DNA of 64,000 nt from Ferrovibrio sp. GTDB lineage: Bacteria > Pseudomonadota > Alphaproteobacteria > Ferrovibrionales > Ferrovibrionaceae. Shown piece by piece: positions 1-64,000 of the stretch. Every line of letters starts with the position of its first letter. The stretch's first letter is position 1. A program made the translations under genes and the position numbers. The notes under the pieces are model-generated. The model worked only from the letters and a program-made list of their open reading frames with translations. It was not told the origin of the DNA and made no database searches. The stretch lies in assembly GCF_017994015.1 (NCBI RefSeq), contig NZ_JAGOLP010000003.1:1-64000 (forward strand), read 5' to 3'.

Positions 1-466
1 CTTCCTTGCCGGTGCCGCTTTCGCCGGTGATCAGCACACTGGCGGAAGACGGCGCAATCTGCTCGGCCAGCTTCACCACGCCACCCATCGCCGGGTCGCG
101 GAACAGCATCTGGTAGCTTTCCTCCGCCACCGCTTCCAGCACGGCGGCAATCAGATCGGCATCCGGCGGCAGCGGCAGATATTCCTTGGCGCCGGCGCGG
201 ATCGCTGCCACGGCGGCACGCGCATCATTGCCGATGCCGCAGGCCACCACGGGCAGATTGATACGCTCGTTTTTCAGCGCATCCACCAGTCGCTTCACAT
301 CCAGTGCCACATCCACCATGGCAAGTTCGGCGCCACGGCCGCCACGCAGCAGGGTGAGGGCCGCGTCGATATCCTCCACCTGCGACACCTTGGCCCCGCG
401 CTGCAACGCGATGCGCGTGGCGGCGCCGATCTGTCCGTTCAATGTGCCGATGATGATCAACCGCAT
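1..466 (-). CDS. flbD: FlbD, sigma-54-dependent flagellar transcriptional activator (N-terminal part; cut by window edge)
   Basis: The visible 155 residues are the FlbD N-terminus. A degenerate receiver-like domain begins MRLIIIGTLNGQIGAA and is followed by the conserved stretch around ACGIGNDARAAVAAIRAGAKEYLPLPPD. The linker DPAMGGVVKLAEQIAPS leads into the AAA+ Walker A motif GESGTGKE, where the window begins. The family activates sigma-54 promoters of middle and late flagellar genes in alphaproteobacteria. It is the last visible gene of the minus-strand flagellar cluster, 28 bp after fliN. Two sigma-54-type promoters in this window (7084-7100 and 11429-11445) are plausible targets; that link is inference. 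Confidence 0.93.
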   Translation of the reverse strand, partial: MRLIIIGTLNGQIGAATRIALQRGAKVSQVEDIDAALTLLRGGRGAELAMVDVALDVKRLVDALKNERINLPVVACGIGNDARAAVAAIRAGAKEYLPLPPDADLIAAVLEAVAEESYQMLFRDPAMGGVVKLAEQIAPSSASVLITGESGTGKE

Positions 467-494
467 CTATCTGGTCCTCGTCTCGTCCGCCGCC

Positions 495-830
495 TCAACC
501 GCCGCGACCGCCCTTGATGATTTCCGTCATGGTCACGCCCAGCCGGTCTTCCACAACCACGACCTCGCCGCGCGCCACCAGGCGGTTATTCACATAGATG
601 TCGATGGCCTCGCCCACCTTGCGATCCAGTTCAATCACCGCACCGCGGCCAAGCTTGAGCAGCTGGCTGACCTGCATATTTGCCTTGCCCAGCACGGCCG
701 AGACATGCACCGGGATGTCAAACACCGCCTGTAGGTCGGCAGCGGTGCGGGCTGCATTGGGATCATCTTCCTCGGGCAGCCCGCTGCCACTGATATCCTT
801 CAGTTCAAGATCGTCGCCGGTATCAGCCAT
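495..830 (-). CDS. fliN: FliN, flagellar motor switch / C-ring protein
   Basis: This 111-residue protein has the size of FliN. An acidic, variable N-terminus of about 35 residues precedes a SpoA/FliMN C-terminal domain (residues about 30-105). Typical elements are VFDIPVHVSAVLG, a central LLKLGRGAVIELD and the end motif VNNRLVARGEVVVVEDRLGV. FliN forms the lower C-ring with FliM and FliG and binds FliH for export targeting. It lies 6 bp downstream of fliH and 28 bp upstream of flbD on the same strand, so it is probably co-transcribed with both. Confidence 0.95.
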   Translation of the reverse strand: MADTGDDLELKDISGSGLPEEDDPNAARTAADLQAVFDIPVHVSAVLGKANMQVSQLLKLGRGAVIELDRKVGEAIDIYVNNRLVARGEVVVVEDRLGVTMTEIIKGGRGG

Positions 831-836
831 GATCGA

Positions 837-1493
837 TCATCCTTCCGTCGCGATTGCTTCAGACCGCAGCGCGGCGAGATAACGCTGCACCGCTTGGTCC
901 ACATCCTGCTCGATCTGTGCCTGGTTGCGCTCGGCCGAGCCATCGGCCCAATCGACGCGGCAATCGGTGGCAGCCAGGCTGTTATCCGGCACCAGCATCA
1001 CCTTGCCGCCAAAACCGGATTGCGCCACCAGAATATCGATCCGGTCATCCAGCAGCCGGATCACCGGATCAGCCGCGCGCAACACCAGGCGCGGTTCGTC
1101 ACGCATATCATCCATGCAGCGCAGCACCAGCGCCTCGATCTCGCGCAACGGCTCGCGCGCCATCAGTTGCGATGCTAGTTTGCGCGCGATGGCGGCAGCC
1201 AGGGTCACAGCTTCAGACCGCGCCCGTGCCTCGCTCTGGTTCAGATTCTCGCCCAGCTGCGCCATGCGCGCCTCGATGGCGGCCAGACCATGCTCGATGG
1301 CGGCCTGCTGCTCGGCTTCGGCGGCCGCGCGGCCCGCCTGCTCGCCGGCGGCAAAAGCCTGTGCCTTGGCCGCCTCCATCTCATCGAGATTGAATTTCGG
1401 CGGCGGCGCCTTGGAACGGAACATCGGCGCATCCGTGCGCGGCTTGGAGCCATCGAACGGCTGGTCGAACAGGAATTTGGCCTTACCCGCCAT
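837..1493 (-). CDS. fliH: FliH-like flagellar export ATPase regulator
   Basis: This 218-residue protein sits between fliG and fliN, the usual place of FliH (called FlbE in Caulobacter). The N-terminus (MAGKAKFLFDQPF) is typical of alphaproteobacterial FliH. Residues 35-110 are Ala/Glu/Gln-rich and predicted coiled coil, with AAGEQAGRAAAEAE-type repeats. The C-terminal half carries the FliH/YscL-like domain ending in EQDVDQAVQRYLAAL. FliH binds the FliI ATPase and FliN at the base of the export apparatus. The function rests on position and composition as much as on motifs, because FliH proteins are poorly conserved. Confidence 0.85.
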   Translation of the reverse strand: MAGKAKFLFDQPFDGSKPRTDAPMFRSKAPPPKFNLDEMEAAKAQAFAAGEQAGRAAAEAEQQAAIEHGLAAIEARMAQLGENLNQSEARARSEAVTLAAAIARKLASQLMAREPLREIEALVLRCMDDMRDEPRLVLRAADPVIRLLDDRIDILVAQSGFGGKVMLVPDNSLAATDCRVDWADGSAERNQAQIEQDVDQAVQRYLAALRSEAIATEG

Positions 1494-1522
1494 GAAAAAC
1501 GATCATCCCCCGTGTTATCGGA

Positions 1523-2536
1523 TCAATAGATAAGCTCGTCGTCGCCCTTGTTGTCGGCCAGCATGATATCACCCTTGGCCGCCAGTTCCTTGGCCATGTT
1601 GACCATCGCCATCTGCGCCTCGTCGACATCCTTGAGCCGCACCGGGCCCATGCTTTCCATTTCCTCACGCAGCAGCTTGGATGCGCGTTCGGACATGTTG
1701 GAGAAAAACAGGTCGCGCAGGGTTTCGGAGGCGCCCTTCAGCGCCAGCCCGAGCTTGTCCTTGTCGACCGACTTCATCAATGTCTGCACACCGCTCGGAT
1801 CGAGCTTGATAAGGTCTTCGAAGGTGAACATCAGCGCCTTGATACGCTCGGCGGCATCGCGGCTGCGCTCTTCCAGCGCGGCAAGGAAACGCGCCTCGGT
1901 GTTGCGATCCAGGCTGTTGAAGATTTCCGCCATCATCTCGTGGCTGTCGCGGCGATTGGTGCGCGCCAGATTCGACATGAATTCGGTGCGCAACGTCTGC
2001 TCCACCTTGTCGAGCACTTCCTTCTGCACCGATTCCATACGCAGCATGCGCATGACCACTTCCATCGAGAATTCCTCGGGCAGCGCAGCCAGCACGCGCG
2101 CAGCATGTTCGGGGCGGATTTTCGATAGCACCACGGCCACGGTCTGCGGATACTCGTTCTTGAGATAGTTGGCCAGCACCGACTCATTCACATTGGCCAG
2201 CTTGTCCCACATGGTACGACCCGCCGGGCCGCGGATTTCCTCCATGATCTGGGTGACACGATCCGCCGGCAGTGCCTTCATCAGCAACCGTTCGGTGCTG
2301 TCGAAGGTACCGGAGAGCGAACCGGTGGAAGAGAAATTATTGACGAATTCTAGGAACAGCTTTTCCACCGTCTCGGAATTCACCGAGCCGAGATTAGCCA
2401 TGTTCTGCGAGATTTCCTTGATCTCTTCGTCGTCGAGCAACGGCCAGATTTTGGACGAATGCTCCTCGCCGAGCGCCAGCATCAGAATGGCGGCCTTGTC
2501 TGGCCCCTTGAGCTGGCGGAAATCCTTCTCTGCCAT
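1523..2536 (-). CDS. fliG: FliG, flagellar motor switch protein
   Basis: This 337-residue protein has the normal FliG length. It starts with [25 protein letters not shown], matching the FliG N-domain that contacts FliF. The middle domain follows ([19 protein letters not shown], with the [11 protein letters not shown] motif). The C-terminal torque domain includes [15 protein letters not shown] and the charged helix that interacts with the stator. It lies between fliF (19 bp gap) and fliH on the same strand. The start ATG at 2536 follows an AGCAAGGACC purine stretch. Confidence 0.97.
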
Positions 2537-2555
2537 GGTCCTTGCTCCTGCCGGC

Positions 2556-4226
2556 TTAGCTGGTCTGGTAGAGCCAGTTGCGGATGATCGAAATTGCTTC
2601 TTCCGGATGCTTGTCGACGATCTCGCCGATCTTCTTCAAGCTGGATGCCTTCACCTGGCCCTCGATGCGCGCAATGTCGATCATCGATTCGATGCCGGGC
2701 GTCGCCATCGGCGCCATGCCATCGGGCGCGGCGGGCAATTCAGCAATCGGCGCCGAGCCTACCACGACCGGCACACCCATGCCGCTCGGGGTCAACATGC
2801 CCGGGGGCACGTCATCCGGATTCTGTGACGCCTCGATAATGCGCTTGACGATCGGGCGCACCACCAGCAGCAAGGCCAGCAGGGCAGCCAGCAGATAGCC
2901 GGCCAGTTCACCAATGCGGAACAGGTCGCGCTTGTTCAGGCCAAGGAAAATCGGCACGCTGTCGGGATCAACTTCCTCGGGGATGTCGCCCGGCTCGGCG
3001 AAGCGCATCGACACCACTTCGACATTATCGCCGCGCTGCTGGTCGAAGCCGATGGCGTTGCGCACCAGGGCATTGAGCTGCTGCAATTCCTCCGGGCTGC
3101 GCGGCTGGTAGCCGCGCTGGCCTTCGGCATTCACCGTGGTGATCTGGTTCACCAGCACGGCGGCGGAAACCCGCTTGACGATGCCGCCTTCGCGCACCTG
3201 GGTGCGGATGGTCTTGGAAATCTCGTAATTGATCACTTCTTCCGAGCGCTGACCGCGCGCCGTGGCCTGATTGGCGCCCTGGCCCTGGGCTTCCGGCAGG
3301 TTGTTCTGCACGGTGACGGCCTGCTGGCCTTCCTGGCTCTGATTCTGCTCGTTGATGGTCTGGGTCGAGCGGATCACCTGCTGATCCGGATCAAACAATT
3401 CCTGATTGGTGGTGACCCGATCAAAATCCATATCAACGGCCACTTCGGCGCGCACATTGCCAACACCCACCGAGCGTTCCAGCAAGGCCTCAATCGACTT
3501 GCGCAGCTTGTCCTCGGCCTGGCGCCGCATCTCGGTCATCTTGCTGGCGGTGGCTGCGAGCGGATCGGCCTTCTCGTCGCTGGTGCCCGCCAGCAGGTTG
3601 CCGCGATCATCCACCACGGCGATACGGCTCGGTTTCAGGTCGGGCACGGCAGCGGCAACGATATTCTGGATGGCGCGGACCTGCGGCTGGTCGATGCGGC
3701 CGCCGCGCGTCTTGATCACGATGGAAGCGGATGGCTCGCGTTGTTCGCGGCTGAACACTTCGCGCCGCGGCAGCACCAGATGCACCCGCGCCGACTGCAC
3801 CTGGTCAATGGCGCGGATGGTGCGCGCCAATTCGCCTTCCAGCGCCCGCAGATGGTTCAGATTCTGCATGAAATTGGTCGCCGACAGGGCATTGGCCTTG
3901 TCAAACAATTCATAGCCCATCGAGCCGCCGCCCGAAGGCACGCCGCTTTCGGCCAGTTGCATGCGCAGCCGCAGCACACGATCCTCAGGCACCAGCACCT
4001 GGGCGCCGTTGGCGGCGATCTGGTACGGCACCTTTTGCTGCTCCAGCCGCGTCACGATGGCGGCCGAGTCGGTGAGGTCGAGGTTGCCGTAGAGCAACGC
4101 CATTTTCGGCTGTGTCACCTTCATACCGATGAAGATGAAAAAACCGATCAGGGCAGCCGCCGTCATGCCTAGCATGGCCAGGCGGGCAGGCCCCAGATTA
4201 CGCAACATTTGCATCAGACCATTCAC
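2556..4226 (-). CDS. fliF: FliF, flagellar MS-ring protein
   Basis: This protein of about 556 residues has the FliF architecture. A short cytoplasmic N-terminus ([16 protein letters not shown]) precedes a first membrane segment around residues 20-40. The large periplasmic ring-building and YscJ-like region follows, with [26 protein letters not shown] and the [18 protein letters not shown] element. A second membrane segment is near residue 430 ([20 protein letters not shown]). The C-terminal tail binds FliG. I prefer the GTG at 4226 (GGGG seven bases upstream; then [12 protein letters not shown]) over the longer frame opening at 4253, because it matches the family N-terminus. The gene lies between sciP and fliG. 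Confidence 0.95.
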
Positions 4227-4298
4227 GGCATCACCCCATGCGCTTCCACGCACCCGGACATTATGGTGTCAGGGTAGGCAGCTGGGATGAAGAAGAGG

Positions 4299-4335
4299 TT
4301 AACACCCCGGCAAATTTTGCCTAGCGGTTTGTTAA
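4299..4335 (-). promoter_or_regulatory. Candidate CtrA-type binding region upstream of fliF
   Basis: Two GTTAAC motifs (TTAA at 4299-4302 and 4332-4335) flank an A/T-rich core, GCAAATTTTGC, in front of fliF. Each TTAA has only a partial second half site at the CtrA spacing of seven bases, so this is weaker than the TTAA-N7-TTAA consensus. In Caulobacter the class II flagellar genes, including fliF, are CtrA-controlled. The assignment here is inference from sequence and position. Confidence 0.3.
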
Positions 4336-4373
4336 CCTTTATGGCCGGAAACGGCGGTCTGTCTGTGGCAAGC

Positions 4374-4724
4374 TCAGGCCCGGGCGCCGGATTTGGCCGG
4401 CAGCGGCTTCAGGCTGCCGGGGCGGTATTCCTGCAACCGGGTGGTGCGCAGGCCGGGCAGGCCATGCTGCTCGATGGCGCGCTGCCAGGAGAGGAATTCC
4501 TCCACCGTCAGACTATAGCGCTCACAGGCTTCATCCAGGGTCAGCAAACCGCCACGCACCGCCGCCACAACCTCGGCTTTGCGCCGGATCACCCAGCGCT
4601 TGGTGCCGGGCGCAGGCAGGCTGTCGCGGGTCAGCAACTGGCCCTCGGGTCCGACAATACTGGCGATGGGGCTCTCGCGGCTGAACATTCGCGTTTCTGG
4701 CTTCACAATCTGGCTGCGATACAT
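4374..4724 (-). CDS. sciP: SciP, DUF1153-family inhibitor of CtrA-dependent transcription
   Basis: The protein of about 116 residues contains the DUF1153/SciP signature: TKRWVIRRKAEVVAAVRGG, then LTLDEACERYSLTVEEFLSW and HGLPGLRTTRLQEYR. This is a helix-turn-helix fold. In Caulobacter, SciP binds CtrA at its target promoters and blocks RNA polymerase recruitment. I chose the ATG at 4724 because GAGG lies six bases upstream; the ATG at 4739 has no ribosome-binding site and overlaps the putative CtrA box. It sits between flgD and fliF on the same strand. The C-terminal tail beyond the domain is short and basic. Confidence 0.9.
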   Translation of the reverse strand: MYRSQIVKPETRMFSRESPIASIVGPEGQLLTRDSLPAPGTKRWVIRRKAEVVAAVRGGLLTLDEACERYSLTVEEFLSWQRAIEQHGLPGLRTTRLQEYRPGSLKPLPAKSGARA

Positions 4725-4739
4725 GCTAGACCTCGCCAT

Positions 4740-4754
4740 TTAACAAAGGACTAA
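4740..4754 (-). promoter_or_regulatory. Near-consensus CtrA box upstream of sciP
   Basis: On the minus strand the site reads TTAG-N7-TTAA, one base away from the CtrA consensus TTAA-N7-TTAA. It lies 16 bases upstream of the preferred sciP start. CtrA control of sciP, with SciP feeding back on CtrA, is known in Caulobacter. Its use here is inferred from the motif only. Confidence 0.4.
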
Positions 4755-4784
4755 ACGCGCTGGTTAATGCGCGGTGAATCGGGC

Positions 4785-5486
4785 TTAGCTGCCGCTGCTG
4801 GTGCTGGTATTGGTCGGCATGCGGACGGCCACCACATCGGCGGCATCCATGCGCATGCCATTGACCACCAGGAATTGCGCGCCTTCCTCAAATTCGACGC
4901 TTTGCACCACACCGGAGGTATAGGTCTTGGGCGAGGTCATCGCCGCGCCATTGGCATCCTTGGCCACCACTTCCAGGGTGTAGTTGCCAGGCTTCGATAT
5001 GGTGCCAACATCGGTGGTGCCGTCCCAGTTCACCGTGGTGCGGCCGGCCGTCTTGTCCAGATTCTGGCTCGCCACCAATTTGCCGGTGGAATCGTAGATA
5101 TTGGCCTTCACCACGGCAGCACCGGCGGGAATATCTGTCAGCCAGTTGATTTCGCCATCCTTGGCCAACGCCGCCTTGTTGCCTTCCACCACCACTTCCT
5201 TGCCGATATAGCCAACATTGGTGTTGGTGGTCTGGGCTTCAAACAGGCCGATCAGCGTTTCGAGATTCTTGTTCTGATTGATCTGCTGCTCAACCTGCGA
5301 GAATTGCACCAGCTGATTGGTGAATTCCTTGGTATCCATCGGCGAGGTCGGGTCCTGATTGCGCAACTGCGTCGTCAGCAGTTTCAGAAAGGTGTCAAAA
5401 TTCTTTGCCAGCGAAACGCCGGCGGTGCCGGCAGCCGTGGTGCTGGTAGTGGTGGTATTGGTGGTCGTGCCAACTGAGGTAACCAT
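4785..5486 (-). CDS. flgD: FlgD, hook-capping scaffold protein
   Basis: This 233-residue protein begins with a Thr/Ser-rich stretch. The FlgD N-terminal signature FDTFLKLLTTQLRNQDPTSPMD and FTNQLVQFSQVEQQI follow. The central part has FlgD tudor-like and FnIII-like domains (residues about 85-215), including the YDSTGKLV and KPGNYTLEVVAKD elements. FlgD caps the growing hook and is removed when the hook is complete. It lies 21 bp downstream of fliK and upstream of sciP on the same strand, matching the hook-length gene pairing seen in other alphaproteobacteria. Confidence 0.95.
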   Translation of the reverse strand: MVTSVGTTTNTTTTSTTAAGTAGVSLAKNFDTFLKLLTTQLRNQDPTSPMDTKEFTNQLVQFSQVEQQINQNKNLETLIGLFEAQTTNTNVGYIGKEVVVEGNKAALAKDGEINWLTDIPAGAAVVKANIYDSTGKLVASQNLDKTAGRTTVNWDGTTDVGTISKPGNYTLEVVAKDANGAAMTSPKTYTSGVVQSVEFEEGAQFLVVNGMRMDAADVVAVRMPTNTSTSSGS

Positions 5487-5507
5487 GGCTTGGGCTCCTT
5501 CCCAGGC

Positions 5508-7028
5508 TTAAATTCGGATATCAAGGCCGCCGCGCGCTGCTGCGCGCTGCGCATCGGCAGCAGCGGCCAGGCTGCGCATGTCGCCGCCTGTCACACCGGC
5601 ATCGCCGTATTCATCGCCGCCCCGGCCATAGCCGCGCCGGCTGCCGCCTTCATTGCCGGCAAAGCCACGATTATCCTGGCCCTGGTCGCGCAACTGAAAA
5701 CTCAGCGAATCCTGATTGGTCTTGAGGCCGCCATCGCGCAGCGATTGCTCCAAGGCTGCGGCATCCTTCTGCAACATTTGCAGGGTTTCCGGCTTGTCGG
5801 CGGCAATCACCGCCAGCAGGCGGCCATCCTGGCTCACTTCCAGCGTCACCTCGACGCGGCCGAGATTGCCGGGATCAAGCTTGATCGAAATTGTGTCGCT
5901 GCCCTCGGCAATGGCCTTTTTGACATGCACCGCCACCTGCTCGCCCGGCGGCACCAAAGCCGAGGCATGGCGCGCTGCCTGGGCCTGCGCGTGGTTGACC
6001 GCCTGGCCCTGCTGGCTGGCCTGGCTCTGACCAAGACCGGCCACGGCGCCGAGGCCGTTCTTGGCCGCATCGGCGGCCGGGCTGGCAGCCGGTGGGGTTT
6101 CAAGGCTGAAGACGACCTGCGCGGTGTTGAGCTGCGCCAGCGCATCCTGCTTGAGCAATTGCTGCTCGGCGCCCGGCAGACCCTGGCCATCCAGTGTCTC
6201 GCCCTCGGCGCCCTGCTGCGCCAGCATGTCGGCAAACAGCGCTGCCGGATCAATCAGCGGCTTCGGCGCCACGCCGTCGGCACTGGTCTGCACCTCGATC
6301 TTGCCCTTGCCGCTGCCGCCCTGCGCCTGGCGCATCGCATCAACGATCTGGGATTGCGCTTCGGGTGATAAAACCGAAGCCTGAATCTGCTGTAGGGCCG
6401 CATCCACCGGATTGGCCGCACCCTGATTTGCATCCACCGCAACGCCAGCTTGGGCGCCAGTCTGTGTCCCGTTCTGGGACGCGGTGCCGGCCTGCGCCGA
6501 CACGGCCGCCTGGGCGGCGGGGATGAACAGGTTGAGGATCAGGTTCGGATCAATCGCCGCTTCTGCGGCCTGCTTGTCCTTGCCCTCGGCCTCGTCTTGT
6601 GCCGGTTCTTCACCGGCCTGCGCAGCCGCTTCTGCGGCCTGGCTTTCTGCCGGTGCCGCGCTTTGTGCGGCACCTTCCTCCTTGGGAGCGGCATCCGACG
6701 CCTGCTGCGCCGCATTGTCGCTCTTGTGGATTTCCTTCTGCCTCGGCTTGTCGGCAGGCTGTTTCTCGCCCACATCGGCCGCTTGGCGTTCCGGGCGGTT
6801 TTCCGCCCGGCTGTCATAATCCTGCTTCGGTTCCGGCTGACGGCTGCGCTCAACGGCGCTGGCAGCTTCCGGACCCTTCATCTCGGGGCGCTGCTTGGCG
6901 CCGCCGCTGAAGGCATTGGCCAGCACATTGGCAAAGGCGGTGGCGGCCTTGAATTCGTCGGACGCGGCTCCGCTCTCGGCCTGGCCGGCGGTGTAGGAAG
7001 ACGAAGTGGAAACCGAACCGATCTGCAT
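5508..7028 (-). CDS. fliK: FliK-like flagellar hook-length control protein
   Basis: This 506-residue protein has the FliK layout. A long low-complexity N-terminal half rich in Ala, Gln, Glu and Pro (residues about 20-360) acts as the ruler. The conserved C-terminal globular domain is at about residues 385-475, with ISIKLDPGNLGRVEVTLEVS and DGRLLAVIAADKPETLQML. FliK measures hook length and switches export specificity. It is the first gene of the flgD/fliK pair and is preceded by a sigma-54-type promoter at 7084-7100. The C-terminus is Gly/Arg-rich. Confidence 0.92.
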   Translation of the reverse strand: MQIGSVSTSSSYTAGQAESGAASDEFKAATAFANVLANAFSGGAKQRPEMKGPEAASAVERSRQPEPKQDYDSRAENRPERQAADVGEKQPADKPRQKEIHKSDNAAQQASDAAPKEEGAAQSAAPAESQAAEAAAQAGEEPAQDEAEGKDKQAAEAAIDPNLILNLFIPAAQAAVSAQAGTASQNGTQTGAQAGVAVDANQGAANPVDAALQQIQASVLSPEAQSQIVDAMRQAQGGSGKGKIEVQTSADGVAPKPLIDPAALFADMLAQQGAEGETLDGQGLPGAEQQLLKQDALAQLNTAQVVFSLETPPAASPAADAAKNGLGAVAGLGQSQASQQGQAVNHAQAQAARHASALVPPGEQVAVHVKKAIAEGSDTISIKLDPGNLGRVEVTLEVSQDGRLLAVIAADKPETLQMLQKDAAALEQSLRDGGLKTNQDSLSFQLRDQGQDNRGFAGNEGGSRRGYGRGGDEYGDAGVTGGDMRSLAAAADAQRAAARGGLDIRI

Positions 7029-7083
7029 GGCGAAACCCCTGAAGGCTGGCTGGCCCTTTCTGGGCCGGACTTGCGCTAGTAGA

Positions 7084-7100
7084 TAGCAAGCCCGATGCCA
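7084..7100 (-). promoter_or_regulatory. Sigma-54 (-24/-12) promoter for fliK-flgD
   Basis: On the minus strand, TGGCAT (7095-7100), five bases, then TTGCTA (7084-7089) match the TGGCAC-N5-TTGC consensus with the invariant GG and GC. It lies 56 bases upstream of the fliK start. FlbD, the sigma-54 activator of this regulon, is encoded at the other end of the cluster. Confidence 0.7.
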
Positions 7101-7206
7101 ACTCGGATTTTCGCCTTAAGTCATTGATTTATAATAATGCGGGGCCGTGGCCCTGCCCGGCAGGATTGTCCACCCGGAATCTTTTGCCGGGGTCGGCCAG
7201 GCTGAT

Positions 7207-10005
7207 TCAGGCTGCATCCTTGCGGGCGGCCGGCTTGGCTGCGGCGGCCTTGGCCGGTTTTTCCTCGGCCTGGGTCAACAATTTGAGCAGGTGCTGTTCG
7301 ATCTGCTTGAGGCGCGTGGCATCCACAATCTTCTGCCCGGTCAGGTCCTGCACATAGAAAACGTCCACCGCGCGCTCGCCATAGGTGGCGATATGGGCCG
7401 AACGGATCGACAGGTTGAGATCATAAAGCCCGCGCGTCACCTCATAGAGGAAGCCGGGCCGATCACGGCCATTCACTTCCACCACGGTATGGCGGTTGGA
7501 GGCATTGTTGTCGATCAGCACCACCGGCGCCACCTTGAACACCCGGGTGCGGCTGGGCAGGCCGGGCTTGTCGCCGGCCAGCACCAGGCGCGGCCGCAGA
7601 TCGCCCGACAATGTGCGCTGGATGGTGGTGGAAAGCCGCGCCAGCTTGTCCGGCCGGTCAAACGCCTTGCCCTCCATGTCCTGCACAAAGAAGGTGTCCA
7701 GCGCCATGCCGTCGGTGGTGGTGAAGATCTTGGCATCGACAATATTGCCGCCGGTGGCGGCAATGGCGCCGGCAACACGGGCGAACAGGCCGGGATGATC
7801 CGGCGCATAGAGTGTGATTTCGGTGACGGCGCGGAAACCATCCACCCGGGTTTCCAGGGTCAGGCCGCGCTTTTCCTTGTCCGCCACACGCATCAGCCGG
7901 GCATGGCGCAGGATGGTTTCGGCATCATTGGAGAACCAGTAATTCTCATACTGGCGCTTGAGCAAGGCTTCCTGCTCCTTGACCGGCCAATCCGGCAACC
8001 GGGCGCGCACCGCCGCCTTGGTTTCGGCAATACGCTGCTCGCGGCCCCGGGTGGCGAAGCCGCCGGAGAGATATTCCTCGCCGCGATAATACAGCTCGCG
8101 CAATAACTGGCCCTTCCAGCCATTCCACACATTCGGCCCCACGGCGCGGATATCGGCCACCGTGAGCACCAGCAACAGCCGCAGGCGTTCCGGGCTTTGC
8201 ACATGCTTGGCAAAATCCACCACGGTCTTGGGATCGGCAATATCGCGTTTGAAGGCGGTGGCCGACATGGCGAGATGCCAGCGTACCAGCCAGGCCACGG
8301 TTTCGGTTTCCGCCGGTGTGAGGCCGAAGCGCGGCCCCAGCTTGAGCGCCACCTTCTCGCCGAGCACGGAATGGTCGCCACCGCGCCCCTTGGCGATATC
8401 ATGCAGCAGCAGCGCAACATAAAGCGCGCGGCGCGACACAATCTGCTGGATAACCTGCACCGCCAGCGGATGCTCCTCGGCCAGCGCGCCGTTTTCAATA
8501 CGCGACAGCAGTCCGATGGCACGGATGGTATGCTCGTCGACGGTATAGACGTGATACATGTCATGCTGCATCTGCGCCACAACACGGCCAAAATCCGGCA
8601 CAAAACGCCCCAGCACGCCGGCTTCATTCAGCCGCCGCAGGGTGGTTTCCGGATCGTGTTTCGAGGTCAGCATCTCGATGAACAGGCGATTGGCCTCGGC
8701 ATCGCCACGCAGCTCGGCGCCGATCAGCTTGAGATGCTGCCGCACCAGGCGCAAGGCATCAGGATGGATATCCAGCCCATGCTCCTGCGCCAGATGGAAC
8801 AGCCGCAAAAGCTTCACCGGCTCACGCTCAAACAGCTGCGGGTCACGCAGATTGAGCCGGCCACCTTCGTTATCGAAGCCATCCAGAGTCTTCGGCCGGC
8901 GGATTTTTGATTTCAGCACCGCCAGCGGCTTCTTTTTCTTGTGCCGCTCTTCCAATGCTGCCGCGAAGATACGGGTCAGGTCGCCCACTTCCTTGGCCGC
9001 CAGATAGTAGCGTTTCATGAAACGCTCCACATCCTTGCGGCCCGGCCGGTCGGCATAACCCATCGCCTTGGCGATTTCGGTCTGCATGTCGAAGGTCAGC
9101 CGCTCCTCGGGCCGGCCGGCCAGGTAATGCAGGTGGCAGCGCACGGTCCAGAGGAATTCATTGGCCTGGGCGTAGCGCTTGTATTCATCGGCAGCCAGCA
9201 GGCCGCGTTCGATCAGGCCATCCAGGTCATCCACCTGGTAAACATATTTGGCGATCCACAGCAGGGTGTGCAGATCACGCAGGCCGCCCTTGCCTTCCTT
9301 GATATTGGGTTCCACCAGATAGCGTGAATCACCCATACGCTGGTGCCGGTCGTCGCGCTCGGCAAGCTTCTTCTCGATGAAATCCGGCCCGGTCTTGGCC
9401 ATCACTTCGTTGGCGAAACGCTGCCGCAGGGTCTTGGCCAGATCCTGCTCGCCCCAGATCCAGCGCATTTCCAGCAAGGCGGTGCGGATCGTCAGGTCGC
9501 CCATGGAAAGCCTGAGGCATTCCTCCACCGAGCGGGTGGAATGCCCCACCTTCAGGCCCATATCCCAGAACAGGTAGAGCATGAATTCCACCACCTGCTC
9601 ACCCCAGGGGGTTTGCTTGTAGGGAAACAGGAACAGCAGATCGACATCCGAAAATGGCGCCATCTCGCCGCGGCCATAGCCGCCCACGGCAACGATGGAA
9701 AGTTTTTCGGCCGCCGTGGGATTGGGCAGCCGGTAGACCTTCTGCGTGGTGAAATCAAAGGTCAGGCGGATGATCTGGTCGGTCAGGAAAGCGATGGCGC
9801 GCCGCGTTACCAGCGCGGTATCCCCGGCCTCAAAACGGCTGCGGATTGCTGCGCGGCCCTGGTTCAGCGCCGCTTTCAGCAGGGTAAGCGCCTGGTTGCG
9901 CTGCTCCTGCGCACCATTCTTGCCCTCGGCCTGCAAAGCTTCAAGCTGCAAGGTCAGGCTCTTGCGGTCGATAATGGCGCGGCGGTCGGGAATCGCGTTC
10001 AACAT
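7207..10005 (-). CDS. glnD: GlnD, bifunctional PII uridylyltransferase / uridylyl-removing enzyme
   Basis: This 932-residue protein has full-length GlnD architecture. The nucleotidyltransferase domain carries GGYGRGEMAPFSDVDLLFLF (residues about 108-127). The UR/UTase linker domain and an HD hydrolase domain (LLHDIAKGRGGDHS, around residue 535) follow. Two C-terminal ACT domains start near TEITLYAPDHPGLFARVAGA and TVVEVNGRDRPGFLYEVTRG. GlnD senses glutamine and modifies PII proteins to control nitrogen metabolism. It stands alone between fliK and an SDR gene on the same strand. The SbtB-like protein at 27575 is a distant PII relative and need not be a substrate. Confidence 0.97.
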   Translation of the reverse strand: MLNAIPDRRAIIDRKSLTLQLEALQAEGKNGAQEQRNQALTLLKAALNQGRAAIRSRFEAGDTALVTRRAIAFLTDQIIRLTFDFTTQKVYRLPNPTAAEKLSIVAVGGYGRGEMAPFSDVDLLFLFPYKQTPWGEQVVEFMLYLFWDMGLKVGHSTRSVEECLRLSMGDLTIRTALLEMRWIWGEQDLAKTLRQRFANEVMAKTGPDFIEKKLAERDDRHQRMGDSRYLVEPNIKEGKGGLRDLHTLLWIAKYVYQVDDLDGLIERGLLAADEYKRYAQANEFLWTVRCHLHYLAGRPEERLTFDMQTEIAKAMGYADRPGRKDVERFMKRYYLAAKEVGDLTRIFAAALEERHKKKKPLAVLKSKIRRPKTLDGFDNEGGRLNLRDPQLFEREPVKLLRLFHLAQEHGLDIHPDALRLVRQHLKLIGAELRGDAEANRLFIEMLTSKHDPETTLRRLNEAGVLGRFVPDFGRVVAQMQHDMYHVYTVDEHTIRAIGLLSRIENGALAEEHPLAVQVIQQIVSRRALYVALLLHDIAKGRGGDHSVLGEKVALKLGPRFGLTPAETETVAWLVRWHLAMSATAFKRDIADPKTVVDFAKHVQSPERLRLLLVLTVADIRAVGPNVWNGWKGQLLRELYYRGEEYLSGGFATRGREQRIAETKAAVRARLPDWPVKEQEALLKRQYENYWFSNDAETILRHARLMRVADKEKRGLTLETRVDGFRAVTEITLYAPDHPGLFARVAGAIAATGGNIVDAKIFTTTDGMALDTFFVQDMEGKAFDRPDKLARLSTTIQRTLSGDLRPRLVLAGDKPGLPSRTRVFKVAPVVLIDNNASNRHTVVEVNGRDRPGFLYEVTRGLYDLNLSIRSAHIATYGERAVDVFYVQDLTGQKIVDATRLKQIEQHLLKLLTQAEEKPAKAAAAKPAARKDAA

Positions 10006-10034
10006 GGGGTGACTATATAATGCCTGGGCCGGGT

Positions 10035-10814
10035 TTATACACTCTGCATGTTGATCATGCCGCCGCCATCCACCACCAGGGTCTGGCCGGTGAGGAAACT
10101 GCCGGCATCGGACGCCAGCATCACCACCACGCCGGCAATTTCATCCGGCTCGCCGATCCGCTTCAGCGCATAGCCCTTGGTGGCCTGTTTGGCGATATCG
10201 GGGTTTTCCCACAAGGCGCGGGCAAAATCGGTCTTGATCAGGCCGGGCGCGATGCAGTTGGCGCGAATCTGGCTTTCACCCCATTCCACCGCCAGATTGC
10301 GCGCCAGCGCCATATCCGCCGCCTTGGAAATGCCATAGGCGCCCAGCATGCTGGAACCGATCAGGCCGCCAACGGAGGAAATGATGATGATCGAACCGCC
10401 CGCGCCACGCGCGCTCATGCCCGGCGCCACCATGTTGCAGAGCCAGTGATTGCTCTTGATGTTGCACTGCATGATCTTGTCGAAGGCGTCATCCGGGATG
10501 CCGGCAGAGGGGCCGAAATAGGGATTGACCGCCGCATTGCAGACCAGGATGTCGATACGGCCAAAGGCTTGCTGCGTGGCATCCACCAGCGCCTGGAGCT
10601 GCGCCTTGTCGGAAATATTGCACGGCACCACCAGGGCTTCGCCGCCATTTTCCCGGATTTCGGCTGCCACCTTTTCGCAGGCTTCGGCCTTGCGGCTGGA
10701 AACCACCACCTTGGCGCCATGCTGGGCCAGGCGCAGGGCGATGGCGCGGCCGATGCCACGGCTGGAACCGGTGACAAGCGCAACCTTGCCCGACAGATCA
10801 AAGAGGTTTTGCAT
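10035..10814 (-). CDS. Short-chain dehydrogenase/reductase (SDR family oxidoreductase)
   Basis: This 259-residue classical SDR has the NAD(P)-binding motif TGSSRGIGRAIA (residues 15-26) and an NAG variant reading VCNAAVNPYFGP. The catalytic Ser is in IIIISSVGGLIG and the Tyr-Lys pair in YGISKAADMALARNLA. The C-terminal FLTGQTLVVDGGG is typical. The substrate cannot be told from sequence. The gene lies 29 bp upstream of glnD on the same strand and is divergent from a small lipoprotein gene. Nothing nearby points to a fatty-acid role. Confidence 0.88.
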   Translation of the reverse strand: MQNLFDLSGKVALVTGSSRGIGRAIALRLAQHGAKVVVSSRKAEACEKVAAEIRENGGEALVVPCNISDKAQLQALVDATQQAFGRIDILVCNAAVNPYFGPSAGIPDDAFDKIMQCNIKSNHWLCNMVAPGMSARGAGGSIIIISSVGGLIGSSMLGAYGISKAADMALARNLAVEWGESQIRANCIAPGLIKTDFARALWENPDIAKQATKGYALKRIGEPDEIAGVVVMLASDAGSFLTGQTLVVDGGGMINMQSV

Positions 10815-10881
10815 GGCGTTTTCTCCCGTGATTTTGCCGCATAGTTTAGACGCCGGCAGGCCGCGCGCCTATAGTGCTGCG

Positions 10882-11373
10882 ATGATGAAAACATCGGCCT
10901 TGCTGTCTCTGCTGCTGCCCCTGTTGCTGGCTGGCTGCGCCGCACCGCCACCACCACCGGTGAGCGCAGCAGCGCGGCAGATTGATGCCACGCGGCTGGA
11001 AATCCGCGTCAGTGCGCCGGCACCGCTGGACGCCGCAGAATTGACCGCACCGGATGGCCGGGTTTTTGCCGCCGGGCGCATCACCACGCCGGGCCAGAGC
11101 CAGGAAGCGCCGCTGGTCGGGCGGCCCAGCGTGGTGCTGGGCGGTTCGGGCGGCTCATCCAGCGGGCTGGATGCCGGCATCGGCCTCAGCCTGCCGATCC
11201 GCAACCCGTTCAGCAGCGGCGAACGGGCACGCGCCTATGCCAGCCAGGCCGAATTCAGCTTGCCGGCCGAGGCACTGGCGCGCTACCGCGACCAGCGGGC
11301 GTTGGGCTGGAGCCTGTATCTGCTCTACGGCAATTCCAGCCGCAGCCTGGCTGCTCCAGCCCCGGAGCAATAG
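10882..11373 (+). CDS. Small secreted lipoprotein of unknown function
   Basis: The ATG at 10882 opens a 163-residue frame with a clear lipoprotein signal: MMKTS, a Leu-rich hydrophobic core, and the lipobox LLAGC with Cys near residue 19. A Pro run (APPPPPVS) follows. The mature part starts with a short beta-rich segment (IDATRLEIRVSAPAPLDAAELTAPDG) and a Gly/Ser-rich stretch; I recognise no domain. It is divergent from the SDR gene. The frame continues upstream without a stop, but the signal peptide fixes the start. Confidence 0.7.
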   Translation: MMKTSALLSLLLPLLLAGCAAPPPPPVSAAARQIDATRLEIRVSAPAPLDAAELTAPDGRVFAAGRITTPGQSQEAPLVGRPSVVLGGSGGSSSGLDAGIGLSLPIRNPFSSGERARAYASQAEFSLPAEALARYRDQRALGWSLYLLYGNSSRSLAAPAPEQ

Positions 11374-11428
11374 GCAGCTTCTGCCGAGTTAACCAATTCG
11401 AATCCTGGAAAACAGGCAAAAATACTTC

Positions 11429-11445
11429 TGGCACGGCGCCTGCAT
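11429..11445 (+). promoter_or_regulatory. Sigma-54 (-24/-12) promoter upstream of an unknown gene
   Basis: TGGCAC (11429-11434), GGCGC, then CTGCAT (11440-11445) is an almost perfect -24/-12 element. It is 34 bases upstream of the 11480 start codon. Sigma-54 promoters in such genomes serve mainly flagellar and nitrogen genes. Confidence 0.7.
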
Positions 11446-11479
11446 TTACCCTGCTTGACTGATTTCAAGGAGGATGACC

Positions 11480-11944
11480 ATGGCCATTGCTTTGCTCTCA
11501 CTGCGTCAGGCCCAGCGGGCCGAGCCGCAATTGAAGGCAGCGCTCAACCTGGATGGCGACCGGCTGGAACCGGGCCTGACGGCGCGCGAGCGTATGGAAA
11601 AACGCGAAGGCATCACGCCTGGGCCGATGACGGCGCGGCAATATGTGCAGAAACTGTCGAACCGGCTGCGTGAGCAGAGCCGCGAACAGATGGCCTGGGC
11701 TTTGGGCCGGGTGGAAACCCAGGAACTGGACCGGCTGGTGCATCAGATGGCCAAGCTGAAAGGCCGCTATGCCACGCTGCTGCTGGAATATGCCCAGGGC
11801 GACCGGCCGATGCGGCCCAACGCCGTGGCGGAATTGAAGGGCCTGCGCGAACAGATCGCCGAAATGGAGCATGGCTTCGAGATGCTGAAGGAAGCCATTC
11901 TGGAAGGTACCGCCGAAGTGATCGGGGTGCGGGCGGCCGACTGA
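11480..11944 (+). CDS. Hypothetical helical protein under a sigma-54 promoter (possible flagellar-regulon member)
   Basis: This 154-residue soluble protein has no signal peptide. The start at 11480 is chosen because a perfect AAGGAGG lies six bases upstream; an in-frame ATG at 11474 touches the Shine-Dalgarno sequence. The sequence is mostly charged helices with likely coiled coil at residues 45-80 (MTARQYVQKLSNRLREQ) and 105-140 (ELKGLREQIAEMEHGFEML). I do not recognise the family. The sigma-54 promoter just upstream suggests co-regulation with the FlbD-dependent flagellar genes; a flagellar chaperone or accessory role is possible but unproven. Confidence 0.7.
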   Translation: MAIALLSLRQAQRAEPQLKAALNLDGDRLEPGLTARERMEKREGITPGPMTARQYVQKLSNRLREQSREQMAWALGRVETQELDRLVHQMAKLKGRYATLLLEYAQGDRPMRPNAVAELKGLREQIAEMEHGFEMLKEAILEGTAEVIGVRAAD

Positions 11945-11947
11945 CGG

Positions 11948-12577
11948 TCAGCGCCGGATATCAAAGGCCAGGCGCAGCGCCAGACCGGCCATGATGGTGG
12001 CCATGGCGCGCTGCTGCCACAGGATTACCCGCGGATGGCGTGCCAGCCATTCGCCGATACGGCCGGCAGCCTGCACCAGAAGGAGCAGGATGCCGGCCGC
12101 TATGATGCTGTAGATGGTGGCCAGCAGCAGAATCTGCGCCATCACATTGCCCTGTTCCGGGGCAACGAATTGCGGCAGCAAGGCCAGGAAAAACAGTGCG
12201 GTCTTCGGATTGGTCAGATTGGTGATCAGGGCATCGAAGCCGATGCGCCACAGCTTGGCGCCGCCCTGGCGCGACGGATCAAGCGCAAAGGCGCCATTGC
12301 CGCGCCAGGCCTGCCAAGCCAGCCAGAGCAGATAGGCGGCACCGATGCCGCGCACCACGTCGTAGCTCCATGGCACCTCGCGCACCAGCGTTGCCAGGCC
12401 GATGGCAGTGGCGAAAGCATGCGCATACCAGCCCAGGATCAGCCCCAGCACCGAGGCCACGCCTGCCCGGCGCCCCTGCGCCACCGCGCGCGACAGCACA
12501 AACAGCACATTCGGGCCGGGGGTGACGGCAAAAACCGCCACAGCAGCGGCGAAGGTGAGCAGCGCGGCCAGGCTCAT
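11948..12577 (-). CDS. LysE/RhtB family amino-acid exporter (copy 1)
   Basis: This 209-residue protein has six predicted membrane segments and the LysE-family N-terminus TPGPNVLFVLSRAVAQGRRAGVASVLG. The loop with NPKTALFFLALLPQFV is also typical. These proteins export amino acids or similar compounds with proton exchange. The substrate cannot be told. It starts 3 bp after the neighbouring LysE gene, forming a tandem pair of equal length (209 residues each), so a local duplication or a two-gene operon is likely. Confidence 0.9.
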   Translation of the reverse strand: MSLAALLTFAAAVAVFAVTPGPNVLFVLSRAVAQGRRAGVASVLGLILGWYAHAFATAIGLATLVREVPWSYDVVRGIGAAYLLWLAWQAWRGNGAFALDPSRQGGAKLWRIGFDALITNLTNPKTALFFLALLPQFVAPEQGNVMAQILLLATIYSIIAAGILLLLVQAAGRIGEWLARHPRVILWQQRAMATIMAGLALRLAFDIRR

Positions 12578-12580
12578 GGC

Positions 12581-13210
12581 CTATTTGCGCGCATCAAAGG
12601 CCAGCCGCAATGCAAAGCCGGCGAATACCAGGCCAAGCAGGCGGTTCTGCCATTTCAGGAAGCCCGGCCGGTGCCGCAGCCAGTCGCCAAAACGCCCGGC
12701 CAGCAAAGCCACCGGCACCAGAACCAGGCTGCCGGCCACATTCAGCACGCTGGCCAGCACAATAGCCTGGGCCAAGGCGGTATCCGGATTGGGCTCCATG
12801 AATTGCGGAAACAGCGCCAGGAAAAACAATGCCACTTTCGGGTTCAGCACATTGCACAAAAACCCCTGGCGCAAAACCGCCCAGAGCGCGATGCGCGGCG
12901 CGGCCTGATCGCCAAGCTGCAAGCCGCCGCTGCCGCGCAGGGCCTGCCAGCCGAGCCAGAGCAGATAGGCGGCGCCGATCCAGCGGATGGCCTCGAAGGC
13001 ATAAGGCGCCAGGATCAGCACGCCGCTGAGCGACAGGCCGGCAATGGCGGCATGCACATAACAGCCCAAGGAGATGCCCAGGGTGGCAACCAGCCCGGCC
13101 AAGCGGCCCTGCGCCACCGAACGGGTCAGCACCATCAGCATGTCCGGCCCCGGCGTGACGGCCAAGGCCAGCGCCGCGGCGGCGAAGGTAAGCAAGGTGG
13201 TGGTTTCCAT
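12581..13210 (-). CDS. LysE/RhtB family amino-acid exporter (copy 2)
   Basis: This 209-residue paralogue of the neighbouring exporter has the same landmarks: TPGPDMLMVLTRSVAQGRLAG, the NPKVALFFLALFPQFM loop, and six hydrophobic segments. The two copies are clearly diverged, so the duplication is old or they were recruited separately. It is the upstream gene of the pair. The intradiol dioxygenase gene further upstream on the same strand ends 37 bp before it and could be co-transcribed. Confidence 0.9.
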   Translation of the reverse strand: METTTLLTFAAAALALAVTPGPDMLMVLTRSVAQGRLAGLVATLGISLGCYVHAAIAGLSLSGVLILAPYAFEAIRWIGAAYLLWLGWQALRGSGGLQLGDQAAPRIALWAVLRQGFLCNVLNPKVALFFLALFPQFMEPNPDTALAQAIVLASVLNVAGSLVLVPVALLAGRFGDWLRHRPGFLKWQNRLLGLVFAGFALRLAFDARK

Positions 13211-13247
13211 GATGGCAAACTTGCCGGGACCACCCCGCTGCGGTCAA

Positions 13248-13805
13248 TCAGCCCGGCAGCACAAAATTGTAGCGGCCCAATGTGCCATCGGGGGTCTGCT
13301 CCAGGGCCAGCAGCAGGCGTGGATCAAAGATGCCGTCGCGGCCATTGCCGGCTTCATCCGGAAAATAGAGTTGCGTGGTCAGGGGCCGTGCCTGGGGGGC
13401 GGCATAAACCTTCACATGAATATGCCGCGTGCGACCCGGATACAGGCCGGGCCGGATGGTGTCGATACGCCAGGCGCCATCGGCATTGGCCATGATATGG
13501 CCGCGCAGCCGGAAGCCGACATTATCATAGGCGCCAGCCGCATCGGCCTGCCAGAATTCCAGCTTGGCGCCGGCCAGCGGGCGGCATTGTTTATCCAGCA
13601 CAACGCCCTGCAAGCGCAGCACATCGCCGGCCATGCCGGCCTCGCGCAGGTCGCGCTTCAAGGGCGATTGCGGGCTGAAATACGGCCCCTCGGTCTGGCG
13701 CGGGGTGGGCATTCCGCAGGCCGGCGTAGGCTCGGCGCAGACCAGATCGCCAAAACCCAGCAAGGGCAGGCCGGCAGCGGCAAACAGGAAATGGCGACGA
13801 CGCAT
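13248..13805 (-). CDS. Secreted intradiol ring-cleavage dioxygenase-like protein
   Basis: This 185-residue protein starts at the ATG at 13805 with an export signal (MRRRHFLFAAAGLPLLGFG); the double-Arg start may be Tat-like. The dioxygenase core has EGPYFSPQSPLKRDL, LQGVVLDKQCRPLAGAKLEFW, an AYDNVGFRLRG segment, and the metal-binding region YPGRTRHIHVKVYA. The fold binds Fe(III) through two Tyr and two His residues. Exported members of this family act on unknown catechol-like substrates. It is divergent from the TetR gene, which probably controls it. Confidence 0.85.
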   Translation of the reverse strand: MRRRHFLFAAAGLPLLGFGDLVCAEPTPACGMPTPRQTEGPYFSPQSPLKRDLREAGMAGDVLRLQGVVLDKQCRPLAGAKLEFWQADAAGAYDNVGFRLRGHIMANADGAWRIDTIRPGLYPGRTRHIHVKVYAAPQARPLTTQLYFPDEAGNGRDGIFDPRLLLALEQTPDGTLGRYNFVLPG

Positions 13806-13873
13806 TGGTGGAATCCCCCGGTGATGGTTGTCACACGCGGCATTGTCAACATTCCTGCGGCGGTTTTTCATTC

Positions 13874-13902
13874 TTGACAATAAGAACGATCGTTCGTATC
13901 TT
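13874..13902 (+). promoter_or_regulatory. Sigma-70-type promoter with embedded TetR-type palindromic operator
   Basis: TTGACA (13874-13879), a 17-base spacer and TATCTT (13897-13902) form a strong promoter. The spacer contains the perfect 12-base palindrome GAACGATCGTTC (13884-13895), a likely operator. The -10 box ends only six bases before the TetR ATG, so the transcript would be leaderless or nearly so. The site also lies in the 103-bp intergenic region shared with the dioxygenase gene. Confidence 0.65.
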
Positions 13903-13908
13903 CTGGCC

Positions 13909-14532
13909 ATGAGCAAAGGCGCACGCACCAAGGAAACGATCGTCGCAGCCGCCATGAAGGCGGCCAGCGTGGAGGGATTCAACGGCCTCTCGATTGGCAA
14001 TCTGGCCACCCGGCTGGGCATGTCAAAAAGCGGGCTGTTTGCGCATTTCGGTTCCAAGGAAGAATTGCAGAAGGCGGTGATGGATGCCTCCTCGCAGCTT
14101 TTCCTGGAAGCGGTGTGGAAGCCGGCCCGGGCCACGCCGCGCGGCCTGCCGCGCCTGCGTAAGCTGTTTGACCTGTGGCTGGCCTGGATGGACAGCAACC
14201 CGGACCTGCCGGGCGGCTGCATCCTGACCGCCGCCGCCACCGAGATGGACGACAAGCCCGGCCCGGTGCGCGACAAGCTGGTGGCGATGCAGAATGAGTG
14301 GATGGCCACCCTGGCGCGTGGTGCCGAACTGGCGGTGAATGAAGGCCATTTCCGCGCCGATCTGGATTGCCAGCAATTTGCCTTTGAGCTGAGCGGCATT
14401 GTGTTCAGCCTGTCTTTCTACACCCGGCTGCTGCGCGATCCGCAGGCCCGGTTCCGGGCCGAGGCGGCGTTTGACGACCTGATCCGCCGCGCCGCCCCAG
14501 CCCCAGCCATCCAACTGGCAAACGATCTTTAA
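13909..14532 (+). CDS. TetR/AcrR family transcriptional regulator
   Basis: This 207-residue regulator has an N-terminal TetR DNA-binding domain: TKETIVAAAMKAASVEGFNG, then the recognition helix region LATRLGMSKSGLFAHFGSKEEL. A helical ligand-binding C-terminal domain follows, including DLPGGCILTAAATEMDDKPGPVR as seen in related regulators of this subgroup. The start at 13909 gives the normal N-terminus. It probably represses itself and the divergent dioxygenase through the palindrome at 13884-13895. Confidence 0.9.
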   Translation: MSKGARTKETIVAAAMKAASVEGFNGLSIGNLATRLGMSKSGLFAHFGSKEELQKAVMDASSQLFLEAVWKPARATPRGLPRLRKLFDLWLAWMDSNPDLPGGCILTAAATEMDDKPGPVRDKLVAMQNEWMATLARGAELAVNEGHFRADLDCQQFAFELSGIVFSLSFYTRLLRDPQARFRAEAAFDDLIRRAAPAPAIQLANDL

Positions 14533-14581
14533 GCCGCGTACCCCCAAACACTGACCCAAGAGTTCCACAAGGAGCCAAGCC

Positions 14582-14923
14582 ATGACCTACCAGCCCACCC
14601 TGAAGCAGATTGCAGCCACAAAAAAGCACGAACGGTCGGTTTATGTTGATCGTAATGCACCTCTCGACCTGGCCTACCTGGCCGGAGCCGACCTGCCGGC
14701 CAGCAGCATGGCCGGCCTGGACCAGCCGCTCTGGCGGCTGCTGCCCGCCGCGCTGCTGGCACGGCTAAGCCTTTGGCGTGAAAGGAGCCAGGCACGGCAA
14801 CGGCTGGCCGGCCTGAGCCGCCAGGCGCTGGCCGATCTGGGTATCGATCCGGGCCAGGCGGCTTTTGAGGCCGAGCGTCCATTCTGGCAGCCGCATGAAT
14901 TGCAGCGCCGCGATATCGGCTGA
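14582..14923 (+). CDS. DUF1127 domain protein
   Basis: This 113-residue protein follows a good ribosome-binding site (CAAGGAG). The C-terminal third (residues about 65-105) resembles DUF1127: a short basic stretch, then RQRLAGLSRQALADLGIDPGQAAFEAERPFW. DUF1127 proteins are small, Arg-rich and common in alphaproteobacteria; some affect phosphate and carbon metabolism or RNA turnover. The N-terminal half is not recognised. It lies 49 bp after the TetR gene and upstream of the TRAP transporter. Confidence 0.7.
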   Translation: MTYQPTLKQIAATKKHERSVYVDRNAPLDLAYLAGADLPASSMAGLDQPLWRLLPAALLARLSLWRERSQARQRLAGLSRQALADLGIDPGQAAFEAERPFWQPHELQRRDIG

Positions 14924-15019
14924 ATTTACTTCATCCGAAGCGGCAAGCCGTATTGGCGCCCCCGATGGCGGTGCTATGCTCCCCGGCAACAAACAGAATA
15001 AGTTGGGGGAGACGGGAGT

Positions 15020-17065
15020 ATGGCCGATAGCGCCGCCAATCCGGGAGTACAGGCCAAGCCGAGCGTTGAGCATGGGCAGGAGCCGCGCCCGGATGAGCGT
15101 ATGGTGGAGGATCTGGCTTATCGCCGGCAGCGCCCGATTGTGCAGGCCCTGTTTTGCGTCCTGACCATCCTGGCGATCCTGCTGGTGCTGAACCAGCAAT
15201 TTAATCTCGCCCTGTTCAGCGGCATCGTGTTTATCGACAATCTGTATCTGTTTTTGCTGGTGGCCTTCACCCTGCCGCTGGTTTTCCTGGCCTACCCGGC
15301 GGCACCCCGGCTGGAACGCTTTGGCCGCGTGCTGGGCCTGCCGGCGCATGACTGGCTGATCGCGATAGCGGTGCTGGCTGCCCTGCTGTGGTTTGCCACC
15401 AAGTCGAATGTCATCCTGGGCGAAGGCTGGGAATTTGCTGCGCCACCGCCGGCGCAATGGCTGGGCCTGCTGCTCTGGCTGCTGATCCTGGAAAGCCTGC
15501 GCCGCACCGGCGGTACGCCGATCACCTTGATCGTGCTGGCAATTTCGCTTTATCCGGTGGTGGCCGACATTATGCCCGGGCCGATCAAGGGGGTGCAGAC
15601 CAGCTTCCTCGACACCATGGCCTATCATATCGTTTCAGCCGAAAGCGCCTTCGGCATCCCGATGCGGGCCTTTGGCGAGATTGTGATCGGCTTTATCGTT
15701 TTCGGCGTCGCGCTGAACCATACCGGCGGCGGCAAGTTCTTCAATGATGTTGCCTTCGCCCTGGTCGGGCGCTGGCGCGGCGGCGCCGCCCAGGTCGGCG
15801 TGATTTCCTCGGCGCTGCAAGGCTCGATCTCGGGCAGTGTGATCTCGAATGTGATTTCTTCTGGCGTCGTCACCATCCCAGCGATGAAACGCACCGGCTT
15901 CCGCGGCGATTATGCCGGCGGTGTGGAAGCCGTGGCCAGCACCGGCGCGGTGCTGATGCCGCCGGTGATGGGCTCCACCGCCTTTGTGATGGCCAGTTTT
16001 CTCGGCATCAGCTACACCGAAATCGCCCTGGCCGCCGCCATTCCGGCCCTGTTGTTTTACTTTGGCCTTTCGGTGCAGATCGATGCCTATGCGGCGCGGC
16101 TTGGCCTGCGCGGCATGCGGCCCGATGAATTGCCGCGCCTGGGCGAAACCCTGCGCCAGGGCTGGCTCTATATCCTGGTTTTTGTGGTGCTAGTTTTCCT
16201 GATGGTGAACGAGCAGCGCGAGGCCACGGCGCCTTTCGCCGCCACGGCTTTGCTGCTGGTGATCAACCAGCTACTGCCGCGCAACCGGCTGACCTGGGCC
16301 TCGCTGGTTGAATTGCTGGCCGCTATCGGCCGCGCGCTGGCCGAATTGGTGGCGATCCTGGCCGGTGTCGGCTTCATCATCGGCGCCTTCTCGATGACCG
16401 GCCTGGCCGGCACACTGGCCAATGACCTGGTTTATCTGGCCGGCGACAATGCCCTGATCCTGCTGCTGATGGGGGCGATCACCAGCTTCATCTTCGGCAT
16501 GGGGATGACGGTGACGGCCTGCTACATCTTCCTGGCCATCGTGCTGGCGCCGCCGCTGGTCAAGGCCGGGCTGGACCCATTGGCCGTGCATCTGTTCATC
16601 ATGTATTGGGGCATGATCTCGTTCATCACGCCGCCGGTGGCCCTGGCTGCCTTTGCCGCCGCGCCGCTGGCCCGCACCTCGCCGTTTGCCATCGGCTTCC
16701 AGGCGGTGCGGCTCGGCGCCATCATCTACATTGTGCCATTCTTCTTTGTGCTCAACCCGGCGCTGATCCTGAAAGGCACGCCCTGGGAAGTGGCCGAAGT
16801 GTTGATCACCGCCTTTCCCGGCGTGGCGCTGATCGCCTCGGCTTTGCAAGGTTATGTGCTGTGGGGTGGCCGGCTGGATGGCAGCGCCCAGCGTGTGCTG
16901 GCGCGTGTGCTGCTGCTGGTGGGCGGTTTTGCCCTGGCGGCACCGGGCGGCCGCCTGATCCCGGTTGATAACATCCTGCTGGCCGCCATTGGCGTGGCCT
17001 GCGCCGCCGCTGCCTTTCTATTGCTGCGACTGGCCGGCAAGACTGAATTACAAACTGCCGCGTAA
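15020..17065 (+). CDS. TRAP transporter fused permease (DctQM, 4TM/12TM type)
   Basis: This 681-residue membrane protein is the fused small (DctQ-like) and large (DctM-like) permease typical of TAXI-TRAP systems. The DctM part has VGVISSALQGSISGSVISNV, GGVEAVASTGAVLMPPVMGS, FGMGMTVTACYIFLAIVLAPPLV, and the late HLFIMYWGMISFITPPVALAAFAAA motif. About 16-18 membrane segments are visible. Such transporters use a sodium gradient to import organic acids delivered by a periplasmic binding protein. The TAXI protein follows 30 bp downstream. Confidence 0.95.
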   Translation: MADSAANPGVQAKPSVEHGQEPRPDERMVEDLAYRRQRPIVQALFCVLTILAILLVLNQQFNLALFSGIVFIDNLYLFLLVAFTLPLVFLAYPAAPRLERFGRVLGLPAHDWLIAIAVLAALLWFATKSNVILGEGWEFAAPPPAQWLGLLLWLLILESLRRTGGTPITLIVLAISLYPVVADIMPGPIKGVQTSFLDTMAYHIVSAESAFGIPMRAFGEIVIGFIVFGVALNHTGGGKFFNDVAFALVGRWRGGAAQVGVISSALQGSISGSVISNVISSGVVTIPAMKRTGFRGDYAGGVEAVASTGAVLMPPVMGSTAFVMASFLGISYTEIALAAAIPALLFYFGLSVQIDAYAARLGLRGMRPDELPRLGETLRQGWLYILVFVVLVFLMVNEQREATAPFAATALLLVINQLLPRNRLTWASLVELLAAIGRALAELVAILAGVGFIIGAFSMTGLAGTLANDLVYLAGDNALILLLMGAITSFIFGMGMTVTACYIFLAIVLAPPLVKAGLDPLAVHLFIMYWGMISFITPPVALAAFAAAPLARTSPFAIGFQAVRLGAIIYIVPFFFVLNPALILKGTPWEVAEVLITAFPGVALIASALQGYVLWGGRLDGSAQRVLARVLLLVGGFALAAPGGRLIPVDNILLAAIGVACAAAAFLLLRLAGKTELQTAA

Positions 17066-17095
17066 TCACAAGAAACCACCAAGGAGGAACCAAGC

Positions 17096-18262
17096 ATGCG
17101 TCATTATTCATTCAAAAGCCTGGCTGCCGGTGCGGCCCTGGCCGTTTTGGCTGCCGCCCCCGGCGCGCAAGCCCAGGGCAAATTGCCCGACCAGTTGACC
17201 TGGACCGCCTATGATGTCGGCTCCGGCGGCTACAATCAGGCCGTTGCCGTGGGCAATGCGCTGAAGAACAAGCTGAACGTGACCCTGCGTGTGCTGCCCG
17301 GCAAGAATGACGTGTCGCGCACCGTGCCGCTGCGCGAAGGCAAGGTGCCGTTCTCGGCCAATGGTGTTGGCGGCACCTATATGGCGCAGGAAGCGGTGTA
17401 TGAATTCGGCGGCAAGGATTGGGGTCCGCAGCCGGTGCGGTCGCTGCTGCTGAACAATTCCGATGCGCTGCTTACCGTGGTCACGGCCAAGGATGCCAAT
17501 ATCAAGACCATGGCCGACATGAAGGGCAAGCGGGTTGCCTGGGTGGTGGGCGCCCCATCGCTGAATCAGAATATCACCGCCCTGCTGGCCTATGCCAACC
17601 TGACCTGGGCTGATGTGCAGAAGGTGGAATTCGGCGGCTTCGGCCCGGCGATGCAGGGTATCATCAACAATCAGGTGGATGCAGCCTTTGCCTCCACCAT
17701 CTCGGGCCAGGCCTATCAGCTGGCCTCCAGCCCGCGCGGCATCGCCTATCCCACCGTGCCGCATGGCGACAAGGAAGGCTGGAAGCGGCTGAAGGCCAAG
17801 GCGCCGTTCTATGTGCCGTTCTATGGCGCCGAAGGCCCGGAAATGAGCGCCAGCAACAAGGTTGAAGGCGCCACCTATCCCTATCCGGTGCTGATGACCT
17901 ATGCCGCAGTGGATAAGGGTCAGGTCTATGCCATGACCAAGGCGATGGTGGAATTGTATAACGAGTACAAGGACGCCGCGCCGGGCAATGTCGGCTGGGA
18001 TATCAAGCGCCAGGTATTCGACTGGGTGGTGCCGGTGCATGAAGGCGCCGTGCAATACTTCAAGGAAATCGGCGTCTGGAAGCCGGAATATGACAAGAAC
18101 AATGCCGCGCTGATCGAGCGCCAGAAGACCATGAACGATGCCTGGGAAGCCTATAAGAAGACCGCGCCTGCCGATGACGCCGCCTTTGCCAAAGGCTGGA
18201 TGAAGGCGCGTGCCGATGCGCTGGCGGCGAAGAAAATGGATGTGTTCCTCGCCGAATGGTAA
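17096..18262 (+). CDS. TAXI family TRAP transporter solute-binding protein
   Basis: This 388-residue protein starts with a signal peptide (MRHYSFKSLAAGAALAVLAAAPGAQAQ, cleavage near residue 27). The mature protein has the TAXI-type binding fold: TAYDVGSGGYNQAVAVGNAL, KGKRVAWVVGAPSLNQNITALLA, and GFGPAMQGIINNQVDAAFAS. It delivers an unknown substrate to the fused permease encoded just upstream. An AAGGAGGAACC ribosome-binding site precedes the start. A strong terminator follows at 18287-18317. Confidence 0.93.
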   Translation: MRHYSFKSLAAGAALAVLAAAPGAQAQGKLPDQLTWTAYDVGSGGYNQAVAVGNALKNKLNVTLRVLPGKNDVSRTVPLREGKVPFSANGVGGTYMAQEAVYEFGGKDWGPQPVRSLLLNNSDALLTVVTAKDANIKTMADMKGKRVAWVVGAPSLNQNITALLAYANLTWADVQKVEFGGFGPAMQGIINNQVDAAFASTISGQAYQLASSPRGIAYPTVPHGDKEGWKRLKAKAPFYVPFYGAEGPEMSASNKVEGATYPYPVLMTYAAVDKGQVYAMTKAMVELYNEYKDAAPGNVGWDIKRQVFDWVVPVHEGAVQYFKEIGVWKPEYDKNNAALIERQKTMNDAWEAYKKTAPADDAAFAKGWMKARADALAAKKMDVFLAEW

Positions 18263-18286
18263 GGCCGCCGCCATTGCTCTAGTATG

Positions 18287-18317
18287 GGCCCGCCGGCGCA
18301 ATCCGGCGGGCCTTTTT
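18287..18317 (+). terminator. Rho-independent terminator of the TRAP operon
   Basis: The arms GGCCCGCCGG and CCGGCGGGCC form a perfect ten-pair stem with a six-base loop, followed by TTTTTCTTTT. It is 24 bases after the TAXI gene stop. Confidence 0.93.
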
Positions 18318-18342
18318 CTTTTCACTTTTCGCCGGAATTCTT

Positions 18343-18732
18343 ATGATCGATACGATCCGTGGCAGTGCGATCCCGATGCTGCCCTCAACCAACCTGGATA
18401 TTACCGAACGCTTTTATGGCGTGCTGGGTTTTGAACGCGCCGCACGCCACCCGGATTACATGGTGCTGCTGCTCGGCGAGCTGGAATTACATTTCGCCTG
18501 GCTCGGCGACGATCCGGAAATGACGCTCGACCCGCACGCCAATTTTGCCGGCTGCTATCTGCGGGTGGAGAATGCCGATCTGCTGCATGAAGCCTGGAGC
18601 CAGACCCCCGCCGCCGAACGGATGGATGAGATCGAGGACAAACCCTGGGGCCTGCGTGAATTCCATCTGGTTGATCCCGATGGCAACCTGCTGCGCATCG
18701 GCCATCTGCTCGGCGAGCCGAATGTAGCCTGA
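18343..18732 (+). CDS. VOC superfamily (glyoxalase/bleomycin-resistance-like) protein
   Basis: This 129-residue protein has the two-module VOC fold. The first beta-alpha unit begins AIPMLPSTNLDITERFYGVLGFERAARHPDYM, and the second ends WGLREFHLVDPDGNLLRIGH. The sequence resembles bleomycin-binding (Ble/Shble-like) members, which sequester the drug rather than catalyse a reaction. Enzymatic or resistance function cannot be decided. It stands alone after the TRAP terminator. Confidence 0.85.
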   Translation: MIDTIRGSAIPMLPSTNLDITERFYGVLGFERAARHPDYMVLLLGELELHFAWLGDDPEMTLDPHANFAGCYLRVENADLLHEAWSQTPAAERMDEIEDKPWGLREFHLVDPDGNLLRIGHLLGEPNVA

Positions 18733-18801
18733 CAATTCAACGATTCCGTATCCCTGCCGCGACGATTTAAGATCACGGCAAATCGATTCGGAGCCGCCCC
18801 C

Positions 18802-19320
18802 ATGCCTTCGCTTTTGCTACAGCAGACACAGCAATTCGCCCGCTACAACCAATGGGCCAACCAGCGCATCTATGCCGCCACCGAAAAACTGCCGCCGGCA
18901 ATCTATCATGCCGAACGGCCGAGTTTCTTCGGCAGCCTGCATGCCACGCTCAATCATATCCTGGTGGGTGACAGCGTGTGGTTCGGCCGCTTCACCGCCA
19001 CGGCCACGCCGCATATCCAGAAGCTGAACCAGATCCTGCATGCCGATTTTGCCCCACTCTGGGCAGCGCGACAGGCCATGGATGCGCGTATCGTCAGCTT
19101 TGCCGATGCGCTGGATGATGACCGCCTCGCCGCTGAACTGGACTACACCAATATGAGCGGCAAGCCATTCCGCCAGCCGCTGGCACCGCTGCTGGCGCAT
19201 TTTTTCAACCACCAGGCCCATCATCGCGGCCAGGCGCACCAGCTGCTCAGCATGTGTGCGCCGGATCGTGAACCGCCGGAACTGGACCTGATCTATTTCC
19301 TGCGCGAAGCAATAAGCTGA
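18802..19320 (+). CDS. DinB family protein (putative metal-dependent transferase)
   Basis: This 172-residue four-helix protein starts QQTQQFARYNQWANQRIYAA, a typical DinB-family opening. The likely metal-binding His residues are in ATLNHILVGDSVW (first) and FFNHQAHHRGQAHQLL (second and third). DinB/YfiT-like proteins bind a divalent metal and some transfer thiol cofactors such as glutathione or bacillithiol; the substrate here is unknown. It is convergent with the PAS-domain gene, only 3 bp from its end. Confidence 0.88.
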   Translation: MPSLLLQQTQQFARYNQWANQRIYAATEKLPPAIYHAERPSFFGSLHATLNHILVGDSVWFGRFTATATPHIQKLNQILHADFAPLWAARQAMDARIVSFADALDDDRLAAELDYTNMSGKPFRQPLAPLLAHFFNHQAHHRGQAHQLLSMCAPDREPPELDLIYFLREAIS

Positions 19321-19323
19321 TTT

Positions 19324-19872
19324 TCAGCCTGTCGCCGCCAGCGCCTCGGCATCGATCTGCGCACTGGCATCAATGCCATAAGGGCAGAGCGGGGCGTTAT
19401 CGGGATAAAGTTGAGCGGCAATAAGGCGCTCAACCTGCTTGCCGCCCATTGGTAGCACCAGGAATTCCACCGGATAATAACGGCCGAGCAGCCGGCGTGA
19501 GATGCCGGCATAAACCGGCTGGCGCTGCTCTGCCACCAGATTGCAGACCTTGAGCGCGGCAGCGGCGAAATCGCTTTCGCCATGGCGATCCAGCCAGGTG
19601 CCGGTGCGATCCTTGCCCTGGCGATCTACAATATTGGTGCCGACCAGGCGATAGCGGAAACGCCGCCGGCCCAGCCCGTCGCGCACCACATCGATCAGCA
19701 CCAGCGAACCAAGCAGATAGCGCAAATGCAGTGGATCGGCAAAGCTGGTACCGGGCAGCCCGCGCCACAAAGCCGCCCGCTGCCAATCCTCAAACAATCG
19801 GCTGAGGCGCGGCTCGGCCAATTGCTCATTGGCGGTCAGGAGGCGAAAGGCGGCGTTGCGGTTTGGCATCAC
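19324..19872 (-). CDS. PAS-domain protein (PAS_5-like, alphaproteobacterial family)
   Basis: This 182-residue soluble protein has no output domain. It begins with a helical part (LSRLFEDWQRAALWRGLPGTSF) and a PAS_5-like core with LRYLLGSLVLIDVVRDGLGRRRFRYRLVGTNIVDRQGKDRTG and YPVEFLVLPMGGKQVERLI. Small proteins of this type are widespread in Rhodospirillales and their roles are mostly unknown, often near signalling genes. The likely start is the ATG-ATG pair at 19872. It is convergent with the DinB gene. Confidence 0.8.
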   Translation of the reverse strand: MMPNRNAAFRLLTANEQLAEPRLSRLFEDWQRAALWRGLPGTSFADPLHLRYLLGSLVLIDVVRDGLGRRRFRYRLVGTNIVDRQGKDRTGTWLDRHGESDFAAAALKVCNLVAEQRQPVYAGISRRLLGRYYPVEFLVLPMGGKQVERLIAAQLYPDNAPLCPYGIDASAQIDAEALAATG

Positions 19873-19920
19873 CGCTACTAAACGCCAGAAACATTGCCGG
19901 GTGATTAACGAGGTGGGTTT

Positions 19921-21150
19921 TTACAACTGTGAATAATTGATGGCGCCATGGCGATCCAGCGGCTGGCCGCCCTCGGGCATCGGGTATTTCAGCCCGGCGG
20001 CGCAGTTGAACAGCACCACACGGTCGCCCTTGCCGATACGGCCCTCGGCCAGCGCCTGCTTGTAGGCGGCATAGGTGGCGGCGCCTTCCGGGCAGAGCAG
20101 GAAACCCTCATGCTTGGCCACATCATGCAGCGCCTGGGTGATGGCGGCATCCTCCACTGCTATGGCGAAGCCGTTGGAATTGCGCACCGCATCCAGGATC
20201 AGGAAATCGCCGATGGCGGCCGGCACGCGGATGCCGGCGGCAACCGTGTGGGCATTTTCCCACAAAGCCGCATGGCGCTGGTTGCCCTGCCAGGCGCGCA
20301 CGATGGGGGCGCAGCCAGCGGCCTGCACGGCAATCATCTTTGGCCGCTTGCTGCCGATAAAGCCGATCGCCTCCAATTCATCAAATGCCTTCCACATGCC
20401 GATCAGGCCGGTGCCGCCGCCGGTGGGATAAAAAATCGCATCAGGCAATTCCCAGCCAAGCTGCTCGGCCAGTTCCAGCCCCATGGTCTTTTTGCCTTCA
20501 ATACGATACGGCTCCTTCAATGTGGAGGTATCAAACCAGCCGGCTTCCGCCTTGCCGGCGCCCACCAGCTTGCCGCAATCATTGATCAGGCCGTTGACCT
20601 TGTAGAGCCGCGCGCCCTGCAACGCGATTTCGTTCATGTTCACCGCCGGCGTGTCATCCGGGCAGAATACCACGGTCTCGATCCCGGCACGGCTGGCATA
20701 GGCGGCCAGGGCGGCGCCGGCATTGCCATTGGTCGGCATCGCCATCTTGCTGATGCCGAGTTCCTTGGCCATGCACACCGCCAGCGCCAGGCCGCGCGCC
20801 TTGAACGAACCGGTGGGAAGCCGGCCTTCATCCTTCACCAGCAAATCGCCGCTGGCGCCCAGTTCGCGCGCCAGCCTGGGCAGCGGGATCAGCGGCGTCA
20901 CCACTTCGCCCAGCGACACGATATTCTCGGCCTTACGCACCGGCAGCATTTCGCGATAGCGCCACCAGCTCCAATCACGCTCGCGCAGCTTCTCCTTGGT
21001 GAACACCTTGCGGATACCATCAAGATCGTAGCGCACCAGGATCGGATAACCCTGCGGCGACAGATTGTGGATGGTATCAGCCGGCAGGCGCTCGCCGGTC
21101 ATGCCGCATTCCAGATGGGTGACAAAACTCGGCAATTCAGGGAAGCGCAT
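19921..21150 (-). CDS. thrC: Threonine synthase-like PLP enzyme
   Basis: This 409-residue enzyme belongs to PLP fold type II. The pyridoxal lysine lies in LPTGSFKARG (residues about 110-119). The phosphate-binding loop region is PTNGNAGAALAAYASRAGI, and a Gly-rich YPTGGGTGLIGMWKAF motif is present. The N-terminus THLECGMTGERLP matches threonine synthases that carry a short Cys-containing head. It converts O-phosphohomoserine to threonine if the assignment holds; a cysteate/diaminopropionate-type enzyme is a less likely alternative. It lies 11 bp from the WD40 gene on the same strand. Confidence 0.88.
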   Translation of the reverse strand: MRFPELPSFVTHLECGMTGERLPADTIHNLSPQGYPILVRYDLDGIRKVFTKEKLRERDWSWWRYREMLPVRKAENIVSLGEVVTPLIPLPRLARELGASGDLLVKDEGRLPTGSFKARGLALAVCMAKELGISKMAMPTNGNAGAALAAYASRAGIETVVFCPDDTPAVNMNEIALQGARLYKVNGLINDCGKLVGAGKAEAGWFDTSTLKEPYRIEGKKTMGLELAEQLGWELPDAIFYPTGGGTGLIGMWKAFDELEAIGFIGSKRPKMIAVQAAGCAPIVRAWQGNQRHAALWENAHTVAAGIRVPAAIGDFLILDAVRNSNGFAIAVEDAAITQALHDVAKHEGFLLCPEGAATYAAYKQALAEGRIGKGDRVVLFNCAAGLKYPMPEGGQPLDRHGAINYSQL

Positions 21151-21161
21151 TGGCAGATTCC

Positions 21162-22193
21162 TCAGCTTTCAAAATCGATCAGCGCGGCGGCACCATCTTC
21201 GCAGCCAAGTGCCAGCCAGCGGCCATCGCGGCTCCAGCTCATGCAGGCAATCGGTGCCGGCCCGAGTTTTTCCAGCGGAATGCTGCGCTCATCGGAAATA
21301 CGGCCCAGCGTCAGCCCGCCTTCGGCATCGCCGGAAGCCAGGATATTGAGTTTGGGATGAAAGGCCACGGCAGTGACCAGCAGGCCCTGGTTCATTTCCA
21401 GCGGCGTTGAACCCATCGGCCCCTTGCCGCCGCAATGCCAGCAGATCACCGCTTCGGCGCCGCTGCTGGCGAGCCATTTGCCATCGGCCGACCAGCTCAG
21501 GTTGCGCGGCTTGGCCGGATAGCCGCTCATGCGCATGTCGGCGAAATCCTCGGTGCGCCAGCCATGCAATTCGTTTTCCTGCGTTGCTGTGATGATGAAG
21601 CGGCCATTGGGGCTCCAGGTCAGCGCCACATGGCTGCCACGCCATTCCAGGCGTTTCGGCGTCTGGACACCCTCTTTGGCCCACCACAGCGTGACACCGT
21701 TGTAATGCGCCACCGCCAGCCGCTTGCCTTTCGGGTTGAAGGCCAGGCCGGCCACCGTGCTGGGATGATCGGTGATCGACGCATTGATCTTGCCGCGCAG
21801 GTCAACCAGGCCGGCTTCCTTGCCGGCGCCGAAGGCGATCAGCCCGCCTTCCGCCGCCACGGCAATCTGCTCGATCCATTTGCGCGGCCGTTCGGCAAGA
21901 ATACGCGCTTCGCCGTCCAGCGGCGTATAGACCAGCTTGCCGTCATCACCGCCGGAAATGAAGCCACGATCATCCGGCGCGGCGGCAAAGCTGAGCAGGC
22001 CGGCGGCATGTGGCCGGCGCCGCTCGGTCTGCGGCTGGTCTGGCGCCGACAGGTCACGCAGGCCGATACTGCCATCGCCCAGGCCGAAGCCGGCAACACC
22101 ATCCAGCAACACGGTGCCGATCACCGGCGCATCAAAATTCCACAGATAGGCTTTGTAGCCAAGCTTGGGTTGAGCGTCGGTATTGTCAGGCAC
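21162..22193 (-). CDS. WD40 repeat protein
   Basis: This 343-residue protein is made of WD40-type repeats, about seven blades, for example [53 protein letters not shown] and [25 protein letters not shown] at the C-terminus. There is no signal peptide, so it is probably cytoplasmic and forms a beta-propeller. The start overlaps the end of the CobW GTPase gene by 8 bases, which indicates translational coupling. The pairing suggests a role in metal-protein maturation, but no enzymatic function can be assigned. Confidence 0.9.
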
Positions 22194-23298
22194 GGCAAGC
22201 CTCGAAGCCGGCCTTCAGCTTGGCCGCATCCAGCTTGCGGCCGATGAACACCACGCGGCTGAAGCGCTTCTCATCCGGCTTCCACGGGCGCTGGAAATCA
22301 CCATCGCGGATCATGTGCACGGCCTGGAAAACAAACCGCTGGCTCTCGCCGGCAAAATCCAGAATGCCTTTGGCGCGCAGGATATCCGGGCCCTGATTGG
22401 CCAGCAGATCACTGATCCAGGCATCGAATTTCTTCACATCAACCGGCTGATCCAGGGTGAAGGAATGGCTGATCACGGATAGATCATGCACATGGTCATG
22501 GCCATGATCGTGGTCGTGGTCGTGATGATGATGGTCGTGGCCGCAATGCGCGTCATGCACATGGTCGGGATCGTCGCAATGCGCATGATCGTGCCCATGG
22601 TCGTGGGCGTGGCCGTGCCCATGATCATGGCCGTGGTCATGACCAAGTTCCTTCGACAGGAAGCCCGGCTCGATGGCCAGGATACGTTGCAGGTCAAAGG
22701 CGCCGCGATCCAGGATCAGATCCAGCGGGATGGCGCATTTCTCGGTGCGGTGGATCGGCGCCAGGCTGTTGATGGCACGGATGCGGCGCTCCACCAGGGC
22801 CAGTTCGCCCGGCGTCACCAGATCGGTCTTGTTCAGCAGGATCACATCGGCGAAGGCGATCTGCTCCTGCGCCTCGCGGCTATCGGCCAGGCGCAGCAGC
22901 AGGTGGCGCGCATCCACCACGGTGACGATGGAATCGAGTTTGGTGCGGCGCGACACGTCGTCGTCAACAAAAAAGGTCTGCGCCACCGGGCCGGGATCGG
23001 CCAGGCCGGTGGTTTCCACGATGATGCCGTCGAAACGGTCCTTACGCTTCCACAGCCCTTCAATGATGCGGATCAGGTCGCCGCGCACGGTGCAGCAGAT
23101 GCAGCCGTTATTCATCTCGAAGACTTCCTCGTCGGCATCCACCACCAGGTCGTTATCGATGCCCACTTCGCCGAATTCATTGATGATGACGGCATATTTT
23201 TTGCCGTGCGGCTCGGTCAGGATGCGATTGAGCAGGGTGGTCTTGCCGGCGCCAAGATAGCCGGTGAGCACGGTGACGGGGGTTTGTTGATCGGACAT
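22186..23298 (-). CDS. CobW/COG0523 family metal-chaperone GTPase with His-rich insert
   Basis: This 370-residue G3E GTPase has Walker [16 protein letters not shown] (residues about 12-26), the metal-binding CxCC motif ([13 protein letters not shown]), [10 protein letters not shown] and the guanine-binding NKTDLV. Residues about 218-272 are an exceptional run of His and Asp in HDHGH-type repeats, consistent with zinc or cobalt binding. The C-terminal CobW domain follows ([19 protein letters not shown]). It probably delivers zinc to client proteins; the CobW cobalamin role is less likely without cob genes nearby. It is coupled to the WD40 gene. Confidence 0.9.
22487..22645 (-). repeat. His/Asp codon repeat inside the CobW GTPase gene
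   Basis: Imperfect short repeats built from CATGGTCATGG and CATGATCGTGG units encode the His-Asp-Gly-rich metal-binding insert. They are in frame and form part of the protein. Confidence 0.85.
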
Positions 23299-23386
23299 GG
23301 GAAAGCCTCTGAAAACCGGTGGCCCTTATATAAGCCCCTGCCCGGCTTGAGGAAAGCCGCCCTTGCAGATGCTTTGGCCGATGCTT

Positions 23387-23416
23387 AGGATATACATTGT
23401 CTGAAACGTATATCCT
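23387..23416 (+). promoter_or_regulatory. Inverted-repeat operator of the toxin-antitoxin operon
   Basis: AGGATATAC (23387-23395) and GTATATCCT (23408-23416) are perfect nine-base arms separated by 12 bases. They are 11 bases upstream of the antitoxin ATG. AbrB-type antitoxins usually bind such palindromes to repress their own operon. Confidence 0.6.
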
Positions 23417-23427
23417 GGAGCTTGGCA

Positions 23428-23658
23428 ATGCGTGTGGCGAAATGGGGCAACAGCCTGGCCATCAGGCTGCCGAGTGCGGTGGTGCAGGCGCTGGATCTCA
23501 AGCCCGGCGACGATATCAATATCCATGTCCATGGCCGAAACGATGTCGCGCTGGGGCGCAAGATGACCCGCGAAGAGGCATTGGAGATCATGCACAAGTT
23601 GCGCAAGCCGCTACCGCCCGGCTTCAAATTTAACCGTGAAGAGGCCAATGAGCGCTGA
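23428..23658 (+). CDS. AbrB/MazE-type antitoxin
   Basis: This 76-residue protein has the SpoVT-AbrB swapped-hairpin fold: MRVAKWGNSLAIRLPSAVV, then LDLKPGDDINIHVHG. The C-terminal tail (EALEIMHKLRKPLPPGFKFNREE) would bind the toxin. The start at 23428 is placed seven bases after CTGGAG; a TTG at 23422 is in frame but less likely. It overlaps the PIN toxin gene by 11 bases, the usual coupled arrangement. Confidence 0.9.
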   Translation: MRVAKWGNSLAIRLPSAVVQALDLKPGDDINIHVHGRNDVALGRKMTREEALEIMHKLRKPLPPGFKFNREEANER

Positions 23659-24052
23659 ACGCGCCTTCTTCGACACCAACATCCTGATCTATGCCTACAC
23701 TGACGATCCACGTCGCACTGGCATAGCGGAAGATTTGGTGGTGGCCGGCGGATTGGTCAGCGTGCAGGTATTGAACGAATTCTGCGCTGTGACTCGCAGT
23801 AAGCTGAATATGCCTTGGGACCGTATCGAAACGGCACTGACCAGCATCAGACTGTTCTGTGGCGAACCACTGCCACTCAACAGCGAGACCCAGCAACGCG
23901 CCTTTTCCTTGGCTTGGGCGCATAACCTGCATATCTATGATGCCAATATCGTTGCTGCGGCCCAACTTGCCGGCTGCGCCCTGCTCTATACCGAGGATTT
24001 GCAGCATGGCCGGCATTTTGACGGGCTGAGCGTGGTCAATCCCTTCGGCTGA
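23648..24052 (+). CDS. PIN-domain toxin (VapC-like ribonuclease)
   Basis: This 134-residue PIN protein has the acidic active site. The first Asp is in AFFDTNILIYAYTDD, a Glu in QVLNEFCAVTRSK, an Asp in IYDANIVAAAQLAG and the last in LLYTEDLQHG. VapC-type toxins cut specific tRNAs or rRNA when the antitoxin is degraded. The ATG at 23648 lies inside the end of the antitoxin gene, giving translational coupling. Together with the operator at 23387 this is a complete type II module. Confidence 0.9.
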   Translation: MSAERAFFDTNILIYAYTDDPRRTGIAEDLVVAGGLVSVQVLNEFCAVTRSKLNMPWDRIETALTSIRLFCGEPLPLNSETQQRAFSLAWAHNLHIYDANIVAAAQLAGCALLYTEDLQHGRHFDGLSVVNPFG

Positions 24053-24111
24053 CCGGCCCAGACATATTTATCCCCTGGCTTTTTTCCTAGGCGGGGGCCA
24101 GAATCGGGACC

Positions 24112-24639
24112 ATGGAACCTTCGATTCGCCGTTTGGTGACGCAATCGCCCTTCGGCCCGCTGACCCTGACCGAACGTGATGCCGCCTTGGTGGCGCTGGA
24201 TTGGGGTCGGCTGCCCGAAAGCGACGGCCCCAGCCCGTTGCTCTCTGCCGCCGCCGAGCAGCTTGAGGATTATTTTGACGGCCGGCTGAAACGCTTCGAT
24301 CTGGCGGCGATGCCGCGCGGCACCGATTTCCAGATCCGCGTCTGGCGCGCCTTGCAAGCCATTCCCTATGGCGAGACGATGACCTATGGCGAAATCGCCC
24401 GGGCACTGAAAAGCTCGGCCCGCGCAGTGGGCATGGCCTGCGGCGCCAATCCGCTGCCGATCATCGTGCCATGCCATCGTGTATTGGCGGAAAACGGCCT
24501 GGGCGGCTTTTCCGGCCTGGGCGGCATTGCCACCAAGCGCCGCCTGCTGGCCCTGGAAAACGACGCCGCCATGCCGCGCCGCCAGCCCAGCCTGTTTGAT
24601 CTGCCGCTGTTTTCCTATTCCGGCGCCACGGCTGTTTGA
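24112..24639 (+). CDS. ogt: Methylated-DNA--protein-cysteine methyltransferase (Ogt/MGMT)
   Basis: This 175-residue protein has the active-site motif IIVPCHRVL with the alkyl-acceptor Cys around residue 121. The DNA-binding helix-turn-helix region is TMTYGEIARALKSSARAVG, and the Asn hinge is at ACGANPLP. It repairs O6-alkylguanine by irreversible transfer to the Cys. The length and single-domain form match Ogt rather than Ada. It is separated from the upstream PIN toxin gene by 59 bp. Confidence 0.95.
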   Translation: MEPSIRRLVTQSPFGPLTLTERDAALVALDWGRLPESDGPSPLLSAAAEQLEDYFDGRLKRFDLAAMPRGTDFQIRVWRALQAIPYGETMTYGEIARALKSSARAVGMACGANPLPIIVPCHRVLAENGLGGFSGLGGIATKRRLLALENDAAMPRRQPSLFDLPLFSYSGATAV

Positions 24640-24715
24640 CCACCCTGCCTTGCCGTCTCTGCCCGCCAGACTATAAGCTTGGCAACAATCGCAATGACAC
24701 TTCAGGGAGGTTTCC

Positions 24716-25414
24716 ATGCCACGCATGATCAGTATCGCCGCGCAAGACGGCGGCAATTTTAACGCCTATCTGGCCGAGCCGGCCAGCCGCCAAGGCCCCG
24801 GCGTGCTGGTGATCCAGGAAATCTTCGGCATCAACACGGTGATGCGCGGCATCTGCGACGATCTGGCCCGCCAGGGTTATTATGCGCTCTGCCCAGACCT
24901 GTTCTGGCGCATTGAGCCGGGCCTGATGCTGGATGACCGGATCGAGCCGGATTTGCAGCGCGCCTTCCAGCTTTTTGGCCAGTTTGATCTGGACAAAGGC
25001 GTGGCAGACCTCAAGGCCGCCCTGCCGGTTTTGCGCGGCCTGCCCGGCGCCACCGGCAAGGTCGGCGCCGTGGGCTACTGTCTGGGCGGCCGCCTGGCCT
25101 ATCTGATGGCAACACGCAGCGACGTGGATTGCAGCACCGGTTTCTATGGCGTGTATCTGCAAAATCACCTGGATGAAGCCGCGCAGATCAAGAAGCCGCT
25201 GCTGCTGCATTGCGCCACCGAGGACAAGTTTGTGCCCAAGGATGCCCAAGCCCTGATCGCCGAGGGGCTGAAGGGGTATCCGCTGGTGACCCGGCATGAT
25301 TATGTCGGCCAGGACCATGCCTTTGCCCGTATTGGCGGCGAACATTACGACAAGGCCTCGGCCGATCTGGCCAACCAGCGCACCAGCGCTTTCTTCAAGC
25401 AGCATCTGGCCTGA
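24716..25414 (+). CDS. Dienelactone hydrolase family protein
   Basis: This 232-residue alpha/beta hydrolase carries the DLH triad. The nucleophile Cys is in GAVGYCLGGRLAYLM (residues about 117-131), the Asp is before KFVPKDAQ, and the His is in GQDHAFARIGG. The N-terminus LVIQEIFGINTVMRGICDDLA is typical of carboxymethylenebutenolidase-like enzymes. True substrate is unknown; no catechol pathway is nearby. An AGGGAGG ribosome-binding site precedes the ATG, and a terminator hairpin follows. Confidence 0.9.
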   Translation: MPRMISIAAQDGGNFNAYLAEPASRQGPGVLVIQEIFGINTVMRGICDDLARQGYYALCPDLFWRIEPGLMLDDRIEPDLQRAFQLFGQFDLDKGVADLKAALPVLRGLPGATGKVGAVGYCLGGRLAYLMATRSDVDCSTGFYGVYLQNHLDEAAQIKKPLLLHCATEDKFVPKDAQALIAEGLKGYPLVTRHDYVGQDHAFARIGGEHYDKASADLANQRTSAFFKQHLA

Positions 25415-25434
25415 GGCCACTTGTCGGTTCTGGC

Positions 25435-25466
25435 GCGGCGCCCTATCTGGGCGCCGCAAACTTTTT
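25435..25466 (+). terminator. Rho-independent terminator after the dienelactone hydrolase gene
   Basis: A nine-pair stem (GCGGCGCCC / GGGCGCCGC) with a TATCT loop is followed by AAACTTTTT. The T tract starts four bases after the stem, slightly displaced. Confidence 0.7.
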
Positions 25467-25490
25467 GAGCGCTTAAGGGGGACTTCTATC

Positions 25491-26462
25491 ATGGTGAAAG
25501 CAATCCGCTTCCATAAGACCGGCGGGCCGGATGTGATGCAGTGGGAAGACGTGGAAGTGGGCGCGCCCGGCCCGGGCCAGGTGCGGCTCAAAGCCACCGC
25601 CATCGGCCTGAATTATCTCGACACCTATCACCGCACCGGGCTTTATCCGCTGCCGCTGCCCTCCGGCATCGGCATGGAAGGCGCCGGCGTGATCACGGCT
25701 CTGGGCGAGGGCGTCAGCGGCTTTGCCGTCGGCGACCGCGTGGCCTATGCCTCGATCCTGGGTTCCTATGCCGAGGAGCGCCTCGCCCCGGCCGACAAGC
25801 TGGTGAAGCTGCCCGATAGCGTCAGCGACAATGTAGCCGCCGCCATCATGCTCAAGGGCATGACTGCCGAATACCTGCTGCTGCGCACCTTCAAGGTGAA
25901 GCCAGGCGACACCATCCTGTGGCATGCCGCCGCCGGCGGCGTCGGCCTGATCGCCTGCCAATGGGCCAAGCATCTCGGCGCCACCGTGATCGGCACTGTG
26001 GGCAGCGATGAAAAGGCCGAACTGGCTAAGGCGCATGGCTGCGACCATGTGATCAATTATTCGACGGAAAACTTCGTTGAGCGGGTCAAGGAAATCACCG
26101 GCGGCAAGGGCGTGCCGGTGGTGTATGACTCGGTTGGCAAGAGCACCTGGCCGGCGTCGCTGGATTGCCTGCAACCGCTTGGCATGATGGTCAGCTTCGG
26201 CAACGCTTCCGGCCCGATCCCGCCGGTGGAAGCCGGCATGCTGTCGGCCAAGGGCAGCCTGTTCTTCACCCGCCCGACCCTGATGACCTATGTCGCCCGG
26301 CGCGACTGGCTGGAAGCTTCGGCCGCCGCCCTGTTCGATGTGGTGGGCAAGGGCATCGTCAAGATCGAGATCAACCAGACCTATGCGCTGAAGGATGCCG
26401 TGCAGGCGCATATCGACCTGGAAGCGCGCAAGACCACCGGCAGCACCATTCTGCTGCCCTAA
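25491..26462 (+). CDS. Quinone oxidoreductase (zinc-independent MDR family)
   Basis: This 323-residue protein matches QOR1-type NADPH:quinone reductases. The N-terminal catalytic domain has GLNYLDTYHRTGLYPLPLP and GIGMEGAGVI; zinc-binding Cys residues are absent. The nucleotide-binding motif is HAAAGGVGLIACQWAK, and YDSVGKSTWPASLDCL follows. It reduces quinones with NADPH by one- or two-electron transfer. The start at 25491 follows AAGGGGGAC. It is followed by a long perfect hairpin at 26470. Confidence 0.93.
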   Translation: MVKAIRFHKTGGPDVMQWEDVEVGAPGPGQVRLKATAIGLNYLDTYHRTGLYPLPLPSGIGMEGAGVITALGEGVSGFAVGDRVAYASILGSYAEERLAPADKLVKLPDSVSDNVAAAIMLKGMTAEYLLLRTFKVKPGDTILWHAAAGGVGLIACQWAKHLGATVIGTVGSDEKAELAKAHGCDHVINYSTENFVERVKEITGGKGVPVVYDSVGKSTWPASLDCLQPLGMMVSFGNASGPIPPVEAGMLSAKGSLFFTRPTLMTYVARRDWLEASAAALFDVVGKGIVKIEINQTYALKDAVQAHIDLEARKTTGSTILLP

Positions 26463-26469
26463 CGCCATG

Positions 26470-26507
26470 GAGGTATCGCGTTACCAAGGCAGGTAACGCG
26501 ATACCTC
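26470..26507. repeat. Perfect 16-bp inverted repeat (hairpin) downstream of the quinone oxidoreductase
   Basis: Arms 26470-26485 and 26492-26507 are perfectly complementary with a six-base loop (AAGGCA). There is no T tract, so it is not a classical terminator. It could protect the mRNA end, stop transcription weakly, or be a repetitive extragenic palindrome. The arm begins GAGGTATCGCG. Confidence 0.75.
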
Positions 26508-26586
26508 GTTTGCCTCGCTCCAACCCGGAGACGTGGGTAAAAGAATACGCCTATCGCTTCATCGCGCCTTGAGTATGGTGCGCGCC

Positions 26587-27573
26587 ATGACCGACTTCCT
26601 CTCGCTTGCTGCCGGCAACCTGCTGTCACCGATGATCCTGTGCTTCGCGCTGGGAGCCATCGCCGCCTTGCTGCGTTCCGATCTGGAAATCCCCGAAGGC
26701 GCGGCCCGCGCCCTGGCGATTTACCTGATGTTTGCCATCGGCTTCAAAGGCGGCACAGCGATGCAGGGCGCGGCCGGCGGTACGGTGGCGCTGGGCATGT
26801 TCGCAGCACTTGCTCTCAGCTTTGCCCAGCCGTTGCTCGCTTTCCTGCTGCTGCGTGGATTATGGCGGCTTGACCGGCTGAATGCCGGTGCCATCGCGGC
26901 GCATTATGGCTCGGTCAGCGTTGTCACTTTCGTTACGGCGGCGGAATTCCTGCGCAGCCGCGATATCGCCTTTGAGGGCCATCTCGTGGCGATGCTGGCG
27001 CTGATGGAGACACCGGCGATTATCAGCGGCCTGCTGCTGGCTGGCGCGGCCCGCAGCCAGCATGGCAGCGCATCACAGCATGAGCGCGGCAGTTTCCTGC
27101 GTGAAGTGCTGGTGAACGGTTCGGTGATGCTGCTGCTCGGCGGCTTCGCCATCGGCTGGATCACTGGCGATGCCGGCATGGTAAAAGTGAAGCCATTCGT
27201 GCAGGATCTGTTCAATGGCGCGCTCTGTCTGTTTCTGCTGGATATGGGCCTTGTAGCCGTGCGTCAGGGCCGTGCAGCGCGCGGCTTGAAACCGGCCCTG
27301 CTGCTTTTTGGCATCGTCATGCCGTTGCTCGGCGCCATGCTCGGCCTGGGCCTCGGCAAGCTTCTTGGCCTCAGCCTCGGCGGCATCACGCTGCTTTCGG
27401 TGCTGGCGGCCTCGGCTTCCTACATAGCCGTGCCGGCAGCTTTGCGCCTGGCATTGCCGGCGGCCAATCCGGCCCTGTCAGTTACACTTTCGCTGGCAGT
27501 GACCTTCCCGTTTAATGTGGCAATCGGCCTGCCGCTTTATTTGAGCGCGGCGCGGCTTGTGGCGGGAGATTGA
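26587..27573 (+). CDS. SbtA-like sodium-dependent bicarbonate transporter
   Basis: This protein of about 328 residues has ten hydrophobic segments and the SbtA (DUF897) signatures: LARALAIYLMFAIGFKGG near the N-terminus and HYGSVSVVTFVTAAEFL with the bicarbonate/sodium-site residues. A C-terminal half repeat has ASASYIAVPAALRLALP. SbtA imports bicarbonate with sodium. It is best known from cyanobacteria, but many proteobacteria have homologues with untested substrates. The ATG at 26587 is preferred over 26575. A PII-like gene follows with 1 bp between them, as in cyanobacterial sbtAB. Confidence 0.88.
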   Translation: MTDFLSLAAGNLLSPMILCFALGAIAALLRSDLEIPEGAARALAIYLMFAIGFKGGTAMQGAAGGTVALGMFAALALSFAQPLLAFLLLRGLWRLDRLNAGAIAAHYGSVSVVTFVTAAEFLRSRDIAFEGHLVAMLALMETPAIISGLLLAGAARSQHGSASQHERGSFLREVLVNGSVMLLLGGFAIGWITGDAGMVKVKPFVQDLFNGALCLFLLDMGLVAVRQGRAARGLKPALLLFGIVMPLLGAMLGLGLGKLLGLSLGGITLLSVLAASASYIAVPAALRLALPAANPALSVTLSLAVTFPFNVAIGLPLYLSAARLVAGD

Positions 27574-27574
27574 C

Positions 27575-27889
27575 ATGAGCACGGAAATCCATCGCCGGCG
27601 CAAGATCGAGGTGATTGTCGAAGCGCCCCTGGCACGGGCGGTGATCGACTGGCTGGGCGAAAAAGGGGTGCGCGGCTATAGCCTGATCCCGCGTGTCTCC
27701 GGCGGCGGGCATCGCGGCGAACGTCTGACCGATGACGTGACCAAAGTGTTCGAGAATGTGCTGATCATCGCCATCGCGCCGGAAAATCTGGCACAGCAAA
27801 TCCTGCTTGGCTTCCACACCCGCTTCCCAAACGTGACCGGCATCGTCTACCTGTCCGATGTTGACGTGGCACGTTCCGAGCATTTTTAA
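27575..27889 (+). CDS. SbtB-like PII-family regulator
   Basis: This 104-residue protein is a small PII-like ferredoxin-fold regulator: RRKIEVIVEAPLARAVIDWLGEKGVRGYSLIPRVSGGGHRGERL, where the Gly-rich part is the T-loop region. TKVFENVLIIAIAPE and VTGIVYLSDVDVARSEHF follow. It lacks the C-terminal Cys-containing loop of cyanobacterial SbtB and the Tyr of uridylylated GlnB. It probably binds nucleotides and gates the adjacent SbtA-like transporter. The ATG at 27575 starts 1 bp after the transporter stop. Confidence 0.85.
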   Translation: MSTEIHRRRKIEVIVEAPLARAVIDWLGEKGVRGYSLIPRVSGGGHRGERLTDDVTKVFENVLIIAIAPENLAQQILLGFHTRFPNVTGIVYLSDVDVARSEHF

Positions 27890-28018
27890 CGCCGACTGCA
27901 TCCATCCGCGCTTTTTTGTCGCGTATCGCTGAGCCCCTCAGCCTTTGCCGAAGCCGTGCGGCTAAGCTATCCTCTTGGCGTTGTTGCGATTGAAACTCAA
28001 ACAAAACAAGCCGGACAA

Positions 28019-28768
28019 ATGACTGATCCAGCCCAAGCCGCCGCCAAGCCCAGCCCCGCCCAACAGGCCCGCGCCCTGGCCCGCGCCTGCCGCAAGGCGG
28101 TGCTGGCGACAATGCTTCAGCCAGCCGAACCGGGTGGGCCTGCGCTGCCTTATGCCTCGCTGGTGCTGGTGGCGTTTGACCACGACGCGACGCCGCTCTT
28201 GTTGATTTCGCAACTGGCCGAGCATACCCGCAACATCCTGGCAGCGCCCGAGGTGAGCCTGCTTTGCGACGGCACCGAGGGCTATGCCGAGCCGCTGACC
28301 GGCCCGCGCGCCACCCTGCTGGCGCGGGCCGAACTGACCGAGGATCCGCGCCACCGCGCCCGTTTCCTGGCGCGCCATCCGGGCGCGGCCCTGTATGCCG
28401 ATTTCAAGGATTTTGCTTTTTACAAACTGACTGTCAGCCGCGCCCATATCGTCGCCGGCTTTGGCCGCATCCACTGGTTCGACGATTACCGCTATACGGC
28501 AGACTGGGCGGCCTTGGCCGAAGCCGAGGCCGGCATCGTGGCGCATATGAATGACGATCATGCCGATGCGGTGCAGCTTTATGCCGGCAAGCTGCTCGGC
28601 CTTGGCGGCGAAGGCTGGCAGCTTTGTGGTGTCGACCCCGAAGGCGCCGACCTGATCAGCCCGGAGGGCCTATTGGCGCGCCTGGCCTTCGACAAGCCGG
28701 TGCGTGATGCCGAAGGCGCCCGCGTGGAGCTGGTGCGGCTGGTGAAACGGGCGCGGCAGGCGCCATAA
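28019..28768 (+). CDS. HugZ-like haem-binding / pyridoxamine-phosphate-oxidase-fold protein
   Basis: This 249-residue protein has an N-terminal split-barrel domain (LPYASLVLVAFDHDATPLLLISQLAEHTRNI) and a C-terminal DUF2470 domain (IVAHMNDDHADAVQLYAGKLLG). This combination is that of HugZ/HutZ-type haem utilisation proteins, some of which degrade haem. FAFYKLTVSRAHIVAGFGRIHWFD is also characteristic. The start at 28019 has only a weak ribosome-binding site. Neighbours give no haem-uptake context, so a haem role is family-based. Confidence 0.87.
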   Translation: MTDPAQAAAKPSPAQQARALARACRKAVLATMLQPAEPGGPALPYASLVLVAFDHDATPLLLISQLAEHTRNILAAPEVSLLCDGTEGYAEPLTGPRATLLARAELTEDPRHRARFLARHPGAALYADFKDFAFYKLTVSRAHIVAGFGRIHWFDDYRYTADWAALAEAEAGIVAHMNDDHADAVQLYAGKLLGLGGEGWQLCGVDPEGADLISPEGLLARLAFDKPVRDAEGARVELVRLVKRARQAP

Positions 28769-28773
28769 GCTTT

Positions 28774-28809
28774 GCCCGCCATTCCTATCCAATCTGGGGA
28801 ATGGCGGGC
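28774..28809. terminator. Hairpin between convergent hugZ-like and metQ genes
   Basis: Perfect 12-base arms GCCCGCCATTCC / GGAATGGCGGGC enclose a 12-base loop. It sits exactly between convergent stop codons and can serve both strands, although T tracts are short. Confidence 0.65.
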
Positions 28810-28816
28810 GTTTGGC

Positions 28817-29608
28817 TTACCAGGCGGTGGCAACCGCCTTCTGGAATTTGGTCTCGACAAAATCCTTCACTTCCGGCGAGCGATAGGCCTTCACCAGCTT
28901 GGCGACAAAGGGCTTGTCCTTGTCCTTTTCCTGCACCACCAGGATATTCATGTAAGGCGAGCGGGCATCCTCGATGGCGATGGCATCGCGGGTCGGCTGC
29001 AAACCGGCGGGAATGGCGTAATTGGTGTTCACTGCCGCCGCATCCAGCTCGTCGAGCGCGCGCGGCAATTGCGCCGCATCCAGTTCGACAATGCGATACT
29101 TCTTCAGGTTCTCCGTCACATCCAGCGGCGAGGCCTTCAGTCCGGCGGCCGGATTGAGCTTGATGGCACCGGCGCTTTGCAGCAGCAGCAGGGCGCGGCC
29201 GCCATTGGTGGGATCGTTCGGGATGCCGATGCGGGCGCCGTTCGGCAGGTCGGCCAGGCTCTTCACCTTCTTGGAATAGACGCCCATCGGGAACACCACG
29301 GTCTGCGCCACGGTGAGCAGCTTGTAGCCGCGATCCTTGATCTGGTTATCCAGATAGGGCTGGTGCTGGAAGGAATTGGCATCCAGGTCGCCGACATTCA
29401 GCGCGGCATTGGGCTGCACATAATCGCTGAATTCGATGATCTGGATTTGCAGCCCGTCACGCGCCGCGACCTGCTTCACCACATCAAGAATCTGGGCATG
29501 CGGGCCGGGGGTGACGCCAACCTTGATCGGCTTGTCCTGGGCTTGGCCCAGGGTGGGAATAAGCAGCGCGGCCAAGCCGGCAGCGAGCAGGAAACGACGG
29601 GTGGACAT
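28817..29608 (-). CDS. metQ: MetQ-like methionine ABC transporter substrate-binding protein
   Basis: This 263-residue NlpA/MetQ-family protein has an ordinary cleavable signal peptide (MSTRRFLLAAGLAALLIPTLGQA) with no lipobox Cys, unlike E. coli MetQ. The mature part has KPIKVGVTPGPHAQILDVVKQ, the substrate-site FQHQPYLDNQ and GARIGIPNDPTNGGRALLLLQ. It should bind D/L-methionine or its derivatives in the periplasm. The start is at 29608 with AAAGGTGC upstream. It is the third gene of metN-metI-metQ. Confidence 0.93.
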   Translation of the reverse strand: MSTRRFLLAAGLAALLIPTLGQAQDKPIKVGVTPGPHAQILDVVKQVAARDGLQIQIIEFSDYVQPNAALNVGDLDANSFQHQPYLDNQIKDRGYKLLTVAQTVVFPMGVYSKKVKSLADLPNGARIGIPNDPTNGGRALLLLQSAGAIKLNPAAGLKASPLDVTENLKKYRIVELDAAQLPRALDELDAAAVNTNYAIPAGLQPTRDAIAIEDARSPYMNILVVQEKDKDKPFVAKLVKAYRSPEVKDFVETKFQKAVATAW

Positions 29609-29668
29609 GGGAAGCACCTTTCTTGGTCTTTGTTTGCGAGACATTGTTACTCTGGAAATGAACTGCGG

Positions 29669-30322
29669 TTAGCGATGCGCCAGGCGGCGCACCAAGCGGT
29701 CGCCGAGCGACTGCACACCCTGCACAAAGACGATCAGCACGATCACCACGGCGGCCATCACTTCAGGCTGGAAACGCTGGTAGCCATAGCGGATACCGAG
29801 ATCGCCAAGGCCGCCGCCGCCAACTGCGCCGGCCATCGCCGAATAACCGATCAGGCTGACCAGGGTGATGGTGAAGCCGGCAACAATACCGGGCAGCGCC
29901 TCGGGCACCAGCACTTTGCGCACGATCTGCCAGGGCGTGGCGCCCATTGCTTCGGCGGCTTCGATCAGGCCACGCGGCACTTCGCGGAGGGCGGTTTCCA
30001 CCAACCGGGCGATGAACGGAACCGCCGCAATGGTGAGCGGCACGATCGCCGCCAGCGTGCCGATCGACGTGCCAACCACTAGGCGGGTGAACGGGATCAC
30101 CGCCACCATCAGGATGATGAAGGGCGTGGAGCGCGCCGCATTGACCAAGGCGCCCAGCACACGGTTGAGCGGCAGGTTTTGCAGGATATGGCCACGATCC
30201 GTCACCACCAGCACAACACCCAGCGGCAGGCCGAGTAGGGCCGCGATCAGGCCGGACACGCCAACCATCAGCGCGGTTTCAATCAGCGCATCAACCAGCA
30301 GCGCGAGCAAGGCGGACGACAT
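29669..30322 (-). CDS. metI: MetI-like methionine ABC transporter permease
   Basis: This 217-residue permease has exactly the length of E. coli MetI and five membrane segments. The EAA-loop motif is [31 protein letters not shown], where the ATPase docks. Also typical is [22 protein letters not shown]. The start at 30322 overlaps the end of metN by 32 bases, so translation is likely coupled. It forms the membrane channel of the MetNIQ importer. Confidence 0.95.
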
Positions 30323-31376
30323 CGCCGATCTCCTTTTCCGAGAGGGTTTCTACACCAAGCTGCTGCCCGGCCAGATACTGGGTGGCGGCATCAAGCTGTG
30401 CCGGCGCGCCGCGCAATTCCACCACCAGATTGCCGAAGGGCCGGCCCTGGATTTCATCCAGGCGGCCATGCAGCAGGTTGAAATCCAGATCGAAGCGGCG
30501 GATCAGCGCCGACAGAACCGGGCTTTCGGCATTGCCGCCAGTGAAGCGCATGCGCAGCACGCGGCGCTGCTGACCATTGCCGAGGCCTGCCGGTGCCGCA
30601 TCGGCGATCAGGCGTTGCAGGCTTGGCGGCAGGTCGCCGCCCACCAGTTCAGCCACAAAACGCTGCGTGGTCGGCGCCTGCGGCGCGGTGAACACATCAT
30701 AGACCGGGCCTTGCTCGATGATGCGGCCCTGCTCCAGCACGGCCACCCGATCAGCCACTTCCTTGATCACACTCATCTCATGCGTGATCAGCACGATGGT
30801 GAGGCCAAGCCGCGCATTGATATCCTTGAGCAAACCCAGGATCGAGCGGGTTGTCTCGGGATCAAGCGCCGAAGTCGCCTCGTCCGAAAGCAGCACACGC
30901 GGCTGGTTGGCCAGGGCGCGGGCGATGCCGACACGCTGCTTCTGCCCGCCCGATAATTCCGCCGGAAACCGTTCGCGCTTGTCGGCCAGGCCAACCAGAT
31001 CAAGCAACGGCTCGACAATGGCCTGGATGCCCTTGCGGCTTTCGCCGCGCAATTCCAGCGGCAAGGCCACATTGTCATACACACTGCGTGTCGAGAGCAG
31101 GTTGAAATGCTGGAAGATCATGCCGATCTCGTGCCGGGCGCGGCGCAAAGATGCCGGCGGCAAAGCCGTCAGGTCACGGCCGCCGACCCGGACATTGCCG
31201 CGGTCCGGCCGCTCCAGCAGATTGATCAGGCGGATCAGCGTGGATTTGCCAGCGCCGCTTTTGCCGATGATGCCGAAGATTTCGCCTTCGCGGATGCTCA
31301 GGTCGATATCGCTCAGCGCCACAACCGGGCCTTGCGGCGTGACATAACTCTTGGTGATGTTTTGAAGCTGGATCAT
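30291..31376 (-). CDS. metN: MetN-like methionine ABC transporter ATPase
   Basis: This 361-residue ATPase has Walker [15 protein letters not shown] (residues about 36-49), the Q-loop [17 protein letters not shown], the signature [15 protein letters not shown] and Walker [15 protein letters not shown]. The C-terminal NIL domain (residues about 270-350) is the methionine-sensing transinhibition domain. It energises uptake through MetI. Upstream on the same strand are a 13-bp hairpin, a small unknown gene and a long regulatory leader. Confidence 0.96.
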
Positions 31377-31392
31377 GGAAAATAAACCTCGC

Positions 31393-31434
31393 GCCCGGTG
31401 CCGCCGTTAAGCCAATGCTTTGGCGGCACCGGGC
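31393..31434 (-). other. 13-bp perfect stem-loop between the 107-aa ORF and metN
   Basis: GCCCGGTGCCGCC and its perfect complement GGCGGCACCGGGC flank a 16-base loop. On the minus strand GGTTTATTTT follows, a weak T stretch, and metN starts 17 bases after the stem. It could be an attenuator, an mRNA processing site, or a ribosome-binding control element. Confidence 0.6.
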
Positions 31435-31452
31435 TGATATTGCTACAGCTAT

Positions 31453-31776
31453 TCAGCGATCAAAAGGCAGCAGGCTGAGCGACAGCAGGCTGGGCGCGAC
31501 CTGCCAATCCGGCGGCAGGGCCAGCGGGTCGGCCAGCGATGCGGCATCGCGCCCGCCTGCCGGGCTGCTCTTTTCCTCGCGGGCCGATGCCTGCGCCAGC
31601 AATTGCGCCGCCGCGCGCTCGGCCTCGGCCGGGCGCCGGAACAGCCGGTTTTCAATGGCGGCAAACAATGCATGGGCGGCAAAGAAACGGAAGCCGCCAC
31701 GCTCGCGCAGCACCAGGCCGGCATCAACCTGGCGCTGGAATGGATCGGTGGCTTCGATGAGATAGGCTTCAGACAT
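31453..31776 (-). CDS. Small hypothetical protein upstream of metN
   Basis: This 107-residue soluble protein has no recognisable domain. The start at 31776 follows AGAGG by seven bases. The N-terminus is helical and charged (YLIEATDPFQRQVDAGLVLRERGGFRFFAAHALFAAIENRLF); the C-terminus is low complexity. It lies between a regulatory leader and metN, so it is likely the first structural gene of the transporter operon. The N-terminal phrase ATDPFQRQVDAGLVLR hints at a tightly folded small protein, but I assign no function. Confidence 0.6.
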   Translation of the reverse strand: MSEAYLIEATDPFQRQVDAGLVLRERGGFRFFAAHALFAAIENRLFRRPAEAERAAAQLLAQASAREEKSSPAGGRDAASLADPLALPPDWQVAPSLLSLSLLPFDR

Positions 31777-31830
31777 GGGGGAACCTCTATATCGGGATGT
31801 TGGCTTTGATCTGGCGAAGGGCGAGCGGGA

Positions 31831-31881
31831 TCAGGCGCAACAACAACAGAGGCGGAGGGGGCTGGCGAAAAAACCAATCAT
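31831..31881 (-). CDS. Putative 16-residue poly-cysteine leader peptide
   Basis: An ATG at 31881 with GAGGTG five bases upstream opens a 16-codon frame ending at TGA: MIGFFASPLRLCCCCA. Four consecutive Cys codons (TGT TGT TGT TGC, 31837-31848) are its only special feature. The bases GCCTCTGT at 31846-31853, just before and at the first Cys codon, can pair over eight positions (including two G-U pairs) with ATAGAGGT at 31783-31790, which is the Shine-Dalgarno sequence of the next gene. Ribosome stalling at Cys codons could therefore free that site. Poly-Cys leader ORFs are known in mycobacteria; its function here is inference. Confidence 0.6.
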   Translation of the reverse strand: MIGFFASPLRLCCCCA

Positions 31882-31929
31882 GGCGGCACCTCAGACATCA
31901 GAACGGGGACCACGATCCGGGTTTCTGCC

Positions 31930-31990
31930 GGCGTGACGCTTTAGCGGATCAGACACGGCGCAAGCTGCCCCTCAAATTCCCGCAGGAGAA
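31930..31990 (-). ncRNA. Candidate SAM-II-like riboswitch element in the met leader
   Basis: On the minus strand the blocks GGAATTTGAG, then CAGCTTGC, a G/C stem partner GCCGTG, and the terminal GCTAAAGCG appear in the order of SAM-II riboswitches (ATTTG, CTTGC, GCTAAA). CTGCGG can pair with CCGTG only using wobble pairs, and the spacing before GCTAAA is about three bases shorter than I expect. Location upstream of methionine-uptake genes supports it. A covariance-model scan is needed, so confidence is moderate. Confidence 0.42.
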
Positions 31991-32082
31991 AAGCCCAGGC
32001 TGGATCGCCATGGATGGGCTCGCCCCTACCGGGCAGCCAGCAGCATGATCAGGATGCAGCTTACGGCCCGGTGTCTGGCGCT

Positions 32083-32111
32083 TATTTCACGCTGTCCGGC
32101 CGAATAGTCAA
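32083..32111 (-). promoter_or_regulatory. Putative sigma-70-type promoter of the met leader operon
   Basis: On the minus strand TTGACT (32106-32111), a 17-base spacer and GAAATA (32083-32088) resemble a vegetative promoter. The predicted start near 32076 gives a leader of about 300 bases before the 107-residue gene. Confidence 0.45.
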
Positions 32112-32193
32112 GGGTAATAAAATTAATTTACTGTGGTATTTTTTATTTAACATTTAATAAGGGTTATTTATTGCTCACTATAGCTCCAGACAC

Positions 32194-32276
32194 AAAAAAA
32201 CCGGGGCGATGCCGCCCCACGACATCGCCCCGGACCTCGTCGCCCAGACCAGCAGCTCGGCGACGCACTCTCTATG
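32194..32276 (-). ncRNA. Candidate small RNA with two stem-loops and intrinsic terminator
   Basis: On the minus strand there is a first stem (CGTCGCC / GGCGACG, 32238-32265). An 11-pair stem follows (CCGGGGCGATG / CATCGCCCCGG, 32201-32233) directly followed by seven T residues. No convincing gene encloses it. A promoter-like pair sits just upstream at 32283-32311. The predicted RNA is about 80 nt. It lies between the adenylate cyclase gene and the met leader promoter, in an AT-rich intergenic zone. Confidence 0.5.
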
Positions 32277-32282
32277 AAGGGG

Positions 32283-32311
32283 ATAATAATGAGAGTGAAT
32301 TGCAAAAGCAA
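32283..32311 (-). promoter_or_regulatory. Putative promoter of the candidate small RNA
   Basis: TTGCTT (32306-32311, minus strand), a 17-base spacer and TATTAT (32283-32288) match the -35/-10 spacing. The -10 box is good, the -35 box weak. Confidence 0.4.
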
Positions 32312-32562
32312 GAGGGGTTTTAACCCAATGTGATTTTTTTCTGCGGCATTGCAGGCTCATTGTTGGGCATCATATATAATATCAGGATAAATATTTGATT
32401 AGAATGATATATTTCCAAAATCCAAATTTCATATCCACCAGGCAAAAAAGGCTGTGGTGATCGTTGCCTTGAGAAATTAAGCTTGCTGGCAGCCGGCGCC
32501 GTTGCACCATCCGGGCTGAAGCGGCGCCGGTACAGTGGTTTTTAGGCCAGGCGGGAGATTGA

Positions 32563-33888
32563 GTGCCGATGCAGCCCAGCACAAGCACACCCGCTCTTTC
32601 TGCCGTGGACGAAGCCCTGGCCATAGCCGAGCGGCAGGGCTTCCGGCTGGCGCTGCTGGGGCGCACCACGGCGGTGCTGCCGATCGCCATTTATTGCTTC
32701 AGCGTTTTTTATCCGCCGATCAATTTCTATACCGGCGGCGTGGTGCTGCTGCTTGCCCTGATCGGCCTGGCGCCTCTGGCCCTGGTTGGCACGCGCCATG
32801 AACTGGCGGCGCGCTACGCCTTCTTTGCCTTCGATATGTGTCTCATCAGCCTGTCGATCGTCTATATACCGCTCAGCACCGGTGATGACATCCCGCAGAA
32901 TTTTGTCTTCATCACCAGCCGCGCCCAGTATTACAGCGTGGCCGTGGCGGTTTCGGTACTGACCCTCTCACCGGTCTTGGTGATCTGGACCGGGCTATGG
33001 GCCGTTGCCGGCCTGACAGGAGCGACGCTTGCCATCATGGCCGGTATGGATCACATCTCCAGCTTCGCCGATCTGCCGGCCACGCCGTCGCGCGCTGCCT
33101 TTTATGGCGTGGTATTCAACCCGAATTTCCTCGGCATTTCTGTTCGGGTTACAGAAGCCGTGCAGATCATCCTGCTGACCGGCATTGCCGCCCTGGCAGT
33201 ATATCGTGCCCGAGGCGTGGTGCTGGCGCGCGCGCAAGCCGATATGGAACGCGGCCGCATTCAGCAGCTATTCGGCCGCTATGTGCCGCCCCAGATTGCC
33301 GAGCAGCTCATCGGCAGCGGCCAACTCGCACCGCAGACCCGGGAGGCCAGCCTGCTATTTGCCGATATCGAGGGCTTTACCCGCCTGTCAGAATCGCTGC
33401 CGCCGGCGGAGGTTATAACGCTGCTGAACGAATTCTTTGCTGCTACCACTAACATTACCGACCAGAATGGCGGCGTGGTGATCAGCTATGTCGGCGATGC
33501 CGTGATCGCCGCCTTCAACGCGCCGCTGCCTTTGCAGCATTATGCCGATTGTGCCGTCGCAGCCGCCAAGGCCATGATGCGGTTGGTCGTGACGCGAGAT
33601 TTCAACGGCCACAGGCTGCGGCTGCGCATCGGCATTGCCACCGGGCCGGTGGCGGCTGGCACTGTTGGCGGTGCCGAGCGGCAGAGCTATACCGTCTATG
33701 GCGATGCCGTGAACCTGGCTCAGCGCCTGGAGCGGCTGAACAAGGAATACGGCACCACCTGCCTGATCTGCGGCAACACCTATGACATGGCGGCTTCTGC
33801 CCGGGCCGGCGCCATTGACAGAGGGCCGACCCAGGTGCGCGGCCGTGATCAGACGGTGCAGGTGTATTCACTTGCCGCCGCCGGATAG
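32563..33888 (+). CDS. Membrane-bound class III adenylate/guanylate cyclase
   Basis: This 441-residue protein has about five or six membrane segments in residues 25-215 and a C-terminal class III cyclase domain (residues about 260-435). Metal-binding Asp residues are in LLFADIEGFTRLSE and YVGDAVIAAFNAP. At the usual adenine-selecting Lys position there is Ser (VISYVGD), and SYTVYGDAVNLAQRLE has Ser where many cyclases have Asp; a proteobacterial subgroup has similar variants. The product could be cAMP or cGMP. A GTG at 32563 five bases after GGGAG is the likely start; the ATG at 32569 is the alternative. Confidence 0.88.
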   Translation: MPMQPSTSTPALSAVDEALAIAERQGFRLALLGRTTAVLPIAIYCFSVFYPPINFYTGGVVLLLALIGLAPLALVGTRHELAARYAFFAFDMCLISLSIVYIPLSTGDDIPQNFVFITSRAQYYSVAVAVSVLTLSPVLVIWTGLWAVAGLTGATLAIMAGMDHISSFADLPATPSRAAFYGVVFNPNFLGISVRVTEAVQIILLTGIAALAVYRARGVVLARAQADMERGRIQQLFGRYVPPQIAEQLIGSGQLAPQTREASLLFADIEGFTRLSESLPPAEVITLLNEFFAATTNITDQNGGVVISYVGDAVIAAFNAPLPLQHYADCAVAAAKAMMRLVVTRDFNGHRLRLRIGIATGPVAAGTVGGAERQSYTVYGDAVNLAQRLERLNKEYGTTCLICGNTYDMAASARAGAIDRGPTQVRGRDQTVQVYSLAAAG

Positions 33889-33955
33889 AAAAAATGACGG
33901 CAGCAATTCCGGAAGCTATCTATGCCGCGTCGCTGCAATCACGCGGATAAAATAA

Positions 33956-34672
33956 ATGTCAGTGTTCCAGCTTCACATACTTATACTGCCGGTGAGCGCG
34001 GAGCCCGATCAAAGCTGGCTTGTGCTGCTGGATGATGTGGAACGGATGCGCTGCGCCAGGATGTTCCGCCCGGCGGACCGCCAGGCCTATGCGGCGGCCC
34101 ATGCCCTGCGCCGCCTGGCTTTGGCCAGCGCCATGGGCGTGGCGCCAAACGCCCTGCATTTCCAAGTGTCGGCACAAGGCGCGCCGCAATTGTTGCCGCA
34201 TGCTGACATGACATTGCCATCGTTCAGCTTGTCGCACACACATAATGCCGTGGCGGTAGCCGTGGGGCCGCCAGGCACTATAGGTGTCGACATCGAGGAG
34301 AACGACCGCACGGAAATATCTGACGCGATGCTGCGCCATGGTTTGGGTGAAACAGACGCGGCGGCATTATCGCCCCTGCCGATGCCTGAGCGGGTGGAGC
34401 GTTTTTTTGATCTCTGGACTGTGAAGGAGGCGGTGTCCAAAGCCGAGGGTCTGGGCCGTAGCCTCGGCTTCGGCCGCATTCACTTGGCGCAACCGGATCA
34501 TGCCGTGGTATCCGGCGCAACCGTTCGACACTGGAAGATATGGAGAATGCGGCCGGATCAGCGCCATTTTCTGGCACTCGCCGCGGCACTCGGTACGGTG
34601 GAACCTGAAATACAGCGCCTGGACGTGGCCCGCCTCAGCGCATGGTGCGCCGAAAAATCAGCGATGTATTGA
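33956..34672 (+). CDS. Sfp-type 4'-phosphopantetheinyl transferase for the polyene ACPs
   Basis: This 238-residue PPTase has FSLSHTHNAVAVAVGPPGTIGVDIEEN and RFFDLWTVKEAVSKAEGLG, the two core motifs containing the Mg-binding Asp/Glu and the catalytic Lys. It would load phosphopantetheine from CoA onto the ACPs encoded at 46057-46576. It is the only plus-strand gene of the locus and is convergent with the ketosynthase gene, overlapping its end by 38 bases. That tight convergence supports a functional link. Confidence 0.92.
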   Translation: MSVFQLHILILPVSAEPDQSWLVLLDDVERMRCARMFRPADRQAYAAAHALRRLALASAMGVAPNALHFQVSAQGAPQLLPHADMTLPSFSLSHTHNAVAVAVGPPGTIGVDIEENDRTEISDAMLRHGLGETDAAALSPLPMPERVERFFDLWTVKEAVSKAEGLGRSLGFGRIHLAQPDHAVVSGATVRHWKIWRMRPDQRHFLALAAALGTVEPEIQRLDVARLSAWCAEKSAMY

Positions 34673-35864
34673 TGCCGCCGAAGGCGAAATTGTTGGACAT
34701 CAGAAACTCGATCTCAAGGGCGCGCGGCGCACCCATAATATAATCCAGTTCGGCACAACGCGGATCGACATTTTCCAGGTTGGCGGTTGGCAGGAAGCAA
34801 CCATCCTGCATCATCTCGATGCCAAGCCACGCCTCAATGGCGCCGCAAGCACCCAGGCTGTGGCCAAAATGACCTTTGAGGGAATGCAGCGGAACGGAAC
34901 CGCCCAGCACTGCCTGCGTGGCCTCTGTCTCCGCAATGTCGCCCCATTCCGTAGCGGTGCCGTGTCCGCTCACGCAGCCAATGGCCTGTGGCGCAAGCCC
35001 GGCATCGGCCAAAGCCTCACGCAATGCTATCGCCATGGTGCTGGCCTGAGGCTGCGTGACATGATGGCCGTCGGAATTGCTGGCGAAGCCGACAATTTCC
35101 GCATGGACGCGGGCGCCGCGCGCCAACGCATGCTCACGCTCTTCGAGAATGAGCGTGGCGGCGCCTTCACCGATCACCAGCCCGTCGCGATCACGATCAT
35201 AGGGCCGCGGCGTGGTTTCGGGCCGGTCGTTGCGGGTTGAGGTGGCGAACAGTGTGTCGAATACCGCCGCCTCAGTCACATCCAATTCTTCCGCGCCGCC
35301 AGCAACCATCACATCGGCTTTGCCCCAGCGGATCGCTTCTGCTGCATAGCCGATACCCTGGCTGCCCGAGGTGCAGGCGCTGGAAGTCGTGATGACGCGA
35401 CCGGTGAGGCCGAAGAACAGGCCGATATTCACCGCGGCCGTATGGCTCATCATCTGGATGTAGCTGGTGGCGTTCAGCGTCTTAGAACTGCCTGTGGTCA
35501 TCAATTCGCTGAAGCCGAGTACCGGCCCTGGACTGCCGAAGGAGGAACCATAGGCCACGCCGGTTCGTCCGTTTTGCAGAATCGGATCGTCAAGCAGGCC
35601 GGCATCACGCAAGGCCAGCTCAGTGGCATACACCGCCATGCGGGCTACCGGCCCCATGGTGCGGGTTTTCTTCCGCGGGTAGCGGTCTGCGCCGGTGAAG
35701 CTGATTGCCGGTGCCGCTAGTCGCGTATTGATGCCGGTATAGCGATCCCAATCCGCCATGCGGCGAATCCCCGTCTCACCCCGCAGCATCCGCGCGCGAA
35801 TATCCTGCCACGTTTCTCCGAGGGCCGTGATCCCGCCCATACCGGTAACAACGACGCGCCGCAT
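34635..35864 (-). CDS. apeR: Beta-ketoacyl-ACP synthase, APE type (ApeR-like)
   Basis: This 409-residue KAS II-type enzyme has the catalytic Cys in SSACTSGSQGIGYAAEAIRWG (residues about 160-180) and His residues in CVSGHGTATEWGD and LKGHFGHSLGACGAIEA. RRVVVTGMGGITALG opens it. In aryl-polyene clusters ApeR works as a homodimeric ketosynthase acting at early elongation. It is the last gene of the minus-strand operon, starting at the final base of apeQ. The gene name rests on conserved order next to the DH/KR genes. Confidence 0.9.
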   Translation of the reverse strand: MRRVVVTGMGGITALGETWQDIRARMLRGETGIRRMADWDRYTGINTRLAAPAISFTGADRYPRKKTRTMGPVARMAVYATELALRDAGLLDDPILQNGRTGVAYGSSFGSPGPVLGFSELMTTGSSKTLNATSYIQMMSHTAAVNIGLFFGLTGRVITTSSACTSGSQGIGYAAEAIRWGKADVMVAGGAEELDVTEAAVFDTLFATSTRNDRPETTPRPYDRDRDGLVIGEGAATLILEEREHALARGARVHAEIVGFASNSDGHHVTQPQASTMAIALREALADAGLAPQAIGCVSGHGTATEWGDIAETEATQAVLGGSVPLHSLKGHFGHSLGACGAIEAWLGIEMMQDGCFLPTANLENVDPRCAELDYIMGAPRALEIEFLMSNNFAFGGINTSLIFRRTMR

Positions 35865-36589
35865 TATACCATGCCCCCATTCACCGAGATAACCTGGCGC
35901 GTAATGTAAGAGGCCGCGTCGGAACAGAGAAAAGCGACAGCAGCGGCGACCTCTTCCGGCCGGCCAATACGCTGCATCGGGATCAGCTTTAAGGCTTCCG
36001 CCACTGGGGCGCCATCAAGCATCGCCGTATCGATCAGGCCGGGCGCCACGCAATTCACCGTAATGGCGCGCTTGGCAAGCTCGATGGCCAAAGCTTTTGT
36101 GGCGCCGATGATCCCCGCTTTGGCGGCACTATAGTTCACCTGACCACGATTACCGGCAATGCCGGAAACCGATGAAAGCGTAACAATACGTCCACCGCGC
36201 CGGGCAGAAATCATCGCCATGCTGAGCGGCTTCAATACATTAAAGAAACCATCCAGGTTCGTGCCCAGCACACTGTCCCAATCACTTTCTGACAATGCCG
36301 GAAAAGCGGCATCGCGTACAATCCCGGCATTCAGCACCACACCATAATAGGCGCCATAGCGCTCAAGTTCGGCCTCCAGGATTTGTCGGCAGCCGGCGCG
36401 ATCAGCCAGATCAAAGCTGAGCAGATGCCCCTGGCCACCGGCATTCGTGATGGCCGCCAGGGTTGCTTCGGCACCGGCCAGGTCACGGCCATAATGGACG
36501 GCGATATGAAAGCCATCGGCGCCGAGCCGTTGTGCGATGGCGCGCCCGATACCCTTGCTGGCCCCTGTAACCAAGATGATACGCTGCAT
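35864..36589 (-). CDS. apeQ: 3-ketoacyl-ACP reductase, FabG-like (ApeQ-like)
   Basis: This 241-residue SDR has the cofactor motif [16 protein letters not shown] and NAG in VLNAGIVRD. Ser is in [14 protein letters not shown], and Tyr-Lys in [18 protein letters not shown], as in FabG. It should reduce beta-ketoacyl-ACP during each polyene extension cycle. It starts 3 bp after the dehydratase gene ends and overlaps apeR by one base. Confidence 0.92.
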
Positions 36590-36592
36590 GCC

Positions 36593-37066
36593 TTAAACCG
36601 GTCCGCTATCGTCGAGAGGCGGCTGATACACGGTAAGCCGGGCAGTCGCCAGGATTTCGGCCGGAACGTCCGCCGCCGCAATATCCGCCAGCCGTAATAT
36701 GCAATCGAACACCCCCATGGCGCCATCACGAAAGATGAGCTGTGCCGAAATATCCAGGGCCACATCAGGGGCGAACCAGGGCATGCTACAGCGGAAATTC
36801 CGGCTGCCCAGCAAAAAGCCAATGCGCGGCTCGCCGCCAGCATCGACGGCTTCTGCGCCGATATAGGCACCGCAGCTCTGCGCCATCCATTCCAGCGCCG
36901 CATGCGCCGGCATACCCTGGCCGGCAACGAAGAAAGGCATTGCCGGATGTGGTGTCACGCGCGTGACGATGATCTCAGGCGCGCGCGCCACCACCGCTTG
37001 CAGCAGGAGCATTGCGCCGCGATGCGGAAGCAGATCGGCAACGGGATATAGGGCCAGTTCGCTCAT
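36593..37066 (-). CDS. apeP: 3-hydroxyacyl-ACP dehydratase, hotdog fold (ApeP-like)
   Basis: This 157-residue hotdog protein carries the catalytic His in DLLPHRGAMLLLQAV and the Glu in ALEWMAQSCGAYIG, as in FabA/FabZ-like enzymes. In aryl-polyene systems ApeP pairs with a second dehydratase subunit (ApeI) to make a heterodimer, and only one partner carries the full active site. The partner here is fused to the ligase at 43843. The stop overlaps the ketosynthase gene start by 4 bases. Confidence 0.88.
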   Translation of the reverse strand: MSELALYPVADLLPHRGAMLLLQAVVARAPEIIVTRVTPHPAMPFFVAGQGMPAHAALEWMAQSCGAYIGAEAVDAGGEPRIGFLLGSRNFRCSMPWFAPDVALDISAQLIFRDGAMGVFDCILRLADIAAADVPAEILATARLTVYQPPLDDSGPV

Positions 37067-38265
37067 GGCCGCCCCAGTATCAACGCAGCATTGCTGCCAC
37101 CAAAAGCGTAGGAATTGCTGAGCATCGCCACCGGTCCCTGTGGCGCCGGCAAACGATCACCAGCATGCACGAACCGCAGCGGCGGCAAAGCAGGATCGGC
37201 CGCACCGTCCCATAGGTGCGGCGGCAACTGCCCGGCCGGATTGCTGGTTCGATCCAGGCTGAGCCAAAGAAAGGCTGCCTCACAGGCACCGGCGGCACCA
37301 AGCGTGTGGCCCGTCATCGCCTTGGTGGAGCTGCACGGAACCGGCGCGCCGAACACCGCCTGCATGGCCAGCGCCTCCATCGCATCGTTCAAATTGGTGC
37401 CGGTCCCGTGCAGGTTCACATAGGCAATCTGGTCCGGCCCCAGGCCCGCATCCAGCAACGCCGCCTGCATCACAGCCCGCGCCCCGGCACCGCTGGGGTC
37501 TGGCGCGCTGATATGATGCGCATCGGAGCCTTCGCCAACACCGAGCAGATTGATCGCCGCCGGTTCCTGCGTGAGCAAGAAAGCGGCCGCAGCTTCTCCG
37601 ATATTGATGCCATCACGATGGCGGCTGAAAGGATTGCACAAACCGCGCGAGAGGGCGCCGAGAGCGTCGAAGCCGCCCAGGGTCATGCGGCAGAGTGTAT
37701 CGGCGCCACCAACGATGGCAGCATCGCAGAAGCCAGCCTCGATCAGCCGGCGCGCCGAGGCAAAGACCTTGGCGCTGGATGAGCAGGCCGTGGTGACAAC
37801 ATAGACCGGACCGGCCAGATCGAATGCTGCCGCGATGAAGGTGGCAAGGCTGCCCGCTTCCTGCTGGCGGTAGTCGAAGCCGGATGGCCAAGCCCCCTCA
37901 CCCTGGCGCGCGGCGAAAGCGGCTTCGGCTTCGGCGATGCCGCTGGTGCTGGTGCCGAGCACCACGGCGACACGGCTGCGGCCATAGCGCCGCGCCGCGC
38001 GCCGCACTGCGTCGCCGATTTGCAGGGTGGCGGCAAGCATCAGGCGGTTGTTGCGGCAATCGAAGGCGCGCATGTCATCCGGCAACAGCGGCAATGGCTC
38101 GCTGCACGCACCGACATAAACCATGCGGCCAGGCAACAGATCGTCGCGAGCCACAAGGCCACTGCGATCACCGCCAAAGAGCCGTGCCGCAACGGCGCTA
38201 TGGCTGCTGCCCAATGGCGTTGCAAGCCCCATGGCGGGCAATCCCATGCCGGCACCCCGACTCAC
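37063..38265 (-). CDS. apeO: Beta-ketoacyl-ACP synthase, KS subunit (ApeO-like)
   Basis: This 400-residue ketosynthase has the nucleophile Cys in VTTACSSSAKVFASARRLIE (residues about 160-180), the His of NLHGTGTNLNDA and the His of STKAMTGHTLGAAGACEAAF. In APE clusters ApeO forms a heterodimer with the chain-length-factor-like ApeC, here at 47335. Its position between DUF3261 and the dehydratase matches the usual N-O-P-Q-R order. It overlaps both neighbours by 4 bases. Confidence 0.9.
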   Translation of the reverse strand: MSRGAGMGLPAMGLATPLGSSHSAVAARLFGGDRSGLVARDDLLPGRMVYVGACSEPLPLLPDDMRAFDCRNNRLMLAATLQIGDAVRRAARRYGRSRVAVVLGTSTSGIAEAEAAFAARQGEGAWPSGFDYRQQEAGSLATFIAAAFDLAGPVYVVTTACSSSAKVFASARRLIEAGFCDAAIVGGADTLCRMTLGGFDALGALSRGLCNPFSRHRDGINIGEAAAAFLLTQEPAAINLLGVGEGSDAHHISAPDPSGAGARAVMQAALLDAGLGPDQIAYVNLHGTGTNLNDAMEALAMQAVFGAPVPCSSTKAMTGHTLGAAGACEAAFLWLSLDRTSNPAGQLPPHLWDGAADPALPPLRFVHAGDRLPAPQGPVAMLSNSYAFGGSNAALILGRP

Positions 38266-38852
38266 ACCCCGATCTCCTTCGACTCGATCCTGAGACTGTA
38301 GCCCCAGGCCTGGTTCGCATACTGCGCCGTTCCGGTCCAGCGCTGTGCCGGCGCAAAATCATAGCGCGCCTCTGCGATCACACGACCCGCCAAAATGACT
38401 TGGCGCTGCCCCGGCAGATCGATCAGCGCGGCGCCACTCGCAGCGAGGGCGCGACGCAAGCTAGCCTCTGGCCAGTGCAGTGCCACGATATCCGCCAACA
38501 TGCTGCCGGGCCGCAAGATGTCTGGCAGCCAGGCAGCAGGCTGGGCGATTACATCCATGCCAGTCCAATCCAACTGCAATGCCCGACGCCCCAGTGTATC
38601 GACAATCAGCAGAATGAAACGGTTGTCGACGATCTGGATATGGCTTTCAAACACGAAACTGGTGTCGCCGTAGCGCAGCGTGACCAGTTGATAGGCCCGC
38701 AGGTCACGCCCGATTTCGCCGGGTTGCGGCAGTGCAAGAAGCAAACCCGGCGCCAACAGCGGCGCAGTCGGCGGCAATTCACTGCGGCTGACAGCACAGC
38801 CGGCAACAAAGGGCAATGACAACAACCAGGGCAGATCGCGCCGACGCATCAT
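38262..38852 (-). CDS. apeN: DUF3261 outer-membrane lipoprotein (ApeN-like)
   Basis: This 196-residue protein has a lipoprotein signal (MMRRRDLPWLLSLPFVAGC, lipobox VAGC). The mature part is beta-rich, with YQLVTLRYGDTSFVFESHIQIVD, ALQLDWTGMDVIAQP and a C-terminal amphipathic strand, matching DUF3261. Together with the LolA-like protein it probably carries the polyene lipid to the outer membrane, analogous to LolB. Function is inferred from the conserved cluster. Both ends overlap neighbours by 4 bases. Confidence 0.85.
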   Translation of the reverse strand: MMRRRDLPWLLSLPFVAGCAVSRSELPPTAPLLAPGLLLALPQPGEIGRDLRAYQLVTLRYGDTSFVFESHIQIVDNRFILLIVDTLGRRALQLDWTGMDVIAQPAAWLPDILRPGSMLADIVALHWPEASLRRALAASGAALIDLPGQRQVILAGRVIAEARYDFAPAQRWTGTAQYANQAWGYSLRIESKEIGV

Positions 38853-41158
38853 GGCCGTCGCCGCCCTGGCCGCGCCTTACCAGCCAGCGGCGCCAGCAGG
38901 CAGGCCGCGGTGATACCGATCAGCATGGTGAGGCCGAATCCGGCCACGGCCGGCGCACTGCTAAAGGCCAGCAGGCCGAAGGCGAGCTGCGTCGTCAGCG
39001 TCGCCAGCACCGTCCCCAACAGGGCCACCGGGCGTTCAGCCGGCTCGCTTTCGGCAAAGAAGATCGCATAGTCGATGCCGATGGAAAGGATCAGCACCAG
39101 GGCCATGGCATGGAAGACAGTGAAGGCAAAGCCAAGCAAGGCGAGCAGGGCCGGCGTCAGCGCCATGGCCAGGGCCGGCGGCAATGCCATCCAGATGGCG
39201 CCTTGCCAGCCATACCGCCATGCCAGCACCGGCAGCAGCAGCAAACAGGAAAGGCCAAGCAGCCACTGCACCCGCTCTCGGTAGCGCCCCAGCAGCTGGC
39301 TCACATCGGCAGCAGGGTCGATCAGGGTGACACCATTGTTGCCACTGATCGCCTGGCGCAATGCCGCCGGATCGCGCAGGCCTTGAAGCAACACCACATG
39401 GCCGCCAGGCCAAAGCGCCATCGCCTCCAGGAAAGGCAGGGCGCCCGATTGCCGGGCCGTATTCCAGGTAAGCGGCGCTGTTGCGGCTGGCAGTTCAGCG
39501 CCAAGGCCCAATTGGGTGCGCTGGCTCTCGCCATGGGCTGATTCCAGCACCTTCTCTATCAACTCTGCATTCTCCGCCTGCCGTGCCAGGGAGGGCACAA
39601 AACCGGCTGGCATCAGATAACCGAGCAGGCTGCCATCGCCGAGCAGCTTATCCAGCAGCGGCCGCAACGATTCCTGACGTTGCAATGCGGCTTCGTCATC
39701 ACCCGCTCGGATCAACAGAAACTGCGTTTCCGTCACGCCTCCCAGAAGCGCCTGCGCCTGCTGCTGCTGCTGCAACAGATCTGGAGCCAGAGACTGTAGA
39801 CGGCGGACATCATCGTTGGGATGGAGCGTGAGCAGGCCATAGCCCGCCAGCAAAGCCAGGATGATGAGAGCGGGGAAGCGGCGGCGGCTATTGGCCAGCC
39901 CCGCTAGGCGCGGCCAGTGCTGCGTGGCAAGACGAAAGGCCCAGCCTTCGGCTGGCTGGGCCTGCTGGCGATCCAGCAGCGGCAGCCAGAGCACAACGCA
40001 AAGAAATGCCGCGATCAGGCCGATCCCCGAGAAAACAGCAATCTGGCGCAAGCCGGGCAGTGGCGCGATTGCCAGCGCGATATAACCGATCAGCGTGGTG
40101 CCAAGGCCGAGCCACAAGGCCGGGCCGATGCGGCGCAAACGCTCTGCCGGCGTGCCGCCGGCAGGATCAAAGGCGGTGGCGGAATAATGCAGGCTGTAAT
40201 CCACCACCACGCCGATAAGGCTGGTGCCAAACAGCAGCGTACCGATATGCAGATCGCCGAACAGCCACAGGCTTGCTGCCAAGCCAACCAGGACGCCAAC
40301 GGCGGCGGTCAGCATATTTTGCAGCAAGGGCCGTGCATTGCGAAACACTACCAGCAACAGCACCGCCGTGCCGATGAGTGACAGGCTGCCAAGCCAGGAA
40401 GCTTCGCGCAGGCCGCTGCGGGCGCCCGCTTCGGCGAAGAAGACCGTGCCAAGGCGCAAGGTGTGGAGGCTAGGCTGCTGCCTTTGCGCGGCGGCCAGCG
40501 CCGCCGCCACACTGTTTACGGCTCGGCTCTGCACGTCCAGATCCGTGGGACTGCCATTGAGGCGCAGGTCCACCAGGAACCAGGTAATGCCATTATCCAC
40601 CACCGCCAAACGGCCCGCATCCGGCAAGGCGCGGCCACTGGGGCGTGGCAGATCAGCAATGAATGCCGGCAATAGCAGGAACGGATCCTGCCGCAGCCAG
40701 GCGGCATTCAGTGGCATGACCGGGCTGAATACTTGCGCCATGGCACGCGCCGCGACACGGTCCGGCTCACCGCGCAGAAGGGCCTGACGATCCTCGGCGG
40801 CCAGCAGATGGCCGCGATGCGCGGCGTAGAGTTCACCGATGGCGCGCAGAGCTTCGCTCCCGGCTGCCGTACCCGGCAAGAATGCGCCTCCTGCCAGTAA
40901 AGCTTGTTCAATGCGATCAGCCTCCCGGCGGGCCATGGCCTTGTCGGCGTCTCCAACCATCAGCAGCACGCGGCGGCTCAAAGCCTCGGTCATCATTTCA
41001 TGTGTAAGCTGCAATTCGGGATCGTGATCCTCACGCGGCAGCAGGGCCAGCAGATCGGAGCGGAAATTCAATCCATCCTGTAGGCGAAAACCAAGATAAC
41101 CGGCGGCAAGCAGCACTACCGCGATCCAGATGAAAGCGAGCGATCGTTTCATCTTCAT
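38849..41158 (-). CDS. apeM: MMPL/RND-family exporter (ApeM-like)
   Basis: This 769-residue protein has the RND/MMPL layout: an N-terminal membrane segment, a periplasmic domain (residues about 25-240), five to six membrane segments (ASWLGSLSLIGTAVLLLVVF, FGTSLIGVVVDYSLHYSATAF), a second periplasmic domain and a final membrane bundle with VFHAMALVLILSIGIDYAIFFAES. In APE clusters this protein likely lifts the aryl-polyene lipid across or out of the inner membrane. The GVVVDY and GIDYAIFF motifs are the proton-path regions of the family. It is coupled to both neighbours. Confidence 0.9.
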   Translation of the reverse strand: MKMKRSLAFIWIAVVLLAAGYLGFRLQDGLNFRSDLLALLPREDHDPELQLTHEMMTEALSRRVLLMVGDADKAMARREADRIEQALLAGGAFLPGTAAGSEALRAIGELYAAHRGHLLAAEDRQALLRGEPDRVAARAMAQVFSPVMPLNAAWLRQDPFLLLPAFIADLPRPSGRALPDAGRLAVVDNGITWFLVDLRLNGSPTDLDVQSRAVNSVAAALAAAQRQQPSLHTLRLGTVFFAEAGARSGLREASWLGSLSLIGTAVLLLVVFRNARPLLQNMLTAAVGVLVGLAASLWLFGDLHIGTLLFGTSLIGVVVDYSLHYSATAFDPAGGTPAERLRRIGPALWLGLGTTLIGYIALAIAPLPGLRQIAVFSGIGLIAAFLCVVLWLPLLDRQQAQPAEGWAFRLATQHWPRLAGLANSRRRFPALIILALLAGYGLLTLHPNDDVRRLQSLAPDLLQQQQQAQALLGGVTETQFLLIRAGDDEAALQRQESLRPLLDKLLGDGSLLGYLMPAGFVPSLARQAENAELIEKVLESAHGESQRTQLGLGAELPAATAPLTWNTARQSGALPFLEAMALWPGGHVVLLQGLRDPAALRQAISGNNGVTLIDPAADVSQLLGRYRERVQWLLGLSCLLLLPVLAWRYGWQGAIWMALPPALAMALTPALLALLGFAFTVFHAMALVLILSIGIDYAIFFAESEPAERPVALLGTVLATLTTQLAFGLLAFSSAPAVAGFGLTMLIGITAACLLAPLAGKARPGRRRP

Positions 41159-41763
41159 CGAGGCGACAATTGATCCAGCAGGGCCGCATCAATGGCGGCC
41201 AGGGGTTGCGGCGACAGGGTATGATCGAAGAATACCAGCCGGTCCCGGTCTCCACCCTGCTTTTCCATTTCCAGGGTTTCAACGAAACGCCGGCCATGCG
41301 CCACGATACGCCGGAAGCCCGTGGCGTCCAGGGTGCCGCCGCGTGGCGTCAGCTCGGCACGCCACACCTCTCCCTCGGCGCTGCGGGCAATATCGAAGTT
41401 CAATGTCTCGAATTGTTGCCAGTCACCGTTTAATGCCGCGCCCAGCAAGGCATGGATTTGCCCTAGCAAGGGCATACGGTCGGCGGGCAGGCGCATCGTT
41501 TCGCGCCCGTTCACCTGTTGCACCAGACCTGCCGGGCCAATCAGCGTTACCATTGTGAAAGGCTGTTCGATGCGCCAGATCAAGCCGCGGCCAGGCGCGA
41601 GCACAAACCCTCCCTCGCTGCGCAGGGGCGCGTTGAAGCCCTGCAAATAGCGTTCCTGGCTGAAACGTCCGGTCAGATTCGCGGCGGCCTGCTGCGCCCA
41701 GGCATCGCCGGCAAAGACAAGGCACACCATCATCGCCATGAAGATGCAGTGACGCAGCATCAC
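41155..41763 (-). CDS. apeL: LolA-like outer-membrane lipid carrier (ApeL-like)
   Basis: This 202-residue protein has a signal peptide ending in DAWAQQ and a LolA-like fold: FSQERYLQGFNAPLRSEGGFVLAPGRGLIWRIEQPF. The periplasmic chaperone LolA shields acyl chains of lipoproteins; this relative probably shuttles the polyene lipid. The start overlaps the thioesterase gene end by 4 bases. It is paired with the DUF3261 lipoprotein, as LolA is with LolB. Confidence 0.87.
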   Translation of the reverse strand: MMLRHCIFMAMMVCLVFAGDAWAQQAAANLTGRFSQERYLQGFNAPLRSEGGFVLAPGRGLIWRIEQPFTMVTLIGPAGLVQQVNGRETMRLPADRMPLLGQIHALLGAALNGDWQQFETLNFDIARSAEGEVWRAELTPRGGTLDATGFRRIVAHGRRFVETLEMEKQGGDRDRLVFFDHTLSPQPLAAIDAALLDQLSPR

Positions 41764-42167
41764 AGCAAGGCCCTCACCTTGTCGAGTAATTCCTGTGGGG
41801 ACGCGAACATCAATTCACCATCGCTGATCCGTACCGCCAATTGCGTGGTGCGGGCCTTGGTCAGGATTTCGCCGCCGGCTTCATCGCGCAAACGATAATC
41901 GAAGCGCAAGCGGTGTTCATACTCCACCAGCGTGGCCGTCACGCGGATGCGCTGGCCATAGCGAATAGGCCGGATATATTTCAATTGCATGTCGACAATC
42001 GGCCAAGCTAGGCCCGAGGCCACCATCTCGGGATAGTTATAGCCGATGCGATCAAGCAAGGCAGCGCGGGCTTCTTCAAGATAACGCGCGTAATTGCCAT
42101 GCCAGACCACCTGCATCGGGTCGAAATCATGGAATTGCGGTTTGATCGTCACCTCGGCGGTGAGCAT
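41760..42167 (-). CDS. apeK: Acyl-CoA/acyl-ACP thioesterase, 4-hydroxybenzoyl type (ApeK-like)
   Basis: This 135-residue hotdog thioesterase has the catalytic Asp in QFHDFDPMQVVWHGNYARYLEEAR, the 4-HBT signature. YIRPIRYGQRIRVTATLVEYEHRLRFDYRL completes the fold. It should release or edit acyl chains during polyene assembly. The gene overlaps the GT/acyltransferase gene by 19 bases and the LolA-like gene by 4. No methyltransferase or ammonia-lyase gene is present in the locus. Confidence 0.9.
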   Translation of the reverse strand: MLTAEVTIKPQFHDFDPMQVVWHGNYARYLEEARAALLDRIGYNYPEMVASGLAWPIVDMQLKYIRPIRYGQRIRVTATLVEYEHRLRFDYRLRDEAGGEILTKARTTQLAVRISDGELMFASPQELLDKVRALL

Positions 42168-43846
42168 GGTCGGCTTCCGTTAGTATCAGCCCAGAAATCG
42201 AAGAAATTATACCACTGATAAGGGGTGGCAATCACCTCCTGTTCAAGCAATGCAACGAAGCGGCGAACATATATGTCCAGCGCCTGTTGCCGCGCACCGC
42301 GCGGCAGCACAACTTCTTCGGCAAGGGTCACCGCGTTCAGGCGGTAGCCGGCACCCAGCTTACGACAGAACAGAGCATGCACTGGGCAACGCAACAGGGC
42401 GCCGAGAATGAAAGGGCCTTGGGGAAAGGCCGCAGCATGCCCCAGGAAGGGTACCCAAGAAACGCGCTGGCCGGACAGCGGCACACGGTCGCCGGCGATC
42501 AGCACCCAGCCGCCGCTTTCCACATGTTCGGCCAGCTGCAGTGCGGTGTCAGGGCTGATCTCGCTGACCTGGAGTGTATTCAGCGCGGCTTCCGGATTGA
42601 ATTCAGACAGCAGGCGATTGAAATTCTCGGCATGCCGGGTATGCACCAGAACCAACAGGCGGCGCTGCAACGCTGGCGGCAATGCGCTGCGGGCCACCTC
42701 CACATTGCCGACATGAGCGACCACGATCACCGCACCGCGCGGCTTGTCGCCGGTGGCCAGCAGATCGCGCAGATCGCCCTGCTCCACCGGCGGGCCCTGC
42801 CCAGCCCATCCGCTGAAGACATCCAAGCCGCGTTGAGCAAAATTGCGGAAGAGACGATAGCCGTCTGCAAAGCCGGGTTGGCGAGCCTGGCCGGCGGCGG
42901 CGAATACGCGCGCAAGATACTCCTTTGCCGTCTGCCGGCGCTGGCTGGCGGTGAGATAGAAGTACAGCGCCACCAGGTTCAGCAGCGGCCCGGCGAATTT
43001 TGGCCCCAACAGGCGCAAGACCATGGCGCAAAAGCGCATGCCAAACAGAATGCCTCGCTCGGGCAATGCCGCCCAATGCAACCGCGTTTCACTCCGCGTC
43101 GCGCGCCAATGCCGGGCCAGCAAGGCAGGCAGCCGCAGCGGCATGGTCAAAGCCAGACGGGTATGCATGGCTATGATCCGCAGGTTGTCGCGCAGTAAAT
43201 CAAAGTTGGATGTATTCTCCGGCGGGTATATCACCTTCACGGGGGCGCCGCGCACCGACGTGCCAGACCAGAACAGCCGCACCATGATTTCAGTATCGAA
43301 ATCCATCCGACGGCCTATATGCTCGCCGCGATCCAACAGGGCTTGTACGGCCGCCAATGGATAGACACGGAAACCGCACATGGAATCGCTGATTTCCAAC
43401 GACAGGGTTTCGATCCAGACCCAAACATGGGTTATCCAGCGGCCGATGGCGCGGCCGCGCGGAATCGTGTGGTCGTATTGCGGCAGGCCGGTGACAAGCG
43501 CCCGAGGCTCTTGACGGGCCAGTGCCAACAGCGACGGCAGGGCAGCCATATCATGCTGGCCATCGGCATCGATCTGCACAACATGCGTGAAACCTGCCGC
43601 ACCAGCCAGCGCGAAACCGGTTAGAACTGCAGCCCCCTTCCCCTGGTTATAGTCAAGCCGATGCACGGTCACGCCAGCCGCCGGATCATGCAGGAGGGCC
43701 AGTTCCGCACGCTGCGGCCCAGTATTGCCATCGTCAATGACAAAAACCGGTAGCTGCTGCCGACGCGCAGCCGCAATCACACCGGCAATACGATTGGTGT
43801 GATTATAACTCGGAATCACGGCGCAGAAACGCGGCTCGCCGTTCAT
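42149..43846 (-). CDS. apeJ: Glycosyltransferase-2 / LpxL-type acyltransferase fusion (ApeJ-like)
   Basis: This 565-residue two-domain enzyme has an N-terminal GT2 domain (residues about 5-230) with VIDDGNTGPQRAELALL and the metal site VVQIDADGQHDMAALP. The C-terminal lauroyl/LPLAT-type acyltransferase (residues about 285-560) has VAHVGNVEVARSALPP with its HxxxxE motif. It probably adds a sugar and an acyl chain to build the polyene-lipid head. This fusion is usual for APE clusters. The start at 43846 overlaps the ligase gene by 4 bases. Confidence 0.88.
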   Translation of the reverse strand: MNGEPRFCAVIPSYNHTNRIAGVIAAARRQQLPVFVIDDGNTGPQRAELALLHDPAAGVTVHRLDYNQGKGAAVLTGFALAGAAGFTHVVQIDADGQHDMAALPSLLALARQEPRALVTGLPQYDHTIPRGRAIGRWITHVWVWIETLSLEISDSMCGFRVYPLAAVQALLDRGEHIGRRMDFDTEIMVRLFWSGTSVRGAPVKVIYPPENTSNFDLLRDNLRIIAMHTRLALTMPLRLPALLARHWRATRSETRLHWAALPERGILFGMRFCAMVLRLLGPKFAGPLLNLVALYFYLTASQRRQTAKEYLARVFAAAGQARQPGFADGYRLFRNFAQRGLDVFSGWAGQGPPVEQGDLRDLLATGDKPRGAVIVVAHVGNVEVARSALPPALQRRLLVLVHTRHAENFNRLLSEFNPEAALNTLQVSEISPDTALQLAEHVESGGWVLIAGDRVPLSGQRVSWVPFLGHAAAFPQGPFILGALLRCPVHALFCRKLGAGYRLNAVTLAEEVVLPRGARQQALDIYVRRFVALLEQEVIATPYQWYNFFDFWADTNGSRPCSPPR

Positions 43847-45501
43847 GGCGGATCCAGGGCAATGCTGCCGCTGGAGAATATCGTGTCGCCGGCGCGATAT
43901 TCGAAATGCAGGCGCCGGGCTTCGGTGCGATGGCGCAATTGCAACGTCACAAGAGTATCCGGCCGCAGCAGATTGCTGAACTTAACTTGAAATTGCTGTG
44001 CGCTGCGGATCGCCACACCCATATGCCGCATGGCCAGCGCCATGGCCCAATCGAGCTGCGCCACGCCGGGCACAACCGGCATAGTGGGAAAATGCCCCGC
44101 CAGCACTGGCAGGTCGTCGGTGACCATCAGATCAAGTTCCAAGCTGTCGTCCTGGTCTCGGATGGCGATCAATTCCGGCAGGCCCGGCATGTGGTTTTCA
44201 AACAAGGCTCGCAAAGCCGCCAAACGGCGCTTACCCAGGGCATCTTCGGGCAGGTTGGCAACAAAACGCCAGCGCCGCGGCAGGCTGGCAGGTTCGAGTT
44301 GCACGGCCAAGCGATGGCGCAGCAGGCGGCCGAAACGAAATCCACCCAAAGCTGTGTATTCCCGCTCGCCTTCCGGTGTCAGCTTTGCCGCTGCGGCCAA
44401 TTGCTCATCGAGCATGAACACGGCAGCCTCGGCGACCAGCCCGGTGGCGCTCAAGGCTTGCTCCACCTGGGGCGGGCTCACTCTCTTGCCCTCAATCTTC
44501 AGAACGTTATCGGCACGACCGATCAACTCGAAAGCCTGCGAAATTGCATCCACCATACGGATGCGATCAGCGGACGCGGCAGCCAGATCCGCAGCGTGGC
44601 CAGAGACGAGCTGCATGCCGCCATCCGCTGCCGCCGCAACCTGCACGCCGGGCAAGGGCTGCCATGCCAGACGATGCGCGGCAGGCTGCCGTGAGGCGAT
44701 GGCGCCGGCCTCGGTGCTGCCGAGGATTTCAACAAGCGGACAGCCGAGAATTGCAGCCGCGGCAATAGCGGAGTCTTCCGCCAGCGGCCCGCCGGCGGAT
44801 AGTGCCAGACTGGGGCGCCGCTCGGGCGGCAATGGCGGCAGGCATTGCATGCGCCGCAGATGTGCCGGTCCGGTTACCAGCACATCACCTGATCCCAGAG
44901 CAGCGAAAGCACTCTCCCATATCTCATTCAATGTGCCAACGATGCGCCGTCCCGTAGCCAGGGGCCAGGCGATATGGAAAGCCAGGCCATAAGCATGCAG
45001 CGGCGGCACCATGCCGTGCACAGCAGCGTCCGCCGGCACCAGATCGCGCAACAAGGCTTCGATCGCAGCGGCTTCGCGGTCGAGATGGCCCAAAGTTTTA
45101 CGCACTGCCTTGGCTTTGCCAGTTGAGCCAGAGGTGAAGAGTGTGATCGGCGCAGCGGCATCGAGCCATGGCAACGCCGCCTTGTCTGCCGCTGGCAGCC
45201 CGGACAGGATCAGGCTCTGCACAAGGCCCGGACGCAGTTGATCCGCCAGAATTACGGTGCAGTCCGTGGCTGCGCCTTGCAGCGCTTCAGCCTGTAGATT
45301 AGCCGGCAGCCGCACTTCGCAACCCGCAGCCAGCAGCGCGAACAGTCCCACAGCGCTCCAATAGGCATCCTGCGCCGCCAGCAGGCCGATACCACCGCGC
45401 GGCAATCGCGCCAGGACGGCTGCGACATCATCTTGAAAAGGCGACAACCCGACAGACCGGCTGACGAGCAATCCTTGCAGGGCATGCACCGGAGGCGTCA
45501 T
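43843..45501 (-). CDS. AMP-dependent acyl ligase fused to hotdog dehydratase (ApeH-ApeI fusion)
   Basis: This 552-residue protein starts at the ATG at 45501. Residues about 25-430 are an AMP-forming acyl-activating domain with ITLFTSGSTGKAKAVRKT and VEILGSTEAGAIASRQ, which would activate the starter acid onto ACP. Residues about 435-552 are a hotdog dehydratase, with VLAGHFPTMPVVPGVAQLDWAMALAM, resembling ApeI. In the APE loci I know, ligase (ApeH) and dehydratase (ApeI) are separate genes, so the fusion looks unusual. It would place starter activation and dehydration in one chain. Ends overlap the neighbours by 4 bases. Confidence 0.87.
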   Translation of the reverse strand: MTPPVHALQGLLVSRSVGLSPFQDDVAAVLARLPRGGIGLLAAQDAYWSAVGLFALLAAGCEVRLPANLQAEALQGAATDCTVILADQLRPGLVQSLILSGLPAADKAALPWLDAAAPITLFTSGSTGKAKAVRKTLGHLDREAAAIEALLRDLVPADAAVHGMVPPLHAYGLAFHIAWPLATGRRIVGTLNEIWESAFAALGSGDVLVTGPAHLRRMQCLPPLPPERRPSLALSAGGPLAEDSAIAAAAILGCPLVEILGSTEAGAIASRQPAAHRLAWQPLPGVQVAAAADGGMQLVSGHAADLAAASADRIRMVDAISQAFELIGRADNVLKIEGKRVSPPQVEQALSATGLVAEAAVFMLDEQLAAAAKLTPEGEREYTALGGFRFGRLLRHRLAVQLEPASLPRRWRFVANLPEDALGKRRLAALRALFENHMPGLPELIAIRDQDDSLELDLMVTDDLPVLAGHFPTMPVVPGVAQLDWAMALAMRHMGVAIRSAQQFQVKFSNLLRPDTLVTLQLRHRTEARRLHFEYRAGDTIFSSGSIALDPP

Positions 45502-46076
45502 GGCCGGGTAGTGACTTGAGCGTGGAACTGGCGTCGAAAAATCCATTCTCCCGCCAACAATATCCCGCCGATGACATAGGCGACTATGCCGGTCCAAAGC
45601 GCCCAAGCAGCATCCATCCCAGCCAATGCCAGGGTGGCGGCGATAACGGCATTCAGCAGCAGCCAGATCGTCCATATCCAGGTGACGGCACGGCAATAGC
45701 TAATGGCCTGATCGGGCAGATCAGCATCCTTTAGACGCGCCAGGCGTTCGATCAGGCTGGGTGGATTTAGCAACGTAACGCCAAACACGGTAGCTGCTGC
45801 CAAGCTCATGACCACCGGGTAGAAGCGCGCACCAAGTTCAGCATCCAGCAAGGCGATTACCAACATCAGGGCCAATGCGAGAAGCAGCGGGACGCGCCAG
45901 GACCGCAAGCGCACATCATGCGCAAGGCCGGCGCGCAACAGAACGAGTGAGATACCGGCAATGACAAAAGCCAGCGGCGGCAGCTGATCACGGGTAAAAT
46001 ACAGCACGATGGGATATGCCATACCGGCAAGGCCTAGAACGGCGATAGGGGCAACGTTACTCCGCCACGAGCGCAT
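45498..46076 (-). CDS. apeG: COG4648 membrane protein (ApeG-like)
   Basis: This protein of about 192 residues has six or seven hydrophobic segments and no catalytic motif I recognise. The phrase LLNPPSLIERLARLKDADLPDQAISYCRAVTWIWTIW is typical of the COG4648 family found in nearly all APE clusters. Its role is unknown, perhaps assembling the synthase at the membrane. The start at 46076 overlaps the end of the second ACP gene by 20 bases, and the stop overlaps the ligase start in an ATGA. Confidence 0.85.
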   Translation of the reverse strand: MRSWRSNVAPIAVLGLAGMAYPIVLYFTRDQLPPLAFVIAGISLVLLRAGLAHDVRLRSWRVPLLLALALMLVIALLDAELGARFYPVVMSLAAATVFGVTLLNPPSLIERLARLKDADLPDQAISYCRAVTWIWTIWLLLNAVIAATLALAGMDAAWALWTGIVAYVIGGILLAGEWIFRRQFHAQVTTRP

Positions 46077-46305
46077 GGACACGATCAAGCACATCGCCGA
46101 CTGTTCGCACCGTCTTGAACTCTTCCGGCTTGAATTTTCGGCCGGTCAGCTCCTGCAACTTCACCACCAGATCGACCGCGTCGATGCTGTCAAGGTCAAG
46201 ATCCTCATAGAGCAGCGCGGCTTCAGTGATGCGTTCACGTGGCACCTCGAACATATCTTCGAGGTAACCTGTCAATTTTTCCAAAATCATCTCACGCGAA
46301 AACAT
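46057..46305 (-). CDS. apeF: Acyl carrier protein 2 (ApeF-like)
   Basis: This 82-residue ACP has the phosphopantetheine Ser in LDLDSIDAVDLVVKLQE (DSID at about residues 39-42). Acidic helices flank it. It is 10 bp downstream of the first ACP gene. Having two ACPs is a fixed feature of APE clusters: one may carry starter and elongation intermediates, the other the finished chain. Confidence 0.93.
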   Translation of the reverse strand: MFSREMILEKLTGYLEDMFEVPRERITEAALLYEDLDLDSIDAVDLVVKLQELTGRKFKPEEFKTVRTVGDVLDRVHALVAE

Positions 46306-46315
46306 GGCCCTGCCC

Positions 46316-46576
46316 TCAAGTCGCACGTTTGCTCGTGATGAAGCGCCCCAAGCTACGCACAGAGGCGAAATGACTTTTGAGATCCTCCGCTTCGCTGTCG
46401 AACTGGATGCCGAAGGTTTTACGTAGGGCAACGCCGAGTTCGAGAGCGTCGATCGAATCCAAACCAAGACCATCGACAAAAAGGGCTTCCTCGCTGGCAA
46501 TATCTGCCGGGGTAATGCCTTCGAGCCGTAGGGTCTCGATGATCAAGACCTTCAGTTGAACTTCAAGCTCATCCAT
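46316..46576 (-). CDS. apeE: Acyl carrier protein 1 (ApeE-like)
   Basis: This 86-residue ACP has the modified Ser in DGLGLDSIDALELGVALRKTF. The N-terminus LEVQLKVLIIETLRLEGITPADI and an acidic helix 2 are typical. The start at 46576 overlaps the acyltransferase gene end by 8 bases. The PPTase at 33956 is the likely activating enzyme. Confidence 0.93.
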   Translation of the reverse strand: MDELEVQLKVLIIETLRLEGITPADIASEEALFVDGLGLDSIDALELGVALRKTFGIQFDSEAEDLKSHFASVRSLGRFITSKRAT

Positions 46577-47342
46577 GCACACTGCTTTCCGCGAAATACC
46601 CTTCCAATTTCCGGTTCAATTGCCGGGTTGCAAGAGAGTGATATTCATACTCCAGGTGGCTGCCCACCTCAACATATGGGCCTGCCTTGATGGTAAAGAG
46701 CGGTTTTTGGGGCGGTATTTTCCACCAGGCATCACCTTTCAGCAGCGCCGGCGGCGTGCATTCTATCTTGACCAGCTGCATGTTGGCCTGCAGGAACAAG
46801 GCGATCCGTGCCGAACCGCGCTTGAACCTAACCGGCGCGCCGGGCGATGTGCGCGTGCCCTCCGGGAACACAATCAGGTCGCTGCCGGCGGCCAAGGAAG
46901 CGCGGCAGGCAGTCAACATTTCTTCGAAAGCCAGGTCATTTCGGATATAGCCAGCGTACCGCATCACCCCCCCGAGATAGGGGCTGGACCACAGTTCCTT
47001 TTTCACAATGCATTGGGCGCGGGGGAGAATTGCCATAAGCAGAACCACGTCAATCAGCGTGGGATGGTTTGCAATGATGATACGGCCACCACCATTCGCC
47101 AGTATCGCCCGGTTCTCAACAGTGATCGACAGGACGCCCAACGCCCTCAGGAGGAGCACATAAAATTTGAAGATGTAATGAATAACGCGCTGATTCAGCG
47201 CCGCCTGTTCCACAGCAGGTGTCCGCTTGAGCGCCAGCAACGGAAAGAAACATATCGCCAATACTGCACCGCCGCCAAACAGAAGCGCGAAGCCAAGGCC
47301 CGTGCCGAACAAACGCCAGCAATAACTGATCCGTTCACGCAT
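46569..47342 (-). CDS. apeD: Lysophospholipid-type acyltransferase, PlsC-like (ApeD-like)
   Basis: This 257-residue protein has an N-terminal membrane segment and the PlsC acyltransferase motifs IANHPTLIDVVLLMA (HxxxxD) and DLIVFPEGTRTSPGAPV. In APE loci this enzyme is thought to acylate the glycerol or lipid anchor. The start at 47342 is in ATGCGTGA, overlapping the chain-length-factor stop. An in-frame upstream extension to 47387 has no better start and would extend into the preceding gene. Confidence 0.88.
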   Translation of the reverse strand: MRERISYCWRLFGTGLGFALLFGGGAVLAICFFPLLALKRTPAVEQAALNQRVIHYIFKFYVLLLRALGVLSITVENRAILANGGGRIIIANHPTLIDVVLLMAILPRAQCIVKKELWSSPYLGGVMRYAGYIRNDLAFEEMLTACRASLAAGSDLIVFPEGTRTSPGAPVRFKRGSARIALFLQANMQLVKIECTPPALLKGDAWWKIPPQKPLFTIKAGPYVEVGSHLEYEYHSLATRQLNRKLEGYFAESSVHG

Positions 47343-48009
47343 CTGCCAAGGCCGCCTCAGCTTTGAGAAAAGCGTGCAGGAACTCAAGTGCTGACATGCT
47401 GCCGGTTTTGCTTATCAGTGAGGCGATTTCCGTGCCCTGCCGCTTGGTCAGCAGCAGGGCGAGGGCCAGCGGCGTCTCTTTCGCCGCATCTGGGAATACC
47501 TCGTCGTAGGGGGGAGGTAGCGCTTCCTCTGCAAAAAGCAGCAGCACCGGCTCTTCGGGCACGGCATGCAGGCATGCCGATGCTTCCAGCAAACCACAAA
47601 CGAAACTGTCGCCACCCGCCGAAATCGCAGCATGAGCATGACGATTGCCGGTATGGATCGACAGCAGGCCAAGCAGACTGTGGTGTACAGATAGGCTGAA
47701 ATCCGCCGGTGATGGCGGCGTGGCATCGGACAGAGCCTGCAATATATTGACCGTGCGAGCCAATTCGCCATGGCGGGTGGCAAGAATGAGTCGCGCCCGG
47801 CAGGCCGCATCGCCACAGGCCAAGGCAGCAGCAAGCAGGGCCTGACCTAGTGGCGAAAGGCGCCGGCGTAGCAGCATCGGTAAAACGATGGCAGCAGCCG
47901 GATCGGCCATTGCCATCTGTTGTGTTCCCGCCCAAGCACGCCAAGCCTGTCGGTCGCTACGGCCCGGCGACCAAGCAAACCAATCGGCGACGCGCATTGA
48001 GGTCTGCAT
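47335..48009 (-). CDS. apeC: Beta-ketoacyl synthase chain-length-factor-like protein (ApeC-like)
   Basis: This 224-residue protein resembles the N-terminal half of ketosynthases: DPAAAIVLPMLLRRRLSPLGQALLAAALAC, then FSLSVHHSLLGLLSIHTGNRHAHAAISAGGDSF. It has no active-site Cys at the position where ApeO and ApeR have one. Such proteins pair with a KS subunit and set chain length; ApeO is the likely partner. The ATG at 48009 lies 9 bp after the small lipoprotein gene. Confidence 0.85.
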   Translation of the reverse strand: MQTSMRVADWFAWSPGRSDRQAWRAWAGTQQMAMADPAAAIVLPMLLRRRLSPLGQALLAAALACGDAACRARLILATRHGELARTVNILQALSDATPPSPADFSLSVHHSLLGLLSIHTGNRHAHAAISAGGDSFVCGLLEASACLHAVPEEPVLLLFAEEALPPPYDEVFPDAAKETPLALALLLTKRQGTEIASLISKTGSMSALEFLHAFLKAEAALADA

Positions 48010-48018
48010 CACGCCCTC

Positions 48019-48408
48019 TTAATTCGAGGCATTGAACAGGCGGCGTTCCAGTTCGGCTTCGAGTGCGCGAACATTGTTGTTGTAGGCGCGGTGAATATGG
48101 CCTTCGGCTTCCTTGAGATTGGTCGACGAGACCAGATTGACACTGTAGCCGCGTGCAGCGATCACCAATTGGGCTTCCGCACTATGGGTCCGCCATCTCT
48201 GAATCAGCCTAAACTGACCCGGTGCCGTGCGCTCGACCATCCAGCCGCGCGCTACCGCCGCTTCCCGGGCGATAGTATCCAATTGTTCCTGGCTCAGCGC
48301 CGCTGCCGCTTTGGGCAAGGGATGGTCTTGAACCACATAAACCGGCTGCACCCGGGGGGTGCAGGCCGCCACCAGCACAACAATGGCGATGGCAAGAAAA
48401 AATCTCAT
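48019..48408 (-). CDS. Small lipoprotein heading the polyene operon (paralogue 1)
   Basis: This 129-residue protein starts at the ATG at 48408 (MRFFLAIAIVVLVAACT) with lipobox VAAC. The mature domain has PRGW-like (ARGWMVERTAPG), a two-strand beta core (AEAQLVIAARGYSVNLVSSTNL) and the ending HRAYNNNVRALEAELERRL. It is a diverged relative of the adjacent lipoprotein. The family is widespread in Gram-negative bacteria but its function is unknown. It ends 9 bp before apeC and is probably in the same transcript. Confidence 0.75.
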   Translation of the reverse strand: MRFFLAIAIVVLVAACTPRVQPVYVVQDHPLPKAAAALSQEQLDTIAREAAVARGWMVERTAPGQFRLIQRWRTHSAEAQLVIAARGYSVNLVSSTNLKEAEGHIHRAYNNNVRALEAELERRLFNASN

Positions 48409-48456
48409 GGCGCCCCCCCAAGTCTCTTCGCCCAAACCGCTGCCGTTTATTCGCAG

Positions 48457-48846
48457 CTAAGCGCGAAGCTGGGCCAGTTTAAGCTGGATATCCTCATCCA
48501 GATTATTGACCCACCGATTGTAGTTGTAGTGGATTGAATCACCATTCTTTTTCAAATTAACGCTGTTGTTGTAGGTGATGCGGTAGGTTTTCTGATTGAA
48601 CAAGATATTGACTGTTGCACTCCAGTTATTTCTCGCATAAGTTGCAAGTAGGTGGCCTTCAGCGGCCTTCGTGAAAACCCAGCCCCGCGGCGCACCGGCT
48701 TCGATGATGGCTTTTTCCAGGTTGGCAAGCGATTGGGTCTGCGCCTGGAGTGGCACCGGACGCTCATCGGTATTATGAATCTGGCGCGGCGAACAGGCGG
48801 CAAGCAGGGCAAAAACAACAACAGCAAGCGGGAGGCGAAGATTCAT
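48457..48846 (-). CDS. Small lipoprotein heading the polyene operon (paralogue 2)
   Basis: This 129-residue protein has the lipoprotein signal MNLRLPLAVVVFALLAACS. The mature part contains APRGWVFTKAAEGHLLATY, VNILFNQKTYRITYNNSVNLK and the end motif IHYNYNRWVNNLDEDIQLKL. The pattern of IHxxYNRWVNNL at the C-terminus occurs in many small Gram-negative lipoproteins of unknown function. It is the first gene of the likely polyene transcript and 48 bp from paralogue 1. Confidence 0.75.
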   Translation of the reverse strand: MNLRLPLAVVVFALLAACSPRQIHNTDERPVPLQAQTQSLANLEKAIIEAGAPRGWVFTKAAEGHLLATYARNNWSATVNILFNQKTYRITYNNSVNLKKNGDSIHYNYNRWVNNLDEDIQLKLAQLRA

Positions 48847-48908
48847 AGTTTGACCTCAGAAACAGCCATTGATTGGGTGAAAAAGGGGGTTAAAGCACGG
48901 GTAGATTT

Positions 48909-48937
48909 ACTATAGCGATAATACAATCGCTTATTAA
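48909..48937 (-). promoter_or_regulatory. Candidate promoter of the polyene operon with an inverted repeat
   Basis: On the minus strand TTAATA (48932-48937), a 17-base spacer and TATAGT (48909-48914) form a promoter-like element. The spacer carries the inverted repeat AGCGAT-N6-ATCGCT (48914-48931), a possible operator. It is 63 bases upstream of the first lipoprotein gene. Confidence 0.4.
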
Positions 48938-49498
48938 CTTTGTGCTGATACGCAACCGCGTCAGATTCTATGCATTGAGTTCATATTTTTCAACCAAGAG
49001 CACATCCAGCCGACTTTTTTCTCACATACTCTGGATTGCGGGCCGTGCTGTCAGGATAAACAGCCTGCACTGACAGGGCGTTACCGTCACGGTTGCCACT
49101 GACCAATCCTGCTTAGGCAGCATATCGGCCTGCATTGATAGTACGCTCGGCAGGCCAAGTTTCCGCCAGAAATTACCTTGCAGGACGATAAAGAATCGTT
49201 CGTTTGCAGAGATTTTTCTTAGGGTCCAACCTCTAATCTAGCCAGCCTCTAATATAGATTGCGTCAACGAGTGGCTGATCGCGGACTGGATCGGCTACGG
49301 CGCAGAGGCTGGAAGCGACGCCAGCTTGGTTTGAGCTTGGCCTGATATGGCCAGCCCTGATGCCGGGAATCTGTCGTAAGCGTACCCAAACCGATAGGAT
49401 GGTTGATACACTGGCGACCGATACCGCAATCCTGTACCGGCACCAAAGCCGAAGGGCGCCGGTAATTTCTAGCCCCCCGTATTTCTGGAGAAGTGACC
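48938..49498. other. Intergenic region between the polyene operon and frmA-like gene; no gene seen
   Basis: About 560 bases without a supported gene. The part up to about 49260 is AT-rich relative to its surroundings, with T runs such as GACTTTTTTCTC. A short direct repeat (CCTCTAAT) occurs near 49229 and 49245. It must hold divergent promoters for the lipoprotein/polyene operon and the formaldehyde dehydrogenase gene. I see no tRNA or clear terminator. Confidence 0.6.
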
Positions 49499-50611
49499 AT
49501 GGATGTCCGCGCCGCCGTTGCCTTTGAGGCCAAGCAGCCGCTCAGCATCGAGACCGTGACGCTGGAAGGCCCGAAAGCCGGCGAAGTGCTGATCGAAATC
49601 AAGGCCACCGGCATTTGCCATACCGATGCCTATACCCTGTCGGGCCTTGATTCGGAGGGCAAGTTTCCCTGCATTCTGGGCCATGAAGGCGCCGGCGTGG
49701 TGGTGGATATCGGCCCCGGCGTCACCAGCGTGAAGAAGGGCGACCATGTCATTCCGCTCTACACGCCAGAATGCCGGCAATGCGACTATTGCCTGAGCCG
49801 CAAGACCAATCTCTGCCAGTCGATCCGCATCACCCAGGGCGCCGGCCAGATGCCCGATGGCACCAGCCGCTTCAAATGCCGCGGCCAGACGGTGTGGCAT
49901 TACATGGGTACGTCCACCTTTGCCAATTACACCGTGCTGCCGGAAATCGCGGTGGCCAAAATCCGGCCCGACGCGCCCTTCGAGAAGGTCTGTTACATCG
50001 GCTGCGGCGTCACCACCGGCATCGGCGCCGTGGTCTACACCGCCAAGGTGCAGGCCGGCGCCAATGTGGTGGTGTTCGGCCTGGGTGGCATCGGGCTGAA
50101 TGTGATCCAGGGCGCGCGCATGGTCGGTGCAGACCGCATTATCGGCGTGGATATCAATCCGGCCCGCAAAGCCATGGCCGAAAAATTCGGCATGACGCAT
50201 TTCGTTAATCCGAAAGACATGAAGGATGACGAACTGGTGCCGCATCTGGTGGAACTGACCAAGGGCGGCGCCGATTACAGCTTTGAATGCATCGGCAACA
50301 CCAAGACCATGCGCCAGGCACTGGAATGCTGCCACAAAGGCTGGGGCGAAAGCATCATTATCGGCGTTGCCCCGTCGGGTGCCGAAATCTCCACCCGGCC
50401 ATTTCAGCTTGTCACCGGCCGGGTCTGGAAGGGCTCGGCCTTTGGCGGCGCCCGTGGCCGTTCCGATGTGCCGCAGATTGTTGATTGGTACATGGATGGC
50501 AAGATCAATATCGACGACCTGATCACCCATGTCATGCCGCTAGAACAGATCAACGATGCCTTTGAACTGATGCATCGCGGTGAATCGATCCGTTCGGTGG
50601 TGACCTTCTGA
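49499..50611 (+). CDS. frmA: S-(hydroxymethyl)glutathione dehydrogenase / class III alcohol dehydrogenase
   Basis: This 370-residue zinc alcohol dehydrogenase has the class III signature: GICHTDAYTLSGLDSEGKFPCILGHEGAGVV, with catalytic zinc ligands Cys and His. The structural zinc loop is ECRQCDYCLSRKTNLC, and CYIGCGVTTGIGA follows. The cofactor motif is VFGLGGIGLNVIQGARMVG. It oxidises the formaldehyde-glutathione adduct. The ATG at 49499 is preferred over the GTG at 49493. The stop overlaps the next start by 1 base (TGATG), completing the detoxification pair. Confidence 0.96.
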   Translation: MDVRAAVAFEAKQPLSIETVTLEGPKAGEVLIEIKATGICHTDAYTLSGLDSEGKFPCILGHEGAGVVVDIGPGVTSVKKGDHVIPLYTPECRQCDYCLSRKTNLCQSIRITQGAGQMPDGTSRFKCRGQTVWHYMGTSTFANYTVLPEIAVAKIRPDAPFEKVCYIGCGVTTGIGAVVYTAKVQAGANVVVFGLGGIGLNVIQGARMVGADRIIGVDINPARKAMAEKFGMTHFVNPKDMKDDELVPHLVELTKGGADYSFECIGNTKTMRQALECCHKGWGESIIIGVAPSGAEISTRPFQLVTGRVWKGSAFGGARGRSDVPQIVDWYMDGKINIDDLITHVMPLEQINDAFELMHRGESIRSVVTF

Positions 50612-51462
50612 TGCAGCGCCTGAAGCATTGGGCCTGCTTTGGCGGCGAGCAGCAGGTCTGGCAGCATCACGCGGCAACGCTGAATTGCGCCATGGAAGTG
50701 GCGGTCTATCTGCCGCCCCAGGCTGCGGCGGCGGCGGCCAGCGGTGCCGCCCTGCCGGTGCTGTATTATCTCTCCGGCCTGACCTGCACCTGGGAGAACA
50801 TGATCACCAAGGCTGGCGCGCAGCGTTATGCTGCGGCGCATGGCCTGGTGCTGGTGGCGCCGGATACATCGCCGCGCGGCGTGGATATTCCGGGCCAGCA
50901 TGATGCCTATGATTTTGGCGCCGGCGCCGGCTTTTATGTCGATGCCACCGAGGCGCCATGGGCGTCGCATTACCGGATGTATAGTTACATAACCGAGGAA
51001 TTGCCGGCGCTGATCCGGAACAACTTTCCGGTTGATGCTGCGCGCAGCAGCATCATGGGCCATTCCATGGGCGGGCATGGTGCGTTGATCACGGCGTTGC
51101 GCGCGCCGGATCGTTATCGTTCGGTCTCGGCCTTCTCGCCGATCGTCGCGCCGGCCCAAGTGCCGTGGGGCCGCAAAGCCTTTACAGGATATCTGGGCGC
51201 TGATGTGGCGGCCTGGCAGCAGTATGACGCCACCGCATTGGCGGCGCAGACGGCATGGCGCAAGCCGATCCTGATCGACCAGGGCACGGCGGACGAGTTT
51301 CTGGAAAACCAGCTCAAACCGCAGCTCTTTGCCACGGCCTGCGCCCAGGCCGGCATCCCGATCACCCTGCGTTTTCAGCCGGGCTATGACCACAGCTACT
51401 ATTTCATCCAGAGCTTCATCGGCGACCAAATCGAATGGCATGCCGAGGCTTTGCGTGCATAA
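50611..51462 (+). CDS. fghA: S-formylglutathione hydrolase
   Basis: This 283-residue esterase-D enzyme has LPVLYYLSGLTCTWENMITKAGAQRYAA and the nucleophile in SIMGHSMGGHGALITAL (Ser). Its Asp and His sit late (QGTADEFLE and FQPGYDHSYYFIQSFIGDQ). It splits S-formylglutathione to formate and glutathione, the second step after the dehydrogenase upstream. The two genes share a TGATG junction, so they are coupled. A palindrome lies downstream. Confidence 0.96.
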   Translation: MQRLKHWACFGGEQQVWQHHAATLNCAMEVAVYLPPQAAAAAASGAALPVLYYLSGLTCTWENMITKAGAQRYAAAHGLVLVAPDTSPRGVDIPGQHDAYDFGAGAGFYVDATEAPWASHYRMYSYITEELPALIRNNFPVDAARSSIMGHSMGGHGALITALRAPDRYRSVSAFSPIVAPAQVPWGRKAFTGYLGADVAAWQQYDATALAAQTAWRKPILIDQGTADEFLENQLKPQLFATACAQAGIPITLRFQPGYDHSYYFIQSFIGDQIEWHAEALRA

Positions 51463-51497
51463 ATGTGAGCCCTGGACATGTCAGGGCGGCATTCAGC

Positions 51498-51536
51498 TTA
51501 GGGTGCGGACCCATTAATAACGGGTCCGCACCCTAA
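51498..51536. repeat. Perfect 15-bp palindrome between convergent fghA and katA genes
   Basis: TTAGGGTGCGGACCC and GGGTCCGCACCCTAA are perfect arms around a nine-base loop (ATTAATAAC). No T tract follows on either strand. It lies between convergent genes; it could act as a two-way terminator or be a repetitive palindrome such as a REP unit. Copy number in the genome would decide. Confidence 0.75.
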
Positions 51537-51647
51537 TCCCGACACAACGATATCGTATCAGAGCCAGGTATTCCGGATCACATCGGCCACCGGCTCAGGC
51601 TCCATGCATGATGTGCTTTTCATTATCCGCCCCCCCTTCGATTGCTT

Positions 51648-53126
51648 CTAGTCGGCTTCAGCCAGTTCTCGCGGTGAGAGTGCCATACCGAGCGCCTTTG
51701 CCACGCCAGCGCCATAGGATGGGTCTGCCCTGGTGCAGTTATCAATATGGCGTTGCTTGATTTCTGTGGCAGCAGCGCCGATGGCACGCGCGGTATTCTC
51801 GAACAGCACCTGCTGCTGGGCAGCCGTCATCAACCGAAACAGATCACCGGGCTGGGAAAAATAGTCCTCGTCCAGACGATGGTCCCAATGCCCGGCAGCG
51901 CCCTGAAGTTCCAGCGGCGGTTCGTTCAGTGTGGGTTGATCCTGCCATTCGCCGTAGCTGTTTGGCACATAGGCCAGACGGGCGCCGTGGTTGCCATCGG
52001 TGCGCATGGCGCCATCGCGATGGTAACTGTGGAAGGGGCATTTTGGTGCATTGACCGGAATGGTGTTGAAATTGACGCCCAGGCGATACCGTTGCGCGTC
52101 GCCATAGGAAAACAGACGGGCTTGCAGCATCTTGTCAGGCGAGAAGCCGATCCCCGGTACGATATTTGCCGGAGAGAATGCTGCCTGTTCCACGTCGGCG
52201 AAGACATTCTCCGGATTTCGGTTCAACTCCAATTCACCTACTTCGATCAGCGGATAATCCTTGTGCGGCCACACCTTGGTCAGGTCAAAGGGATTGAGCT
52301 GATATTTGCCGGCATCGGCTTCCGGCATGATCTGGACATAAAGCGTCCAGCGCGGGAAATTACCGTGTTCGATCGCGTCAAAAAGATCACGCTGATGGCT
52401 TTCACGATCCGCGCCAATCAATGCGGCGGCTTCGCTATCGCTCAAATTCTCAATACCCTGCTGGGTCTTGAGCGTGAATTTGACCCAGAAACGCTGATTC
52501 TCGGCATTGATGAAACTGAAGGTGTGGCTGCCGAAGCCATGCATGTGGCGATAGCTTTTCGGGATGCCACGGTCGCTCATCACAATGGTGACCTGATGCA
52601 AGGCTTCCGGCAACAGGGTCCAGAAATCCCAATTGTTGTTGGCACTGCGCATGCCGGTGCGCGGGTCGCGCTTCACCGCGTGGTTCAGGTCGGGGAACCG
52701 CAGCGGGTCACGCAGAAAAAAAACCGGCGTGTTATTGCCAACCAGATCCCAATTGCCTTCCTCGGTGTAAAATTTGATGGCGAAACCACGAATGTCGCGT
52801 TCGGCATCGGCGGCGCCGCGTTCACCGGCCACGGTGGAAAAGCGCACGAACAGGTCGGTCTGTTTACCCAGCCCGGAAAAAATCTTCGCCTTGGTGAAGC
52901 GTGTGATATCGCCGGTCACTGTGAACCGGCCATAAGCACCGGAGCCCTTGGCATGCATGCGCCGCTCAGGGATCACCTCGCGGTCGAAATGCGCCAGCTT
53001 CTCGATCAACCAGATATCCTGCAGCAAAGCCGGGCCGCGCGGGCCGGCTGTCTGGATATTGAAATTGTCGGTCACCGGCGCGCCATTGGCATGGGTCATC
53101 GGCTTGGGCTTGGCATTGTCGGTCAT
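51648..53126 (-). CDS. katA: Monofunctional haem catalase
   Basis: This 492-residue small-subunit catalase has [16 protein letters not shown] with the distal His and [40 protein letters not shown] with the conserved channel. The proximal haem ligand Tyr is in [36 protein letters not shown] is also typical. It removes hydrogen peroxide in the cytoplasm. No OxyR gene is next to it. The next gene on the same strand (53244) is an alpha/beta hydrolase about 120 bp upstream. Confidence 0.96.
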
Positions 53127-53243
53127 GCGGCAGGTCCTTGCAGCTCAGTTGCAAAAAGGTTGGCCGCCACCTTTGGGGGAGGGATTGGGTGGCGGCCATG
53201 GCCGGAAAGCCCAGGGGGAAAGGCTTCCGAGCTAAGCGGGGGT

Positions 53244-54230
53244 TCAGACTGCCGCCTTGAAGAAGGTCAGCAGATCGGCGTTGATCAGATCAGCATTGAT
53301 GGTCGCCATGCCATGGCCAAGGCCCGGATAGACCTTGAGACGGCCATTCTTGACCAATTTGCTGGCAAGCAGCGCCGAATCCGCGATCGGCACAATCTGA
53401 TCGTCATCGCCATGCATGATGAATACCGGCACGTCAATCTGCTTCAGATCTTCGGTGAAGTCGGTTTCAGAGAAAGCCTTGATGCAATCATATTGGGCCT
53501 TGGTGCCGCCCATCATGCCCTGGCGCCACCAATTCTCGATGATACCCTGGGAAACCTTGGCGCCTGGGCGATTGAAGCCGTAGAACGGGCCGGAGGCGAC
53601 ATCGAGGAAAAACTGCGCCCGGTCGGCGATATGGGCGGCGCGGAAGCCATCAAAGACCTCGATCGGCAAGCCACCCGGATTCTTTTCGGACTTCACCATG
53701 ATCGGCGGCACCGCGCCGATCAGCACGGCCTTGGCAACCCGGCCCTTCTCGGCCCGGGCGACATAACGCGCCACCTCGCCGCCGCCGGTGGAATGGCCAA
53801 CATGAATGGCGTTTTTCAGGTCCAGCGCCCTGGCCAGCTCGATCACATCGGCGGCATAGGTATCCATCTCGTTGCCGCTGTAGGTCTGGGTCGAGCGGCC
53901 ATGGCCGCGGCGGTCATGGGCGATAACCCGGTAGCCCTTGGCATAAAAATAGAGCATCTGGTTGTCCCAATCATCGGCACTCAGCGGCCAGCCATGATGG
54001 AAAACGATGGGCTGCGCATCGCGCGAACCCCAATCCTTGAAAAAGATGCTGGTGCCGTCCTTGGTGGTGATCGTGTCCATGATGCGGATATCCTTGGCTG
54101 CGGGAGTGGGTGCGCCGGGCGAAGCCTGGGCAACAGCAGCAGCAGGCAGCACAGCCAAAGCGGCAATGCCCATGCCGCCCTTCAGAACCATACGGCGCGA
54201 CGCACTGATTGTTTGGCTGTTATTGGTCAT
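53244..54230 (-). CDS. Tat-exported alpha/beta hydrolase (non-haem chloroperoxidase-like)
   Basis: This 328-residue protein starts with a Tat-type signal ([28 protein letters not shown]). The hydrolase core has [20 protein letters not shown] and the nucleophile in [16 protein letters not shown]. The Asp is in [13 protein letters not shown] and the His in YPGLGHGM. Relatives are annotated as non-haem chloroperoxidases or arylesterases; perhydrolase activity would fit its place beside catalase, but this is not shown. About 120 bp separate it from katA. Confidence 0.87.
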
Positions 54231-54463
54231 CTGACTGCCCCGTCTGTTGCCCGCCGGCTCGGCGGCTTGGTTTCAACACGATCAGGGTGCCGGATTCTGC
54301 CCCGGCTTCACATCAGACAAACAGTATGCGGCATCATATCTTGGTATAGGGTCTGTAACGCCCGGCCTGCTCTGGTCATTTCCGCATGAGGTCTATGGCC
54401 GATACAGGAATGGCGCAACAAAGACAGCCAGGCTCAGCCCTCCACTGCTGTCACAGCCAATAA

Positions 54464-54889
54464 TTATTCTGGCGCCCAATACCAATCCTGCTTCCGGCTT
54501 CCAGGCAATGCCACAACGACATCACTATTTGCTGCGGCACAGACCCGCATCCGCAATGGTCGTTCACCGCCGGGCAGGCACATGTCGCGCATGGCACAGC
54601 CAGCGATAGGCGCCGCATCAGGCGGCGGCAACATAGCCTGGCAGCTCGACTTCACACGCTGGTCCAGCCCGGCCAGGGGATCGCGGGTGGGCGCCGCCTC
54701 GCTTGGGCGGCTATTCTGCACCGCAGACGGACCACCTGCAAATGGACCTCGCGCCAGTGATGTCCCGCCTCCACCATCCAGTGCACCAAGTGCCGCGCTC
54801 ACCAATGGCAGCAGAGGGGTGCAGCCACTGCTGAGCAGCAGCAGAAAAGCGCCGGTGACAAGACGGATATTGCCGACGCTAATTTTCAT
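54464..54889 (-). CDS. Small lipoprotein, last gene of the surface-fibre operon
   Basis: This 141-residue protein has a lipoprotein signal (IRLVTGAFLLLLSSGC, lipobox). The mature part is Pro/Ala/Gly-rich (ALGALDGGGGTSLARGPFAGG) and the second half has paired Cys residues in CQAMLPPPDAAPIAGCAMRDMCLPG. No family is recognised. The start overlaps the Sel1 gene stop by 4 bases (ATGA), so it is co-transcribed with the CsgG-like operon. Confidence 0.7.
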   Translation of the reverse strand: MKISVGNIRLVTGAFLLLLSSGCTPLLPLVSAALGALDGGGGTSLARGPFAGGPSAVQNSRPSEAAPTRDPLAGLDQRVKSSCQAMLPPPDAAPIAGCAMRDMCLPGGERPLRMRVCAAANSDVVVALPGSRKQDWYWAPE

Positions 54890-55866
54890 AAGCTGGCTTT
54901 TAACAACGAAGCCTGCTTGCGCTGCTGCTGCCAGAGCAGTGCCGCTTCCGTTGCGCTGGCCACATCAACCGGCGATAATTGCGGCGCCAGTTCATTGATT
55001 GCCCTGGAAGCGGCTTGTTTGAGAATTGTATTCTGGCTTGTAGCTACAATCAGCAGCCATTTCAGTGCAGCCGGCGGATTAAAACGCTCGTCTCGCGGGC
55101 GCAATAGCAGCAGGGCCAGATTATATTGTGATGTTGCCAGGCCCCGGTCAGCCGCCATGTTATACCATTTACAAGCCGCCTTGAAATCCTGCGGCACTCT
55201 TGCATCGTTGTGATAATGCTGCCCAAGAAAATGCTGAGCATCGGCAATGCCGTTTTCGGCCGCATCCATCATCAGGGCCATGCCGCGCTCGCGCTCGGCC
55301 ACCGCATCGCCATCGTGAATGTATAATGCACCCAGATTCGCCTTGGCTTCAGGCAATCCTTGTGCGGCGGCGGTTTCAAACCAGGTGATGGCGCTTTCCC
55401 TGTCACGGGCAACGCCATTGCCAATAAGCATCAATTGCGCCAGGGCATTCTGCGCTCGGGCATGGCCTGTCCCCGCTGCGCGCTGAAACAGATGAACTGC
55501 CTTCTTCCTGTCTTGCGGAATCAGAGCGCCATGTTGATACAACATGCCCAGCACAAAACATGCGCCAGGGTGATTCTGCATCGCCGCTGCGGAAAGCAGC
55601 AGGCGGCATTTTTTCCGCCCAGTAGGACCCAGCTTCCCGACCAGGCCCAATACGCCCAGCCGGTATTGTGCTTCCGCATCGCCGTTATTGGCAGCGCGGA
55701 TCAAATCCTCCAGATCGTTGAGCGGAAGCGGCGGCATTGTTGCCACGCTACGCTGTGGTGGCGCAGACTGGGCCATGGCACCGAAGCTGCGCCGCGCAAT
55801 GGCATACATCACCATAGCCAGCATCCAGCGCCCATTCATTGCCGATCCTCCCGCAACCGTCGCCAT
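54886..55866 (-). CDS. Sel1-repeat protein
   Basis: This 326-residue protein contains about six Sel1-type repeats, for example AANNGDAEAQYRLGVLGL, AAAMQNHPGACFVLGMLYQHG, AAGTGHARAQNALAQLML, AAAQGLPEAKANLGALYI and AADRGLATSQYNLALLLL. The N-terminus has a hydrophobic stretch that may anchor or export it. Sel1 proteins act as scaffolds. It lies between the small secreted protein gene and the lipoprotein gene in the same operon. The ATG at 55866 or 55839 could be the start; I use 55866. Confidence 0.85.
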   Translation of the reverse strand: MATVAGGSAMNGRWMLAMVMYAIARRSFGAMAQSAPPQRSVATMPPLPLNDLEDLIRAANNGDAEAQYRLGVLGLVGKLGPTGRKKCRLLLSAAAMQNHPGACFVLGMLYQHGALIPQDRKKAVHLFQRAAGTGHARAQNALAQLMLIGNGVARDRESAITWFETAAAQGLPEAKANLGALYIHDGDAVAERERGMALMMDAAENGIADAQHFLGQHYHNDARVPQDFKAACKWYNMAADRGLATSQYNLALLLLRPRDERFNPPAALKWLLIVATSQNTILKQAASRAINELAPQLSPVDVASATEAALLWQQQRKQASLLKASL

Positions 55867-55874
55867 GGTTCACC

Positions 55875-56279
55875 TTACGGCTGATTGTTGCTGTTCTTTT
55901 GCAGCGCCGTGATCGAGTTATCAATCTTGGTCTTGGTGTCGGCGACTGAATCCTGGTTTCCGGCGCTAGTCTGATCGGCAGTCTGGCCGACACTCGCAGT
56001 GGAGCCACCGGTCACGGTCTGGTTGACCTGATTCATATTGGCGATCGAGGTCGAGCTCGAACTGTATTGGGTGACATACTGGTTGAGCGCGCCCATGCCA
56101 CCGGCCGAGGCAGCACTGTTGCTATCCATACGGCCCTGGAAATCGAATTGAGCAGCCATGCTGGGAGCACGGGCGGGGAAATTGTAACCCTCGCGGCCCA
56201 TCTGCTGGGCCGTGGCGGATTGACTGATGATCGTTAGTCCGGCCAGTGCGGCAAAGGAAAAGAGCTTTGTCCAAAACAT
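55875..56279 (-). CDS. Small secreted Ser/Asn/Gln-rich protein (HfaA- or curlin-like by context)
   Basis: This 134-residue protein begins at the ATG at 56279, five bases after GGAGG. A signal peptide (MFWTKLFSFAALAGLTIISQSATAQQ) precedes the mature part. It holds the phrase REGYNFPARAPSMAAQFDFQ, then Ser/Asn/Gln/Thr-rich sequence (YSSSSTSIANMNQVNQTVTGG). The length, secretion and composition resemble HfaA or curli-type subunits, but repeats with the curlin spacing are not clear. It lies between the HfaD-like and Sel1 genes. Assignment is from context. Confidence 0.55.
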   Translation of the reverse strand: MFWTKLFSFAALAGLTIISQSATAQQMGREGYNFPARAPSMAAQFDFQGRMDSNSAASAGGMGALNQYVTQYSSSSTSIANMNQVNQTVTGGSTASVGQTADQTSAGNQDSVADTKTKIDNSITALQKNSNNQP

Positions 56280-56370
56280 TTGAGCCTCCATTGATGGAAT
56301 TTGAAAAGTGGCAATGGGAAAGAGAGCAAGAGTGGGGAACATCGCCCTCTTTCCCAAAGCCAAAGGTTGG

Positions 56371-57372
56371 TTACGGGGTCGCAACCACCGGAGTCTTGAC
56401 CGTGATGGAGGCATTGTTGCCCACCGCGGTGGCAACCGAGCTCACGACCGGGCGAGTCAAGCTGCCCAGACCGCTGTAGTTGCTCAGCGTCACGCCAGTC
56501 ACCTTCGAATTCGCCTTCACATCGGCGTAAGCGAACTGAACGACATCGCCGATCAGCAGGCCATCAGCCGCCGTAGCCGGAGCAACGGCAACAGTCAGGT
56601 TATTGCCAACCGCCGTGGCCGAGCTATCAACCGAGGCATTGAGAATGTCGCTGACAGTCGACTTGGCTTCGATCTTGGCCTTGGTCAGGCTGCCGTTCAG
56701 CGCCAGGGAAGCAAGGGCGCCGGCAACAGTCATGTGGGAGTTGTTGGTGCCGAAATTCGGAATCGCACCAAGCTCGCCACTGCCATCGCCGATGGCAAAC
56801 TGGCCGATATGCAGTTCAGTCGCCACATCCGACGCGATGCTCATGTTATTGGCAACCGCAGTGGCGGTGCTGAGAACAGAAGCCAGATCGGTAGCAGCCG
56901 AGAGCACGGCAGTGGCCGGCACTTCAACCGTGCCAAGCGCCAGCGTGCCAACCACGGTGCCGTTGACATTGGGCATCTCATCGCCCTCATCCACGGTGCC
57001 GCTCAGCACATTCGCGCTCTTGAAGCTGTCTTCCAGCACCACCACGCCGGTCCCGCCGAGACCATAATGGAACTGGAAATCGACATTGCCGAGATCCACG
57101 GTGCCAGCGGAAGCCGGCTGGGTGTTGGTGGCGCCTTCGACGATCGAGGTCGCTGTCACATCACCAATACTGCCCTGGAGACCTTCAATCATGGTCATGC
57201 CGGTCGGCGCGATATTGATATTGACATTGACATTCTTGACCACGGTCTCAGTCACCGTCGCATCCCAGGTCCAATCGACACTGTCGAAAGCGCGAACCGG
57301 GGCAGTCGACATCAGCGAGATGGCAACCACAGATACGCTAGCCAGCAGGCCAGCCTTGATAATGCTGTTCAT
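56371..57372 (-). CDS. Large secreted repeat protein, HfaD-like by context
   Basis: This 333-residue protein starts with a signal peptide (SIIKAGLLASVSVVAISLMSTAPVRA). The mature part is Val/Thr/Asn/Gly-rich beta sequence with at least three copies of a TAVGNN-like motif: ATAVANNMSI, SATAVGNNLTV and VATAVGNNASI, plus INIAPTGMT. Such AVGNN repeats occur in HfaD-type holdfast adhesins. The start overlaps the CsgG-like gene stop by 4 bases. It is the likely exported fibre or adhesin of the operon. I see no membrane anchor. Confidence 0.6.
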   Translation of the reverse strand: MNSIIKAGLLASVSVVAISLMSTAPVRAFDSVDWTWDATVTETVVKNVNVNINIAPTGMTMIEGLQGSIGDVTATSIVEGATNTQPASAGTVDLGNVDFQFHYGLGGTGVVVLEDSFKSANVLSGTVDEGDEMPNVNGTVVGTLALGTVEVPATAVLSAATDLASVLSTATAVANNMSIASDVATELHIGQFAIGDGSGELGAIPNFGTNNSHMTVAGALASLALNGSLTKAKIEAKSTVSDILNASVDSSATAVGNNLTVAVAPATAADGLLIGDVVQFAYADVKANSKVTGVTLSNYSGLGSLTRPVVSSVATAVGNNASITVKTPVVATP

Positions 57373-58199
57373 TTCTTCGTTCCTTTGGGTTTCGAGAGGG
57401 ATTCTTCAGCATAGGTGGTCCGTTCGAGCTGGCACTCGGCCGAACTCGGCAGACCCATGTATTCCGTCATGATTTGGTAAACAGCCATCTCGACGACGGA
57501 CCTCACACCGAGCTGAAGTGGTTCGTTTTGAATACGCCCCGCATCAAACTCGACGAGCCTTGAGCCGAAGAAACGGAATACGTTTGCTTCGACCTCATAA
57601 CCAAAAATCTGTTTTTGCAGTGAGCTGACAAAGCGCACATCGAAGCTCTGCGAATTGACCACCCGGACATCCAGCCCAACATTGATCACCACCGTGCGCG
57701 CACCACCACCGATGCCGCCAACCGAAAGCCGCGCACCTTCGCTGACAATATTGTAATTCAGTTCCGTCAGCGCCCCCATGACAACAAAGTTGCTGGCACG
57801 AATGGGCGCCGCTGTTTGCGCCGGCGCCTGCGCCAGCTTTTGCTCGACCATACGGGCTTCAGCCAATGGAATACGCAGATCAAAGCGTTCCACCAGATTG
57901 ACGCGCCGTGTCTTGTAGAAGGCGCTCATCATCATTTCCGTGATGCCTTGCGACAGCACCGCGCCGTTATTCGAGCGATCAACCTGGCCGGTCTTGTCTG
58001 CCACTTCGCCGATGGTGAATACAGGCAGATTATTGCCTGGCAGTCTGGCCAGCATGGTCAGGCATTGCGAATAAGGTGTGTCATTGTTGGTGACAGGGAG
58101 GCCGTAGGTTGGGCGAACGCCCTGGCTTGGATAGACGTCTTGTCCGGAGCATGCGCTCAACGACAAGGCCGCCATGGCTATCATGGGCAAACTGCGCAC
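57369..58199 (-). CDS. CsgG/HfaB-type outer-membrane secretion lipoprotein
   Basis: This 276-residue protein starts at the GTG at 58199 (GGGAGAG just upstream) with a lipobox (ALSLSACSG). The mature part has the CsgG core: TIGEVADKTGQVDRSNNGAVLSQGITEMMMSAF, VERFDLRIPLAEARM, FVVMGALTELNYNI and RTVVINVGLDVRVVNSQSFDVRFVSSLQKQIFGYEVEANVFRFF. CsgG/HfaB forms a nonameric pore for curli or holdfast proteins. It is the first gene of the operon and divergent from a LuxR-type regulator. Confidence 0.85.
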   Translation of the reverse strand: MRSLPMIAMAALSLSACSGQDVYPSQGVRPTYGLPVTNNDTPYSQCLTMLARLPGNNLPVFTIGEVADKTGQVDRSNNGAVLSQGITEMMMSAFYKTRRVNLVERFDLRIPLAEARMVEQKLAQAPAQTAAPIRASNFVVMGALTELNYNIVSEGARLSVGGIGGGARTVVINVGLDVRVVNSQSFDVRFVSSLQKQIFGYEVEANVFRFFGSRLVEFDAGRIQNEPLQLGVRSVVEMAVYQIMTEYMGLPSSAECQLERTTYAEESLSKPKGTKK

Positions 58200-58520
58200 C
58201 GAACTCTCCCGTCTGTTATGGCGTGGGGTGTTTGACCGAATTTGCAATTCCAGGCCTTGCACCAACACCGTGATCTTCTGCCGCCACAATACGGATTGCT
58301 GACGAATACAGAAGGAAACAGGTGGTCGGATTTCCGCGCAAAGGGAGTAGGCGTTTTCGCGCCGTTATCTTTAGTGAGTGAAGCGCCCTACCTCTTATGC
58401 TTTGCATCCAATGCTGTAGTCGGCAGACGAAGTGACTACAGTGCGGAAGCAGTTTCTGCGTAGAAATACGGGCAGCAATAATGTCCTTGCGGATAGCCTG
58501 ATGACAAAAATGGGAAAGCA
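58200..58520. other. Divergent promoter region of the CsgG-like operon and LuxR-type regulator
   Basis: The 321-base region carries no supported gene. It must hold both promoters. I see no confident -35/-10 pair or palindrome. GTTATCTTTAGTGAGTG and nearby AT-rich stretches are candidates for regulator binding. Confidence 0.5.
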
Positions 58521-59180
58521 ATGTTCACCAGTCGGCGCGTATTGATTGCTTCAAGGAAATCCGATCTTGCCTGGGCCTTGCACCACGAGGTGATGCGTCT
58601 GACACAATGGAAATTGATCGGCATCATCGATCCGCGCGTCGGCGATTCATTCGATCACGCCTGCGCCATGGCTGATCTGGTATTGATCGAAGCCGACGAT
58701 CTGATCTGGCTGTGGGATAACAGATTGGATGAAACGCAGAATACTTTATCAACCGTGCATGCGGTGGTGATCCTGTCTGATCAACAGATGCTGGATATCG
58801 TCAGTCGGGCACAGAGGAATTGCGGCCTGTTGCTGCGGCAGAAGTTTGGCGACGTACCGATTGATCTGCTGGAACTGGCGATCAAAGGATATATGTCTAT
58901 ATCGGGTGCGCTATTGCATCGCCTGATTGCCAATCGCCTGCGCCTCGATATCGTGGGCAGCCTGTCGCCGGAAGAGTTGCGTGTGCTGGCCTATATTGGC
59001 GCGGCCTTGTCGAACCGGCACATCGCGCAAAGAAGCGGCCTGGCGGAAAGCCGTGTGAAGACACTGGTGCATTTGGTAACGCATAAATTGCGCATGCAGA
59101 ATCGCACCGCCGTGGCTGTGTTTGCATCTGAGAATGGCCTGGTGCCGACCAAATCCGAGGTAGCCATACCACTTTCTTGA
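58521..59180 (+). CDS. LuxR/CsgD-like transcriptional regulator divergent from the CsgG-like operon
   Basis: This 219-residue protein has a receiver-like N-terminal domain (ADLVLIEADDLIWLWDNRLD) lacking a typical phosphorylation-site consensus. A C-terminal LuxR helix-turn-helix domain follows: GSLSPEELRVLAYIGAALSNRHIAQRSGLAESRVKTLVHLVTHKLRMQNRTAVA. The arrangement, with a LuxR-type gene divergent from a CsgG-type gene, resembles csgD/csgBA in enterics. It is a likely activator of the surface-fibre operon; that is inference. Confidence 0.8.
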   Translation: MFTSRRVLIASRKSDLAWALHHEVMRLTQWKLIGIIDPRVGDSFDHACAMADLVLIEADDLIWLWDNRLDETQNTLSTVHAVVILSDQQMLDIVSRAQRNCGLLLRQKFGDVPIDLLELAIKGYMSISGALLHRLIANRLRLDIVGSLSPEELRVLAYIGAALSNRHIAQRSGLAESRVKTLVHLVTHKLRMQNRTAVAVFASENGLVPTKSEVAIPLS

Positions 59181-59297
59181 AACCTGCCGATCTGCAATTT
59201 CAGCCTATTGCCGACGCAAATGGATGGGGCGGCACTGACTGCCTTCCTGGCTGCAATAAATGCACTAGTTTAAAATCTCATTGATGGGAGAGATATC

Positions 59298-59867
59298 ATG
59301 ATGCCGATCCTCACCACCCCCCCACTATTGGCCCGCTCAGTATTGGCCCGCCCAGTATTCGCCCGTGCGCTATTGGCTGGAGCCATTCTGATAGCGTCGG
59401 CTGTCCTCTACGATGGCGCGGCGCATGCTCAGGCAGGCAATCTGCCCTATCAGGCCGGCGGCGCCGGGATCAGCACTGGAGCACGCCAAGCGATCCTGAA
59501 TGCCCGCCTGCTCGGCAATCGGCCGGCTAATCTGGTGCGTGATGGTGCTGGCGGGCTGCTGGATGTCTCACGTCGTGGCAATCAGGCCTTTCTGTCATCG
59601 CCGGGTAATGGCGCCTTCCTGCCGGGCGCGCGGCCCGGGCGCGGCTGGGCTGCTGGCCTGGGTACTGGCCTGGGCTGGGGGCTGTTTCCCGCCAATGCCA
59701 GCCTGGCCAGCTATTACGGCCGCAGCAACCATCCGGCCGAAAGCATGATGCAGTGGATCTCCTTGCTCGGCCCCGGCATCAGCCGAATGTCGGCTGAAGG
59801 CATGTCGCCCTTGAGCGACGCTGCCTCACCACTTGATGCCTGGATATTCCAAGCCGATCTGAGTTAG
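59298..59867 (+). CDS. Secreted hypothetical protein with 15-base repeats in its signal-peptide region
   Basis: This 189-residue protein begins with an unusual N-terminus encoded by four 15-base repeats (LARSV, LARPV, FARAL, LAGAI) followed by a signal peptide core and AHAQ. The mature part is Gly/Asn/Leu-rich (YQAGGAGISTGARQAILNARL, GRGWAAGLGTGLGWGLFPANASLASYYGRS). No domain is recognised. GGGAGA precedes the start. It lies between two LuxR-type regulators, near the CsgG-like operon, so it may be part of the same surface system. Confidence 0.65.
   Translation: MMPILTTPPLLARSVLARPVFARALLAGAILIASAVLYDGAAHAQAGNLPYQAGGAGISTGARQAILNARLLGNRPANLVRDGAGGLLDVSRRGNQAFLSSPGNGAFLPGARPGRGWAAGLGTGLGWGLFPANASLASYYGRSNHPAESMMQWISLLGPGISRMSAEGMSPLSDAASPLDAWIFQADLS
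59325..59384 (+). repeat. Tandem 15-base repeats in the 59298 gene
   Basis: Three full copies of a 15-base unit (CTATTGGCCCGCTCA, GTATTGGCCCGCCCA, GTATTCGCCCGTGCG) and a fourth partial unit encode LAR/FAR repeats. They are in frame and extend the n-region of the export signal. Confidence 0.8.
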
Positions 59868-59877
59868 ACCTCGAAGC

Positions 59878-60567
59878 CTAAGCCTGCCGTAATATCCTTG
59901 CCGCAGGCTGCTCGGCGGTCACATCCGCGATAATGCCATTCTGCAACGCCCATATGGCTGCCTGGGTACGATTGCTGGCGTGGGTTTTCTTCAAAACGCC
60001 CTTCAAATGCACCTTTACTGTGCCTTCGGTGATTTGTAGCTGATTGGCAATTGCCTTGTTGGAATGGCCATTCACCAGGCAGGCTAGAATCTCTGTCTCA
60101 CGATCCGACAACGCGCCACTGCGCTCGGTTGGCCCACTATTCTGTGCCACAAAGCGATTATTGATAAGCAGATGCGCAAGATCGGTGGGAAACACCTTCT
60201 CACCCATCAACACCAGGCGCAGTGACTGTTTCAGCGCATCCGCCGACATGTCCTTCAGCAAATAGCCATCCACACCAGCACTCAACGCTGTGGCGAGGCG
60301 TGGAATACCAACCGTATCGGTCAGCACCACCACGCGCGGCGGCACTGCCACAGAGCGCGCACAGAGCATCAGCTCGGGCAACACTTCGCCATAGCCATTG
60401 GTATCAATGATCACAATCCCTGGCTTTTGCGCTATTACCTGACTAGCGCCATCCGAGAAAGATGAGGCCTCATAAGAAACATAAAAGGGTGAATCATCCA
60501 GGATGCGCCGAAGGCCCTCCCGAAATAGCTGGTTGCGATCTATGTGCAACACCGAAGTTCCGTCCAT
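59878..60567 (-). CDS. NarL/FixJ-type response regulator (LuxR family)
   Basis: This 229-residue response regulator starts at the ATG at 60567 with AAGGGGAAG upstream. The receiver domain has VLHIDRNQLFREGLRRIL, the probable phosphoacceptor Asp in IVIIDTNGYGEVLPELM, Thr in VVVLTDTVG and Lys in GYLLKDMSADALKQSL. The LuxR DNA-binding domain is ALSDRETEILACLVNGHSNKAIANQLQITEGTVKVHLKG. It is convergent with the secreted-protein gene at 59298. No kinase gene is beside it. Confidence 0.9.
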   Translation of the reverse strand: MDGTSVLHIDRNQLFREGLRRILDDSPFYVSYEASSFSDGASQVIAQKPGIVIIDTNGYGEVLPELMLCARSVAVPPRVVVLTDTVGIPRLATALSAGVDGYLLKDMSADALKQSLRLVLMGEKVFPTDLAHLLINNRFVAQNSGPTERSGALSDRETEILACLVNGHSNKAIANQLQITEGTVKVHLKGVLKKTHASNRTQAAIWALQNGIIADVTAEQPAARILRQA

Positions 60568-60869
60568 GCGGCTTCCCCTTTGGGAATGGAAGTAGGAATG
60601 GATATGCAAATTCGTGATTGAGCGAGTGGAAATGAACGTAAGGGAATCTCGTTAGATAGCCTAGGGAGCGTTTGGCAGCGGCCTTGTGCATTCGCGCTGT
60701 CATTCAGGGCAGCGCCGTCGTGATGAGTACTCCCTTTGGCTGGCATCTCCCTGTTGTCGTCATGATCTACTCTGTTTTATGCATGATGAGAGACCGCGCT
60801 GCTGCTTCGCTCTGGGCAAGAAGCAAAAGCTGGATTGTCGATCAGCGACGGCCTGGTGGTTTTGATCGT
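60568..60869. other. Intergenic region; nothing recognised
   Basis: About 300 bases between the response regulator (starting at 60567) and the OmpA-family gene (ending at 60870). I see no complete gene or clear terminator. It contains the promoter of the response regulator. Confidence 0.5.
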
Positions 60870-61487
60870 TTATCGAACCGTGATCAGAAGTACCTCTACC
60901 TGATTCTCGCGCCGTAAATCCGGATCGCCAAAGGCGCCGACCTGGATTTTGAAAGCAGGTATACCGGCTTGGATGAGTGCGTCGCGCACAACCTCGACAC
61001 GACGCTCCCTCAGAACCAAGCTACGCCATTCCGCACTCTTCATATTGGATGAACCGTCAATAGCGAGACGCGCGGTTGGATTTTCGGTCAGATGGGCCGT
61101 GATATCAGCGGCCAATTGTGCGGCGGACGGCCGAAGCTCGGCACTATTCTCGTCAAATTCGAAATGCCGATATGGTGTCCAGTTATTAAAAGCACCACTC
61201 GGGCTCAGCACATCTTCCAGTCCCGCATATTGTCGCGGCCATATCGGGTCGGAGAAATCACCCGCCGTATTTAGGTTTGGCACAAGCCTCAGCACGGCAT
61301 CCAGTTGGCTGCCGGCGCCTGCTGCGCTTGGCGCATCGGGCCCAGCTATATTGATTCTGAGCTTTGTCCAATCCCCGGCGCCGTGAACATTGCTGATGCT
61401 GTTCACGCTTCCAGTATATCGATCATGCTGATTTTTTATGGTGACAATTGCCAAGGCGACGGCAGCCAAGCATAAAGCGGCTTTCAT
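60870..61487 (-). CDS. OmpA-family domain protein with N-terminal signal/anchor
   Basis: This 205-residue protein has an N-terminal hydrophobic segment (KAALCLAAVALAIVTI) and a C-terminal OmpA/MotB peptidoglycan-binding-like domain. The latter has FEFDENSAELRPSAAQLAADITAHLTEN, then DGSSNMKSAEWRSLVLRERRVEVVRDALIQAGIPAFKIQVGAFGDPDLRRENQVEVLL. It differs from the canonical motif in a few positions. It might anchor a surface structure to peptidoglycan. It sits near the response regulator and the surface-fibre operon. Confidence 0.8.
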   Translation of the reverse strand: MKAALCLAAVALAIVTIKNQHDRYTGSVNSISNVHGAGDWTKLRINIAGPDAPSAAGAGSQLDAVLRLVPNLNTAGDFSDPIWPRQYAGLEDVLSPSGAFNNWTPYRHFEFDENSAELRPSAAQLAADITAHLTENPTARLAIDGSSNMKSAEWRSLVLRERRVEVVRDALIQAGIPAFKIQVGAFGDPDLRRENQVEVLLITVR

Positions 61488-61857
61488 TGCGCCTGCCCTG
61501 CGTTCAATCGTGTTGAAGCGCCGAGTTCAGCCGCATCGATCATCAAATCTGCTACAGCCATATGTCCCATGATTGAACATATGCCTTTATGATAGGCAAA
61601 AAAGGTAGGGACGGAAAATACGCAAGGCGCAGCTTTACTTTTGCGACCACTCTACAACAACCTCACCAATGGTTGAGTCAAAGTTCACTGCACTTTGCAT
61701 TGCCTGGAAGAATACATTTTTTAACGTGATGTTCGAATAGCTGCGAGGCGTCACTGGGAAGCAAGGCCGCTCGCATATTGGATTGATACTTTGCGCTTGC
61801 CTGGTTGCGGAATCTACTCATTTTGCATGATGCCATGTCGCTATACCGTGCGAGGGA
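61488..61857. other. Intergenic region with short inverted repeats; no gene seen
   Basis: About 370 bases. CATATG occurs twice (near 61559 and 61580) and TGCC-TTTATGATA-GGCA forms a small stem near 61587. No supported gene or clear terminator. It holds the promoters of the OmpA-family gene and the 61858 gene. Confidence 0.5.
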
Positions 61858-62178
61858 ATGGTAAGCTGCGCGATGTCTGAAAAAACACCAACTGAAACCA
61901 CGCCGCAACCGCCGCTCAGCCCCTCTCTCTCGCGTTGGGAGGATGAAGGCGGCGCGCCGAGCGAGCCTTGGGTGTTCAATGCCTTGAGCAACAAGGATCG
62001 ACGCATTCTCGAATCGCTGGGTGCCGCTATTGTCAGCATCTGGAATGATTTGCCCACGGCTATTCAACGCAAAGTTTTCCAACACGCCATTGCCGAGGCC
62101 GCCTTCGATCCGACCCTGCTGGCAGAGCATATTGCGCGTTTCCTGCATGACCATAAGGACGATACAGGTGCGGCTTAG
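61858..62178 (+). CDS. Small conserved hypothetical protein upstream of nhaA
   Basis: This protein of up to 106 residues has a Pro/Ser-rich N-terminus and a helical C-terminal part (WVFNALSNKDRRILESLGAAIVSIWNDLPTAIQRKVFQHA, ending HIARFLHDHKDD). Similar short proteins occur in alphaproteobacteria; function unknown. The start is uncertain: ATG at 61858 or 61873 (MSEKTPTE). It ends 12 bp before nhaA and may be co-transcribed. Confidence 0.65.
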   Translation: MVSCAMSEKTPTETTPQPPLSPSLSRWEDEGGAPSEPWVFNALSNKDRRILESLGAAIVSIWNDLPTAIQRKVFQHAIAEAAFDPTLLAEHIARFLHDHKDDTGAA

Positions 62179-62190
62179 AGCCCGCCGGTC

Positions 62191-63516
62191 ATGAACGAGA
62201 GCCAGGCCCGCCTGCCCCGGGAGCCGGCTGACTTTTTCACCAAGCCTTTTGCACGTTTCCTACAGATCGAAACCGCCAGTGCCGGTGCCTTGCTGGCCGT
62301 CACCCTCTGCGCCGTTATTCTGGCCAACTCGCCCTGGTCAACGCCATTCCTGGATTTTTGGCAGATGCCGCTTGGCGTCAGTATAGGCTACATCGAATTC
62401 ACCCGATCACTTCAGCATTGGGTCAATGATGCTTTGATGACGCTTTTCTTTTTCATCGTTGCGCTGGAGCTGAAGCGCGAGATGGTGGTGGGGGAATTGC
62501 GCAACCCACGCATGGCGGCACTTTCGCTGGCTGCCGCGCTGGGCGGCATGATTGTTCCGGCCACATTGTATTATATTCTGGCGCGTGGCACGCAGGGTGC
62601 GCATGGCTGGGGCACAGTAATGGCCACCGACACCGCCTTCGTGATCGGCTGTCTGGCCGTGCTTGGTGCGCGAATTCCGCTCAGCCTGCGGCTGTTTCTG
62701 CTGTCGCTTGCGATTTTCGATGATATCGGTGCCATTCTGGTGGTTGCCATTGGCTATGGCGAAACACTGAATTGGCAGGCCCTGGGCCTCACAGCCGCAG
62801 GCATCGCCCTGGTGCCGGCAATGACCTGGATGGGCATTCGCAGTATTCCCGTGTATTTCATCGTCGGCGGGCTGATCTGGCTTGCACTTGATGCTTCTGG
62901 CATTCATCCAACGCTTGCCGGCGTTATTCTCGGCCTGCTGACGCCGGCGCGCGGCTGGGTCAGCGACAGCCGATTACATGCGATTCTGCATCGGGTTGTA
63001 GCACATCCACCAAGCAAAGATTGGAGCGGCGATACCAGCGACCGTCATGATTTGCAGCGCGCCAATATTGCCACGCGCGAAGCATTCTCACCGGTGGAGC
63101 GATTGGAAATTCTGCTGCACCCCTGGGTGGCTTTCATCATCATGCCACTCTTTGCGCTAGCCAATGCCGGCATACCGATTTCCCTGGAGAAACTGGATAC
63201 CGCCCTGGCATCGGCGATTATTGCCGGCCTGGTGGTTGGCAAGCCTGTTGGTGTGGTTCTGTTCAGTTTCCTGGCTGTCAAACTGCACCTGGCGCAGCGG
63301 CCGCCGGATATGAACTGGGGTCTGCTCGTCGGCGGCGGCCTGCTTACTGGCATCGGCTTCACAATGTCGCTGTTCATCGCCGGTTTGGCCTATGGGCCTG
63401 CCCTGCTGAATTCAGCCAAGATCGGCATCCTGGTGGCATCGAGCTTGGCAGGTATCTGCGGGCTGTTGTTATTGCTATGGCAGACGCGCCATTTTTCACT
63501 TCATGTGAAAGGCTAG
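62191..63516 (+). CDS. nhaA: NhaA Na+/H+ antiporter
   Basis: This 441-residue membrane protein has the NhaA fold with about 12 segments: LFFFIVALELKREMVVGELRNPRMAALSLAAALGGMIVPA, the ion-binding Asp pair in LSLAIFDDIGAILVVAIGYG and HPWVAFIIMPLFALANAGIP. GGGLLTGIGFTMSLFIAGLAY is also typical. It exchanges internal sodium for external protons for pH and salt balance. It has a C-terminal extension of modest length. The start codon at 62191 lies 12 bp after the preceding stop. Confidence 0.96.
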   Translation: MNESQARLPREPADFFTKPFARFLQIETASAGALLAVTLCAVILANSPWSTPFLDFWQMPLGVSIGYIEFTRSLQHWVNDALMTLFFFIVALELKREMVVGELRNPRMAALSLAAALGGMIVPATLYYILARGTQGAHGWGTVMATDTAFVIGCLAVLGARIPLSLRLFLLSLAIFDDIGAILVVAIGYGETLNWQALGLTAAGIALVPAMTWMGIRSIPVYFIVGGLIWLALDASGIHPTLAGVILGLLTPARGWVSDSRLHAILHRVVAHPPSKDWSGDTSDRHDLQRANIATREAFSPVERLEILLHPWVAFIIMPLFALANAGIPISLEKLDTALASAIIAGLVVGKPVGVVLFSFLAVKLHLAQRPPDMNWGLLVGGGLLTGIGFTMSLFIAGLAYGPALLNSAKIGILVASSLAGICGLLLLLWQTRHFSLHVKG

Positions 63517-63522
63517 GGCAGC

Positions 63523-63798
63523 ATGACAACCCGCATAACGGAAACCAGGATCACGTTCACACATCCCTTCAGCCTCAGTTGCTTCAAACAAGCACAGCCT
63601 GCCGGCACCTATCTTCTGGTGGTCGAGGAGGAGGAGCTGCTCGGCCTGTCATTTTCAGCCTACAGAAAAACTGCGACAACATTGCATGTGCCGGCACTTT
63701 CCGTCATCAGCGGCTCGCGTGCGGCCTATGCGGTAGATGCTACTGAACTTGAAGCGGCCTTGGCCGCAGATACACGCTCGCATCCCGATCCAGTTTAG
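63523..63798 (+). CDS. Small hypothetical protein downstream of nhaA
   Basis: This 91-residue protein has TRITFTHPFSLSCFKQAQPAGTYLLVVEEEELLGLSFSAYRKTATTLHVP. It looks like a small single-domain beta-rich protein, with no recognised family name. It begins 6 bp after the nhaA stop, so it may be in the nhaA transcript. The overlapping 63477 frame is a shadow. Confidence 0.65.
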   Translation: MTTRITETRITFTHPFSLSCFKQAQPAGTYLLVVEEEELLGLSFSAYRKTATTLHVPALSVISGSRAAYAVDATELEAALAADTRSHPDPV

Positions 63799-63872
63799 GA
63801 TTTGGGGCGCCTGATGCAGAAACAGGGATAGCCATCGACATCATGTCCTGGATAGCCCCGGGAAAGGCGTCC

Positions 63873-64000
63873 ATGCATTCGCTATTTCATAAAATCCTGC
63901 AGCACCGCAGGCCGTCGCCGCCCTGGAACAGCACAGCGCCTGTGCGTGAAGAGCTCTTTGGGATTGAGCGGCTGGAGCAACATGCCGCAAGCCTGGCCAA
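63873..64000 (+). CDS. Cyclic beta-1,2-glucan synthase (NdvB-like), N-terminal fragment
   Basis: Forty-two codons are visible before the window ends: MHSLFHKILQHRR, then APVREELFGIERLEQHAASLA. The phrase REELFGIERLEQHAxSLA is typical of the start of cyclic beta-1,2-glucan synthases, which are very large enzymes (over 2,500 residues) making periplasmic glucans. The ATG at 63873 has GGAAAGG five bases upstream; an in-frame ATG at 63843 is an alternative. It must be completed in the next segment. Confidence 0.75.
   Translation, partial: MHSLFHKILQHRRPSPPWNSTAPVREELFGIERLEQHAASLA

Follow-up and report, generated by a model that had tools for sequence, protein, structure and literature searches.

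A cysteine-ending leader ORF behind a divergent SAM-II-type aptamer in Ferrovibrio suggests one switch reading two sulfur metabolites

The locus described here lies within a 64,000-nucleotide stretch of DNA from Ferrovibrio sp. that was analysed as a whole (the window), and every window feature named below is on the minus strand. A leader open reading frame, MIGFFASPLRLCCCCA, recognised from its sequence and conservation, spans 31831-31881 and comprises 16 codons followed by a stop, beginning at 31881 with ATG ATT GGT TTT TTC GCC AGC CCC CTC CGC CTC and ending at 31831 with TGT TGT TGT TGC GCC TGA. The four Cys codons TGT TGT TGT TGC occupy 31837-31848, and a run of three Cys residues (CCC) is kept in relatives. 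The frame is not leaderless: it has its own Shine-Dalgarno (SD) sequence, GAGGTG (31887-31892; duplex energy -9.2), and lies some 200 nt 3' of a candidate promoter, TTGACT-N17-GAAATA (32083-32111). In these respects, namely a 16-codon ORF with an SD and four Cys codons near its end, the sequence is exactly as the original prediction described it. The promoter pattern is found in eight Ferrovibrio leaders, relatives carrying TTGAYY-N17-AATATA at the same position; the candidate is weak because a generic sigma-70 scan did not list 32083-32111.

The next gene, with its start codon at 31776-31774, is the first gene predicted to be controlled and encodes a small protein of 107 codons (31453-31776) bearing the motif YxIExxxxxAGxVxRERGGFRFFAA. 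Domain matches then identify metN (ABC_tran and NIL; 30291-31376), metI (29669-30322) and metQ of the NlpA family (28817-29644). The leader had been taken to act directly on metN, which does not hold, given that the 107-codon ORF comes first and metN begins only at 31376; the proposed sulfur-uptake context is supported, with the small gene followed by metNIQ. Two genomes, G005 (94% complete) and G007 (98% complete), keep the upstream ORF (uORF) and the small gene without an adjacent metNIQ, and whole-genome searches for metQ gave no match in either. The leader thus follows the small gene, and metNIQ, where present, is predicted to be controlled together with it.

Searches of the small protein against Pfam and NCBIfam returned no match, and comparison with PDB folds no match of weight; structure prediction gives a beta-beta-beta-alpha-alpha arrangement, with high confidence over about the first 65 residues. 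Proteins of this kind, about 60-110 residues long and carrying YxIExxxxxAGxVxxERGGFRFF, are conserved in many alphaproteobacterial genera, where the neighbours of the gene are peroxiredoxin, metNIQ or other genes. In other Ferrovibrio species (L025-L029) the 107-codon ORF is represented by two separate ORFs before metN, one for its N-terminal and one for its C-terminal part, the latter (31453-31560 in the window) ending in ADPLALPPDW...LSLLPFDR; the window's ORF may therefore be a fusion.

A protein search recovered the small ORF from nine Ferrovibrio genomes, the window's included, and gave no match in a tenth, which is 72% complete. Upstream of the small gene, all nine genomes that hold it carry a uORF with Cys codons at its end (LCCCCA, RLCCCRA, QLCCCR, RLCCCR, ILCCCR, LLCCCR or MCCARMCCC), the N-terminal part of which varies freely. 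Loss of the Cys codons and of the pairing beside an intact operon had been named as the outcome that would speak against the leader, and it does not occur within the genus. The comparison of relatives foreseen at the outset bore out that every Ferrovibrio leader preceding the small gene retains its Cys codons, and yielded only modest compensatory changes. The choice of codons is skewed as well: three of the four Cys codons in the leader are TGT, whereas large ORFs of the window use TGT for 13 of 84 Cys codons (TGC 71/84), and the Leu codon preceding the Cys run is CTC in 8/8 Ferrovibrio leaders, a codon that accounts for 159 of the 1191 Leu codons in the window. TGT TGT TGT TGC after CTC would fit CUCUGU as an anti-SD sequence. 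Leader peptides gave no match to NCBIfam models.

This anti-SD strand, GCCUCUGU (31846-31853), is predicted to pair with AUAGAGGU (31783-31790), which includes the SD of the next gene; read from the sequence, the eight positions claimed for this pairing indeed comprise six Watson-Crick and two G-U pairs. The SD is AGAGG in the window's clade and CAACGGAG in the other Ferrovibrio clade, and both pair with CUCUGU(UG). The segment 31774-31853 folds with -21.5 kcal/mol (z -3.55; 0/200 shuffles as stable), a signal found only in this exact segment, a wide fold of the leader including flanks showing nothing unusual (z -0.5). Once the Cys tract is removed from the fold, the SD is unpaired in the centroid; the SD thus opens when the tract is covered, as had been anticipated. 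In the window, the SD is predicted to pair with the tail of the uORF at a probability of 0.93, compared with 0.08 for shuffled tails, and the same pairing is predicted in 8/8 Ferrovibrio leaders tested (0.82-1.0 versus 0.08-0.29). The partner of the SD is centred 1-4 nt 5' of the first Cys codon, the place that a ribosome awaiting Cys-tRNA would occupy. By computation, opening the SD costs 7.1 kcal/mol in the window and 9.4 in L024 when the tract is free, and 4.3 and 2.6, respectively, when it is covered. A ribosome placed at the uORF stop codon is computed to lower this cost equally, so that the switch would rest on ribosome dwell time.

Considered as a helix of ten pairs, the SD pairing has 86% of cells paired; shifting the partner by 1-3 columns leaves 38 to 66%. 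One outer pair changes with the species, occurring as C-G, A-U or U-A. Covariation within the helix is modest (eight related species, two pairs with double changes, equalled by 205/500 shuffles), and L027 and L028 carry a mismatch; the conservation counts are accordingly best taken as support, not proof, for the pairing. An alternative structure that would hide the next SD and involve the Cys tract is, on these predictions, present in Ferrovibrio.

The original prediction, framed around cysteine, did not include a divergent SAM-II-type aptamer upstream of the uORF; with an aptamer in the leader, Cys need not act alone. Aligned leaders contain a second conserved block about 55 nt 5' of the uORF, CGCGG-AUUUGA-GGGCAGCUUGC-CCGCG-GCUAAAGCGCCACG, which in the window corresponds to a SAM-II-like element of the SAM_alpha type at 31935-31984, with P1 UGCGG/CCGUG, AUUUGA, GCUUGC and GCUAAAG. 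It emerged from the alignment of relatives, an Rfam search of the window at gathering level having found no match: RF00521 scores 13 bits in the window, below its 36-bit gathering cut-off, and 26.9 (L016), 36.8 (L075) and 23-34 bits (several others) in relatives. A model built without Ferrovibrio members (R2) matches the window element at 51.1 bits (E 6e-11), and one built from six leaders gives hits at E <=0.01 in 99 of the 385 alphaproteobacterial genomes, the weaker hits being probably ordinary SAM-II. The conserved SAM-II core (AUUUG, GCUUGC, GCUAAAG) is present, and covariation in P1 is supported in 52 distinct relatives.

What sets the element apart is a hairpin, H1 (GUCACG...CGUGGU, 31909-31937), inserted in the 3' strand of pseudoknot P2; beyond it, the P2-extension strand CCCC (31905-31908) is predicted to pair with GGGG just 5' of the aptamer's CAGCUUGC. 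In relatives, the segment before CAGCUUGC likewise pairs with the segment just after the extra hairpin (CCACG...CGUGG), with two-sided changes (GGGC/GCCC, GGGAGC/GUUCCC, AUGGGC/GCCCAU, CGGAG/CUCCG), and over 72 loci the mean score of the extension around H1 is 9.71 versus 8.59 (sd 0.33) under permutation (0/2000). We read the element, from these patterns, as a putative SAM-II aptamer with a hairpin breaking up one strand of its pseudoknot. It was not detected in G007 and G130, though both keep the Cys uORF. The variant aptamer (31905-31984 in the window; L066-L124) occurs in about a quarter of the sampled alphaproteobacterial genomes, mostly below the Rfam cut-off, and in L095, L100, L104, L108, L112, L116 and L120 a further SAM-II match stands in tandem, about 110-180 nt 5' of it.

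Across the Alphaproteobacteria, sulfur genes predominate 3' of the element (O-acylhomoserine sulfhydrylase, siroheme synthase (cysG), MetN, PAPS reductase, metE and metA, among others). Under a strict definition of the uORF (ATG 30-75 nt after the aptamer, <=45 codons, >=2 Cys in the last nine residues), 22 of 30 loci with the small gene or methionine uptake have one, as against 0 of 29 biosynthesis loci (p 8e-10), p-values here and below being indicative only, because the loci are not phylogenetically independent. Randomised leaders contained one in 51 of 6000 cases (0.85%). The uptake-side pattern is repeated in public genomes of Azospirillum, Bosea, Chelatococcus, Microvirga, Labrys, Ancylobacter, Rhodopseudomonas and others; several further Cys uORFs precede proteins that, judged by reading the sequence, are sulfonate- or sulfate-uptake-like, and many uORFs outside the strict filter end in a single Cys. 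Among 52 distinct uORFs from many genera, Cys makes up 0.30 of the last nine residues and 0.03 elsewhere, and Met 7.1% versus 2.9%; the Cys codons comprise 124 TGT versus 59 TGC. Met and Arg codons are also enriched near Cys-uORF ends, and Met might be a second sensed amino acid. The uORF begins a median of 46 nt after GCUAAA, has a good SD in 90% of cases, and its start takes the place that the start of the riboswitch-controlled gene has at biosynthesis loci.

When pairing anywhere in the uORF is counted, the SD pairs more often than expected, 0.65 versus 0.40 overall (p 7e-5) and 0.60 versus 0.41 outside Ferrovibrio (p 0.003). Outside the genus the SD partner is mostly found 5' of the Cys codons, in many cases 20-40 nt away, or is absent, and stalling at such loci would consequently need a queued ribosome or another structure. 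Pairing with the last 12 codons, as in Ferrovibrio, was considered as a general rule and rejected, as it is not general in other families. Since the pairing sites vary in this way, the exact pairing logic appears lineage-specific, and we do not claim a single conserved mechanism; only the Ferrovibrio leaders give good support for a predicted pairing directly at the Cys codons.

A Cys uORF behind a divergent SAM-II-type riboswitch suggests one switch that would read two sulfur metabolites, its parts following one another 5' to 3' as SAM-II-like aptamer, short Cys-ending ORF, small gene and metNIQ. The small gene's SD would, in Ferrovibrio, be held closed by pairing with the first Cys codon and the codons immediately 5' of it. 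A shortage of charged tRNA-Cys would make a ribosome stall on the Cys run, cover the inhibitory strand and free the SD, and when Cys is plentiful the ribosome would depart fast and the SD would close. The leader ORF sits where a riboswitch-controlled gene normally starts, and the aptamer probably adds a SAM input through the translation efficiency of this ORF. Sequence, conservation, predicted pairing, aptamer homology and gene association are what the analysis establishes; that the uORF is translated, that ribosomes stall, that SAM binds and in which direction both responses run we infer. A cysteine-responsive translation attenuator behind a SAM-type riboswitch is in our judgement the best reading of the locus and a reasonably probable one. 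A broader formulation is more tentative, and we would give it a little under an even chance: a widespread alphaproteobacterial two-input leader, with a hairpin in the aptamer's pseudoknot and a uORF enriched in Cys and Met, that would turn on uptake and the small protein only when SAM and charged tRNA-Cys are both low, biosynthesis operons having the aptamer alone.

The SAM riboswitch could instead be the real sensor, with the uORF merely relaying its state, for example by termination-reinitiation, and the Cys codons of minor importance. The strong conservation of the aptamer would agree with this, as would the start of the uORF at the position of the riboswitch-controlled gene start in biosynthesis loci. 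A precedent is found in Mycobacterium tuberculosis ppe2, where a riboswitch controls a translated uORF that the downstream gene needs (PMC11260477); ppe2 differs in its B12 ligand and its reinitiation mechanism, and the abstract describes no Cys-codon sensing. We nevertheless regard this reading as unlikely, for it leaves unexplained why the uORFs converge on Cys codons at their 3' ends only, and G007 and G130 keep the Cys uORF without a detected aptamer.

Somewhat more doubtful still is transcription attenuation, in which a ribosome stalled at Cys codons would keep the leader from terminating, whether intrinsically or through Rho, a mechanism of the kind put forward for uORFC-8-2. The latter, upstream of cysS in Rhodobacterales, combines tandem Cys codons with a terminator (PMC8632094), and Rho has been suggested for actinobacterial Cys leaders (PMC1262725); room for such control is also left outside Ferrovibrio, where the SD does not generally pair at the Cys tract. 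In the window, however, there is no terminator-like site between the candidate promoter and the gene, the uORF-to-gene stretch included, which favours translational control, and the pairing predicted in Ferrovibrio involves the SD itself. The leader shares with uORFC-8-2 an alphaproteobacterial uORF whose Cys codons are the proposed sensor, whereas uORFC-8-2 has two Cys codons, another gene, two stems with a U-run terminator and no described aptamer (PMC8632094); a terminator stem with a U-run of that kind is not found between uORF and gene in the window. A functional peptide, such as a thiol or metal-binding micro-protein, might be thought of given that Cys-rich C-termini recur in many genera, but is very improbable: the spacing and number of Cys vary (CCCC, CRCR, CC, single C), lengths range from 6 to 44 residues with the remainder not conserved, and the choice of Leu codon fits RNA pairing. 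A chance ORF with chance complementarity is scarcely credible, for although about 0.4 short ORFs (<=45 codons) with CCC near the stop are expected per 64 kb (mean of ten dinucleotide shuffles; the window has two), the arrangement is conserved throughout the genus and in many families, shuffled leaders showing it in 0.85% of cases, and the segment's fold was matched by none of 200 shuffles.

Polycysteine uORF attenuators with leaderless ORFs were reportedly established by experiment in mycobacteria (Canestrari et al., 2020, doi 10.1111/mmi.14498). Consecutive Cys codons near the stop, a position 5' of sulfur genes and the lack of a terminator are common to those uORFs and the present leader, for which the Cys-responsive attenuation that characterises the mycobacterial systems is here proposed; unlike them, it has its own SD, stands behind a SAM-II-like aptamer, belongs to the Alphaproteobacteria and precedes a small-protein gene and metNIQ. 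Cys leaders have also been predicted on cys operons in Actinobacteria (Seliverstov et al., 2005, PMC1262725). The metL leader of Streptomyces lividans metNIQ likewise has Cys and Met codons at its end (...GARCMCRRMCAF) and no typical terminator, but is leaderless, actinobacterial, interpreted by its authors as methionine-dependent and reported without an aptamer (PMC8079986). With SAM-II or SAM_alpha (RF00521; PMC1273637, PMC9373788) the element has in common P1, AUUUG, GCUUGC, GCUAAAG and pseudoknot P2, and the leader the association with sulfur genes in Alphaproteobacteria; the extra hairpin in the P2 3' strand and the score of 13 bits against a cut-off of 36 distinguish it. SAM_alpha elements are listed on metY, metA and metX operons in Rhizobiales and Rhodobacterales (PMC4239095). 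Poly-Cys attenuators and SAM-II are thus already known, and we found no description of their combination or of these targets; the literature consulted, which included few subscription papers, describes no alphaproteobacterial Cys leader on methionine uptake or behind SAM-II.

If the proposed reading is correct, a single mRNA leader would join a metabolite-binding RNA with codon-specific ribosome stalling, and this two-input control would apply to sulfur uptake rather than to sulfur biosynthesis. Such leaders would span many alphaproteobacterial genera (Azospirillum, Bosea, Microvirga, Rhodopseudomonas and others) and would fill a gap in an existing comparative study, where SAM_alpha elements are listed neither for the Rhodospirillales covered nor on metNIQ (PMC4239095). 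A conserved but unannotated small protein would gain a physiological context, sulfur limitation, and the leader itself would represent a compact natural two-input RNA switch.

The same genome contains a second, weaker aptamer match (G000:C27:1903-1959, minus strand; 29.4 bits), which is probably an ordinary SAM-II riboswitch. At 32194-32315, 5' of the candidate promoter, lies a terminator-like strong hairpin with a T run, preceded by a conserved stretch with 95% and 90% identity in L022 and L024, respectively, that may be a small RNA gene.
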